Counted from the stretch's first letter, positions 1-41,078 are shown. The stretch: DNA of 41,078 bases from a bacterium (GCA_024743075.1 JANSXG010000009.1:1-41078), one strand, 5' to 3'. Notes: generated by a model from the sequence alone, not told the origin. Numbers and translations: made by a program.

Positions 1-510
1 GAACCGGTCGCCTATTTCCTGACTTGGCACACCTACGGCACATGGCTTCATGGCCGAGCAGAGGGCTCGGTTGATAAGCGGCACAACGCACCGAACTCAG
101 ATCGACTGCCGTCGGACTCGTTGCGTGAGTTTCGCAATCGAAGTCGGATGAAGCATGATCCGTTTGTGCTGAACACCCAGGCACGGACACTGGTTGAGCG
201 AGTCATCCGCGATCACTGCGAACTGAAGAACTGGAAACTGCATGCCGTGGCTGTTCGCACGAATCATGTCCACGTAGTGGTGACGGCGCGCGGTTTACGA
301 CCGGAGCAGGTTGTGCGTCAACTCAAGCAGTGGGGGACTCGTCGGCTGCGTGAGAAGCGATACGCCGACGCGGATCAGCGGGTGTGGGTGGCGCTCGCGA
401 GCACGCAATTGCTGTTCAGCAATGATGAGCTCGACGGGGCCATTCGCTACACCCTCGAAGGCCAGGACCGGCGTCGGTCGCGTGCTTCGGTACCATCCGC
501 TTCGAACTGA
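1..510 (+). CDS. Y1 (HUH) transposase, IS200/TnpA-REP-like, 5' end outside window
   Basis: The reading frame is open from base 1, so the start codon lies before the window; 169 residues are visible. The histidine pair of an HUH nuclease is seen as NHVHVVV (H89 and H91). The candidate catalytic tyrosine is Y150 in AIRYTLEGQ, a context typical of REP-associated and IS200-like single-strand transposases. These enzymes nick DNA at hairpins and form a 5'-phosphotyrosine link. The tail is arginine- and serine-rich. I found no convincing terminal hairpins or a tnpB partner downstream, so this may be a domesticated single-copy enzyme rather than an active IS. Family assignment is fairly secure; mobility is unknown. 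Confidence 0.8.
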   Translation, partial: EPVAYFLTWHTYGTWLHGRAEGSVDKRHNAPNSDRLPSDSLREFRNRSRMKHDPFVLNTQARTLVERVIRDHCELKNWKLHAVAVRTNHVHVVVTARGLRPEQVVRQLKQWGTRRLREKRYADADQRVWVALASTQLLFSNDELDGAIRYTLEGQDRRRSRASVPSASN

Positions 511-534
511 TCGTCAGAGTAGCGGAGGCAGGGG

Positions 535-1521
535 ATGCGAGCAGCGGTGGTGCGTCGGTACGGTCCGCCCGAGGTGGTGTCGATCGAGGAGGTTCCGGAC
601 CCAGTGGTGAAGCCGGGTCAGGTGCTGGTGCGCATCCGCGCGACGGGGGTGTCTCGCGGCGATGCGCGCGTGCGCGGGTTCGATATTCCCCGGCCGGTCT
701 TCTGGCTGCCGGCGCGATTGATGCTGGGGGTGTTCCGACCGCGCAAGCCGGTCCTGGGGACGGAGTTCGCGGGCGTGGTCGAGGCGGTCGGCGAGCGCGT
801 GACGAGGTTCAAGGTTGGTGACGCCGTGTTCGGCGCGGCGAAGTTCGCGAAGAACACCGGGACGCACTGCGAGCTGCTGGCGATCGGTGAAGACGAGGCG
901 ATCGCGCCGAAGCCGGAGCGGATGAGTTTCGAGGAGGCGGGGTGCGTGGCGTTCGGCTGTTTGACGGCGGGCTACTTCCTGCGCAGGCTCGGGAAGCTGA
1001 AGGCCGGTGAGCGGGTGCTGATCATCGGCGCATCGGGCGCGGTCGGCTGCGCCGCGGTGCAGATCGCCAAACACGCGAGCGCGACGGTGGTCGGGGTGTG
1101 CAGCGGCGCGAACGCGGAACTGGTGAAGTCGATCGGCGCGGACGAGGTGATCGACTACACGAAGCGGGACCACACGGACCCGGCGGTGGTCGGCGAGCCG
1201 TTCGATGTGGTGTTCGACACGGTCGGCGCATCGAGCCTCGGGGCGTGCAAAGGGATTATGACAGAGAACGGCCGGTTCCTCGCCGCGGTGATGGGCGTGC
1301 GCGAGATGGTTCAGTTGATGACGAACGGCCTGCGCACGCGGAAGCTCCGGAGCGGTGTGGATCCTCAGTCGCCGGAGGAACTGGAGCGGTGCCGCGCGAT
1401 GATCGAGGAGGGGGCGTACCGGTCGGTGATCGACAGCGAATACCCGCTTGAGGACATCGTGGAGGCGCACCGTCGCGCGGACAGCGACCGGAAGCGGGGG
1501 AATGTTGTTGTTCGGGTGTGA
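535..1521 (+). CDS. NAD(P)-dependent MDR-family alcohol dehydrogenase / quinone oxidoreductase
   Basis: This 328-residue protein is full length for the zinc-independent branch of the medium-chain dehydrogenase/reductase superfamily. The N-terminal GroES-like half runs to about residue 125 (GTEFAGVVEAVG, then RVTRFKVGDAVFG). The Rossmann half carries the dinucleotide motif GASGAVG (residues 165-171), followed by VGVCSGANAELVKSIGADEV. No structural zinc-binding cysteine lobe is visible. It probably reduces a carbonyl, enone or quinone substrate with NADPH in the cytoplasm; the substrate cannot be read from sequence. The ATG at 535 sits about 8 bases after GGAGGCAGGGG, a good ribosome binding site. 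It follows the transposase by 24 bases. Confidence 0.88.
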   Translation: MRAAVVRRYGPPEVVSIEEVPDPVVKPGQVLVRIRATGVSRGDARVRGFDIPRPVFWLPARLMLGVFRPRKPVLGTEFAGVVEAVGERVTRFKVGDAVFGAAKFAKNTGTHCELLAIGEDEAIAPKPERMSFEEAGCVAFGCLTAGYFLRRLGKLKAGERVLIIGASGAVGCAAVQIAKHASATVVGVCSGANAELVKSIGADEVIDYTKRDHTDPAVVGEPFDVVFDTVGASSLGACKGIMTENGRFLAAVMGVREMVQLMTNGLRTRKLRSGVDPQSPEELERCRAMIEEGAYRSVIDSEYPLEDIVEAHRRADSDRKRGNVVVRV

Positions 1522-1584
1522 AAATTCGCCGAGCGTGCGGGATTACCCTTGATCGAGATGCGCGTCTGGGTTCTCATTTCGCTT

Positions 1585-1962
1585 ATGGACACACAACAAG
1601 TCGCGAACCGTTTGCACGAACTCTGCTCCGCCGGCCAGTACCACGAGGCCATGGAGGAGCTGTACGCCGATGATGCGAAGCACATCGAAGCGATGGCGAT
1701 GCCCGGTCAGGACCAGATCCTCGAGGGCAAGCCGGCGCTCTTGAAGATGAGCGAGCACTGGGGCAAGACGAACACGGTGCACGAGCAGAGTGTCGGCACG
1801 CCTCTTGTGAACGGCGACCAGTTCCTGTGCCAGATGTCGATGGACCTGACCATGGGCGACGGCCCGATGGCCGGCCAGCGGGCGCAGATGAGTGAGTGGT
1901 GCCTGTACACGGTCGCCGACGGCAAGATCAAAGAAGCGCGGTTCTTCTACGCGCCGTGCTGA
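1585..1962 (+). CDS. SnoaL-like / NTF2-fold protein
   Basis: A 125-residue protein with the length and pattern of small NTF2-like (SnoaL-type) domains. It opens with an N-terminal helix (QVANRLHELCSAGQYHEAME) and LYADDAKHIEA. Strands follow, ending in EWCLYTVADGKIKEARFFY, the usual closing strands of the cone-shaped fold. Such proteins bind small hydrophobic ligands or act as isomerases or cyclases, but many have no known role. I prefer the ATG at 1585, where homology-like sequence begins; a TTG at 1549 would add 12 unlikely residues. It converges with the DUF2314 lipoprotein gene five bases away. Its function is unknown. Confidence 0.72.
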   Translation: MDTQQVANRLHELCSAGQYHEAMEELYADDAKHIEAMAMPGQDQILEGKPALLKMSEHWGKTNTVHEQSVGTPLVNGDQFLCQMSMDLTMGDGPMAGQRAQMSEWCLYTVADGKIKEARFFYAPC

Positions 1963-1967
1963 TCGCG

Positions 1968-2504
1968 TCAGTCGCTGGGTGATTCAGGGCCGTCCAGATC
2001 CCGGAACGGGATTCCGCCGTGGACGTTGTCCCGGTCGCCGGAGGTGTTTCCGATGCGGTCCATCGTGACGCGCAGCGTGTAGCCGCCGACGAAGGTGCCG
2101 TGTTCGTCGATGAAGAGCCAGTCGGTGACATCAGAGGGGTCGATGACGACTTCGCTCCCGGGTTCGAAGCGGGATGTGCGTTCGTCTTCGTCCTCGGGTA
2201 CGAGTGTGACCAGCTTTGCCTTGTCGTTGATCGACTGGAGGTCGAGCCAGATCGAATCGCGGAAGCCGGCGTCGTTTGTGAGGGCGTAGCGGACCTGAAA
2301 CCCGGTCCATCCGGGGTGTTGGTTCCTGAACGCGTTCAGGAAGAGCGGGAAGGTCGAGGTGCCGCGAGCGACGGCGGCGTCCATCCGGGGGTCACTGATC
2401 GAGGCCGGGCCGCTGCGCGAAGCCGATTCCTCGCAACCGACGAGCCCGGTGCCCGGGCCGATCGCCAGGATGGCCAACAGGATGGCGAGTGAGTTCGGAC
2501 GCAT
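1968..2504 (-). CDS. DUF2314-like lipoprotein
   Basis: This 178-residue protein starts with a short hydrophobic signal peptide and a lipobox (GLVGC, lipidated cysteine about residue 24), so it is probably anchored on the periplasmic side of a membrane. The central and C-terminal part (about 45-155) resembles DUF2314. It has a helical start, the segment WTGFQVRYALTNDAG, then DWLFIDEHGTFVGGYTLRV, which matches the family's W-x-ID-x-G-x-hGGYT-like core. The start at 2504 was chosen because the signal peptide begins there; the open frame continues upstream without sense. DUF2314 function is unknown. It lies downstream of the CHRD gene's terminator and is probably transcribed separately. Confidence 0.7.
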   Translation of the reverse strand: MRPNSLAILLAILAIGPGTGLVGCEESASRSGPASISDPRMDAAVARGTSTFPLFLNAFRNQHPGWTGFQVRYALTNDAGFRDSIWLDLQSINDKAKLVTLVPEDEDERTSRFEPGSEVVIDPSDVTDWLFIDEHGTFVGGYTLRVTMDRIGNTSGDRDNVHGGIPFRDLDGPESPSD

Positions 2505-2574
2505 CACGGCAGCGCATTCTCCGGATCGGGGGTCACCCTGATCGTAGCCGCTGCGATGAAGCGAGTGCCAATGG

Positions 2575-2598
2575 AAAAGGGCGACCTCGCGGCCGCCC
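2575..2598 (-). terminator. Intrinsic terminator after the first CHRD gene
   Basis: Read on the minus strand, GGGCGGC pairs with GTCGCCC (one mismatch, 6-base loop) and is followed by TTTT (AAAA at 2575-2578 on the plus strand). It sits about 30 bases after the stop codon of the CHRD gene at 2629 and before the DUF2314 start, so it would separate the two transcripts. Confidence 0.55.
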
Positions 2599-2628
2599 TG
2601 GGTGATCGGGTGGTATGTGCTGCCGAAA

Positions 2629-3150
2629 TCAGCGACGGCGACGCATGAGGCCGGCGCCGGCGAGGCCGAGAACGGCCAGCGCGCCCGGTGTCGGGACGAG
2701 GTTGATCTGGCCGCGGACTTCACCGGCCGGGAACGCATCGGTGTGGAAGTTCACGTAAAGACCACCGTTGAAGAGGTCGGTGACCTCGTCGTTGGTCAGC
2801 CCGGTCCATGTCGCCTGACCGCTGAGAGGCCAGGTGCCGTCCGGCTCGTTGAACGCGAAGACGATCGGGCCGGTGTCACCGAAGTCGCCATCGTGGATGT
2901 GCGCTCCGGGCGAAGACGGCACTCCGATGAGCTCGGGCGTGATCGTCCAACCGAACTCAAAGGTGTTCGTCGCGGCGTTGTAGGTGCCTTCGAGCGTGCC
3001 GGTCGCCGGGGAATCGGTCATCGGCACCGCTTGGTTGTTGTTGATCACGGCGGAAAAAAAGCTGATCTCGTCGCCGCCCGCGCTCGCCGCGCTGGTCATG
3101 GCAAGACCGGCTCCGGCGGCGAGAAGTGCTGCTGCTTTGTTGAATCCCAT
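2629..3150 (-). CDS. Secreted CHRD-domain protein with PxPG C-terminal sorting-like tail
   Basis: A 173-residue exported protein. It has an N-terminal signal peptide (MGFNKAAALLAAGAGLAM, likely cleaved after ASA near residue 24). A CHRD (chordin-like) domain spans about 26-150, with the family's hallmark segments PGAHIHDG, NGGLYVNFHT and GEVRGQI. The tail PTPG-ALAVLGLAGAGLM-RRRR is a PEP-CTERM-like signal with PxPG in place of PEP. This predicts export across the inner membrane and exosortase-like processing or surface anchoring. The start at 3150 has a clear Shine-Dalgarno (AGGAG, spacing about 8). CHRD domain function in bacteria is not established. It is a close paralog of the gene at 3449. 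Confidence 0.85.
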   Translation of the reverse strand: MGFNKAAALLAAGAGLAMTSAASAGGDEISFFSAVINNNQAVPMTDSPATGTLEGTYNAATNTFEFGWTITPELIGVPSSPGAHIHDGDFGDTGPIVFAFNEPDGTWPLSGQATWTGLTNDEVTDLFNGGLYVNFHTDAFPAGEVRGQINLVPTPGALAVLGLAGAGLMRRRR

Positions 3151-3345
3151 GTGGAAGTCTCCTCTCAGGTACCCGTGCGGGGTGGTTGGCTCCGCGCCAT
3201 GACGCACGGAGGTCGAACAAATCGTTCATGAAAACCTAGCGCGCTGAAAAGCGATCTCCAATGAATTCGCGTTCATGCGCGGGATCCGGAGCGGGTGATC
3301 CCCTAGAGCGGGTGTGCGCTGTTCAAGAGTTCACACATTGCGCGC
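3151..3345. promoter_or_regulatory. Upstream region of the first CHRD gene
   Basis: No gene is supported between 3151 and 3448. Besides the terminator at 3346-3382, the region should hold the promoter of the CHRD gene starting at 3150. Two copies of CGTTCATG occur 47 bases apart (3223-3230 and 3270-3277). The first lies in the palindrome TTCATGAA; the second is part of ATGAA-n6-TTCAT. They could bind a regulator, but eight bases recurring twice is weak evidence. Confidence 0.3.
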
Positions 3346-3382
3346 AAAAAGGAAGCGAGAGGCCAGAGGCCCCTCGCTCCTT
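3346..3382 (-). terminator. Intrinsic terminator of the DUF4394-CHRD operon
   Basis: On the minus strand a long stem (AGGAGCGAGGGGCC with GGCCTCTCGCTTCCT, three-base loop, one or two imperfections) is followed directly by TTTTT (A-run at 3346-3350). It lies about 67 bases after the stop of the CHRD gene at 3449 and closes the transcription unit that begins at 4873. Confidence 0.8.
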
Positions 3383-3448
3383 CTCTTCCCCCGCAGGATC
3401 AGACCGTATGGATGGACGGCTGGCCGCCGGAGGATCGCGACCTGCGCA

Positions 3449-3961
3449 TCAGGCGCGGCGACGACGGCGCAGAGCCATCAGGCCTGCGCCGGCGAGGATC
3501 CCCGTCGCACCCGGTGCCGGGATCGCGAAGATCTGTCCGCGGACTTCGCCGCCGGGGAAGTCGTCGGTGTGGAAGTTCAGGTACAGCCCGCCATTGAAGA
3601 GGGCGTCCACCTGCGAATCCGTCAGGTCGGTCCACGTGTCCGAACCGCTGAGATCCCACGTGCCGTCGGGGTTGTTGAAGGCAAAGAGAACGGGGCCGTT
3701 GGTTCCGGCGGCTCCTTGATGAATGTGGGCGCCCGGCGACGACGGCATGCCGATCAGGTTGTCGGAGATGTCCCACGAGAACGTAAACGAGTTCGCGATG
3801 GAGTCGTAGGTCCCCGTCATGTTGCCCATGGCGGGCGAGGCGTTGGCGGGGACCTGCTGGTCGCCGTTGATGATCGCGCCGAACTCGAAGAGGTGGTCAG
3901 CGCTCGCGACGGTTGCTGTGGAGGCAGCGACTGCGAGAGCAAGGAGGAGTGTGCGTTTCAT
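3449..3961 (-). CDS. Secreted CHRD-domain protein (paralog) with PxPG tail
   Basis: This 170-residue exported protein has a signal peptide (MKRTLLLALAVAASTATVASA). Its CHRD domain shares SSPGAHIHQG, NGGLYLNFHTDDFPGGEVRGQI and the N-terminal NGDQQVP with the gene at 2629. The tail PAPG-ATGILAGAGLMAL-RRRRR again looks like a sorting signal ending in an arginine cluster. The stop of the upstream DUF4394 gene is only 36 bases before this start, and no terminator lies between them, so the two are probably cotranscribed. The two CHRD proteins are clearly paralogous but well diverged. Ligand and role are unknown. Confidence 0.85.
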   Translation of the reverse strand: MKRTLLLALAVAASTATVASADHLFEFGAIINGDQQVPANASPAMGNMTGTYDSIANSFTFSWDISDNLIGMPSSPGAHIHQGAAGTNGPVLFAFNNPDGTWDLSGSDTWTDLTDSQVDALFNGGLYLNFHTDDFPGGEVRGQIFAIPAPGATGILAGAGLMALRRRRRA

Positions 3962-3997
3962 GATGAACTGCTTTCTGCAAGTGTGGTGAATTGAGGG

Positions 3998-4873
3998 TTA
4001 GCGGCGTCGACGCAGACCCGCGATACCAGCGAGCCCGATCAGGCCGACGGCACCCGGCGTCGGTACGACGGCCATGGAGGTGATGAACGCGCCGCCGCCG
4101 ATCTCGCCGATGAAGCTGGCTTCGCCGGTGTTCAGATCGATGGTCCAGAACGTCGAGCGGGCGAGCGTCGCGTCCTGCACGGTCGCGTACGCGATGTTGT
4201 TCGAGCCATCGATGTCGAAGCCGACCACGTCGGTCAGGTCGACACCGAGCGATCCGACGGTCTCGAGCGTGCCGGCGCTGTTCGCCTGGCGCACGAGCAC
4301 GTCAAGGCCGGTGTCGATGCCGTAGAGCTGGGTCATCGTCGAGCCGGGGAAACTGTTGGTGTAGGCCGAGCCGACAACGTTCGGGTCCATACCCTCGTTC
4401 ATGTCGCCGGGGCCGTAGAACAGCGAGGTGACCTGAGTGGACGAGCCGTCGTTCGGGTTCAGGACGAGGTTCTGGTCGGCGTCGCTGACGACACGGATGC
4501 GATCGATCGTGGGGTTGAAGTCGAACCCGAAGGTCGACCCGTTCAAGCCGGGGGAGAACTGCCCACCGCCCACGCTGGTCGCCTGGCCGGTGCCGAGGTT
4601 GATCGTGTACAGGTTGCTGAAGCTGCCCATGGCGTAGAGTTCGCCCGTGGCGGGGCGGAAGTCGATGCCGCGGATCTGTTCGTTGTTCATCAGCCCTGAG
4701 ATGGCGATGCCACCCTGGAGCGTCCCGGGGCTGCTCGTGTCCCAAGTAACCAGCGTCTGGCTTTCCGTAATCCCGTAGGCTGTGCCGGCGAGCGCCGTGC
4801 ACGGGATCGCCAGGAACGCAGCGATCGCGCCCGCCGCCACCGCGTGGCGACTCGTTCTGAGTTTCATCTGCAT
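3998..4873 (-). CDS. Secreted DUF4394-like beta-propeller protein with PxPG tail
   Basis: A 291-residue exported protein. The signal peptide ends near residue 29 (LAIPCTALAG). The body resembles DUF4394 proteins: TLVTWDTSSPGT, then GIDFRPATGELYAMG, then NLYTINLGTGQAT, NPTIDRIRVVSDADQNLVLNP and LYGIDTGLDVLV. These blocks repeat with propeller-like spacing. The C-terminal PTPG-AVGLIGLAGIAGL-RRRR is the same sorting-like tail seen in its neighbours. The start at 4873 follows AAGAGAG; an ATG two codons later (4867) is possible. It heads an operon with the downstream CHRD gene and is divergent from the ECF sigma factor, 173 bases away, which may control it. Molecular function is unknown. Confidence 0.78.
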   Translation of the reverse strand: MQMKLRTSRHAVAAGAIAAFLAIPCTALAGTAYGITESQTLVTWDTSSPGTLQGGIAISGLMNNEQIRGIDFRPATGELYAMGSFSNLYTINLGTGQATSVGGGQFSPGLNGSTFGFDFNPTIDRIRVVSDADQNLVLNPNDGSSTQVTSLFYGPGDMNEGMDPNVVGSAYTNSFPGSTMTQLYGIDTGLDVLVRQANSAGTLETVGSLGVDLTDVVGFDIDGSNNIAYATVQDATLARSTFWTIDLNTGEASFIGEIGGGAFITSMAVVPTPGAVGLIGLAGIAGLRRRR

Positions 4874-5046
4874 TGGAATGTCTCTCTTGTTTCGATCTTC
4901 TCGTGCACCGAGACACCCCGGCGCTTCTCCGGTCTTTCGGGGCGGCCGGAGAGAAAGTTTTTGGCGCGCAAGATTTCTTACCGATAGCGGAGTCGAAGGC
5001 GTATGCTCGATTGGATCCGATCCTGTCGAAAGGAGAACCGCGAGGC

Positions 5047-5616
5047 GTGTCCACGATCCTGCAGCGCATCTCGGCCGGCGACAAAGGCGCGGTCGCTGCC
5101 TGCGTGGATGAGTACGGGGACCTCGTCTGGCGCTTGGCCTCGCGCTATCTCGACCGAGCGAAGGCAGATATCGAGGATGCCGTTCAGGAAGTGTTCGTTG
5201 AAGTCTGGCAGCACGCCGGGCGCTTTGATCCCGCGAAGGGCTCCGAGCCAGCGTTCATCGCGACGATCGCACACCGGCGCCTCATCGACTACCAGCGTCG
5301 CCTGAAGAACCGCCCCGCACCCAGAGGCGAGGCGGTCGAGGCCACCGTCCGTGCGCTTCCCGCGAACTTGCACGCCGAAGTGAAGCGAATCGACTCGCAG
5401 CAGGCCGCGGCTGAGTTTGATCGACTGCCCGACGACGAGCGACGCGCGCTGTGGATGTCCATCTACGGCGGCATGACGCAGGCGCAGATCTCCGAGGCCA
5501 CGAGTACCCCGCTGGGGACGGTCAAAACCAGAATGCGCCGCGGCCTGCTCCGACTGAACGGCGCGCTGCGCGGGTACCCCGATACTCCTGCTACCGAGAC
5601 GGGAGGTGACGCGTGA
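5047..5616 (+). CDS. ECF-family RNA polymerase sigma factor
   Basis: A 189-residue sigma-70 family factor. Region 2 is at about residues 15-75 (YGDLVWRLASRYL, then DIEDAVQEVFVEVW, the DAxQEVF-type hallmark, then HRRLIDYQRR). Region 4 is at about 125-175 (LPDDERRALWMSIYGGMTQ, then GTVKTRMRRGLLRL, the DNA-binding helix-turn-helix). The GTG at 5047 is preferred because AAAGGAG lies 11 bases upstream and the fold begins there; the frame stays open further back without recognisable sequence. Its last four bases (GTGA) overlap the start of the anti-sigma gene, implying translational coupling. Autoregulation, and control of the divergent surface-protein operon, are inferences from position only. Confidence 0.9.
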   Translation: MSTILQRISAGDKGAVAACVDEYGDLVWRLASRYLDRAKADIEDAVQEVFVEVWQHAGRFDPAKGSEPAFIATIAHRRLIDYQRRLKNRPAPRGEAVEATVRALPANLHAEVKRIDSQQAAAEFDRLPDDERRALWMSIYGGMTQAQISEATSTPLGTVKTRMRRGLLRLNGALRGYPDTPATETGGDA

Positions 5617-6416
5617 ATCCACTGTCATCACCTGAACTCGCCCGTCTGCGTGAACTCCTCGCCGACGAGATCCTCGGCCAGCTCGACGCGAGCGACGCGA
5701 GCGAACTGGAATCGCTGCGCAGCCGCGCCACCGACGAGCAGCAGGCCGAGATCGGCCAGACCTTCGGTGAACTGCTGTTGGCCATCGCCGAGCGGTCCGA
5801 TGAGGCCATGCCCGCTGACGCGAAGCAGCGACTTGCACAACGCGGCAACGGTTCGGCCCAAACACAGGCCGAGTCAGGCCCTGCTCCGGTCGCGACCATC
5901 CGTCCGGGCATGGGCGCGATGGGCAAGCTCGGCTGGGCCGCCGCCATAGCCGCATCCGTCGTCGCCGCGGTCGCGTGGTTCAACCGTCCGGCTCCGTTGC
6001 CGCAACCCTCGCCGATCGAGACCGTCGCGACCGCTCCCGGAACCGTCCAGATCGATCTCGCCCCGCAGGGCACACTCGCCGAAGACGTTTCGGAGACCAG
6101 CGAGGTCCTGTGGAACGCGGATCTTCAGCAGGGCTTCCTGCGACTCACTGGTGTCCCTGAAAACGATCCGACGCTCGAGCAGTACCAGCTCTGGATCTTC
6201 GACGCGACTCGCGGCGAGTTCGCGGTGGACGGCGGTGTGTTCGATATCTCCGGCGCTACCGAGCGCGATGAACAGGGACGCCTGCTCGTGCCGTTCACGC
6301 CGAAACTCTCGGTCGGCGATCCCACCGCCTTCGCCGTGACCCGTGAACGTCCGGGCGGCGTGGTCGTCACGGACACTTCGGGCCTGATCCTGATCGGTCA
6401 GCCCAGCGGGTCCTGA
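5613..6416 (+). CDS. RskA-like anti-sigma factor
   Basis: This 267-residue protein overlaps the sigma factor gene by GTGA. The cytoplasmic N-terminal part (1-100) is helical. It has no HxxxCxxC zinc-binding motif, so it is a zinc-free anti-sigma domain. One transmembrane segment lies at about 104-123 (KLGWAAAIAASVVAAVAWF). The periplasmic part from about 140 matches the RskA C-terminal domain: QGFLRLTGVPENDP, QYQLWIFDATRGEF, and FAVTRERPGGVVVTD near the end. It should hold the sigma factor inactive until regulated proteolysis. It starts with GTG; the adjacent GGAGG is a strong ribosome site. Confidence 0.85.
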   Translation: MNPLSSPELARLRELLADEILGQLDASDASELESLRSRATDEQQAEIGQTFGELLLAIAERSDEAMPADAKQRLAQRGNGSAQTQAESGPAPVATIRPGMGAMGKLGWAAAIAASVVAAVAWFNRPAPLPQPSPIETVATAPGTVQIDLAPQGTLAEDVSETSEVLWNADLQQGFLRLTGVPENDPTLEQYQLWIFDATRGEFAVDGGVFDISGATERDEQGRLLVPFTPKLSVGDPTAFAVTRERPGGVVVTDTSGLILIGQPSGS

Positions 6417-6441
6417 ATCCGCGCCTCGATATCATCTCGCG

Positions 6442-6966
6442 ATGCAAACGCCTATCGCCCGCCTGCTGACCCCGGCCGACGCCGACGCCGAGGCCTACGC
6501 GCGCCTGCGCAGCGCGATGCTGGTCGATGTGCCCCGTGCGTTCGGTTCGTCGCCCGGCGAGGGCAAGGGCGAGCGGGCGGACGAGGTGGTGAAGTACCTT
6601 TCCGATCCGAACAACGCGATTGCGGTGGTTGATCATCCGGAGGCCGACGGCGAGTTCGCGGCTGCCGCCGGGATCATGCGCGTCCCGAACGCGAAGATGC
6701 GCCACCGCGCCGGGATCTGGGGTGTCTACTGCGTGCCGACGCTGCGGGGGCGGGGCTTGGGTCGTGCCGTCGTCCTTCGCGTCATCGAACAGGCCAGGGC
6801 ATGGGACGGAGTTGAGACGATCGGCCTGTCCGTGTCGGCTCGTTCGCCTGAGGCGATCGGACTCTACGAATCGCTCGGCTTCGTGCGATGGGGCACCGAA
6901 CCGGACGCGATGCGGATCGATGGCGAGTCGTTCGACGAGGTGTTCCTCGCGCTCCGGCTGACGTAG
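6442..6966 (+). CDS. GNAT-family N-acetyltransferase
   Basis: A 174-residue protein with a complete GNAT fold. The acetyl-CoA pyrophosphate-binding motif is LRGRGLGRAVVLRV (about residues 101-114), preceded by the beta-strand IWGVYCVPT. The closing motif is LSVSARSPEAIGLYESLGF, then RWGTEPDAM. The N-terminal residues ARLLTPADADAEAYARLR are usual for this family. The acyl acceptor (small molecule, peptide or antibiotic) cannot be told. It lies 25 bases after the anti-sigma gene on the same strand, so it could be read through, although it has no evident link to that system. Confidence 0.85.
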   Translation: MQTPIARLLTPADADAEAYARLRSAMLVDVPRAFGSSPGEGKGERADEVVKYLSDPNNAIAVVDHPEADGEFAAAAGIMRVPNAKMRHRAGIWGVYCVPTLRGRGLGRAVVLRVIEQARAWDGVETIGLSVSARSPEAIGLYESLGFVRWGTEPDAMRIDGESFDEVFLALRLT

Positions 6967-6972
6967 GCAACG

Positions 6973-7005
6973 AAAAACCCCGCACCAGCAGCGCTGATAC
7001 GGGGT
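6973..7005 (-). terminator. Intrinsic terminator of the dockerin protein gene
   Basis: ACCCCG (6977-6982) pairs with CGGGGT (7000-7005). Read on the minus strand the stem is followed by TTTTTCG (A-run 6973-6977). It lies about 40 bases after the stop codon at 7047. The T-run shares the first stem base. No T-run follows the stem on the plus strand, so it mainly serves the minus-strand gene. Confidence 0.7.
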
Positions 7006-7046
7006 CGGTCGGTGCGATCCGATTGCGGCCTTCGGCCGGTTCGGAG

Positions 7047-9992
7047 TCAGTTGCAGGTCGTGCCGAAGTTGGCGAGGACCAGGTTGAGGTCCGCCAGATC
7101 GACGTTGCCGTCATCGGTCACGTCGCCGTTGTCGGTGGCCTGTCCGAAGTTGGCGAGGACCAGGTTGAGGTCTGCCAGGTCAACGTTGCCGTCGCCCGTC
7201 GCGTCGCCGGGGCAGTCGGGCGTCGGCTCGCAGACCGGAGGCGCGGCGTTGGTCCGCGTGAAGCGCCCGGTGCCGGCGTTGTAGCTGACGTTCGCGAACT
7301 GGTCGCCGTCGAAGTCGTTGAAGTTCACGAAACGGGGTTCGCCGAGGTCAGCGATGCATGCGAACTGCAGGTGCTGGTTCGACACGAAGTCATGGCCACC
7401 GCCGTTGATGAAGACCTGAATCTTCAGCGGAGACGAGCCGTCCCATGTCACGAGGTCGGACACGGGGATGCCGATCTCGATGCCGGTCGAGACGGTGGCC
7501 GGGTTCGAGTCCGGAGCGCCGAACTGGTCCTCGGCGCCGGAGACACCGGCGGTGTTCGAGTTGTTGATGTCGATCAGGGCGGTCTCGCCGGGGTTGTCGC
7601 CACCGGAGAAGAAGCCGAGGCCGCCGGTCATCGCGGTGCCGAGGAAGCGTCCTTCGCCCTCGTCGGACTCGCCCTGCACGCCGCGGAGGCGAGCGAAGTT
7701 GCCGACCATCTCGATGGTGTTTGTGCCCGAGTCGAAGTTGCCGGCTGCGAAGGTGTAGTAGTACTCGGCGTTGAAGCCGTCGTCGAACGTCAGGCCGGGG
7801 ATGATCTCGATGATCACGCCCTTGTCATCGGTCACGACGATCGGGCCGCCCATGCGGTTGAGCGCCGAGAAGTCGACCGGGGGGTTGCCGTCGTACTCGG
7901 GGTCGTCCGGAGGAAGGTCGCTGAAGATGAGGGTGTTCTGACCGTTGCCGGCGCCGGTGTCGATGAAGACCTCGATCTTGTTGAAGTTCGGCTCGAGGTT
8001 GCCGCCGAGCATCAGGTAGATCGTGTCCGCGCCGGTGAAGTCGTCGAAGTCACGACGCATGAAGAGGTTGTCGAGTTCGCTGCCGTTGGCGTCGGCGATA
8101 CCGGGATTGGTGTTGTTTCCGAAGCCGGAGCGCGAGGTGAGGTCGGTCGTGATGGGGTTCACGCTCGACTTGGCGCCGCCGAAGCCGCTGCCGCCCGTGC
8201 CGTTGCCGTCCGTGAGGAGGAACATGCCCGAGGCGAAGTGCTCGACCGGGTCGTTGCCACCCGTGTAGTTGAGCATGAAGTCGGGCGAGAAGCCGGCGTC
8301 GAAGGTCATTCCGGCCATGTTGTTGTTGATGTTGTTGAACTCGATCGGCGGGTTGTCGTTGCGGAGCTCGTTCTGACCCGTTGAGGCGTCCACATCAAAG
8401 AAGAGGTTGAGCTTGTTGAAGTTGGTCTCGAGATTGCCGGTGACCACGCCGAACAGTGTCGGCTTGTTGTCGTTCGCGGTGTCGAGGCCGACCGCAATCC
8501 AAAGGCCGTCGATCTCCGAACCCTGGGCGAGATCGGGGTCTCCGTTGGTGGAGTCACCGAACTGGGTCGGGGTGCCGGTCGCGCCCTCGTCGTTCGCGTA
8601 GACGAGCGTGTAGGCGCTCGCGTCGACCGTGCCATCCATGTTGATGGTCACCGGAGACAGCGAGGTGGGAACGCTCACGCTGACGAACTGGTTGCCGGCG
8701 AAGTTGTTGAAGTCGATGCTTCCAACCGGTCCGCCGAGGTTGTCCTGCGTCGTTGCGACTCCGCCGATGATCTGGTTCGACAGGAAGTCGAAGTTCGAGC
8801 CGTTGACAAAGCCGCCGATGCGGATCGGGTCGCCGGAGCCGATGGCGTAGCCGAGGCCCGGCAGGCCGATCTTGAACTCAACGCCGGTGCTGACTTCCGC
8901 GGGATCGGAGACGAACGGATCGGGGTCCACGGTCGCGGTCGCGACGCCGCCGATGTTCGACTGGTCACTGGTGGCTTCCACGTTGCCACCGTTGGGCGGA
9001 GCAGAACCGACACCGGGGTTTGCGTTGGACAGCACCTGGATGTTGCCAGGGGCCTTGGTGCCGGGAGCGCCGAAGAAACCGAAGAGGCCGTTCCCGCCGG
9101 GAGGCAGGAGCTGCATGTTCAGGTAGTGCTGGCTCGGGTCGCCGGTGTAGTTCATGTAGTACTCGGCACCGAACGCGGTATCGAACGTCAGGCCGGCCAT
9201 GTTGCCGAGGGCATTGAAGTCGACGCCGGAGTCGTTCGGGACGAGCTGGTTCTGTCCGCCGGCGGCGACATCGAAGAACAAGTTGAGTTTCTCGAAGCTC
9301 GTGCGCTGGTTGCCGGCGACGAACAGGTAGAGACGCGTCCCGTCGTGGTAGGCGTAGACCGCGTCGATCTCGGAGCCGTTGGACGCGACATCGCTGGGAT
9401 CGCTGTTGCTCACGAAGGTCGAGGCGAGAGTATTCACGAACAGAGCCGACCCGTAGCTGGCGTCCAGGCTCCCGTCCACGGTCGGTGCCGCGGCCGCGGA
9501 TGACGGCACGGTCACGAACTGGTCACCCGCGATCGCCGAGAAATCGGCGATGGTGGAGTCGCCGACGTTGTCTGAAGCGGCCGGGAGGCCACCGATGACC
9601 TGGTTCGAGATGACGCTGTGACCACCGTTGGCCATCCAGCCGGCGATGCGGATCGGGCTCGAACCGTCCCAGCCGAGCTCGGCGAGATCGATCGCGACCT
9701 CGAAACCGGTCGCGACCGCAGCGGGATCGCTGTCGGGCGCGGGGAAGTCGAACGTTCCGGCACCGAAGGGGCCGACGCCGCCGACGTTGGACTGATCAGA
9801 GGTGATCGAGATATCGACGGGCTCGCCGTTCACGATGTCGATCACGCTGACACCCTGCACGGCGACCGGGGTCGAACCATAGTTGTCACCCGCGCTTCGG
9901 GTGCCGTCGACCATCGGGGCCGCGATCACGGTCCCGGCGGCGGCGACGAGACCGGCGAGCGACGCGGTCGCTGCTGCTTTCATGTTCGGCAT
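7047..9992 (-). CDS. Large secreted mosaic protein ending in a dockerin-like domain
   Basis: A 981-residue exported protein. The signal peptide ends near residue 24 (VAAAGTVIAAP). It is built from two kinds of block. Block A has NGSEIDAVYAY, LYLFVAGNQ, EKLNLFFDV and GLTFDTAFGAEYYMNY. Block B has SDPAEVSTGVEFKIGL, DPIRIGGFVNGS, FLSNQIIGG and FAGNQFVSV. Their order is B (50-165), A (170-320), B (345-445), A (450-600), A (630-800), B (840-930). The end (about 932-981) is two 27-residue repeats sharing DGNVDLADLNLVLANFG: EF-hand-like calcium-binding dockerin repeats flanked by cysteines, with an 81-base DNA period. It is probably displayed on or released from the surface. The start at 9992 follows GGAGAG. 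No catalytic domain was recognised. Confidence 0.8.
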   Translation of the reverse strand: MPNMKAAATASLAGLVAAAGTVIAAPMVDGTRSAGDNYGSTPVAVQGVSVIDIVNGEPVDISITSDQSNVGGVGPFGAGTFDFPAPDSDPAAVATGFEVAIDLAELGWDGSSPIRIAGWMANGGHSVISNQVIGGLPAASDNVGDSTIADFSAIAGDQFVTVPSSAAAAPTVDGSLDASYGSALFVNTLASTFVSNSDPSDVASNGSEIDAVYAYHDGTRLYLFVAGNQRTSFEKLNLFFDVAAGGQNQLVPNDSGVDFNALGNMAGLTFDTAFGAEYYMNYTGDPSQHYLNMQLLPPGGNGLFGFFGAPGTKAPGNIQVLSNANPGVGSAPPNGGNVEATSDQSNIGGVATATVDPDPFVSDPAEVSTGVEFKIGLPGLGYAIGSGDPIRIGGFVNGSNFDFLSNQIIGGVATTQDNLGGPVGSIDFNNFAGNQFVSVSVPTSLSPVTINMDGTVDASAYTLVYANDEGATGTPTQFGDSTNGDPDLAQGSEIDGLWIAVGLDTANDNKPTLFGVVTGNLETNFNKLNLFFDVDASTGQNELRNDNPPIEFNNINNNMAGMTFDAGFSPDFMLNYTGGNDPVEHFASGMFLLTDGNGTGGSGFGGAKSSVNPITTDLTSRSGFGNNTNPGIADANGSELDNLFMRRDFDDFTGADTIYLMLGGNLEPNFNKIEVFIDTGAGNGQNTLIFSDLPPDDPEYDGNPPVDFSALNRMGGPIVVTDDKGVIIEIIPGLTFDDGFNAEYYYTFAAGNFDSGTNTIEMVGNFARLRGVQGESDEGEGRFLGTAMTGGLGFFSGGDNPGETALIDINNSNTAGVSGAEDQFGAPDSNPATVSTGIEIGIPVSDLVTWDGSSPLKIQVFINGGGHDFVSNQHLQFACIADLGEPRFVNFNDFDGDQFANVSYNAGTGRFTRTNAAPPVCEPTPDCPGDATGDGNVDLADLNLVLANFGQATDNGDVTDDGNVDLADLNLVLANFGTTCN
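7063..7201 (-). repeat. Two in-frame 81-bp repeats encoding the dockerin-like domain
   Basis: The DNA CCGAAGTTGGCGAGGACCAG recurs exactly 81 bases apart (from 7063 and from 7144), giving two 27-codon units whose cores differ at only a few bases. The encoded units carry a D-x-T-x-D-x-N-x-D calcium-loop pattern. Near-identity at DNA level, including synonymous positions, suggests recent duplication or gene conversion. Confidence 0.8.
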
Positions 9993-10106
9993 GGCGATCT
10001 TCTCTCCATAGTGATGGACGCGTGCGGTCGGTGCCGCACTCGGTTGAATCGCCTCGATCCGATAGGGAGTTGAACGCACTCCCCGATCGCGATGTCGGCG
10101 GTATCG

Positions 10107-10140
10107 AAAAAACCGGCCGCGCTGTTTCCAGCCCGGCCGG
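10107..10140 (-). terminator. Intrinsic terminator of the single-module secreted protein gene
   Basis: On the minus strand CCGGCCG pairs with CGGCCGG around a loop of about 14 bases that can pair further, followed by six T residues (A-run 10107-10112). It lies just after the stop codon at 10158 and isolates this gene from the downstream dockerin protein gene. Confidence 0.78.
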
Positions 10141-10157
10141 CAGAGGAAGTCGTTCGC

Positions 10158-11051
10158 TCAGGCGCGACGGCGACGGATCGCCGCGAGGCCCGCGAGGCCG
10201 ACCAGCCCGAGGGTGCCGGGGGTCGGGATGGTGATGAACTGGTTGCCGGCGAACTGGTTGAAGTCAATGCCGCTCAGATTGCCGATGAAGTTGCCCGCAC
10301 CGTCACCGCCGAGGTTGCCGGTGCCATCGGGCAGGCCACCGATGACCTGGTTTGACATGAAGTCGTTGCCGCTGCCGTTGATCCAGCCGGCGATGTTGAT
10401 CGGTGTGACGCCGTCCCAGCCCAGAGCACCGAGGTCGATCGCGATCTCGACACCGGTGGAGACCAGGGCGGGGTCCGAATCGAACGGGTCGCCGAGGTTG
10501 CCGACGCCGCCGACGTTCGAGTTGTCCTGCGAGAACGTGATGTCCGCGCCGCCGAGTTGCACGGTGAGCTGGTTGCCCGCGACGGGGCCGCCGCCGAGGA
10601 AGCCGCCGGTGCCGTCAACGAGGGCGCCATCGACATACCACTCGATGGGGTCGTTGCCACCGGTGAAGCTGAGCACGGCGTCGGCCTCGAAGCCCGAGTC
10701 GAATGTCAGGCCGCCGAGGTTCCCGAGGTTGGGAAGATCGGTCGACAACTGGTTCTGACCACCGGCGGCGTAATCCAGCACGATGTTCAGCTTGTTGAAG
10801 TTCGTCTGAAGGTTGCCGGCGACACCGAGGAACAGGGTCGTGCCGGAGATGCTGCCGTACAGGGCGTCAATCTCGGAACCGTTGGCGAATTCGACGGACG
10901 GATCGTCGTTGTTGCCGAAGCCGGTGCCGATGTTCTGGCTCCAGAGGGCGGGGCCGTACTTGCTGTCGAAGTCCGCACCGTTGATGGGCGCACCAGCGAA
11001 GGCGGCACCGGTCGTCGCAAGCAGCGCCGTTGCACAAAGGGTCTTCATCAT
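10158..11051 (-). CDS. Secreted single-module A-B protein with PxPG tail
   Basis: A 297-residue exported protein, clearly paralogous to the repeat blocks of its downstream neighbour. The signal peptide ends near residue 19 (LLATTGAAFAGAP). Block A (about 25-150) has NGSEIDALYGSISG, LFLGVAGNLQ, NKLNIVLDY and GLTFDSGFEADAVLSFTGG. Block B (about 165-275) has SDPALVSTGVEIAIDL, PINIAGWINGSG, FMSNQVIGGLPD and FAGNQFITI. It ends in PTPG-TLGLVGLAGLAAI-RRRR, a sorting-like tail, whereas its large relative ends in a dockerin. The same module is therefore attached to two different anchors. Start: two adjacent ATGs at 11051 and 11048. Function is unknown. The upstream region holds conspicuous palindromes. 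Confidence 0.8.
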   Translation of the reverse strand: MMKTLCATALLATTGAAFAGAPINGADFDSKYGPALWSQNIGTGFGNNDDPSVEFANGSEIDALYGSISGTTLFLGVAGNLQTNFNKLNIVLDYAAGGQNQLSTDLPNLGNLGGLTFDSGFEADAVLSFTGGNDPIEWYVDGALVDGTGGFLGGGPVAGNQLTVQLGGADITFSQDNSNVGGVGNLGDPFDSDPALVSTGVEIAIDLGALGWDGVTPINIAGWINGSGNDFMSNQVIGGLPDGTGNLGGDGAGNFIGNLSGIDFNQFAGNQFITIPTPGTLGLVGLAGLAAIRRRRA

Positions 11052-11189
11052 CTCTCAACTCCGTTTCTCTTGTGAGGCGCTTCCGGATCGAGCCTCGCAC
11101 AGGGAATCGTGGCCTCTCTCGTTGACCTCACGGCGTGCCACGGCGTCGTGAAGCGAACCGGCGCGGTGCCGCTTCGGATCAATCTGTCA

Positions 11190-11209
11190 TCGGTAAAACG
11201 ATTTACCGA
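11190..11209. promoter_or_regulatory. Operator-like palindrome, copy 1
   Basis: An 8-bp perfect inverted repeat, TCGGTAAA-acga-TTTACCGA. Its core GTAAAACGATTTAC has a central CG and AT-rich arms, as in many LacI/GalR-family operators. It lies about 140 bases upstream of the secreted protein start at 11051. The regulator is unknown and not encoded in the window. Confidence 0.55.
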
Positions 11210-11327
11210 GTCACTCTGAAACAGCCCGCAGCACCAGAACCCCGGCACAACGGGAAGAAATCCGCATTTGTGGCTCAAACTGAGCCCACCACGCTCGACG
11301 ACATCAGCTCGAGCACCTGTTTGCGCC

Positions 11328-11345
11328 GAGTAAAATGTTTTACTC
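11328..11345. promoter_or_regulatory. Operator-like palindrome, copy 2
   Basis: A perfect 8-bp inverted repeat around TG, GAGTAAAATGTTTTACTC. Its core (11330-11343) matches copy 1 at 12 of 14 positions. The two cores start exactly 137 bases apart, close to 13 helical turns, so a dimeric or tetrameric repressor could bind both on the same face and loop the DNA. Confidence 0.55.
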
Positions 11346-11463
11346 TCGCTTCAGAAGCATACTTGGGACCTTCCGGCACGCAAGCATCAGAGCCGGATTT
11401 CAGAGGCGGATTTCCCCGCAAACCACCTGATTGATGGGTGATTACGGGTCCGATAACAAATTA

Positions 11464-11940
11464 TCAGTGTTGAGGTGGGGGATTTTGTCGGCGCTTCTTC
11501 TTCTCGGCGTGCTCGCGCTTCTCCCGGAGGCGACGCTCAACGGCGCCGCGCCCGGGTTTGGTCCGGATCCGAGGCTTCGGCTTCACCTGGGCTTTGATGA
11601 CCAGTTCTCTCAGTTTCCCGAGGCACGCGTCTTTGTTCCGCTTCTGGGACCGCTCGTCCTGGGAAGCGATCAGCAACTCGTCGTCGCCGACCAGCCATTG
11701 CCCCGCGAGCTTTCGCAGGCGTCGGGCCGCCGCTGGGTGGAGCGGGATCGCGTCGACCGCGACCCGCAGTTCGACCCGGGTGTTCCGCTTGTTGACGTTC
11801 TGGCCACCGGGCCCGGACGAGCGCGACGCCGCGAAGTTGAGATCGGCGTCCGACACGAATACGCCGGGCGCAAGCCGGGTTTTGCCCGGGTTCTGCGGGG
11901 TCGGATTCGGCAGGGGTTGTTCGTTGGCGGCGGCGTGCAT
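11464..11940 (-). CDS. arfB: ArfB-like peptidyl-tRNA hydrolase (GGQ release-factor-like rescue protein)
   Basis: A 158-residue protein with the catalytic domain 3 of class I release factors but no codon-recognition domains. The segment ASRSSGPGGQNVNKRNTRVELR contains the GGQ motif (residues 45-47) that hydrolyses peptidyl-tRNA in the ribosome. The C-terminal tail (about 120-158) is strongly basic (KPKPRIRTKPGRG, then EKKKRRQ), as in ArfB/YaeJ, where it enters the empty mRNA channel of stalled ribosomes. These features support rescue of non-stop ribosomes. The start at 11940 is chosen as the nearest ATG before the conserved part; upstream ATGs in the same frame are possible. Confidence 0.85.
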   Translation of the reverse strand: MHAAANEQPLPNPTPQNPGKTRLAPGVFVSDADLNFAASRSSGPGGQNVNKRNTRVELRVAVDAIPLHPAAARRLRKLAGQWLVGDDELLIASQDERSQKRNKDACLGKLRELVIKAQVKPKPRIRTKPGRGAVERRLREKREHAEKKKRRQNPPPQH

Positions 11941-12020
11941 GGCTTGGGGTAGAGTACGCGCCCGGCGGCATGTTGCTCGACCCGGCATCCATGAGAAGAC
12001 ATGCAAGGAGATGGCAGGTC

Positions 12021-12920
12021 GTGAATCAGTGTATCGCGATGGTATTGGCGGTCCTCCTCGGGACGGGTTCGACCGCGGTTGGGCAGTCGATCGAGACCGA
12101 GGTGACCGACACCGAGGACCGTTCGGCGGCGGGCGACCTCTCGCTCAACATCGATCGCGCGGCCTCGTGGAAAGTCAGGGCGACCGCATCGGTCTGGTTC
12201 CCATCGCTGCGCGGCGAGCAGACGCTCGGAGGCGGCTCGAAGTTCGACATCGACATCATCGACCAACCGGACGTGCAGGTTGCGCCGAGATACGAACTCG
12301 CGTTCCGGCGCGACAAATGGACCGTGCTCACGAGCGGCTTCGTCTTCAACATGGACGAGAACGCGGCGGCCACGGAATCGTTCATCGCGAGCGGAACCAC
12401 GATCAACGCGGGTGACCGGGTCAGTTACGACATCGACTACTGGAGCGCCGACCTCTTTCTGGCGTATCGGTTCGCCGACATGCCGATCGACAACGCCGGC
12501 GGACGCGGTGCGCCGCCGAGTCCCTTCTCCGTGCCGCGCGACGGCGTCGGGCTGTTCTTCGACGTTCTCGCGGGCGCTCGAGTCTGGCATCTTGACTACA
12601 CGATGAACCAGATCGGCGGTCCGTCGCTCATCGATGAGCAGGAGACCTGGATCGACCCGGTCGTCGGCGGACGCATGCTTCTGGACCTTCCCCACGGTTT
12701 CGGCGTTGAGGTGCGTGGCGATGTCGGCGGTTTCGGTGTGGGCTCCGAGTTCGCCTGGAACATCGGCGTCGCCTTCCGCGCCGAGCTGGCGGAGAACATC
12801 GGCGCCGAGATCGGCTTCCGCCACCTCCAGACGCGCTACGAGTCGGGGAGCGGGGCCGACCTCTTCGAATGGGATGTCGCGTCGGCGGGTCTCTACGGTT
12901 CGATTGTCTTCCGTTTCTAG
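12021..12920 (+). CDS. Predicted outer-membrane beta-barrel protein
   Basis: A 299-residue exported protein. The signal peptide is MNQCIAMVLAVLLGTGSTAVGQ. The rest alternates polar and hydrophobic residues in strand-like stretches (SWKVRATASVWFPSL, YELAFRRDKWTVLTSGFVF, YWSADLFLAYRF, GLFFDVLAGARVWHLDY) and ends in a terminal strand finishing with aromatic F (GLYGSIVFRF), the usual signature for BAM-dependent barrel insertion. GTG at 12021 is preferred because AAGGAG lies 10 bases upstream and the signal peptide begins there; an in-frame ATG at 11991 would add a basic stretch. Transported substrate or ligand is unknown. It precedes rsmD by 15 bases and may be cotranscribed. Confidence 0.75.
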   Translation: MNQCIAMVLAVLLGTGSTAVGQSIETEVTDTEDRSAAGDLSLNIDRAASWKVRATASVWFPSLRGEQTLGGGSKFDIDIIDQPDVQVAPRYELAFRRDKWTVLTSGFVFNMDENAAATESFIASGTTINAGDRVSYDIDYWSADLFLAYRFADMPIDNAGGRGAPPSPFSVPRDGVGLFFDVLAGARVWHLDYTMNQIGGPSLIDEQETWIDPVVGGRMLLDLPHGFGVEVRGDVGGFGVGSEFAWNIGVAFRAELAENIGAEIGFRHLQTRYESGSGADLFEWDVASAGLYGSIVFRF

Positions 12921-12935
12921 TTTCGAAGGCCACCA

Positions 12936-13721
12936 ATGATCCGGATCATCAGCGGCGAGTATCGACGCCGGCAACTGCGCACACCCAAGGACGCGAAGGT
13001 CACCCGGCCGCTCCCGGACCGGGTGCGCACGGCCTTCTTCAACATGCTGCGCGGCCACATAGAGGGTCAGGCGATTCTCGACGGTTTCGCGGGCGTGGGC
13101 AGTTTCGGGCTTGAAGCGGCCAGCCGCGGCGCTTCCGAAGTGGTCATGGTGGAGAAGGATCGGGAGATCGCGTCGATCCTGCAGTCGAACATCGATGAGC
13201 TGGGCGCTGGCGACACCTGTCGAGTGTTGAGGGGCGATGTCCTGGGGATCTCCATCCTGTCGAGGTGCCCTCGTCCGGTACACATCGTGTTCTTCGATCC
13301 GCCGTACCCGATGATTCTTGACCCGGCCCAAAGGGAGCGGGTGTTCGGTCAGTTCTCGCGCGTGGTTGAGCTTCTCGATGACGAGGGCTTCGCGATCCTG
13401 CGCACTCCTTGGCCGGTCATCGATCGGATGGTCGACGGCAAGCGTCATCAGGGCGGACCGGTGCCCGTCGAACCGGAGGAATCCAGGCCGGCGGGTCGAT
13501 ACCCCGAAGAAACAGCCTTCACGATCGATGACTTCGACGACCCGGCCGAAGCCGCGATCGCTGGAGCGGCGCCGGAACCCGAAAATGAGGCTTCTGCTGA
13601 GCTGCCCGGTGAGCGCGTCGAGATGGACCTGGCCATCCCCGGCGCGGAAGGCCCCGAGACGCACATCTACGGATCGATGGCCGTGCACTGGTACATGCGC
13701 CGGCGCGATGCTTCGTCTTAA
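12936..13721 (+). CDS. rsmD: 16S rRNA (guanine-N2)-methyltransferase RsmD, with acidic insertion
   Basis: A 261-residue SAM-dependent methyltransferase. It opens with IRIISGEYRRRQL and RPLPDRVRTAFFNML, typical of RsmD. The SAM-binding loop is LDGFAGVGSFGLEA (about 48-61). The catalytic motif is DPPY (121-124). RsmD methylates G966 of 16S rRNA in the 30S subunit. The usual family length is about 180-200 residues. Here about 70 extra residues, rich in E, P and A, sit between about 166 and 240, before the last strand (THIYGSMAVHWYMRR). The frame is intact across the insertion. The stop overlaps the stop of the convergent gene by four bases. Confidence 0.9.
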   Translation: MIRIISGEYRRRQLRTPKDAKVTRPLPDRVRTAFFNMLRGHIEGQAILDGFAGVGSFGLEAASRGASEVVMVEKDREIASILQSNIDELGAGDTCRVLRGDVLGISILSRCPRPVHIVFFDPPYPMILDPAQRERVFGQFSRVVELLDDEGFAILRTPWPVIDRMVDGKRHQGGPVPVEPEESRPAGRYPEETAFTIDDFDDPAEAAIAGAAPEPENEASAELPGERVEMDLAIPGAEGPETHIYGSMAVHWYMRRRDASS

Positions 13722-13957
13722 TCACCCGAAGGCGCGGACGACGGTGGGGGAGTCGGCGTCCCCGGCGCCTGCGGCGTCGGGCCTTTGAGCTTGAGCTGTG
13801 CGAGCACGATGAAGATGGTCAGAAACACCGCGATCCAGGCGACGATCAGGACCGCGCCGACCGGGAACCTCCGCTTGTCGGGGTCCGGGAGCGTGATGTG
13901 CGGGGCCACTTCGTCGCGTCGACTGAGGCGTTGATCCGGTTGGGCAGGGTCGTTCAT
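13718..13957 (-). CDS. Small single-pass membrane protein, proline-rich tail
   Basis: A 79-residue protein. The N-terminal 30 residues are hydrophilic and charged (NDPAQPDQRLSRRDEV). One transmembrane helix lies at about 33-53 (VGAVLIVAWIAVFLTIFIVLA), followed by a short proline- and threonine-rich tail. The ATG at 13957 was chosen because longer versions add implausible sequence. No family was recognised. It converges with rsmD, sharing overlapping stop codons, and is divergent from the CCA-adding enzyme gene by 35 bases, so a promoter for both must be packed in or near that gap. Its role is unknown; coding status rests on the coherent membrane helix. Confidence 0.6.
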   Translation of the reverse strand: MNDPAQPDQRLSRRDEVAPHITLPDPDKRRFPVGAVLIVAWIAVFLTIFIVLAQLKLKGPTPQAPGTPTPPPSSAPSGD

Positions 13958-13992
13958 CAGGGCAGATCGTAGCGCGGAAGTACACTTGGCGC

Positions 13993-15339
13993 ATGAGCCG
14001 CCCCGAGCCGGATCATCGCAGCGATCGCAAGCGGGCTGCCGCGGAACGCGGGGCCGTTGAGATCGTGCGCGCGCTCCGTGGTCAGGGCAAAACGGCGTAC
14101 CTGGCTGGTGGCTGTGTGCGGGACACACTCCTCGGCCTTGCGCCCACGGATTTCGATGTCGCCACCAACGCGACGCCCGACGAGGTGCTGGAGCTGTTCG
14201 ACGACGCCCACGCCGTCGGGAAGTCGTTCGGCGTCGTCATCGTGCGATTCGGACGCGTGAGTCTCGGGGAGACCGCCGGATCGCCCTCCCCTGCAGCGAC
14301 GATCGAGGTCGCGACCTTTCGTCGTGAAGGGGCGTATTCCGACAAGCGACGCCCCGACAGCGTCGAGTTCTGCGGCCCGGACGAGGACGCGAAACGCCGC
14401 GACTTCACGATCAACGCCATGTTCCTCGATCCCCTCGCCGATGGACCGGTTGAGCGCCGGGTCATCGATACCGTTGGCGGGCTCGACGACATCCGCGACG
14501 GGATCATCCGGGCGGTCGGGAACCCTGCCGACCGGTTGGCGGAGGACCACCTGCGCGCGTTGCGAGCAGTGCGCTTCGCGTCTCGCTTTGGCTTTGCGAT
14601 CGAGCCAGTCACCGGAGCGGCGATCCGCGAGCACGCCGCCGACCTTCAAGGGGTATCACCGGAGCGGATCGGCGACGAGCTCCGCCGCATGCTCGGGCGC
14701 CGCGTGCCCGTCGAAGCGCGGCGACGGGCCATCGAACTGATCGAGTGTTTGAATCTCGCGATTCCTATTCTCGGTTCAGAACAAGGGGTTCAGTTGTCCG
14801 GTGCATCGTGGAGTGTTCTGGACGCGATCGGCTCGAGCAGCGACTTTCCAACCACGCTTCTCGCTTGGCTCCATGATCGGGAGGGCCTGGGCCGAGCCAA
14901 TGCTGATAAGGCGTCCGATCGGCTCGTTGCACGGTCCCGACTGCTCCGTCGTTCGATCGTTCTCAGCAACGAGGAAACCGACGATCTGGTGGGGATCTCG
15001 CGGGGTTTGGTCCATCTGGAGCGAGGATGGACCGGTGCCTCGGTTTCCCAGCGTAAACGCTGGGCTGCGTCCGATTGGTTCGACGGCGCTTTGGTGCTGC
15101 TGAACGGGCGAAACCCGGACGCCGCATCCCGCGTGCAAAGCGATCGGAATAGTCTGGCCTCGGATCCGATTGGTCTGGCACCCGAGCCGTGGGTGAGCGG
15201 AGACGACCTCATCGCGTCGGGCCTCCGTCCGGGCCCGGATTTTAAAGAACGACTTGCCAGAGCCTACGACGCGCAGTTGGAGGGCTCGGCCGCGACGGCC
15301 CACGAGGCGCTACAGGTCGCTCTCGCGGACCCGGATTGA
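13993..15339 (+). CDS. cca: CCA tRNA nucleotidyltransferase / poly(A) polymerase family
   Basis: A 448-residue class II nucleotidyltransferase. The motif LAGGCVRDTLLG (about 37-48) and the metal-binding carboxylates DFDVAT (D53, D55) form the active site. Next come RRDFTINAMFLDP and the RNA- and head-domain signatures NPADRLAEDHLRALRAVRFASRFGF (around 175-200). It should add or repair the 3' CCA end of tRNAs; a poly(A) polymerase role cannot be excluded. From about residue 250 on, the DNA is visibly less GC-rich than the first half. It also contains two tight hairpins (15009-15033, 15048-15064), although the frame is uninterrupted. Confidence 0.87.
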   Translation: MSRPEPDHRSDRKRAAAERGAVEIVRALRGQGKTAYLAGGCVRDTLLGLAPTDFDVATNATPDEVLELFDDAHAVGKSFGVVIVRFGRVSLGETAGSPSPAATIEVATFRREGAYSDKRRPDSVEFCGPDEDAKRRDFTINAMFLDPLADGPVERRVIDTVGGLDDIRDGIIRAVGNPADRLAEDHLRALRAVRFASRFGFAIEPVTGAAIREHAADLQGVSPERIGDELRRMLGRRVPVEARRRAIELIECLNLAIPILGSEQGVQLSGASWSVLDAIGSSSDFPTTLLAWLHDREGLGRANADKASDRLVARSRLLRRSIVLSNEETDDLVGISRGLVHLERGWTGASVSQRKRWAASDWFDGALVLLNGRNPDAASRVQSDRNSLASDPIGLAPEPWVSGDDLIASGLRPGPDFKERLARAYDAQLEGSAATAHEALQVALADPD

Positions 15340-15370
15340 ACCGGATTCGTGGTTTTTGTTTGGGATTCGC

Positions 15371-15444
15371 CCAAGTGGTGTGATAGACTCCACTTGGCTG
15401 GCCTGATTTCGGCTGGCCGGGATCCCCCGCGCATCGGGGGGATC
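15371..15444 (+). other. Two hairpins and a direct repeat in the leader of the Clp-fold gene cluster
   Basis: CCAAGTGG (15371-15378) pairs perfectly with CCACTTGG (15390-15397), loop 11. GATCCCCC (15421-15428) pairs with GGGGGATC (15437-15444), loop 8. Between them GGCTGGCC occurs twice, 15 bases apart (15396, 15411). Neither stem is followed by a T-run, so these are not ordinary intrinsic terminators. They lie in the 245-bp gap between cca and the next gene, and could be a structured 5' leader. Confidence 0.5.
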
Positions 15445-15584
15445 TGCATCAAGAGCACCCGGTTGGGTGTATATATTGATGTCAGGTGGAGTTGGCATCG
15501 CGGACGAGGCAATCCGCGCGTACTCCGAGTTCCGATTGACCGTCGCCGGCAGGCGGCTCGCTCTGCAAGAGGCTGGACAACCAC

Positions 15585-17108
15585 ATGCTTAAGAACGCTC
15601 TGTTGATGTTGACCGTCGGCGCGCTGATGACTGTGTCAGCGCCCGCTCCGCTCACGACCAGCGCGAGCGCCGCCGTCGTGATCCAGGACGCTGGAGATGA
15701 GGACGCCACCGAAGACATGGTGATTTTCACCAATGGGCGAGTCGTGCGCGGGGACATCCTTGAGGAGACCGACGCGACAATCATCATGAACGTCCGGATC
15801 GGCTCCATGCCCGCGGTCCGCACGGTCTACGAGAAAGACCAGATCCTCGAAATCAAGCGGGACATCCCGCGCGAGTCCGAGGGACGCAAGGACGAAGCCG
15901 AGAAGAAGGAAGAAGTTCTCCCCGACAAGAATACTCGCGGCGAGGACATCGATGAGGACACCACGCTCTTCTACTACGCCGAACTCAATGGGATCTTCGA
16001 GAAGGATCTCACGGCGACGCCGCTGACCGACCTTTTCCGGGACGTCGACGAGACGTTCAACGACCTCGTCGAGATCTCGGATCCGCGCGGTGGCGTGACC
16101 TACAAGGTCGACGAAACGAAGCGCGACAAGCACATTGTCCTGCTCAAGCTTGACGCGACCACTTTGTACGAGGGCTTCGACGGCCTTTTCGCCGCAGAGC
16201 GTGTTACTCCGATCTTCAAAGATGAGATCCAGAAGGGGCGGCGCATCGTTTTCTGGGTCGACCAGGCCATCGGCGGCGCGGCCTTCGTGCCGTGGCTGAG
16301 CCCTGAGATGTACATTACTCCCGACTCGGTCATCGGCCTCGCCGGCGACCTCGACGATTTCGACATCGGCGATGAGCAGGTCAACCTCAAGCAGATCTCG
16401 CTCCGCATGGGCCACGCCGAAGGTCTGGTTGTCTACGGCGGCTACGGGCGTCTGGGCGTCGCGATCGTGCAGGCGATGGCTCGCGGACAGTACTGGTTCG
16501 CGGTCCGGCTGACCGGCGTCGAGCCCGAGTACTACATCAGCACCGAAATGCCCGGCCCGGAGATCATGAACAATCCGCAGTGGATCCTCCTGACCGACAA
16601 CGGCCAGGACGAGTACGAGGACGATCCGGACGAGGTCCTCTACGGAAACGACACGCTGTTCCTCCGCGACGACATGCCGCTGAAGCTCGGCATCGCCGAC
16701 GGCGTTGCCAGTTCCGTCGAAGACATCGCTCTGAGTATGCGTGTGTTCCGGAACTACGCGGTCCTTGAGAACACCAAGGCCGAGGCCATCATGAACGGTT
16801 GGACCGAAGACGTCGAGCGTGCGCTGGTGAACTACCAGCGCATCTTTGACGAGGCCAACAATGTGCAGATCGGCGGAGGCCGTGACGCGATTCTCGCCGC
16901 CCTCGGTCGTCAGCAGCGTCTCCTTCTGCAGGCCCGCGGCATCCTCCGTCGATTCGCCGAGGTCATGGACCCCGACGGCAACGAAAGAGCCAACATCGAT
17001 GTCATGATCGAGCAGATCCGTGCCCGGATGCGCAACCTGCGCAACGGCGGCAACGACGGCCCCGGCGGCGGGGGCGGCGGCGCCGGAGGCGGGGCGGGCG
17101 GCCGGTGA
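15585..17108 (+). CDS. Exported Clp/NfeD-fold protein lacking catalytic residues (predicted pseudoprotease)
   Basis: A 507-residue exported protein. The signal peptide lies within 1-30. A small beta domain follows at 45-93 (VIFTNGRVVRGDILEETDA), shared with the next gene, then a charged linker (95-125). The Clp-like domain (about 183-390) keeps HIVLLKLD, RRIVFWVDQAIGGAAFVPWL and MYITPDSVIG. Aligned to its neighbours, the oxyanion SGGG after D190 is replaced by ATTL and the nucleophile serine by G230, so proteolysis is unlikely. A helical tail (about 400-485) precedes a glycine-rich end (487-507). AAGAGG lies about 12 bases before the ATG. It is the first of three related genes and possibly a scaffold or regulatory subunit. 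Confidence 0.75.
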   Translation: MLKNALLMLTVGALMTVSAPAPLTTSASAAVVIQDAGDEDATEDMVIFTNGRVVRGDILEETDATIIMNVRIGSMPAVRTVYEKDQILEIKRDIPRESEGRKDEAEKKEEVLPDKNTRGEDIDEDTTLFYYAELNGIFEKDLTATPLTDLFRDVDETFNDLVEISDPRGGVTYKVDETKRDKHIVLLKLDATTLYEGFDGLFAAERVTPIFKDEIQKGRRIVFWVDQAIGGAAFVPWLSPEMYITPDSVIGLAGDLDDFDIGDEQVNLKQISLRMGHAEGLVVYGGYGRLGVAIVQAMARGQYWFAVRLTGVEPEYYISTEMPGPEIMNNPQWILLTDNGQDEYEDDPDEVLYGNDTLFLRDDMPLKLGIADGVASSVEDIALSMRVFRNYAVLENTKAEAIMNGWTEDVERALVNYQRIFDEANNVQIGGGRDAILAALGRQQRLLLQARGILRRFAEVMDPDGNERANIDVMIEQIRARMRNLRNGGNDGPGGGGGGAGGGAGGR

Positions 17109-17167
17109 CCCGGCGTAGAACATTGAACCCAAGCAAGGCTCACTGACAGATACACGCGAGGAACGAA

Positions 17168-18433
17168 ATGAACAGGTTTATGAAGTGGATTCAAAGCGGA
17201 GCATCACTGCTCGTCATCGCGGCGCTCGCCGTCGTCATGGCGACCCAGGCGGTGTTCGCTCTCGATAAGGTGACGCTGAAGAACGGTGAAGTGTACGAGG
17301 GAGAGATCCTTCGCGAGACCGACAGCGCCGTTTGGATGAAGCGTCGGGTCGGCACCGTGGAGTTCGAAGAATTCGTGCTCAAGGAAGAAATCGCTTCCAT
17401 CGAGCGCGATGTCGATACGCCGGGCGACGGCACCAAGTCGCGCGACAGTGCGAAAGATCGCGAGGCCCGCCAGAAGGCCATCGCCTCTGGCGCGACCAAG
17501 GTCTGCTTCATCTCGCTCGGCGACAAGGAGAACAACAAGGAAATGGTGGGCATGTACATCTATGGAGATGCCCTCCGCGACTCGATGAAGGCGCTGCTCG
17601 AATTGCCTGAGGAAGAGCAACCGGACATCGTTGTGCTCGTTGTCGACTCTGGCGGTGGTTACACCGCCGAGACCAAGCCACTCTCCGATGTCATCCACCT
17701 GGAGATGAAGAAGCATTTCCGCGTGGTGGTTTGGGTGGAATCAGCGATCTCCGCGGCCTCGTTCATCAGCTTCAACGCGGAAGAGATCTACATGAAGCCC
17801 GAGGGTCACATCGGCGGCACCGTGCAGTACATCGGCGGCCCCGGCGGTGCGAAGGCATCGGAAGGACGCGAGCTTCTCGAAGTCCTCGAACTCGGCGAAA
17901 TGATCTCCAAGCGTGGTCGCCGCGACCCGCTGGTCATGCGAGCTATGCAGACCACCACGCTGCTCACCGCGGACGTCAACGAGCGGACCGGCGAGGTGAA
18001 GTTCTACGACGGAGAAGGTGGCAAGCACGTTGTGAGCCCCGCTACCGAGATCCTCACGCTGAACGCGCTCGATGCCGATTTCTACGGCGTCAGCAAGGGC
18101 ACCGCCGCGAACAAGAACGAACTCGCCAAACTCATGGGCCTCAGCGAGTGGGTCGAGGTGGGCGAAGTCGCCGACGAGGTCCAGCGCCGGTTCCGTGACA
18201 ACGTGAAGACCGCCGAAGTGCGGTCGGGCGAGGTGTACGCGAAATACCAGATCGCTCTCGCCAACGCGATCAACTCCGGCGGCACCGACCGTCAGCGTGA
18301 GGTCGGCATCGCTCGCCGATACCTGAACGAACTCCGCTCGATCATCAACCGTGCGGCCTCGTTCAAGAAGTACAACGGCATCACCGATGCGTTCTTCCGC
18401 GAGCAGGAACGTCTGCTCCGCAGCCTCGTCTGA
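17168..18433 (+). CDS. Exported Clp-fold (SDH/NfeD-like) serine protease, likely active
   Basis: A 421-residue protein with an N-terminal hydrophobic segment (13-31; signal peptide or anchor). The small beta domain (33-82; VTLKNGEVYEGEILRETD) matches that of the preceding gene. The Clp-fold domain (110-330) carries DIVVLVVDSGGGYTAE (oxyanion motif, D160-G164), VVWVESAISAASFISF with S195 aligned by eye to the nucleophile of NfeD-type proteases such as PH1510, and IYMKPEGHIGG. K229 is the best candidate for the catalytic base. A helical C-terminal region (335-421) follows. It lies 59 bases after the pseudoprotease gene, with AGGAA before its ATG. The substrate is unknown; in NfeD and SppA relatives it is a membrane protein or signal peptide. 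Confidence 0.78.
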   Translation: MNRFMKWIQSGASLLVIAALAVVMATQAVFALDKVTLKNGEVYEGEILRETDSAVWMKRRVGTVEFEEFVLKEEIASIERDVDTPGDGTKSRDSAKDREARQKAIASGATKVCFISLGDKENNKEMVGMYIYGDALRDSMKALLELPEEEQPDIVVLVVDSGGGYTAETKPLSDVIHLEMKKHFRVVVWVESAISAASFISFNAEEIYMKPEGHIGGTVQYIGGPGGAKASEGRELLEVLELGEMISKRGRRDPLVMRAMQTTTLLTADVNERTGEVKFYDGEGGKHVVSPATEILTLNALDADFYGVSKGTAANKNELAKLMGLSEWVEVGEVADEVQRRFRDNVKTAEVRSGEVYAKYQIALANAINSGGTDRQREVGIARRYLNELRSIINRAASFKKYNGITDAFFREQERLLRSLV

Positions 18434-18457
18434 GTGCCGAGTGTTCAAAGCGTGAAG

Positions 18458-18487
18458 AAAGCCCGGCGCACCAGCGTCGGGCTTTTT
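18458..18487 (+). terminator. Intrinsic terminator after the second Clp-fold gene
   Basis: GCCCGGCGC (18461-18469) pairs with GCGTCGGGC (one mismatch, ACCA loop) followed by TTTTT (18483-18487). It is strong and well placed, 24 bases after the stop at 18433. The third gene of the cluster starts only 17 bases after the T-run, so it depends on read-through or on a promoter overlapping this structure. Confidence 0.85.
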
Positions 18488-18503
18488 CTATGGTGAACGG
18501 CGC

Positions 18504-19484
18504 ATGACCCGAACCCTCGTCGCCATCTTCGGATTCGCGCTCTCGCTCGTCGGTCTCTTGGCAGCTTCGGCGTGCTCGCCGCCCGCAGAAGGCCCGTCGA
18601 CGGCGAGCGATCGTCCGGCAAGGGTCGTGGTCGTCCGGCTCGACGGCTTCGTCGGCTGCGGCGTCGATGCCGAACTGCTCCGCCAACCGCTCGCCGAGAT
18701 CGTTGCCGATCTGGACCGACGCGTGGACACCGTAGTGTTCGCGTTCGATTCCGGGGGCGGGATGCTCAACCGCGTCGGTCCGCTGTCGGACCTGATCCAC
18801 GGCTACTTCGCCAAGCGTGACATCGATTGCATCGGGTGGATCGAGCGTGCGGAGTCCGCGGCGTCCATCGTGGCGCTCACGATTCCGGATCTTTGGGTGT
18901 CGCCCGACGGAACCATCGGAGCGGCGATCGGCGTCCGAGAGGCGGGGCCGGGAGCCTGGCAGGCGTTGCCCCCGGAGGAGCAGGAAGCCGTGCGTTTCAT
19001 GGTCGCGGCGGCGGCATCACGAGGCGGCCACGATCCCGATGTCGCGCTGCGCATGACGCAGCCCGCATCGAGCACTGACGATCCCCATGGCGGTCGGGTG
19101 TTCACCGGGCAAGAGGCGGCGGAGTTCGGGATCGCGCAAGCAGCGAATTCGATCGATGCCGCGCTGGACTCGATCTACGGGAGCTCCGGGTGGCAGATCG
19201 ATCGGGAGCGATCGGACCGGATCAGTCGGACCGTCGAACGGGCCGAGCGCGTCCGGGCGGAACTCGCGGAACTGTACGATCGGCTCGACCGGGCGATTGC
19301 ATCCGCTGCCGAAGGGGATTCTTCGGCGGTCGGCTTGGCCGCGGATGTGCTCGATCAACTGCTCGAACTCGCGAGCAAAGACGACCCGACGACCGTTCGG
19401 GCCGTCAGATTCCTCGGGGGTTTCCAGCGCATCTCCGGCGCGATCGATCGCGTGGATGCCCTTTCTGACCAGAACACGCCCTGA
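18504..19484 (+). CDS. Exported Clp-fold (SDH/NfeD-like) protein, serine present, lysine absent
   Basis: A 326-residue protein. The N-terminal signal has a possible lipobox (AASAC, C24), so it may be a lipoprotein. It lacks the small beta domain of its two neighbours. The Clp-like domain (40-225) keeps TVVFAFDSGGGMLNR (D82-G86), IGWIERAESAASIVAL with S118 in the nucleophile position, and LWVSPDGTIGA. No lysine occurs between residues 105 and 291, so the usual Ser-Lys dyad cannot form there. A helical C-terminal region (235-320) resembles those of the other two. It is separated from the second gene by a strong terminator. A hairpin at 19525-19539 lies downstream. Confidence 0.72.
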   Translation: MTRTLVAIFGFALSLVGLLAASACSPPAEGPSTASDRPARVVVVRLDGFVGCGVDAELLRQPLAEIVADLDRRVDTVVFAFDSGGGMLNRVGPLSDLIHGYFAKRDIDCIGWIERAESAASIVALTIPDLWVSPDGTIGAAIGVREAGPGAWQALPPEEQEAVRFMVAAAASRGGHDPDVALRMTQPASSTDDPHGGRVFTGQEAAEFGIAQAANSIDAALDSIYGSSGWQIDRERSDRISRTVERAERVRAELAELYDRLDRAIASAAEGDSSAVGLAADVLDQLLELASKDDPTTVRAVRFLGGFQRISGAIDRVDALSDQNTP

Positions 19485-19577
19485 GGCGTATCATGGCCGA
19501 ACGAGATACCTCTTCTGACCGACTCCCCGGGCCTCGGGGGCAATCGGCCCTGTTCCAGTTTCGGAGTTCTTCCAGCT

Positions 19578-21332
19578 ATGACACGACGCGAAAAGCGCAA
19601 CCCCGGTGCCGCCATGGGCAACGGCCTGATCCAGACCGACTTTGTTCCCGCCGAGATCGACGGTGCATGTTGGGATGCCCTTCAGCCGCTGTACACCGAT
19701 CTGCTCGAGCGTCCGGTGACGTCAGCGCAGGAACTCGAACGATGGCTGCTGGATCGCAGCGAGCTGGACGCCGCGGCCAGTGAGGCCCGCGCGAATCTCT
19801 ATATCCGGATGACCTGCCACACCGACGACAAGTCGGCGGCCGACGCGTGGTCCGCGTACCTCGACGAGGTGCCCCCGAAGCTCAAGCCCATCGGCTTCAA
19901 ATTGGACACGCGCCAGACCGAACTCTTCGAGCAGATCGAGATGGACGACGAGCGCTACGGTCTGCTCCGCAAGAAGACCAAGCGCGAGGTCGAACTGTTC
20001 AAGGAAGAGAACGTCCCGCTGGAGACCCAACTCGCCAAGCTCGACCAGAAGTACGACGAGATCTGCGGCAAAATGACCGTCGAGTTCAAGGGCGAGGAGC
20101 GCACCATCCCGCAGATGGGCAAGTTCCTGCAGGACAACGACCGTGCGGTGCGCGAAGCCGCGTGGAGGGGTGTCGCCGACCGTCGCCTCGCGGACAAGGA
20201 GGCAATCGAGGACATCTTCGACCAGATGGTCGAGAAGCGTCAGCAACTCGCGACCAACGCGGGTTTCGACAATTATCGGGATTACCAGCACGAGCGTTAC
20301 CTCCGCTTCGACTACACCCCCGCCGACTGCGAGCGTTTCCACGACGCCATCGAGCAGCACGTCGTGCCGTTCGCTCGAAAGTTCGACGCGCGGCGGAAGC
20401 AGAATCTCGGCGTAGATGTCCTCCGCCCGTGGGACCTCGCCGTGGACGAGAAAGGACGCGAGCCGCTCCGCCCGTTCGACACCGGGCAGGAAATGATCGA
20501 GAAGACCCGACGCGTGTTCGATCGCCTCGACCCGCAGCTCGGCGAGCTGTTCGATTCCATGGGCGAGAACATGGGACCGAACTTCGACCTCGATTCGCGC
20601 AAGGGCAAGGCGTTCGGCGGCTATCAGTACATGCGCGACCGCTCGCGTCAGCCGTTCATTTTCATGAACGCCGCCGGACTGCACCGCGATGTCGAGACGA
20701 TGGTGCACGAGGCCGGGCACGCGTTCCACAGCTTCCTCTGCGCCAGCGAGCCGCTCATCGGCTACCGCGACTACCCGACCGAGTTCGCTGAGGTCGCGTC
20801 GATGACGATGGAACTCATGACCATGCCGTACTGGGATGAGTACTACCAGACGGAAGAGTCTGCGAACCGCGCCAGGCGCGCGCAGATGGAAGGCTCGATC
20901 GCTCTGCTTACCTGGATCGCGACCATCGACGCGTTTCAACACTGGATCTACACGAACAAGGGCCACTCGCGCGACGAGCGCAAGCAAGCCTGGCTGCGAA
21001 TCAGCCGTCGCTTCGGGCACGATGTGTCGTGGGACGGCCTCGAAGACGCCGAGGCGTGGACCTGGCAGCGACAGGGCCACCTGTTCGGGCATCCGTTCTA
21101 CTACATCGAATACGGCATCGCCCAGCTCGGCGCCCTCGGCATCTGGCTGCACTCGCTGGTCCGCAGCGAAACCGAGGCGCTGCGTCTGTACAAGCACGCG
21201 CTTGGCTTCGGCGGTTCCAAGCCACTGCCCGACCTTTTCAGCGCGGCCGACCTGCCGTTCGATTTCGGCCCGGATACCGTTGGTCGGCTCGTCGAAGCGG
21301 TCGAGCACGAACTCGGCAAGCTCTCGGATTGA
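19578..21332 (+). CDS. M3-family zinc metallopeptidase (oligoendopeptidase F-like)
   Basis: A 584-residue protein, the usual length for PepF/M3B oligopeptidases. The zinc site is MVHEAGHAFH (H377, E378, H381). The third ligand is expected in EFAEVASMTMELM about 25 residues later. The region GHLFGHPFYYIEYGIAQLGA near the C-terminus holds the conserved HxxxxPFYYIEY substrate-binding segment of the family. It should cut peptides of roughly 7-20 residues in the cytoplasm; no signal peptide is present. The ATG at 19578 is the longest reasonable start; another ATG at 19614 (MGNGLIQ) is possible. A hairpin terminator follows at 21353. Confidence 0.9.
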   Translation: MTRREKRNPGAAMGNGLIQTDFVPAEIDGACWDALQPLYTDLLERPVTSAQELERWLLDRSELDAAASEARANLYIRMTCHTDDKSAADAWSAYLDEVPPKLKPIGFKLDTRQTELFEQIEMDDERYGLLRKKTKREVELFKEENVPLETQLAKLDQKYDEICGKMTVEFKGEERTIPQMGKFLQDNDRAVREAAWRGVADRRLADKEAIEDIFDQMVEKRQQLATNAGFDNYRDYQHERYLRFDYTPADCERFHDAIEQHVVPFARKFDARRKQNLGVDVLRPWDLAVDEKGREPLRPFDTGQEMIEKTRRVFDRLDPQLGELFDSMGENMGPNFDLDSRKGKAFGGYQYMRDRSRQPFIFMNAAGLHRDVETMVHEAGHAFHSFLCASEPLIGYRDYPTEFAEVASMTMELMTMPYWDEYYQTEESANRARRAQMEGSIALLTWIATIDAFQHWIYTNKGHSRDERKQAWLRISRRFGHDVSWDGLEDAEAWTWQRQGHLFGHPFYYIEYGIAQLGALGIWLHSLVRSETEALRLYKHALGFGGSKPLPDLFSAADLPFDFGPDTVGRLVEAVEHELGKLSD

Positions 21333-21352
21333 TCCTTCGCCTTCGATCACCC

Positions 21353-21385
21353 CGCCCGGCTTCGCGGCCGGGCGATCTTTGTTTT
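21353..21385 (+). terminator. Intrinsic terminator after the M3 peptidase gene
   Basis: CGCCCGGC (21353-21360) pairs perfectly with GCCGGGCG (21367-21374) around TTCGCG, followed by the T-rich stretch ATCTTTGTTTT. It ends only 10 bases before the csaA start codon, so csaA either has a promoter overlapping the hairpin or relies on read-through. Confidence 0.75.
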
Positions 21386-21394
21386 GGACCGGAC

Positions 21395-21748
21395 ATGACG
21401 ACCAAGCCAGAGATCGCTCGCTTCGAGGATTTTCAGAAACTCGACATCCGCGTCGGCATCATCCGAGACGCTCAACCGCTCAAAGGGGCGCGGAAGCCGG
21501 CGTACGCGCTGCGGATCGATCTGGGAAGCGAATTCGGCGAGCGGTCGTCCAGCGCACAGATCACGGCGTTCTACGAGCCGGCGGAGCTCATCGGGCGCCG
21601 CGTGATGTGCGTAGTGAACTTTCCGCCAATGCGCATCGCCGGATTCAAAAGCGAGGTGCTGACGCTCGGCGTGTACACCGACAACGGCGTCGCGCTGATC
21701 TCACCCGACGACCGGGGCGACCCGAAACCCGGCGACCGACTCGGCTGA
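21395..21748 (+). CDS. csaA: CsaA-like tRNA-binding-domain protein
   Basis: A 117-residue protein consisting of a single EMAP/Trbp111-type OB fold, the full length of CsaA. Diagnostic blocks are FEDFQKLDIRVGII near the start, then RKPAYALRIDLG, SSAQITAFYEP, VMCVVNFPPMRIAGFKSEVLTLG at the dimer and binding face, and SPDDRGDPKPGDRLG at the end. CsaA proteins are dimers that bind tRNA and have been proposed as export chaperones. The ATG at 21395 begins exactly where the family begins. It converges with the exported protein gene at 21769. Confidence 0.9.
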   Translation: MTTKPEIARFEDFQKLDIRVGIIRDAQPLKGARKPAYALRIDLGSEFGERSSSAQITAFYEPAELIGRRVMCVVNFPPMRIAGFKSEVLTLGVYTDNGVALISPDDRGDPKPGDRLG

Positions 21749-21768
21749 TTCCGAGCCGGACCGACTGC

Positions 21769-22743
21769 TTACCCAGCGTCGTCCGGATCGACCGGCTTCG
21801 CGCCGCCCTCGTCCAGGTGCTCGACCTCAAACCGCACAGAGACGAATTGCTCCATGAGCTGCGTGATCCCGCGCTCGACGATCTCAAACGTGAGTTTCGT
21901 GGATCCCTCGTTCACCGCTCGGACCGGCAGCAGGCGGTCCAGACGCATGAACGACTCGCCCTCGATTCTGCCGCTCGCTTGCTTCAGAGTGGTCTGCGCG
22001 CCCGGGACTCCGGAGTCGAACTTCTGCTCGCTCGCGGTCTGTTCGCCCGTGATCTTCACTTCTATCGTGTCGCCCTCGCGCCGCACGAGTTCGTACACCA
22101 CCGAGTTCTTCAGGGTGGGGGCGTTCGGCATCGTCAGCGACTGTTCGACGCGCCAACGCGCACCGGGACCGACCGCTTCCTCGGGGAGCGGCTGCGAGAG
22201 CGATTCGACCATCCGTCGCACCCCGTTCGCCCCGCCCAGCAAATCAAGAATCTGCTCAGGAAGGTCTGCGGCGTTCGTTTCGGTGACGAATCCACGCGAA
22301 TCCGTGACGAAGGTGAGCTTCGTGCCTTCCAGCGGGCGAAGCACACGCCAGATCGCATCGCGGACCATCGGGTCGACATCGCCTTCGAGTTCGACGGACT
22401 CGTAGACGGTTTCCACCGGGTAGCGCCCCTGATCGTCGGGCTCACCCGCGGTCGCGCTGACCGTGAAGACGTACGCTGGCAGGTTCACCGGCGGCATCGG
22501 GTTGCCGTCGAACGCCAACGACATTTCCATCGCCATCTTCATCCGAGCTCGTACAGGCACACCAACCTGCGGCGCCCACCGCAGCACGCGTTGTTCTCCA
22601 TGCCCCGCATCGAGCAGAGTGACCGTCGCGCCGCTGGCACGCTCGTCCTGCGCAGCGGACGCGTGGCTGGCGGGGCCTATGGCCCCGGAGCCAAGCACGA
22701 ACCCCAGGGTCACAAGAAGCGAACGGATCGGCTGGCGTCGCAT
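21769..22743 (-). CDS. Exported DUF6263-like protein of unknown function
   Basis: A 324-residue protein with a signal peptide (RSLLVTLGFVLGSGAIGPASHASAAQ). Two similar halves of beta-rich sequence follow. The middle has LEGTKLTFVTDSRGFVTE and LPEEAVGPGARWRVEQSL, the kind of lipid-carrier-like pattern seen in DUF6263 proteins; this family call is tentative. The end is acidic. It probably acts in the periplasm. I chose ATG 22743, which follows GAAAGGG; an ATG five codons upstream (22758) is equally in frame. It is divergent from the PLP decarboxylase gene (73 bases apart). Confidence 0.65.
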   Translation of the reverse strand: MRRQPIRSLLVTLGFVLGSGAIGPASHASAAQDERASGATVTLLDAGHGEQRVLRWAPQVGVPVRARMKMAMEMSLAFDGNPMPPVNLPAYVFTVSATAGEPDDQGRYPVETVYESVELEGDVDPMVRDAIWRVLRPLEGTKLTFVTDSRGFVTETNAADLPEQILDLLGGANGVRRMVESLSQPLPEEAVGPGARWRVEQSLTMPNAPTLKNSVVYELVRREGDTIEVKITGEQTASEQKFDSGVPGAQTTLKQASGRIEGESFMRLDRLLPVRAVNEGSTKLTFEIVERGITQLMEQFVSVRFEVEHLDEGGAKPVDPDDAG

Positions 22744-22816
22744 GGCGGGCCCTTTCATGAGCGGTGGTTCCGTGTCGAGTGTACACCGTGGCTGTTCCAA
22801 AGCGTATCGTGGTCCT

Positions 22817-24358
22817 ATGGCAAACAACGAGCCAGAGATCGCTTCCGGACCCGTTCCACCGCTCCCGGGTCCGGAACCGGCGCCGGCGCATATGTCCCCC
22901 GCAGAGTTCCGCGAACTCGGCCACCGGATGGTCGACTACATCGCGGGCTATTACGAACGCTTGAACTCCGCGGGTCGGCCGGATGTGCTTTCGCGCGCGA
23001 AGCCGGGTGAAATCGCGGGGGTTCTTCCAAAGCGTGTTTCGGAGGCCGGCTCACCCCTCCAGGAGTCCGGGTTCGACGCCATGCTGCACGACCTCGAAGA
23101 ACTGGTCATGCCGGGCCTCACTCATTGGCAGCACCCGAACTTCTACGCATTCTTCCCCGCCAACAGTTCGTTCCCGGCGATCCTCGGCGACATGCTCGCG
23201 ACCGGACTCGCCGTCCAAGGCATGCTCTGGCAGACCTCGCCGGCCTGCACGGAAGTCGAGACCGCGGTCCTCGATCAGGTAGCCCGTCTGATCGCGTTGC
23301 CCGAATCGTTCACGAGCACGGACGGCGGCGGGGTCATTCAGGGGACGGCATCCGAAGCGACTCTGGCCGCCATGGTCGCCGCCCGCGACCGTGCGCAGCG
23401 CAAGCATCCCGAGGCCGACCTCGTCGCCTACACATCAACCCAGGCGCACTCATCCATCGTCAAAGCCGCGATGGTCTGCGGCATCGGGCGAGATCGGGTC
23501 CGGCTCGTCGGCACGGATGAAACGCTGGCCATGAACCCTGACCGATTGCGCGACGCGATCCAAGCCGACCTCGATGCAGGGCTCACTCCGTTCTTCGTCG
23601 GTGCGACGCTCGGCACGACCTCCAGCGGCGCCGTTGATCCGCTCGAACCGATCGGGAAGATTGCCGCCGAGCATGACTGCTGGGTACATGTGGACGCCGC
23701 GTGGGCCGGCAGCGCGCTGGTGTGCGAAGAGCACCGCTGGATGCTGAAAGGCATCGAGCGTGCGTCGTCTTTTTCGTTCAACCCGCACAAGTGGCTGCTG
23801 ACGAATTTCGATTGCTCGCTCATGTGGCTCAACGGGCGGGCCCGGCGCGACGAGCTCGTCAGCGCGATGAGCATCGTCCCCGAGTACCTGCGCAATCGGG
23901 CGAGCGACGAGGGCGCGGTGATCGACTACCGCGACTGGCATGTTCCCCTCGGCAGGCGCTTCCGGGCGCTCAAACTCTGGTTCGTGCTGCGCCATTACGG
24001 CGCGAGCGGCCTGCGAGCCCACATCCGCCTGCACTGTCGTCTCGCCGAGAGACTGGAGCGGGTCATACGGGCCGACGACCGGGTCGAACTCCTCACGCCC
24101 AGGTCGCTGAGCCTGCTTTGCTTCGCCGTGCGAGGATCAGATTTCACAGAATCTGAACGTTTGAGCCGCGAACTGCTCCGGCGCGTCAACGACTCCGGAA
24201 AGGCCTACCTCACCCACACCACGCTCCCTCACCCGGACGGCGGATCTCGCTACGCCGTACGCTTCGCGATCGGCGCAACGCTGACCACCAAGGAGCACGT
24301 GCAGGACACATGGCGATTGATCTCGGAACTGATCGATGAGGTCCGGGGCGATCTATAA
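22817..24358 (+). CDS. PLP-dependent group II decarboxylase (aromatic-L-amino-acid decarboxylase-like)
   Basis: A 513-residue fold-type I PLP enzyme. The N-terminal part matches aromatic amino acid decarboxylases: FRELGHRMVDYIAGYY, then THWQHPNFYAFFPANSSFPAILGDML. The PLP site is SFNPHKWLLTNFDCS, with the Schiff-base lysine K325. The cofactor aspartate is in WVHVDAAWAGSAL. The C-terminal small domain ends with RFAIGATLTTKEHVQDTW. It should decarboxylate an aromatic or related L-amino acid to the amine; the exact substrate cannot be read. The ATG at 22817 is the first plausible start. Only 36 bases, with a GC-rich hairpin but no T-run, separate it from ppk1. Confidence 0.9.
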   Translation: MANNEPEIASGPVPPLPGPEPAPAHMSPAEFRELGHRMVDYIAGYYERLNSAGRPDVLSRAKPGEIAGVLPKRVSEAGSPLQESGFDAMLHDLEELVMPGLTHWQHPNFYAFFPANSSFPAILGDMLATGLAVQGMLWQTSPACTEVETAVLDQVARLIALPESFTSTDGGGVIQGTASEATLAAMVAARDRAQRKHPEADLVAYTSTQAHSSIVKAAMVCGIGRDRVRLVGTDETLAMNPDRLRDAIQADLDAGLTPFFVGATLGTTSSGAVDPLEPIGKIAAEHDCWVHVDAAWAGSALVCEEHRWMLKGIERASSFSFNPHKWLLTNFDCSLMWLNGRARRDELVSAMSIVPEYLRNRASDEGAVIDYRDWHVPLGRRFRALKLWFVLRHYGASGLRAHIRLHCRLAERLERVIRADDRVELLTPRSLSLLCFAVRGSDFTESERLSRELLRRVNDSGKAYLTHTTLPHPDGGSRYAVRFAIGATLTTKEHVQDTWRLISELIDEVRGDL

Positions 24359-24394
24359 TGCCCGTTCGCGCCGCACCGGCGCACGGGGCAGGCG

Positions 24395-26671
24395 ATGAGC
24401 AGCAAGAAGAAGCACAAGAACAATCCGAGCAGCGACGCCGGGAGCAACGGTTCGGGCACCGGCGATGTGTTTTCGACGAAGGATCCGCTTGCCGTACTCG
24501 CGACGCGCGTCTCGGTGCCGGCCGACATCGACCCGGACTCCGATCCGTCCCAGTTCTTCAACCGGGACCTGTCGTGGCTCGAGTTCAACCGTCGTGTTCT
24601 CGGCCAGGCAACCGACGAACGCACACCGCTGCTCGAACGCGTGAAGTTCCTCACGATCTGCGCGAGCAACCTCGATGAGTTCTTCATGAAGCGCGTCGCC
24701 CTGCTCAAACGACGCCTCCGGTCGGGCTACGAGATTCACGCCCACAACGGCATGACGGTCCGCCAGCAACTCGACGCGGCGCGCGCGATGGTCAAGGAAC
24801 TGCAGGAAATGCAGGCCCGCTGCTTCGAGGATCTGGTCCTCCCGGCGTTGCGCGAGAACGGTATCGACATCGCAAAATACGCCGACCTTGAGCCATCCGA
24901 CCGCGAGCGCGTCGACGAATGGTTCCACACGAACGTGTTCCCCATTCTCACGCCGCTCGCGGTCGACCAGGGCCACCGGTTCCCGTTCATCTCAAACCTG
25001 TCCGAGTCGCTGGGCATCCTCGTCAGCCAACCCGGATCATCGGACAAGCTCTTCGCACGCATCAAGGTCCCCGACGCCCTCCCACGGATCGTCAGCGTCC
25101 CGCCCGACGGCGGCGAGATCGGCCCGCTCCGTGACGCCGATCAGATCCGGCTGGTTTCGCTTGAGCAGATCATTCAGCACAACCTCGACGCGGTCTTCCC
25201 CGGTATGCAGATCGTCGACATCATGCCCTTCCGCGTCACCCGATCGACCGGCGTTGACCTTGAGGGCGAAGAGGTCGAAGACCTGCTCGAACACGTCGAG
25301 GCCGAACTGCAGATGCGCCGCTTCGCCTCCGTCGTGCGCCTCGAAGTCGCGAGCACGCCATCCGATCCGATCATCTCGCTGCTGAAGGAAGAACTCGAAC
25401 TCGACGACGAGGATGTTTATGTCCGGGGCGGCCTGCTGGAGTACCAGGACCTGACCGACATCATCGCCCTCGATCGCCCCGCCCTGAAGCAGCGTCCGTG
25501 GACCGGCGTCGTGCCGCCCAGACTGCGGGACGAGGACACCGACATCTTCTCGGCCATCCGCGAGCAGGACGTCCTTGTCCACCACCCCTACGAGTCGTTC
25601 GCGGCGTCGGTCGAGCGCTTCATCGCCGCCGCGGCCAAGGACCCGAACGTCTTGGCGATCAAGCAGACGCTCTATCGCACCTCGCGAGATTCGCCCTTCA
25701 TCGACTCGCTCATCCGCGCCGCGGAAGAGGGCAAGCAGGTCGCCTGCCTCGTCGAACTCCGCGCCCGCTTCGACGAGGACAAGAACGTCCGCTTCGCCCG
25801 ACACCTCGAAAAGCACGGCGTGCATGTCGCCTACGGCGTCATCGGCCTCAAAACCCACTGCAAGTGCTCGCTCGTCGTGCGCCGCGAGGGTGATCGCCTC
25901 CGTTCCTACGCCCATGTTGGCACCGGCAACTACCATCCCGGCACCGCGCAGCTCTACACCGACTGCGGCCTGCTCACCTGCGATCCAGCGATCTGTGAGG
26001 ATGTGATCAACATCTTCAACTACCTCACCGGGCGCTCACTGAACCGCCACTACAACAAACTCCTGATCGCGCCGGTGACCATGCGCGAGCGCTTCTACGA
26101 GCTGATCGATCGCGAGGTGCAGAACGCCCGCGCCGGGAAGCCCGCGCGCGTGGTCGCCAAGATGAACCAGCTCGAAGACGTCGGCATCATCAAGCGCCTG
26201 TACGAGGCTTCGCAGGCCGGCGTGAAGATCACCTGCATCGTCCGCGGCTTCTGCTGCCTCCGCCCCGGCGTGCCCGGCCTGTCGGAGAACATCCGCATCG
26301 TCTCGGTCGTCGGACGGTTCCTCGAGCACGCGCGGATCTTCCACTTCGCGTGCGGACGCGAGGACCCTGTCGATGGAGAGTGGTACATCGGTTCGGGCGA
26401 CTGGATGAGCCGGAACCTCAACAACCGCGTCGAGGCCGTGACCCCCGTCGAAGATCGCGACGCCCGGCGCAAACTCAGCGATATCCTGCTCGCCGGCGTG
26501 CACGATCGACGTCACGCCTGGGAACTCGATTCGAACGGGAAGTACGCCCTGCTCAAGCCCGGCCCCGACGATCCAGAAGATTCCATGGCCCGACTCGGCA
26601 CCTTCGAGACGCTGTGCCGCGCAGCCCTCGAAAGCAGCAGGGCGGTACGGTCGGCCGGCTACCTGTTCTGA
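24395..26671 (+). CDS. ppk1: Polyphosphate kinase 1
   Basis: A 758-residue PPK1, slightly longer than the usual 690-720 because of a hydrophilic, Ser/Asn/Gly-rich N-terminal extension of about 50 residues. The N domain begins with FFNRDLSWLEFNRRVL and FLTICASNLDEFFMKRV. The catalytic domains hold KQTLYRTSRDSPFIDSL, VELRARFDEDKNV, and YAHVGTGNYHPGTAQLYTD with H507 as the phosphorylated histidine. The second active-site histidine lies in FLEHARIFHFACG. It makes and degrades inorganic polyphosphate using ATP. No exopolyphosphatase gene is adjacent. It converges with the YpdA-like gene with only nine bases between stops. Confidence 0.95.
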   Translation: MSSKKKHKNNPSSDAGSNGSGTGDVFSTKDPLAVLATRVSVPADIDPDSDPSQFFNRDLSWLEFNRRVLGQATDERTPLLERVKFLTICASNLDEFFMKRVALLKRRLRSGYEIHAHNGMTVRQQLDAARAMVKELQEMQARCFEDLVLPALRENGIDIAKYADLEPSDRERVDEWFHTNVFPILTPLAVDQGHRFPFISNLSESLGILVSQPGSSDKLFARIKVPDALPRIVSVPPDGGEIGPLRDADQIRLVSLEQIIQHNLDAVFPGMQIVDIMPFRVTRSTGVDLEGEEVEDLLEHVEAELQMRRFASVVRLEVASTPSDPIISLLKEELELDDEDVYVRGGLLEYQDLTDIIALDRPALKQRPWTGVVPPRLRDEDTDIFSAIREQDVLVHHPYESFAASVERFIAAAAKDPNVLAIKQTLYRTSRDSPFIDSLIRAAEEGKQVACLVELRARFDEDKNVRFARHLEKHGVHVAYGVIGLKTHCKCSLVVRREGDRLRSYAHVGTGNYHPGTAQLYTDCGLLTCDPAICEDVINIFNYLTGRSLNRHYNKLLIAPVTMRERFYELIDREVQNARAGKPARVVAKMNQLEDVGIIKRLYEASQAGVKITCIVRGFCCLRPGVPGLSENIRIVSVVGRFLEHARIFHFACGREDPVDGEWYIGSGDWMSRNLNNRVEAVTPVEDRDARRKLSDILLAGVHDRRHAWELDSNGKYALLKPGPDDPEDSMARLGTFETLCRAALESSRAVRSAGYLF

Positions 26672-26680
26672 TCGAAGCGT

Positions 26681-27736
26681 TCAGCTCTCCGGCAACGCAT
26701 AGACCGGCGTCTCAAGATCCGCATCCGCGCTCTCATCGCCGGTGATGTCGCGGATGATGCGTCGCGTGTGCACGTGCGAGGTCTCGATGTACACCTCCAC
26801 GCCCGAAGCCTGCGTGCCCGCCACCGCCGTGCCGCAGATGTACACGCCCGGGACGCTCGATTGCATCGTCTCTTCGTCCACGCGCGGCACGAGGCGCTCG
26901 CCTTCGAGCTCCACCCCGAGTTGCTCGAACAGTGTCGGATCCTGGCGGTAGCCGGTCATGAGCACCACACGGTCGGCTGCGACACTGAATGTCTCGCCTC
27001 GGCGCTCACCGCTCTCGTCGACCGGCGCGAGCACAACTTCGTTCGGCGTGATCTCGATCGGTATGGTCCGTTTGTGGTAGACGATCTTGCCCGCATCGAT
27101 CAGCGCGAGCAGCTCCGGACGCAGCCAGTACTTGATCTTCTTCGTGAACACGCCGCCCCGGTAACTGATCGCGACATCCGCGCCGACGCGCTGGCAGCGG
27201 ATCGCCGCCTCAACGGCGCTGTTGCGCCCGCCGACGATCAGCACCTTCTGCCGGAAGTAGGAGTGGGGCTCCTCGAAGTAGTGGCTCACGTGCGGGAGGT
27301 CCTCGCCGGGGATGCCGAGCATCTTCGGCTCGTGCATGTCGCCGATGGCGAGGATGACCTTGTCGGCTTTCCAGCGCGAGCGTCCTCCGCGGTGGCTCAC
27401 GCTGAGTTCGAACGACCCATCGTCGAGGCGTTTGGCGTCGTCCACCCGGTGATCCGTACAGATCGGCAGGTCGAACTGCTCGACGACGTTGCGCAGGTAG
27501 TTCAGGTAATCCTCGCGCGTTCCCTTGTCCTGGGTCGGGGTCGAGAACGGCACGCCCGCGACCGCGATCCGCTCGGGCGAGGAAAAGAACCGCGTCTGCG
27601 GTGCCCACCACGCGATGGTGGACCCGATCTGCTTGGCCTCGAAGTGGACATAGTCCACCCCGGCCCGCTTCAGACTGACAGCCATCTCAATGCCGATCGG
27701 GCCAGCACCGATGAGAGCAACGGAAGTTGATTGCAT
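26681..27736 (-). CDS. YpdA-like FAD/NAD(P)-dependent oxidoreductase
   Basis: A 351-residue flavoprotein. The FAD-binding motif is ALIGAGPIGIEMAVSL (G10, G12, G15). A second dinucleotide-binding loop is VLIVGGRNSAVEAAIRC. The flavin-associated closing motif is SVPGVYICGTAVAGTQASG. The block WWAPQTRFFSSPERIAVAG is characteristic of the YpdA family, described in Firmicutes as bacillithiol disulfide reductases; it lacks the CxxC of thioredoxin reductases. Whether this organism makes bacillithiol cannot be seen here. The start at 27736 is chosen at the beginning of the Rossmann strand. It is divergent from the DCC gene. Confidence 0.82.
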   Translation of the reverse strand: MQSTSVALIGAGPIGIEMAVSLKRAGVDYVHFEAKQIGSTIAWWAPQTRFFSSPERIAVAGVPFSTPTQDKGTREDYLNYLRNVVEQFDLPICTDHRVDDAKRLDDGSFELSVSHRGGRSRWKADKVILAIGDMHEPKMLGIPGEDLPHVSHYFEEPHSYFRQKVLIVGGRNSAVEAAIRCQRVGADVAISYRGGVFTKKIKYWLRPELLALIDAGKIVYHKRTIPIEITPNEVVLAPVDESGERRGETFSVAADRVVLMTGYRQDPTLFEQLGVELEGERLVPRVDEETMQSSVPGVYICGTAVAGTQASGVEVYIETSHVHTRRIIRDITGDESADADLETPVYALPES

Positions 27737-27798
27737 ACGTTCACGATAGGGGGTGTTTCGGTGGTCGGCTGGTCTCGGACCTGCTTCAATGACAAGTG

Positions 27799-28182
27799 AT
27801 GGATGCTCCCGAGCCCGACACCCTCTACTACGACGGCGCGTGCGGCATGTGCACACGCACGACCGGCATCCTTCGCAAACTCGACTGGCTCTCGCGCCTC
27901 GATTTCCGCGACATGATCAAGGTCCCCATCGAGGAACTCCCCGTCCCGATGGATCAGGCGATGCTCGGCATCCCGATGCGCACGCGCCGCGGCAAGGCGA
28001 TGGTCGGCTTCCCGGCGGTCCGTCGGGCCCTGCTCCAGACGCCGCTTGGCTTCCTGCCGTCGCTGCTGCTGTATGTGCCGGGCATCAGCCACGCGTCCCG
28101 TGCGACCTACGACCGGATCGCGCGCAACCGGGCCCGGTCCGGGGCATGTTCCGTCGGTCAGTCGTCGTCTTCATCGTCGTAG
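27799..28182 (+). CDS. DCC-family (DUF393) thiol-disulfide oxidoreductase-like protein
   Basis: A 127-residue protein. It opens with the family hallmark LYYDGACGMCTRTTGIL, a DGxCxxC redox-like motif (C-G-M-C). Then come RLDFRDM and the P-rich segment before RRGKAMVGFPAVRRALL and PLGFLPSLLLYVPGI, typical of DUF393. Proteins of this group have been linked to thiol-disulfide exchange, but the activity is poorly proven. The start is ATG 27799 or the overlapping GTG 27796; neither has a strong ribosome site. The serine-rich last residues are encoded antisense to the end of iscX, with a 25-base convergent overlap, so the tail may be accidental read-through past the domain. Confidence 0.78.
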   Translation: MDAPEPDTLYYDGACGMCTRTTGILRKLDWLSRLDFRDMIKVPIEELPVPMDQAMLGIPMRTRRGKAMVGFPAVRRALLQTPLGFLPSLLLYVPGISHASRATYDRIARNRARSGACSVGQSSSSSS

Positions 28183-28400
28183 CCGCCGGCGTCACGCGTT
28201 TCCTTGATCCAGTTCGCCTGGATGGCCTCAAGAATCCGCTCGTTGCACGGGTGGCCCTCACGCGCCTCGAATTCGTCCAGCGACTCCACAAGTTTGCGCA
28301 GTTCGGGGAAGGAAATCGCGACGGGATCGCGGTCCGGGTACTCCTCGACGAGTTCCTCGGCGATCAGTTCGACGTCCAGCCAGTGCAGTTTGTCATCCAT
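28158..28400 (-). CDS. iscX: IscX (YfhJ)-like Fe-S assembly protein
   Basis: An 80-residue acidic protein matching IscX over its whole length. It has LHWLDVELIAEELVEEYPD, then DPVAISFPELRKLVESLDEF and CNERILEAIQANWIKE, corresponding to the helical core that binds iron and the desulfurase IscS. The tail is polyacidic (YDDEDDD). IscX modulates cluster assembly on IscU. The start at 28400 has a perfect GGAGG about 8 bases upstream. It follows an Isc-type ferredoxin gene on the same strand, as in the E. coli order fdx-iscX, but 326 bases separate them and a strong terminator-like hairpin ends just before the ribosome site. No iscS, iscU or hscA is in the window. Confidence 0.9.
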   Translation of the reverse strand: MDDKLHWLDVELIAEELVEEYPDRDPVAISFPELRKLVESLDEFEAREGHPCNERILEAIQANWIKETRDAGGYDDEDDD

Positions 28401-28419
28401 CGGTCCGACCTCCGGCGCC

Positions 28420-28456
28420 AAAAATACAAACGGCTGCGTCGCCACGCAGCCGTTTG
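28420..28456 (-). terminator. Perfect terminator hairpin immediately upstream of iscX (attenuator candidate)
   Basis: On the minus strand a 13-bp perfect stem (28444-28456 with 28427-28439, four-base loop) is followed by TATTTTT and then, with almost no gap, by the iscX ribosome site and start codon at 28400. A normal fdx terminator could not leave room for an iscX promoter downstream of it. Therefore iscX expression must pass through this structure. Confidence 0.85.
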
Positions 28457-28726
28457 CACCAATGGTAGACCATTGAGAGAAGAGAGAGAGTTGACGCTGT
28501 CGCAGGTTTTCCCCCAACAACGCCAATTGCCTATCTTCACACTTTGCCGGGTTGAAAGCAAGATTCTTGTGAGAAATAGACCCATAATTTTGCATGGTCC
28601 GGCAGAAAAACGCCTGTTCGGCCATGGAATCCGCGATTCGGGCTGCAAAATAGTTGCGTCAGAGAACAGCCTTCGACGTCCTGAGAATCCCTCGATTCGG
28701 CGGAAGACTACCGGCAACCGATACCG
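28457..28726 (-). promoter_or_regulatory. Gene-free leader between fdx and iscX
   Basis: These 270 bases are less GC-rich than the surroundings and hold no convincing gene. They contain a 16-base operator-like palindrome CAATGGT-AG-ACCATTG (28460-28475) next to the terminator hairpin. Two similar small inverted repeats, GAATCC-n-GATTCGG type, lie at about 28627-28640 and 28684-28700. The iscX promoter and any regulatory leader should be here. I could not place -35 and -10 boxes reliably. Confidence 0.5.
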
Positions 28727-29125
28727 TCAGTGCGGGACTTCCTTGACCGCGTTTCGGTTCCACGCGGGCACCCGAACGACGATCGGGCCCTTCCCTTCAA
28801 TCTCGCACTGGCACGAGAGACGGCTATTCATCTGCAGGCCCGGCGCCTCTTCCACACGGTCTTCCTCGGCCTCGGTCGGCTCGGAGACCTCGTCCATCCC
28901 CTGCTCGACGTAGACATGGCAGGTTGAGCAGGCGCACACGGCACCGCAGGCGTGCTCGATATTGATGCCGTTCTCGACCGCCACCTCGAGCAGGTGCTCT
29001 CCTTTGGCGGCCATGACCTCCCATTCGACTTTGTCGGTACCGGTCAGATCCTGCGGATCCTCAAGAATGAACCGGACTGGAACCTCTTTCGGGCCGTGCT
29101 CGTGGTCGGAATGCCTCAGGTGCAT
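28727..29125 (-). CDS. fdx: Isc-type [2Fe-2S] ferredoxin
   Basis: A 132-residue adrenodoxin-type ferredoxin. The ligand cysteines are C60, C66, C69 and C105. This is the C-x5-C-x2-C-x35-C spacing of Isc ferredoxins (EHACGAVCACSTCHVYVEQG, then SRLSCQCEIEG). Extra cysteines at 64 and 107 lie beside ligands. Hydrophobic strand VRFILEDP and the end block VRVPAWNRN also fit. It should donate electrons during Fe-S cluster assembly. A hydrophilic N-terminal extension of about 15 residues (histidine-rich, HLRHSDHEHG) is present if the ATG at 29125 is right. It is divergent from the gene at 29343. Confidence 0.92.
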   Translation of the reverse strand: MHLRHSDHEHGPKEVPVRFILEDPQDLTGTDKVEWEVMAAKGEHLLEVAVENGINIEHACGAVCACSTCHVYVEQGMDEVSEPTEAEEDRVEEAPGLQMNSRLSCQCEIEGKGPIVVRVPAWNRNAVKEVPH

Positions 29126-29342
29126 AGGGGTTTGGTCCTCGGTCGGCGAATCGGAAATCAAGGGTTCTCGCCCGTCGTATCGGGCCGGTTCCGATGATAG
29201 CCCCCGGCAGGCCCGATGACGACGAGGCGATTCGGACGATTGGTCTCGCCCCAACCGATCGGCTGCCGATGCCGATCAACGATTTCGATTCGGTTGCTCG
29301 GGTTTGTCGAAGCCGCCCCCGAATCCGACCGATAACGCCCGT

Positions 29343-29945
29343 ATGCGCATCTACCTCGACGACGAACTCATCGATGACTCGGGAAGCACGCTCGCGAAGG
29401 CCCTCGAAGCGGCGGCCGCCAAGGCCGGCGATCGCCTGCTGATCGGCGTGAGCGCTGACGGCGAGCCGGTTCCCGACGCCCAGCTCGCCGACCCCCCTGT
29501 GACCGAGCCCTTCGCCGCCGAAATCCGGTTCACTTCGGCGGACCCGGTTTCGCTGGTCCGCGTGACGCTGCTTGAGGCGGCCGATCACCTGGAGTCCAGC
29601 AAGGAAAAGCAGGGAGCGATCGCTCAGCAGATCCAACTCGGCGAACTCTCCCGGGCGATGCCCGAGTTGTCGAATGTGCTCGACATCTGGCAGCAGGTGG
29701 AGCAGTGCATCACGCTCTCGCGTCAGGTGAACGGTATCGAGCTCGGGCACGTGAACGGCGAAGAGACTTTCGAGCAGCTCGCTGCTCAACTGACCACCCG
29801 TCTCGGCGAGATCCGGGACGCGATCAGTTCTCGCGACCTCTCGACGCTCGCCGACATTCTCGCCTACGACATGGACCAGCAGGCCGACGCCTGGACCACC
29901 GTCTTGCGCGATCTCGCGGCCGGCTGCCGCGCATCGGCGGCTTGA
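29343..29945 (+). CDS. Conserved-looking protein of unknown function
   Basis: A 200-residue soluble protein, acidic, without a signal peptide or membrane segment. It starts MRIYLDDELIDDSGSTLAKAL, resembling a small beta-grasp-like or ligand-binding start. From residue 75 it is almost entirely helical (VTLLEAADHLESSKEKQGAI, MPELSNVLDIWQQVEQC, TTRLGEIRDAISSRDLSTLAD), giving a coiled-coil-like body. I do not recognise a family. The ATG at 29343 is preferred over TTG 29304 because the structured sequence begins there. The next gene follows after 62 bases on the same strand, so they are probably cotranscribed. Confidence 0.7.
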   Translation: MRIYLDDELIDDSGSTLAKALEAAAAKAGDRLLIGVSADGEPVPDAQLADPPVTEPFAAEIRFTSADPVSLVRVTLLEAADHLESSKEKQGAIAQQIQLGELSRAMPELSNVLDIWQQVEQCITLSRQVNGIELGHVNGEETFEQLAAQLTTRLGEIRDAISSRDLSTLADILAYDMDQQADAWTTVLRDLAAGCRASAA

Positions 29946-30007
29946 GGGCGTAGCATCTGATCACTCCCGCGACACCGACGGTGTCGCCCTATCCACGCGG
30001 GGACGTT

Positions 30008-30706
30008 GTGTCGAGCAAAGCCAAAGCAAGTAAATCCGAGAAGATCGACCAGTTGATGGAGCAGGCCTCCGCAGCACTCGCGAAGACCGAGTATTTCGAG
30101 TGCGAGCGCCTCGCTCTGGAAGCCCTGAACACGGCCTTCGAGGCCGGCGACTTCGAGCGGATGGCGAGGATCGTGCTTCCGCTCCAGGAAGCACGACGCC
30201 AGAAGCGCCTGGAAGCGTTGGAGTGCAGCACGGTCATCCGGCTGAACGAGGCGGACCAGGAACTGCTTCAGGAGGATGAGCAGGTCGAGGCCGGTTGTTA
30301 CCTGTTCGAACCGCTGCTCGTGGGCGCCGACGGTCGCGACCTGCGCGAACGGGCGAACCAGCAGGGCGTGCCGGTGCTCGTCGTCGTGCGCGAGCCGCGC
30401 ACCAGCGTGGGCGAGTGGCCGATCGTGATGATCGGCCCGCAGACGGTGCGGACGAAAGTCCGCCCCCCCGGGCGCAAAGACGAGGATGAGGTCACCGTCG
30501 AGTGGATGCAGAACGCGAGCGAGGCGCTCGGCGACGCCGCGATCATGCGCGTCGACACAAGCCGGGACGCTTCGGACCAGGTCGGTCAGCTGCTCGACTT
30601 CCTCGGGACCTGTCCCGAGCACGAGAAACTGCACCAGGCGCTCGAGGCAGCCTGTCGCGCCGCGATGAAGGAAGCCGCCGCCAAGGCCGCGAAGAAGGCG
30701 TCCTGA
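30008..30706 (+). CDS. Protein of unknown function with helical N-terminus and lysine/alanine-rich tail
   Basis: A 232-residue soluble protein. The N-terminal third is helical with a repeat-like pattern (IDQLMEQASAALAKTEYFECERLALEALNTAF), like a tetratricopeptide pair. The middle is an alpha/beta stretch (GVPVLVVVREPRTSVGEWPIVMIGPQTVRTKV). The C-terminus is AAMKEAAAKAAKKAS. The GTG at 30008 was chosen; another GTG (29981) lies upstream, and neither has an ideal ribosome site. It pairs with the gene at 29343. A 34-bp perfect palindrome follows. No family recognised. Confidence 0.68.
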   Translation: MSSKAKASKSEKIDQLMEQASAALAKTEYFECERLALEALNTAFEAGDFERMARIVLPLQEARRQKRLEALECSTVIRLNEADQELLQEDEQVEAGCYLFEPLLVGADGRDLRERANQQGVPVLVVVREPRTSVGEWPIVMIGPQTVRTKVRPPGRKDEDEVTVEWMQNASEALGDAAIMRVDTSRDASDQVGQLLDFLGTCPEHEKLHQALEAACRAAMKEAAAKAAKKAS

Positions 30707-30738
30707 CCGACCGAGCCGGACTCAGTTGACCAATGAAG

Positions 30739-30772
30739 ACAGCACGCCCGGCATCGATGCCGGGCGTGCTGT
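30739..30772. terminator. 34-bp perfect palindrome between convergent genes
   Basis: A 17-bp perfect inverted repeat centred on ATCGAT (between 30755 and 30756), with arms rich in GC (GCACGCCCGGC). It lies 33 bases after one stop and 45 bases before the convergent stop. There is no T-run on either side, so a Rho-independent function is uncertain. A bidirectional transcript-end or RNase-blocking hairpin is the simplest reading. Confidence 0.55.
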
Positions 30773-30816
30773 GTTGAGGAGGTCCGAGAGTGTGATTCGG
30801 ATGAGTGCGCGGGGGC

Positions 30817-31113
30817 TTACCAGTCGCTGCGACGGTTGCGGCTGTATCTCTCGTTGCGGGCGTTCTGGTCGCCGATGATCGCGCCGCCGACCGCACCGGA
30901 GATCGCACCGATCGCAGCACCGTCGCCTTCGTTGCCCGAGAGGGCGCCGATGCCGAGGCCCGCCAAGGCTCCGAGCGCGGCGCCCGAAAGGGCACCTTCG
31001 CCGGCGTTGTTACAGCCGACGGAAACGAAGGCCATCGAACTCGCGAGGGCACCCGCCAGCACGACGCGAACGCCGCGTGAAGCAAGGCCGGAGCGTGATT
31101 CTGTGCGTGCCAT
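30817..31113 (-). CDS. Glycine-zipper lipoprotein
   Basis: A 98-residue protein. The signal peptide ends in a lipobox FVSVGC (C34). A glycine zipper follows (ALSGAALGALAGLGIGALSG, then GAAIGAISGAVGGAIIGDQN; about 41-83), with glycines every four residues. The tail is basic and aromatic (NERYSRNRRSDW). Such proteins sit in or at the outer membrane and are often of the 17-kDa antigen or OmpA-associated type; specific function unknown. AAAGGA lies about 10 bases before the ATG. Confidence 0.82.
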   Translation of the reverse strand: MARTESRSGLASRGVRVVLAGALASSMAFVSVGCNNAGEGALSGAALGALAGLGIGALSGNEGDGAAIGAISGAVGGAIIGDQNARNERYSRNRRSDW

Positions 31114-31294
31114 GGTGGTCTGTCCTTTCTCTCCCCGGGGCCTCCCCGGTTCGGTCATTCGAAGAGGGGATACAAGGCTGGTCCAAGACCGGTTGCATCC
31201 GTACAGTGAACGGACGGGCGCAGGCCCCTATTCCACAGACTCTTACCGGGTTCGTCCGCATCTCCAGGCGGCGTGTTCGGTCGGAGGGATCTCC

Positions 31295-31564
31295 ATGTTT
31301 CGTCGTATCCTGAGCCGACGCGTCCTCATCGAAGCCGGAGAACGGGCCCGGATGACCCACTCCTTGTGGCTTACCCACCATTTAGTGGGTCGATCCCGGA
31401 TCGGCGGCGGAAACCCCGGTCGAGCGGCCTCGGGCTTGCCCGAGATCCCCAGCCGGAAGGTCGACGACGGCGGGTTCGACAAGATCATGGCGACGCCCCT
31501 CGGAAAAGCATGGGCGGAAGACTGGTGGCACGGGGCCATCGAGCAGGTCCGGGATGTGGAGTAA
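31295..31564 (+). CDS. Small protein of unknown function
   Basis: An 89-residue basic protein with a strong ribosome site (CGGAGGG) seven bases before the ATG. It is arginine-rich at the start (MFRRILSRRVLIEAGERAR), has a glycine-rich middle, and ends in a tryptophan-containing acidic helix (PLGKAWAEDWWHGAIEQVRDVE). No family, signal peptide or membrane segment is seen. Its coding DNA contains a hairpin-forming set of repeats (GACCCACT 31354-31361, ACCCAC 31373-31378, AGTGGGTC 31384-31391). The good ribosome site supports coding, but the protein could be lineage-restricted. Confidence 0.55.
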   Translation: MFRRILSRRVLIEAGERARMTHSLWLTHHLVGRSRIGGGNPGRAASGLPEIPSRKVDDGGFDKIMATPLGKAWAEDWWHGAIEQVRDVE

Positions 31565-31692
31565 CCTGTCTTTCCGCGTCGCGAAAGGCGCGATAACAGC
31601 GGCCGCCTTTGACCCGTTCCCCTGAACCGGTCGATATCGACCCGGTACGACCCCGCGTACGCGATTCGCCACGCCAAGAGGACACGCGCCCC

Positions 31693-32610
31693 ATGACCGA
31701 CCAGGCCGACCCCACGACTGAACCGAACGCCGAACAGCCGACAAGCGCGACGGGTCCCATCCGCACGAGGGTCGCGCCGCGCTGGATGCGCAAGATGGTG
31801 ATCTTCCTGATCGTGTGCTTCGGGCTCGGCACGTGGGGGCTGCTCGACGCGGCGGTCATCTATCCCAATCGGGGTGAGCGATACAGTCAGTTCATGCTTG
31901 CGGAGTATCTCGGCCACGCCAACACGATCGGAGTGCTCCCGATCGCGCGACGAGTGAACGTCGATGACCCCGAAGCGGCGCTCGCCGATCTTGAAGCGCG
32001 TCGGGACCAGCTCAACGACTTTGAGGAGTTCCGGCTGCGCTGGCTCAAGTCGCTCGAACCGATTCACGGCAAACAGCTCACGGGCCTCACTCAGCAGAAT
32101 CAGGAGATGGCCGCCCGAGGCGCGGAACAGCGCGAGGACACGGTCACGGTGTTCGTGGACCCCGCCGCGAAGCACGCCGAACTCACGTCGGCGCTGCAGG
32201 GCGCGTCGGCGCCGAAGCCGCTGTCGCAGGCCGACATCGCCGTGCAGTGGCTGATCTGCGCCGCCGGCTACCTCGGCTCCTTGTTCATCGTCTTCCGGAT
32301 CGTGCAGACGAAGTCGACGGTCTACCGCTACGAGCCGGAAGCCCACAAGCTCATCCTTCCCGGCGGGAAGACGATCACGCCCGACGAGATCGAGGTCGTC
32401 GATAAATCCAAGTGGCACAAGTTCTTCGTCACGCTGGACCTGAAGGGGGGCGAGTCTCACAAGTTCGACCTGCTTCGCTTCGAGCCGCTGGAAGAGTGGA
32501 TCCTCGATATGGAAGAGTCCGACCCGCGCCTCCGCGCCGCTCGCGAAGAAGCCGAGGAGGACGAGCACGAGGACGCTGATTCGGGCACCGAGGACGACCA
32601 GCAGCCCTGA
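31693..32610 (+). CDS. Two-pass membrane protein of unknown function
   Basis: A 305-residue protein. A charged N-terminus precedes a first transmembrane helix at about 36-56 (MVIFLIVCFGLGTWGLLDAAVIY). A mostly helical soluble region follows (60-190; DPEAALADLEARRDQLNDFEEFRLRW). A second transmembrane helix lies at about 198-213 (QWLICAAGYLGSLFIVFRIV). Then a beta-rich C-terminal domain (YRYEPEAHKLILPGG, KFFVTLDLKGGESHKFDLLRF), resembling a PH-like or DUF-type cytoplasmic domain, and a very acidic tail. By topology the loop between helices should be periplasmic. Family not recognised. It precedes the DUF456 gene by 67 bases. Confidence 0.72.
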   Translation: MTDQADPTTEPNAEQPTSATGPIRTRVAPRWMRKMVIFLIVCFGLGTWGLLDAAVIYPNRGERYSQFMLAEYLGHANTIGVLPIARRVNVDDPEAALADLEARRDQLNDFEEFRLRWLKSLEPIHGKQLTGLTQQNQEMAARGAEQREDTVTVFVDPAAKHAELTSALQGASAPKPLSQADIAVQWLICAAGYLGSLFIVFRIVQTKSTVYRYEPEAHKLILPGGKTITPDEIEVVDKSKWHKFFVTLDLKGGESHKFDLLRFEPLEEWILDMEESDPRLRAAREEAEEDEHEDADSGTEDDQQP

Positions 32611-32677
32611 GCGAAACGCGCTCGTCGGGGATCCCAGCAATGGGGCGTGAGGGCCCTATGCTCCTGCTGGTTTCGCC

Positions 32678-33193
32678 ATGGACATCGTCATCGCCATCCT
32701 GTTCACGCTCTCCAGTTTCCTGCTGGTCTTTGCTGTCCTGCTGACGCTGCCCGGCACCTGGCTCATGGTGCTGATGGCGATGCTGCTGAACCTGACGATG
32801 GACAGCGACCCGTTCTCGTGGTGGACGATCGGAATCGCGATCGCGCTCGCCGGTCTCGGTGAATTGCTGGAGCTCGTGGCCGGTGGGGCCGGCGCGAAAG
32901 CGATGGGGGCGTCCAAGCGCTCGGTCGTGGCCTCGGTGCTGGGCGGCATCGTCGGCGCGATCCTCGGAACAATCCTGCTCCCCGTGCCGATCATCGGGAC
33001 CATTCTCGGCTCGGCGCTCGGTGCCGGTGCCGGAGCGGTTGTTTTTGAGTTCACGATCGCCGACCGTCGCGATCTCAAGCACCTTCGCGGCATCGGCACC
33101 GGGGCGTTTACCGGTCGGCTGCTCGCTACCGTGCTGAAGACCGTTGTGGCGCTCGTGATGGCGGTGATGCTCAGCGTCGCGGCGTTTGTGTGA
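32678..33193 (+). CDS. DUF456 family membrane protein
   Basis: A 171-residue polytopic membrane protein. It has helices at about 3-24, 28-40, 48-70, 85-125 (GGIVGAILGTILLPVPIIGTILGSALGAGAGAVVFE) and 148-170. The small-residue-rich stretch with LPVPIIGTILG and the segment GELLELVAGGAGAKAMGASKRS are the hallmarks of DUF456. Function is unknown. Its stop codon touches the stop of the convergent glgP gene; no terminator lies between. Confidence 0.85.
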   Translation: MDIVIAILFTLSSFLLVFAVLLTLPGTWLMVLMAMLLNLTMDSDPFSWWTIGIAIALAGLGELLELVAGGAGAKAMGASKRSVVASVLGGIVGAILGTILLPVPIIGTILGSALGAGAGAVVFEFTIADRRDLKHLRGIGTGAFTGRLLATVLKTVVALVMAVMLSVAAFV

Positions 33194-35872
33194 TTACGTC
33201 GTCGACGCGGTCACCGGGCTGGTTGACTTGGCGGGGTTCGATTCGCCGATGCGCACCGTTGGGGCGTCCTTGTCCCAGGTGATCAGACCGGGGATGAGCG
33301 TGCCGACGATCCGCTCGTCTCGGGGGACGACGCGCACCGCGAAGCCGCGACGCCCGGAGCCCGTCGGGCGGAACTCTCCCGTGAACAGCTGCAGGCCGGT
33401 GTGCTCGTCTGCGCCGCCGGATGGCCTCATGTCGACCGTTCCGGCGTGCACGATGTCGCCGAGCGAGGTGACCTCGCCGGTGTAGAGCTGCACCCGCACT
33501 TCGTCGGGTCCAAGTTCGCCGAGCTGGATCGACGCGTTGACGCGCACGGTCGAGGTGATCGGCATCGAGGCGGTCGCGTCGGTCTCGACTCGTTTCACGG
33601 CCACCTGCTGCCAAAGGTGGCGCAATCGCCCGACCTGCTGGCTGAGTTCGGTCGCCCCGCGCAAGCCTTCGGCGTGCAGATCGCGACCGATGGCGTGGGC
33701 CCGGACGTAGTACTGATCGGTGTAGTCCGCGACCATCCTGTTGGTCGAAAACTCGGGGGTGAGGTGGCGCATGCACGCCTTCACGCGCGCGATCCAGGTC
33801 TTCGGCACTCCGGACTGGTTGCGCGAGTAGAACTCCGGAAGGATCTGGCGCTCAAGAAGGTCGTACAGCGCGCGGCTTTCGATGGCGTCTTCCATCGCGT
33901 GGTCGTCGTAGTACTCGCCTTTGCCGATCGCGAAGCCGAGTTCCGGGCGATACGCCTCGTCCCACCAGCCGTCGAGGATCGAGCAGTTGATGCAGCCGTT
34001 CATGGCGGCCTTCATGCCGGATGTGCCCGATGCCTCCATGCCGCGACGGGGCGTGTTCAGCCACAGGTCGCAGCCCTGGATCATGCGCCGCGCCACATCC
34101 ATGTCATAGTCTTCGAGGAACACGATGCGCCGGAACGCCGGCTCGGACTCGCTGAGCTTGACCAGTTCGCGGATCAGTTCCTTGCCGGGTCGGTCGGCGG
34201 GGTGGGCCTTGCCGGCGATCAGCAACTGGACGGGGCGATCGTGGTTTGTGAACAGGCGACGCAGGCGATCGACATCGCTCATGAGCAGCGTGCCTCGCTT
34301 GTAGGTGGCGAAGCGGCGCGCGAAGCCGATCGTGAAGACGTTGGGATCGAGCGCACCGGTGGCGGTCTCGATCTCGTCGGGGGTCGCGTTCCGCTCGGTC
34401 AGTTGCGTGCGGATGCGGTTGCGACACCATGTGATCAGCGACTGTCGACGCTGCTGGCGGAACGACCAGAGTTCCTCGTCGGGGATGTCGTTCACCGCGC
34501 TGTACAGCTTGTGGTCCATCGCGTCGAGCTGCCACTCGTGACCGAGGTAGCGGTCGTAGATCTGGCTCAGGTCGCGGCTGATCCAGGAGCGGGCGTGCAC
34601 CCCGTTGGTCACATGGCCGATCGGGACCTCCTGCTCGGGCACCTCCGGCCAGATGTGGCGCCACATGTCGCGCGAGACGTGTCCGTGCAGTTTGGAGACG
34701 CCGTTGGCGAACTGGCTGCAGCGCAGCGCGAGAATCGCCATGGAGAAGAACTCGTCGCGATCGAACGGATTGGCCCGACCGAGCGAGAGCAGGTGATCGA
34801 GGTTCGTGCCGAGCCCGGCGAGCGTGTGCCCGAGGTAACGCTCGACGAGATCCGGGCTGAAGCGATCGATGCCGGCGGGAACCGGGGTGTGGGTCGTGAA
34901 GACGTTGTTGGCCGCGGCGGCCTCGCGTGCCGCCTCGAAACTCACGCCGTGTTGTTCGCGGAGGGTGCGGATGCGTTCGAGACTCAGGAACGCCGCGTGC
35001 CCCTCGTTGATGTGGTAGACGGTGGGGCGCTCGCCGATCTTGGCGAGGGCGCGCGTGCCGCCGATGCCGAGGATGATCTCCTGCTGGATGCGCATCTCGA
35101 CATCGCCGCCGTAGAGGTTCTTGGTGATGTCGCGGTCGGCCCGGTTGTTCTCAGGGAAATTCGTGTCGAGCAGGTACAGCGGCACGCGACCGACGTCGCA
35201 CTGCCAGATCCCGACGGTCACCTCGCGACCGGGCAATTCGACCTTCACGCGATACTGCTCGTTGGTTTCGGGGTCGATCAGGCGGCGGATCGGCTGATTG
35301 GGAAAGTCGAGGTCCGGGTAGGTTTCCTGCTGGTAGCCGTCGGCGTTGAGGTATTGGTGGAAGTATCCGCATCGGTAGAGCAGGCCCACGCCGCAGAGCG
35401 GGATCCCGAGTTCGGCGGATGACTTGAGGTGGTCGCCGGCGAGCACGCCGAGACCGCCGGAGTAGATCTGGAAGCACTCGGTGAGTCCGAACTCGGCCGA
35501 GAAGTAGGCGATGCGAACCGATTCATCGGAGCCCGCACGGCTCCTGAGCAGATCGGCGTGTTGACGATCGAACCAGGTCGCACGCTCTTTGTGCTCGGCG
35601 AACCGCGAATGGACCAGGCTGAGCGCGTGGAGGAACGAGCGGTCCTGCGCGATGCGCTCGAGGCGCTGCTGATCGAGGCTGCCCAGAAGTTTTACTGGGT
35701 TGTGCCCGGTGCTCTCCCAGAGTTCGCGGTCCAGACGAACGAACAGTTCAACCGCTTCCGGGTGCCATGTCCACCAGAGGTTGTGGGCGATCTCGCGAAG
35801 CGGCTCAAGCTGCTTCGGGAGGTTCGGGACGACGCGGAAACTGCGGATGTTGGCTTGTCCGGCGTGAAGCAT
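33194..35872 (-). CDS. glgP: Alpha-glucan phosphorylase (short-N-terminal, thermostable-type)
   Basis: An 892-residue GT35 phosphorylase of the branch that begins with LREIAHNLWWTWHPEAVELF instead of the glycogen-phosphorylase N-terminus. It has FSAEFGLTECFQIYSGGLGVLAGDHLKS and HINEGHAAFLSLERIR (active-site region), and ATYKRGTLL. The PLP-binding segment is RRGMEASGTSGMKAAMNG with Schiff-base K621. It releases glucose-1-phosphate from storage glucans. The C-terminal about 120 residues form an extra beta-rich domain (VRVQLYTGEV, QLFTGEFRPTGSG) common in this subfamily. It is a single-gene unit in this window; no glgA or glgB is adjacent. Confidence 0.95.
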   Translation of the reverse strand: MLHAGQANIRSFRVVPNLPKQLEPLREIAHNLWWTWHPEAVELFVRLDRELWESTGHNPVKLLGSLDQQRLERIAQDRSFLHALSLVHSRFAEHKERATWFDRQHADLLRSRAGSDESVRIAYFSAEFGLTECFQIYSGGLGVLAGDHLKSSAELGIPLCGVGLLYRCGYFHQYLNADGYQQETYPDLDFPNQPIRRLIDPETNEQYRVKVELPGREVTVGIWQCDVGRVPLYLLDTNFPENNRADRDITKNLYGGDVEMRIQQEIILGIGGTRALAKIGERPTVYHINEGHAAFLSLERIRTLREQHGVSFEAAREAAAANNVFTTHTPVPAGIDRFSPDLVERYLGHTLAGLGTNLDHLLSLGRANPFDRDEFFSMAILALRCSQFANGVSKLHGHVSRDMWRHIWPEVPEQEVPIGHVTNGVHARSWISRDLSQIYDRYLGHEWQLDAMDHKLYSAVNDIPDEELWSFRQQRRQSLITWCRNRIRTQLTERNATPDEIETATGALDPNVFTIGFARRFATYKRGTLLMSDVDRLRRLFTNHDRPVQLLIAGKAHPADRPGKELIRELVKLSESEPAFRRIVFLEDYDMDVARRMIQGCDLWLNTPRRGMEASGTSGMKAAMNGCINCSILDGWWDEAYRPELGFAIGKGEYYDDHAMEDAIESRALYDLLERQILPEFYSRNQSGVPKTWIARVKACMRHLTPEFSTNRMVADYTDQYYVRAHAIGRDLHAEGLRGATELSQQVGRLRHLWQQVAVKRVETDATASMPITSTVRVNASIQLGELGPDEVRVQLYTGEVTSLGDIVHAGTVDMRPSGGADEHTGLQLFTGEFRPTGSGRRGFAVRVVPRDERIVGTLIPGLITWDKDAPTVRIGESNPAKSTSPVTASTT

Positions 35873-35970
35873 GGTGGCTCAATCCAGAATCAGGGGGTAC
35901 GGGCTTGGAGACAACCGGAATTATCGGCGACGGGCGTGGGTCGGGGGAGGCGAATCGGAGGATGCGCACG

Positions 35971-35994
35971 AAAAAGCCCCGGTTGGCCGGGGCC
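35971..35994 (-). terminator. Intrinsic terminator of the entericidin-like gene
   Basis: GCCCCGG (35976-35982) pairs with CCGGGGC (35987-35993). On the minus strand the stem is followed by TTTTT (A-run 35971-35975). It lies 28 bases after the small lipoprotein's stop codon and just upstream of glgP on the same strand, keeping the two transcripts apart. Confidence 0.82.
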
Positions 35995-36021
35995 TTCGAC
36001 TTGCTCGGCGTCCGGCGGATC

Positions 36022-36201
36022 TCATTTGTCGCCGTTGATTGCGTCCGCAGTGGCTTGCGAGGCGTGCTGGATGTCCTTGCCCACGCCCTCGATGGTGCTG
36101 CAGCCAGGGAGGCTGAACGACGCCACGGCGAAGCAGACTGCTCCGAGCAGGCTAAGGGCGATGCCGGAAACCGGACGACGGATGATCGAGCGTATGGCCA
36201 T
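36022..36201 (-). CDS. Entericidin-like small lipoprotein
   Basis: A 59-residue lipoprotein: basic start (MAIRSIIRRP), hydrophobic signal (GIALSLLGAVCFAVASFS), lipobox LPGC with lipidated C34, then STIEGVGKDIQHASQATADAI. This matches the entericidin A/B pattern (C-x-T-x-x-G-x-GKDI). Entericidins of enterobacteria form an antidote/toxin pair of cell-envelope lipoproteins; only one copy is present here, so a toxin-antidote role is not implied. AAGGAG lies nine bases before the ATG. It is monocistronic, with its own terminator. Confidence 0.82.
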   Translation of the reverse strand: MAIRSIIRRPVSGIALSLLGAVCFAVASFSLPGCSTIEGVGKDIQHASQATADAINGDK

Positions 36202-36488
36202 AATGAGTCTCCTTGGATGAACGCCTCGGGCGCGAACCGGGGAAACTGTATGCCGAATCGTTCCGGATGGCTGCGCAATCGCGGGTGACCCGGTTTCGGG
36301 CCATCCGCGAGATCCCTGGGAACGGGGTTGTTCGAGCGAGGGTGACATACCCGTCGCTGCGCCCGATCACTGGATTGCTGACTCGACGCGACCTTGGCGA
36401 CGGGCCTCCGGACGCGACTATCGACCGGCGGCGGCCACGGCTTCACCCGCGCCGGTGAAAATCACGCGGTCCCTGTGGCCTACCCGCT
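36202..36488. other. Intergenic region between murJ and the entericidin-like gene
   Basis: No gene is supported. It should hold the promoter of the small lipoprotein. Near the murJ end a nested inverted repeat is seen: GGCCAC/GTGGCC enclosing TTCACC-n6-GGTGAA, roughly 36433-36480. It has no T-run and may be a transcript-end structure. Confidence 0.4.
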
Positions 36489-38540
36489 CTATCGCGCGAG
36501 GACGGCGCGCAACTCCGTGCGCTTCAGCGCGACCGCGAGCCCGGCATAAACGGCAGCCCCCACACCGGTCTGGGACAACACGAGCGCTGCGCTTCCGAGC
36601 CTGCCGGTAGCGTCAAACGGCCAGAGCAGCCCGACGCCGAACACGCAGATCGCCAGCGCAACCGAGGTGGTGACAGTGAGCGTGACCGAAACGGTCGCCT
36701 CGCGCGTGATGAGCGGCGTGCTTGCCAGCGACCGGATGCGTCGTTTGGCGAACCACGCGAGCGCGATCACCTGAGCCCACGCCGTGACGCTCGTGGCGAT
36801 CGCCAGCCCTGCCTCGGCGAACGGCCAGATGAGCGCCATATTGAGCGCGATGTTGCACAGCACGATCACGATGCCGATCCGCATCGGTGTCCGCATGTCG
36901 TCGCAGGCGTAGTACGCGCGGGTGAGCACCTGGGAGATACTCGCCGCGATGATGGCCGGGGTGTATGCGAGCAGGATCCATCGCACCCGCTCGGCGCTTT
37001 CCGAGGCGAGCCCGCCTTCACCGGTCGCTCCGTAGACCGCGCCGACAAGCGGTTCGGCGACGAGCGCCAGGCCGACGGCCGCCGGGATCGCGATGAACAG
37101 TGAGGTTCGCAGGCCGAGCCGGAGCGTTTTCCCGAACTGCTCGGCGTCGTCCGAGGTCCGCGCGAGCGCCGGGAAGACCGCCGTCGCGATGGCGATTGCG
37201 AACACGCCGAGCGGCAACTGGTAGAGGCGCTGTCCGAAGTAGAGAACCGCCGCCGACGAGGTATCGAGCGGGTAGATCACGCCGTCGGCACCGCCGAAGA
37301 TGAGCCGCTGGCCTTCCGGCGTGTTCATGATGACCGGCAGGCCGGCGATGAGCGCGTCGATCAGCACCCCGATCTGGACGGTTCCGAGGCCGATGAGCAC
37401 CGGCACCATCCGCTTCAGCATCAGTTTGAGTCGCGGACGGGCGTCGTGCGTGCTGCTCGTCCAGCCGGCAAGTCCGCGCAGGTCGAGCAGGCACCAGATG
37501 AGCTGAAGCACGCCGGCAACCGTGACGGAGACCCCGAGCGCGATCGCGATGTCCGGGAGCGACCAGTCAAGGATGACGCCGGTCGCGCAGGCCGCGGTGA
37601 TGAGGCAGGCGTTAAGCAGGATCGGTGCTCCTGCCTGCGCGCTGAAGCGTCCTCGGACCTGCAGCATCGCTCCGAGCAGCGCGGTCACGCAGACCAGCGG
37701 CATGAACGGGAGCATGATCATCGTCAGAACGACGACATCGTGGCTCGTCGAGCCGGCTTCAAGCGATCCGAGCACGATCAGCAGCACGAGTTCCGCGAGG
37801 ATCACGAACCCGCCGAGACCCGCGGCGAGCGCACCGCTCGTCAGCGAGGCAAACCGGGCCGCCGCGGGTGGATCGTCGCGACAGAGTCGCGTGTACTCGG
37901 GCACAAACGCGGCGGTCAGAGCGCCCTCGCCGAACAGCCGTCGAAAGACATTCGGAATAACGAAAGCGGTGAAGAACGACGACGCGATCGCGCTCGCGCC
38001 CAACACGAGAGCGATCACCGCGTCGCGGGTCAGTCCCAGAACGCGGCTCGCCAGCGTGAGCATCGCGAAGGTGCGCGCATGGTTCAGGAAGTCGTCGTCG
38101 GGTTCGGCTGGTTCGGTTCGCGACCGGCTGCCGGTGTTGTGCCGGGCCCCACGGAGCCATCTGGAGAGGGACCAGAGAGCCGCGATGAGACCGACCGACC
38201 CCACGCCGAGGAGATTCGCCCAGAGGTCCGACCGATCGACCGTGCGTCCCAGACCGGGCAGCGCCTGGGACGCCTCATCCACCGTGGCGACGCACGCCCC
38301 GGCGATCGTTGCGAGGAACACGCTCTTGGCTCCGAGCGGTCGGCCTAGCCAGCTGGTCGCCATGAGGAGCCAGGTCCAGAGTCCGAAGGCGGTCGCGTGC
38401 ACGATGATGTCCGGACGCTCGATCGGCGCTTCGATCCGCAGCTTCGGCCAGTGCGTCAGCGTGGCGAGGACCAGCGCGTACACCGGGAACGCGAGCGTTG
38501 CCCAGCCCCGGGGGCGTCCGCGCGGCTCGTGACCGGTCAC
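36489..38540 (-). CDS. murJ: MurJ lipid II flippase with N-terminal VanZ-like domain
   Basis: A 683-residue membrane protein. Residues about 12-128 form a VanZ-like domain: four hydrophobic segments with H48 (IIVHATAFGLW), E89 and Q92 (DEASQALPGLGR), D102, and N109/G112 (SDLWANLLGVG), the family pattern of conserved polar residues. A hydrophilic linker (130-150) leads to a full-length MurJ/MviN (151-683): FAMLTLASRVLGLTRDAVIA, AFVIPNVFRRLFGEGALTAAFVP, YQLPLGVFAIAIATAVFPALAR. MurJ flips lipid II to the periplasm for peptidoglycan synthesis. Its ATG overlaps the parA stop by four bases, implying coupled translation. The frame is continuous across the fusion. Confidence 0.88.
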   Translation of the reverse strand: MTGHEPRGRPRGWATLAFPVYALVLATLTHWPKLRIEAPIERPDIIVHATAFGLWTWLLMATSWLGRPLGAKSVFLATIAGACVATVDEASQALPGLGRTVDRSDLWANLLGVGSVGLIAALWSLSRWLRGARHNTGSRSRTEPAEPDDDFLNHARTFAMLTLASRVLGLTRDAVIALVLGASAIASSFFTAFVIPNVFRRLFGEGALTAAFVPEYTRLCRDDPPAAARFASLTSGALAAGLGGFVILAELVLLIVLGSLEAGSTSHDVVVLTMIMLPFMPLVCVTALLGAMLQVRGRFSAQAGAPILLNACLITAACATGVILDWSLPDIAIALGVSVTVAGVLQLIWCLLDLRGLAGWTSSTHDARPRLKLMLKRMVPVLIGLGTVQIGVLIDALIAGLPVIMNTPEGQRLIFGGADGVIYPLDTSSAAVLYFGQRLYQLPLGVFAIAIATAVFPALARTSDDAEQFGKTLRLGLRTSLFIAIPAAVGLALVAEPLVGAVYGATGEGGLASESAERVRWILLAYTPAIIAASISQVLTRAYYACDDMRTPMRIGIVIVLCNIALNMALIWPFAEAGLAIATSVTAWAQVIALAWFAKRRIRSLASTPLITREATVSVTLTVTTSVALAICVFGVGLLWPFDATGRLGSAALVLSQTGVGAAVYAGLAVALKRTELRAVLAR

Positions 38541-39517
38541 GTGGTGCGCTCACCGGCGGTCGCCGGCGACGGCTCGACCGGTTTGGGTTCCACCGCCTGC
38601 TGAGGCCCGCCGCTGAGACCGCGCCGTTCGAGGAAGCGGTCCCACTCGGTCGCGATGTTCGCTGCGAGCTGGGCGTAGTCCATAGCGCCCGGGCACCAGC
38701 GTGCGTACTCGAAGATCGTCTGTCCGAAACTCGGGCACTCGGCGAGTTTGATGTTGCGACGAATCGCCGGACGGAGCACACGGGCACCCTTCCACGGCAC
38801 GTCCTGTTGGAGCGAGTCCTTGAAGAACTGCTCGAGGTCGGCCACGATCTCCTTCGATAGGCGCGTGTTCTCTTCGTGCATCGAGAGCACCACGCCGCTG
38901 ACCCGGAGTTTCGGGTTGATCTCCCGCGCGACCAACGACACCGTTTCGAGCAGTTTGCCGACACCCTGCAGCGCGAGGAAGTGCGCCTGCATCGGTACGA
39001 CCACTTCGCGAGACGCCGCCAGCCCGTTGAGCGTCAGCAGCCCGAGCGACGGCGGGCAGTCGATGAGCACGTACTCGTACTCGCTGAGCAGCGGCTGGAT
39101 CGCGTTCCGAAGGCGGAGGTGGCGCTGCGGCGCGTTGGCCAGTTCGGTTTCGACCGCCGCCTGATCTGTGACCGCCGGGATCACACCGAGGTTCTCGCGG
39201 GTCTTTACCACCGCTCGACGCGCATCAACGGGGTCCGTTTCAGCACTGAGGAGCAGGTCATAGACCGAGAGGTGGTCCTCGTCGATCTCGACACCCAAAT
39301 GCAGGGTGGCATGGGCTTGAGGGTCCATGTCGATAATCAGGGTGGACTTGCCGAGTTCCGCGAGCGCCGCGGCGAGGTTCACGACTGTGGTCGTCTTCCC
39401 CACGCCGCCTTTCTGGTTCATGAAAGCCATGACCCGGGACATCGAGTGGGGGCGCGGAGCCGGCTTTTGGCCAGATTCGCTCGTCCGATGTGTCGCAGAT
39501 CCGTCTGCTGGCTCCAT
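38537..39517 (-). CDS. ParA/Soj-family partitioning ATPase
   Basis: A 326-residue deviant Walker ATPase. Walker A is FMNQKGGVGKTTTVVN (signature K36, catalytic K41). Walker A' is LIIDMDPQAHAT, and switch II/Walker B is YVLIDCPPSLGLLTLNGL. Further blocks are VVVPMQAHFLALQGVGKLLETV and FGQTIFEYA. It should dimerise on ATP and bind DNA nonspecifically, acting in chromosome or cargo positioning. An extra proline-rich tail (300-326) follows the domain. The true start may be 39442 (MSRVMAF), since the first 25 residues are low-complexity and no ribosome site precedes 39517. No parB is next to it; instead murJ overlaps its stop. Confidence 0.88.
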   Translation of the reverse strand: MEPADGSATHRTSESGQKPAPRPHSMSRVMAFMNQKGGVGKTTTVVNLAAALAELGKSTLIIDMDPQAHATLHLGVEIDEDHLSVYDLLLSAETDPVDARRAVVKTRENLGVIPAVTDQAAVETELANAPQRHLRLRNAIQPLLSEYEYVLIDCPPSLGLLTLNGLAASREVVVPMQAHFLALQGVGKLLETVSLVAREINPKLRVSGVVLSMHEENTRLSKEIVADLEQFFKDSLQQDVPWKGARVLRPAIRRNIKLAECPSFGQTIFEYARWCPGAMDYAQLAANIATEWDRFLERRGLSGGPQQAVEPKPVEPSPATAGERTT

Positions 39518-39769
39518 GGCGCGAGTGTATCACGAGCGGTCGGCCGATCGCGAGTACGCCGGGCATCCGTCGACGGTTGTCGCAGGGTTATCGGGCATGA
39601 TGGATTTCCGAACGGATGCGGCCTGCGCCGGATCGGTGAACGATGAAATCCCCTCCAATCTGCCTTTCAGACTCGAATGCGGCGAGCGGAACGCCGATTC
39701 AGCGTGGGTACGTCAGATTCCCTGGCCCGGCGGGTCAGGTGGGCATCGTGGCGAAACGGGGCGCAGCGC

Positions 39770-41014
39770 GTGAAACGACGACAGGACATGTCAGGCCGGG
39801 AGGTTGCTGATCTGCACGAGCGGCTCAGCCGCAAGCTCGGTGATTCGAGCTTGCCGACCCTGCCCGAGGTCGCGCTGCGGATTATGGAACTCGTGAGCAA
39901 CGAGCGGTCGACGATCGACCAGTTCGCCGAGGTCATTCAGTCCGACCAGGCCCTCACGGGTCGGTTGCTCCGGCTCGCCAACTCTGCTCACTACGCCCAG
40001 CGCAAGCCGGTCACATCCCTGAACCGGACGATGGTGCTCATCGGCATGGACCGCCTGAAGGCCATGGCTCTCGGCTTCCACCTCTCGAAAGCCGCGGCCG
40101 CCGACGAAAGCGCCTTCGGGTTCAAGCGTCAGTGGACCGTCTCGCTCTTTCGGGCATGGTTCGCCCTGCGTCTCGCGGAGCGGTTCGACAAGTCGATTTC
40201 CGGCGAGGCGTTCATCATCGGGCTGATGAGTGATTCCGGCGTTCCCATGATGCCCCGACTTGCGGGCGAGCAGTACGCCGAACTCGTGACCCCGGAGATG
40301 CCGCCCGCGCTGCGGCTGAAGAACGAGTTCGAGCACTTCGAGTTCACTCATGTGGATGTCGCCGCGGTCCTCTGTCGCCTCTGGCGTTTCCCGAGCGTGC
40401 TGGCCAAGCCGATCTGCCTGCACCACAGCCCCGCCCGCCCGGTCGAGGAGACCGACGGCTCGTACGACGGGCCGTCCCTGCTCCACGCCATCGCGTACTT
40501 CGCCGGATCGCTCCCGATGTCCCCGGAGAACAGCGATCTTCCCGCCAGCATCGCCGAGGCCGGTTTCGCCGAACTCGCGGAACATCTCTTCGGGTTGAGC
40601 GCCGCAGAGGTCGAGCAGATCCTCCTCGACTCCGGCAAGGACTTCACGGCCACACGCGACATGTTCTCTCATATCGTCGATCGTTCGATGAGCGTGGATG
40701 CCATTCTCCAGAAGGCCAACCACTATCTCGGCGACTCGGTCAACAGCCTGTGTGAGGAGTCTCTGGAGCACGAGCGCCTGCTCGGCGAGGTGCTGCGTTT
40801 CGAGGCCGGCGGCCTGCAGTTGGAAATGGAGCGGGCGGTCGATCAGCTCGTCACCGTCTACATCAACGACGCGGCCGGCAAGCGACTGCTTTCAGAAGAA
40901 ATCAACCTCACGCTCCAGGACGAGGGTGAGATCCGCCAGCTGCTGCTGCTCGACGAGGCCAGCGATGAAGAACTTCGCAACGTCTTCGACGGCCTCCGTC
41001 GCCTCGCGGCCTGA
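39770..41014 (+). CDS. HDOD-domain signalling protein
   Basis: A 414-residue cytoplasmic protein. An HDOD domain covers about 25-225: SLPTLPEVALRIMELVSNERS, then VIQSDQALTGRLLRLANSAHY, VTSLNRTMVLIGMDRLKAMAL, and later AVLCRLWRFPSVLAKPICLHHSP. The domain is a catalytically dead relative of HD phosphohydrolases found in two-component and cyclic-nucleotide signalling. The rest (240-414) is helical, with no GGDEF, EAL or receiver domain visible. The start is uncertain: GTG 39770 or ATG 39788. It is divergent from parA (about 250 bases apart). Confidence 0.82.
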   Translation: MKRRQDMSGREVADLHERLSRKLGDSSLPTLPEVALRIMELVSNERSTIDQFAEVIQSDQALTGRLLRLANSAHYAQRKPVTSLNRTMVLIGMDRLKAMALGFHLSKAAAADESAFGFKRQWTVSLFRAWFALRLAERFDKSISGEAFIIGLMSDSGVPMMPRLAGEQYAELVTPEMPPALRLKNEFEHFEFTHVDVAAVLCRLWRFPSVLAKPICLHHSPARPVEETDGSYDGPSLLHAIAYFAGSLPMSPENSDLPASIAEAGFAELAEHLFGLSAAEVEQILLDSGKDFTATRDMFSHIVDRSMSVDAILQKANHYLGDSVNSLCEESLEHERLLGEVLRFEAGGLQLEMERAVDQLVTVYINDAAGKRLLSEEINLTLQDEGEIRQLLLLDEASDEELRNVFDGLRRLAA

Positions 41015-41078
41015 TCGCGACCCCGCACCATCCGCCGACGCCCGACTACAGTGGGGCGGTGTCGACCCGGATCACCGA

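Follow-up and report, generated by a model that had tools for sequence, protein, structure and literature searches.

A candidate Ser-Lys protease of the Phycisphaerales whose catalytic dyad appears to be divided between two paralogous subunits

Introduction

Paralogous Clp-fold subunits co-assemble in the ClpP/ClpR and ClpP1/ClpP2 heteromers, in which some subunits are inactive and each active subunit carries its own full Ser-His-Asp triad. In E. coli SppA, the structure reported by Kim in 2008 is said to have Lys supplied by the N-terminal and Ser by the C-terminal half of a single chain. To our knowledge, no described Clp-fold protease has a catalytic dyad split over two genes. The active sites of SppA, an octamer in Bacillus subtilis and a tetramer in Escherichia coli, combine residues from two neighbouring monomers of one gene product (PMC7568657). 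The stomatin protease 1510-N of PH1510 (NfeD/STOPP) holds its nucleophile, Ser97, and its general base, Lys138, in one chain, is part of a membrane protein and has a stomatin partner; in its dimer a shared tunnel accommodates a single peptide, and Lys138 of one subunit lies very close to that of the other (PMC3795559).

The window analysed here, which is the whole 41,078-nucleotide stretch JANSXG010000009.1:1-41078 (GCA_024743075.1), contains three consecutive genes, P1, P2 and P3, of which the first two invite comparison with these systems. Models of P1 and P2 share with 1510-N a Clp-type fold (Z 17-22) and the Ser97/Lys138 positions, but the two residues are found on two gene products, the membrane and C-terminal domains of NfeD were not found in either protein and the locus has no stomatin neighbour. 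As in SppA, the active site would be built from two neighbouring units, which here are the products of two genes rather than one, and whereas the triad of the ClpP/ClpR and ClpP1/ClpP2 heteromers is whole in every active subunit, in P1 and P2 the dyad itself is divided. We propose, with a probability of roughly 0.7, that P1 and P2, as secreted paralogues, make up one hetero-oligomeric NfeD/SppA-type Ser-Lys protease, with the nucleophile provided by P2 and the base by P1. A description of the P1-P2 pair was not found in the open-access literature.

Results

The initial annotation had placed three adjacent open reading frames on the + strand, and these lie exactly where it put them: P1 at 15585..17108 (507 aa), P2 at 17168..18433 (421 aa) and P3 at 18504..19484 (326 aa). 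The cluster is preceded by a gene for a CCA-adding/poly(A) polymerase-type nucleotidyltransferase and followed by one for an M3 family peptidase (oligopeptidase; window 19578-21332); as had been noted for stomatin, no stomatin or flotillin gene adjoins it. All three proteins are predicted from sequence to be exported. P1 consists, in order, of a signal peptide, an Sm-like N-terminal domain, a Clp domain, a helical C terminus and a Gly-rich tail, and its N terminus is signal-like. The putative signal peptide of P2 (residues 1-31; 17168..17260, +) forms a hydrophobic helix in the model and would be cleaved at Ala31, which occupies the predicted signal peptidase site and is invariant in 56 of 56 P2 sequences. 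P3 begins with a lipobox-like ASAC motif and is likely to be a lipoprotein. Two further exported proteins are encoded on the opposite strand of the window, one at 10158-11051 (-), without a Pfam match, whose C-terminal end TPGTLGLVGLAGLAAIRRRRA resembles a PEP-CTERM sorting signal, and the other at 21769-22827 (-), against the direction of the surrounding genes, with a weak match to DUF6263.

The kinship of the three proteins, proposed in the initial annotation by eye, is well above chance. BLASTP within the searched set aligns P1 with P2 at 3e-11 and P2 with P3 at 7e-12, and profile-profile alignment between the P1 family and the P2 family (hhalign) gives a probability of 100 and an E value of 1e-56 over the full length, spanning the N-terminal beta domain, the Clp-type domain and the C-terminal helices. 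AlphaFold (AF2) models of P1 and P2, each resting on 56 orthologues, reach a mean pLDDT of 87.8 and 91.6, respectively, and have a Clp/crotonase fold. The best structural match of both is 1510-N, followed by SppA and ClpP: VIA-align superimposes P1 on 1510-N (6m4b) with a Z score of 17.2 and an rmsd of 2.5 over 179 residues, and P2 with a Z score of 22.2 and 2.2 Å over 193 residues, while both models score 15-16 against B. subtilis SppA and 13-17 against ClpP. When the P1 profile was run against PDB sequences it picked up only coiled-coil noise, and the fold of P1 therefore rests on its model and its homology to P2. The Clp fold that had been suggested for all three proteins is thus borne out by structural models for P1 and P2, and for P3 it is predicted on sequence grounds.

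The Clp/NfeD-type domain was delimited by VIA-align to residues 124-401 of P1 (15954..16787, +; against 6m4b) and residues 107-351 of P2 (17486..18220, +; against 3viv, Z 22.1), where it includes an SGGG oxyanion motif at 161-164; in the P1 model it is followed by C-terminal helices (residues 399-491; 16779..17057, +). The N-terminal beta domain previously noticed in P1 and P2 is real, and it is absent from P3. In P1 it corresponds to a predicted Sm/Hfq-like beta-barrel (residues 42-95; 15708..15869, +), defined by the strands of the model and by Foldseek matches to Hfq/Sm chains over ~50 residues at ~1 Å with a modest E value of ~0.01, and the P2 domain (residues 33-80; 17264..17407, +) is homologous to it according to hhalign and the model strands. 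In Pfam, NfeD1b_N (PF25145) matches P2 above the cut-off of 40 bits (52.2 bits, 7.6e-14) and P3 below it (25.9 bits, 8e-6); P1 of the window has no match, and 50 of the 56 P1-family members match at an E value of 0.1 or better. Neither the NfeD membrane domain (PF24961) nor its C-terminal partner-binding domain (PF01957) was found by Pfam in P1-P3; SppA/peptidase S49 (PF01343) likewise had no match in the three proteins, and one weak match among the 56 P1 members.

To locate the catalytic positions, numbered here as in 1510-N, the column register was fixed in three ways: by alignment to 1510-N, by hhalign profile alignment and by a joint alignment of 175 sequences. A profile of single-gene homologues aligns with 1510-N at an E value of 2e-18, its Ser falling in the column of Ser97 and its Lys in that of Lys138. 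PDB entries of the 1510-N mutants S97A and K138A show Ala in exactly those two columns. In the profile alignment, Lys269 of P1 and Arg234 of P2 both fall on the single-gene Lys, and the joint alignment gives the same catalytic columns as the other two methods.

The residues at these positions are complementary in the two proteins. At the Ser97 position P1 carries Gly230 (codon 16272..16274, +), a column that is Gly in 58 and Ser in only 2 of 73 P1 sequences, and at the Lys138 position it carries Lys269 (16389..16391, +), which is Lys in 73/73; no other position of P1 is fully invariant. P2 retains the SGGG motif together with the nucleophile Ser195 (17750..17752, +; Ser in 72/72), while its Lys138 position is held by Arg234 (17867..17869, +), which is not conserved (Lys in 1/72). 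In P2, residue 234 and those beside it are free to vary, and no Lys or His that could act as an alternative base is conserved within P2 at 80% or more; some Lys occurs near the loop in 44 of 72 sequences, at no fixed position. The pattern recurs in 45 pairs not used before, where P2 has Ser in 45/45 and Lys in 0/45, and P1 has Lys in all 44 readable sequences and Ser in 4 of 43. At the loci of named genomes, the Lys138 position of P2 is Lys in 0/78, and P1 combines Ser with Lys in 6 of 76 readable sequences (~8%), so P1 is not always free of the nucleophile. Four of these six (L268, L271, L280 and L283) have the common motif AMSGMAF and the others are L212 and L263; Ser may have been either retained or regained in them.

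The segments quoted in the initial annotation, AIGGAA (P1 228-233), AISAAS (P2 193-198) and AESAAS (P3 116-121), are correct. Its reading of them as an active, an incomplete and a dead member does not hold, however, since no member has both residues: P1, without Ser, and P2 and P3, without Lys, all lack a same-chain Ser-Lys dyad. The complementary losses in P1 and P2, invariant across the group and absent from that earlier reading, are the main point of the present analysis, and because P1 keeps the Lys that complements the Ser of P2, the supposedly dead member is probably a lysine donor.

It is the pair that is conserved as a unit. P1 and P2 were adjacent, on the same strand and with P1 first in all 55 relatives of a first set; the nucleotidyltransferase gene precedes the pair in 53 of these and the M3 peptidase gene follows it in 32. 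Among the 61 genomes of the same family that were searched, 55 have both genes and six have neither. Weaker homologues are present in these six, and the four that were checked by motif (L298, L300, L302 and L303) have the Ser as well as a Lys in the appropriate loop. Named genomes were scanned with the P2 alignment as query, the P1 alignment having no sufficiently conserved stretch, and this yielded 80 loci, nearly all of which bear the label Phycisphaerales/Phycisphaerae or Planctomycetota. A clean P1-P2 pair occurs at 78 of them, and the remaining two are cut by a contig end. RHKP01000001.1, titled Cyanobacteria bacterium CYA, carries a Phycisphaerales pair, and its title is probably a mislabel. 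The pair is present in four families of the order, and elsewhere in the class and phylum the loci examined have single homologues only. One exception is a 97% complete genome (G074) with P1 but without detectable P2, whose P1-type gene lies at the start of a contig (L198:1-1026), followed by an unrelated glycosyltransferase-like gene. These counts are not independent, because the sequences are related, though identity to the window proteins drops to 19-45% in members of the pair. No natural P1-P2 fusion was found among long open frames, the longest one checked (L176) having a single Clp domain.

Single-gene NfeD1b_N homologues of Planctomycetota (L153 and L168-L187) share the same three-part architecture in the profile alignment, but they have neither P1 nor P2 adjoining them and hold Ser and Lys in the same chain in 23 of 25 cases. 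One of them is encoded in the same genome as the window (contig C142; L153:3149-4483), has both residues and no P1/P2-type neighbour, and is an undivided relative of the pair. This genome also has a canonical NfeD that matches both PF24961 and PF01957 and adjoins FloA (contig C168), and a separate S49/SppA gene (contig C112). With ordinary NfeD, SppA and a single NfeD1b all present, the pair is therefore an addition rather than a replacement. In a phylogenetic tree the P1 and P2 clades have support of 1.0 and 0.983, respectively, while the sister grouping of P1 and P2 is weak (0.658), so that the split is likely, though not certain, to have happened once.

That the genes occur together in relatives, as had been expected, is true of P1 and P2 (55/55 and 78/80 loci) and does not extend to the third gene, which is found in about 6 of roughly 100 loci seen (the window, L102, L103, L136, L138 and L283); a second P2-type gene lies at a contig end in L233. 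P3 falls within the P2 clade (support 0.983), and the third copies of L136 and L138 each pair with their own P2 (support 1.0). At least two third copies are thus recent duplicates of the neighbouring P2, and such copies have arisen from P2 more than once. Ser is present at the catalytic position in three and Lys in none of five third copies, P3 itself having Ser118 and no Lys. P3 is best explained as a lineage-specific extra subunit of the Ser type, an occasional P2-type copy without the Sm-like domain.

Discussion

The complementary distribution of Ser and Lys is the one expected if the active site is composite. We infer a complex acting in trans, in which P2 would supply the nucleophile Ser195 and the SGGG oxyanion motif and P1 the general base Lys269, so that the site would form only at the P1-P2 interface. 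Neither protein would therefore be active alone. Such a site is mechanically plausible given the geometry of SppA (PMC7568657) and of the 1510-N dimer (PMC3795559), since a P1:P2 dimer would put one Ser and one Lys into one tunnel. The Sm-like N-terminal domains and the C-terminal helices would probably aid assembly of the particle. The ancestor was most likely a homo-oligomer that was encoded by one gene and held both residues; this gene would have been duplicated and the dyad then split between the copies. We also consider it probable, if slightly less so than the composite site itself, that this is a protease of the whole order Phycisphaerales, in which gene duplication divided the dyad over two secreted subunits and activity came to need the heteromer.

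The missing residues could be accounted for in other ways. P2 might be active by itself, as a homo-oligomer relying on a different base, such as a loop Lys, Arg234 or water, beside a P1 that scaffolds, regulates or presents substrate as a pseudoprotease and keeps Lys269 for structural reasons. Pseudoenzyme partners such as ClpR are common in Clp-fold systems, P1 lacks both the nucleophile and the SGGG motif, and in 41 of 78 named P2 sequences a Lys lies two positions N-terminal to where it would be expected. Yet the free variation at and around position 234, with no Lys or His conserved in P2, speaks against a substitute base, and a structural lysine would not be expected as the sole invariant residue of P1, at the catalytic position of a protein that has lost its Ser; we regard this explanation as unlikely. 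A pair without any protease activity, in which the fold has been reused for binding or as a scaffold, would agree with a dyad incomplete in each subunit alone and with helices and Sm-like domains that suggest roles in assembly. Such a pair seems quite unlikely, however, as conservation of Ser195, SGGG and Lys269 at or near 100% across 19-45% identity is hard to explain without catalysis.

The hetero-oligomeric envelope protease with degenerate members that was first suggested for this cluster is likely in essence, as a complex of P1 and P2, and fails as a unit of three. Three adjacent genes on one strand of the window are what an assembly of one active, one incomplete and one dead subunit would be read from, but third copies occur in few loci, derive from P2 more than once and sometimes lack Ser, and the full dyad is found in no member, which makes such an assembly highly improbable.

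If the composite site is correct, complementary loss of catalytic residues has turned a homo-oligomeric protease into an obligate heteromer, and the unpaired relatives still display the undivided state. Caution would then be due wherever enzymes are called dead from residues judged protein by protein, as annotation would make P1 a pseudoprotease even though the catalytic base is probably in it.

The heteromer, which we infer to be obligate, would probably be periplasmic, judging from Ala31 of P2, the signal-like N terminus of P1 and the ASAC motif of P3. Its substrate is probably an envelope protein or a membrane-derived peptide. A role in the breakdown of membrane-derived or signal peptides, by analogy with SppA, is a guess aided solely by the M3 oligopeptidase gene downstream, to which a functional link in peptide turnover is possible.

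The Sm-like N-terminal domain also occurs outside the pair as a widespread exported module: it is similar to a portion of Kustd1711, a diheme cytochrome from the planctomycete Kuenenia (7zs0), and to the N termini of Leptospira and PTPDL families.
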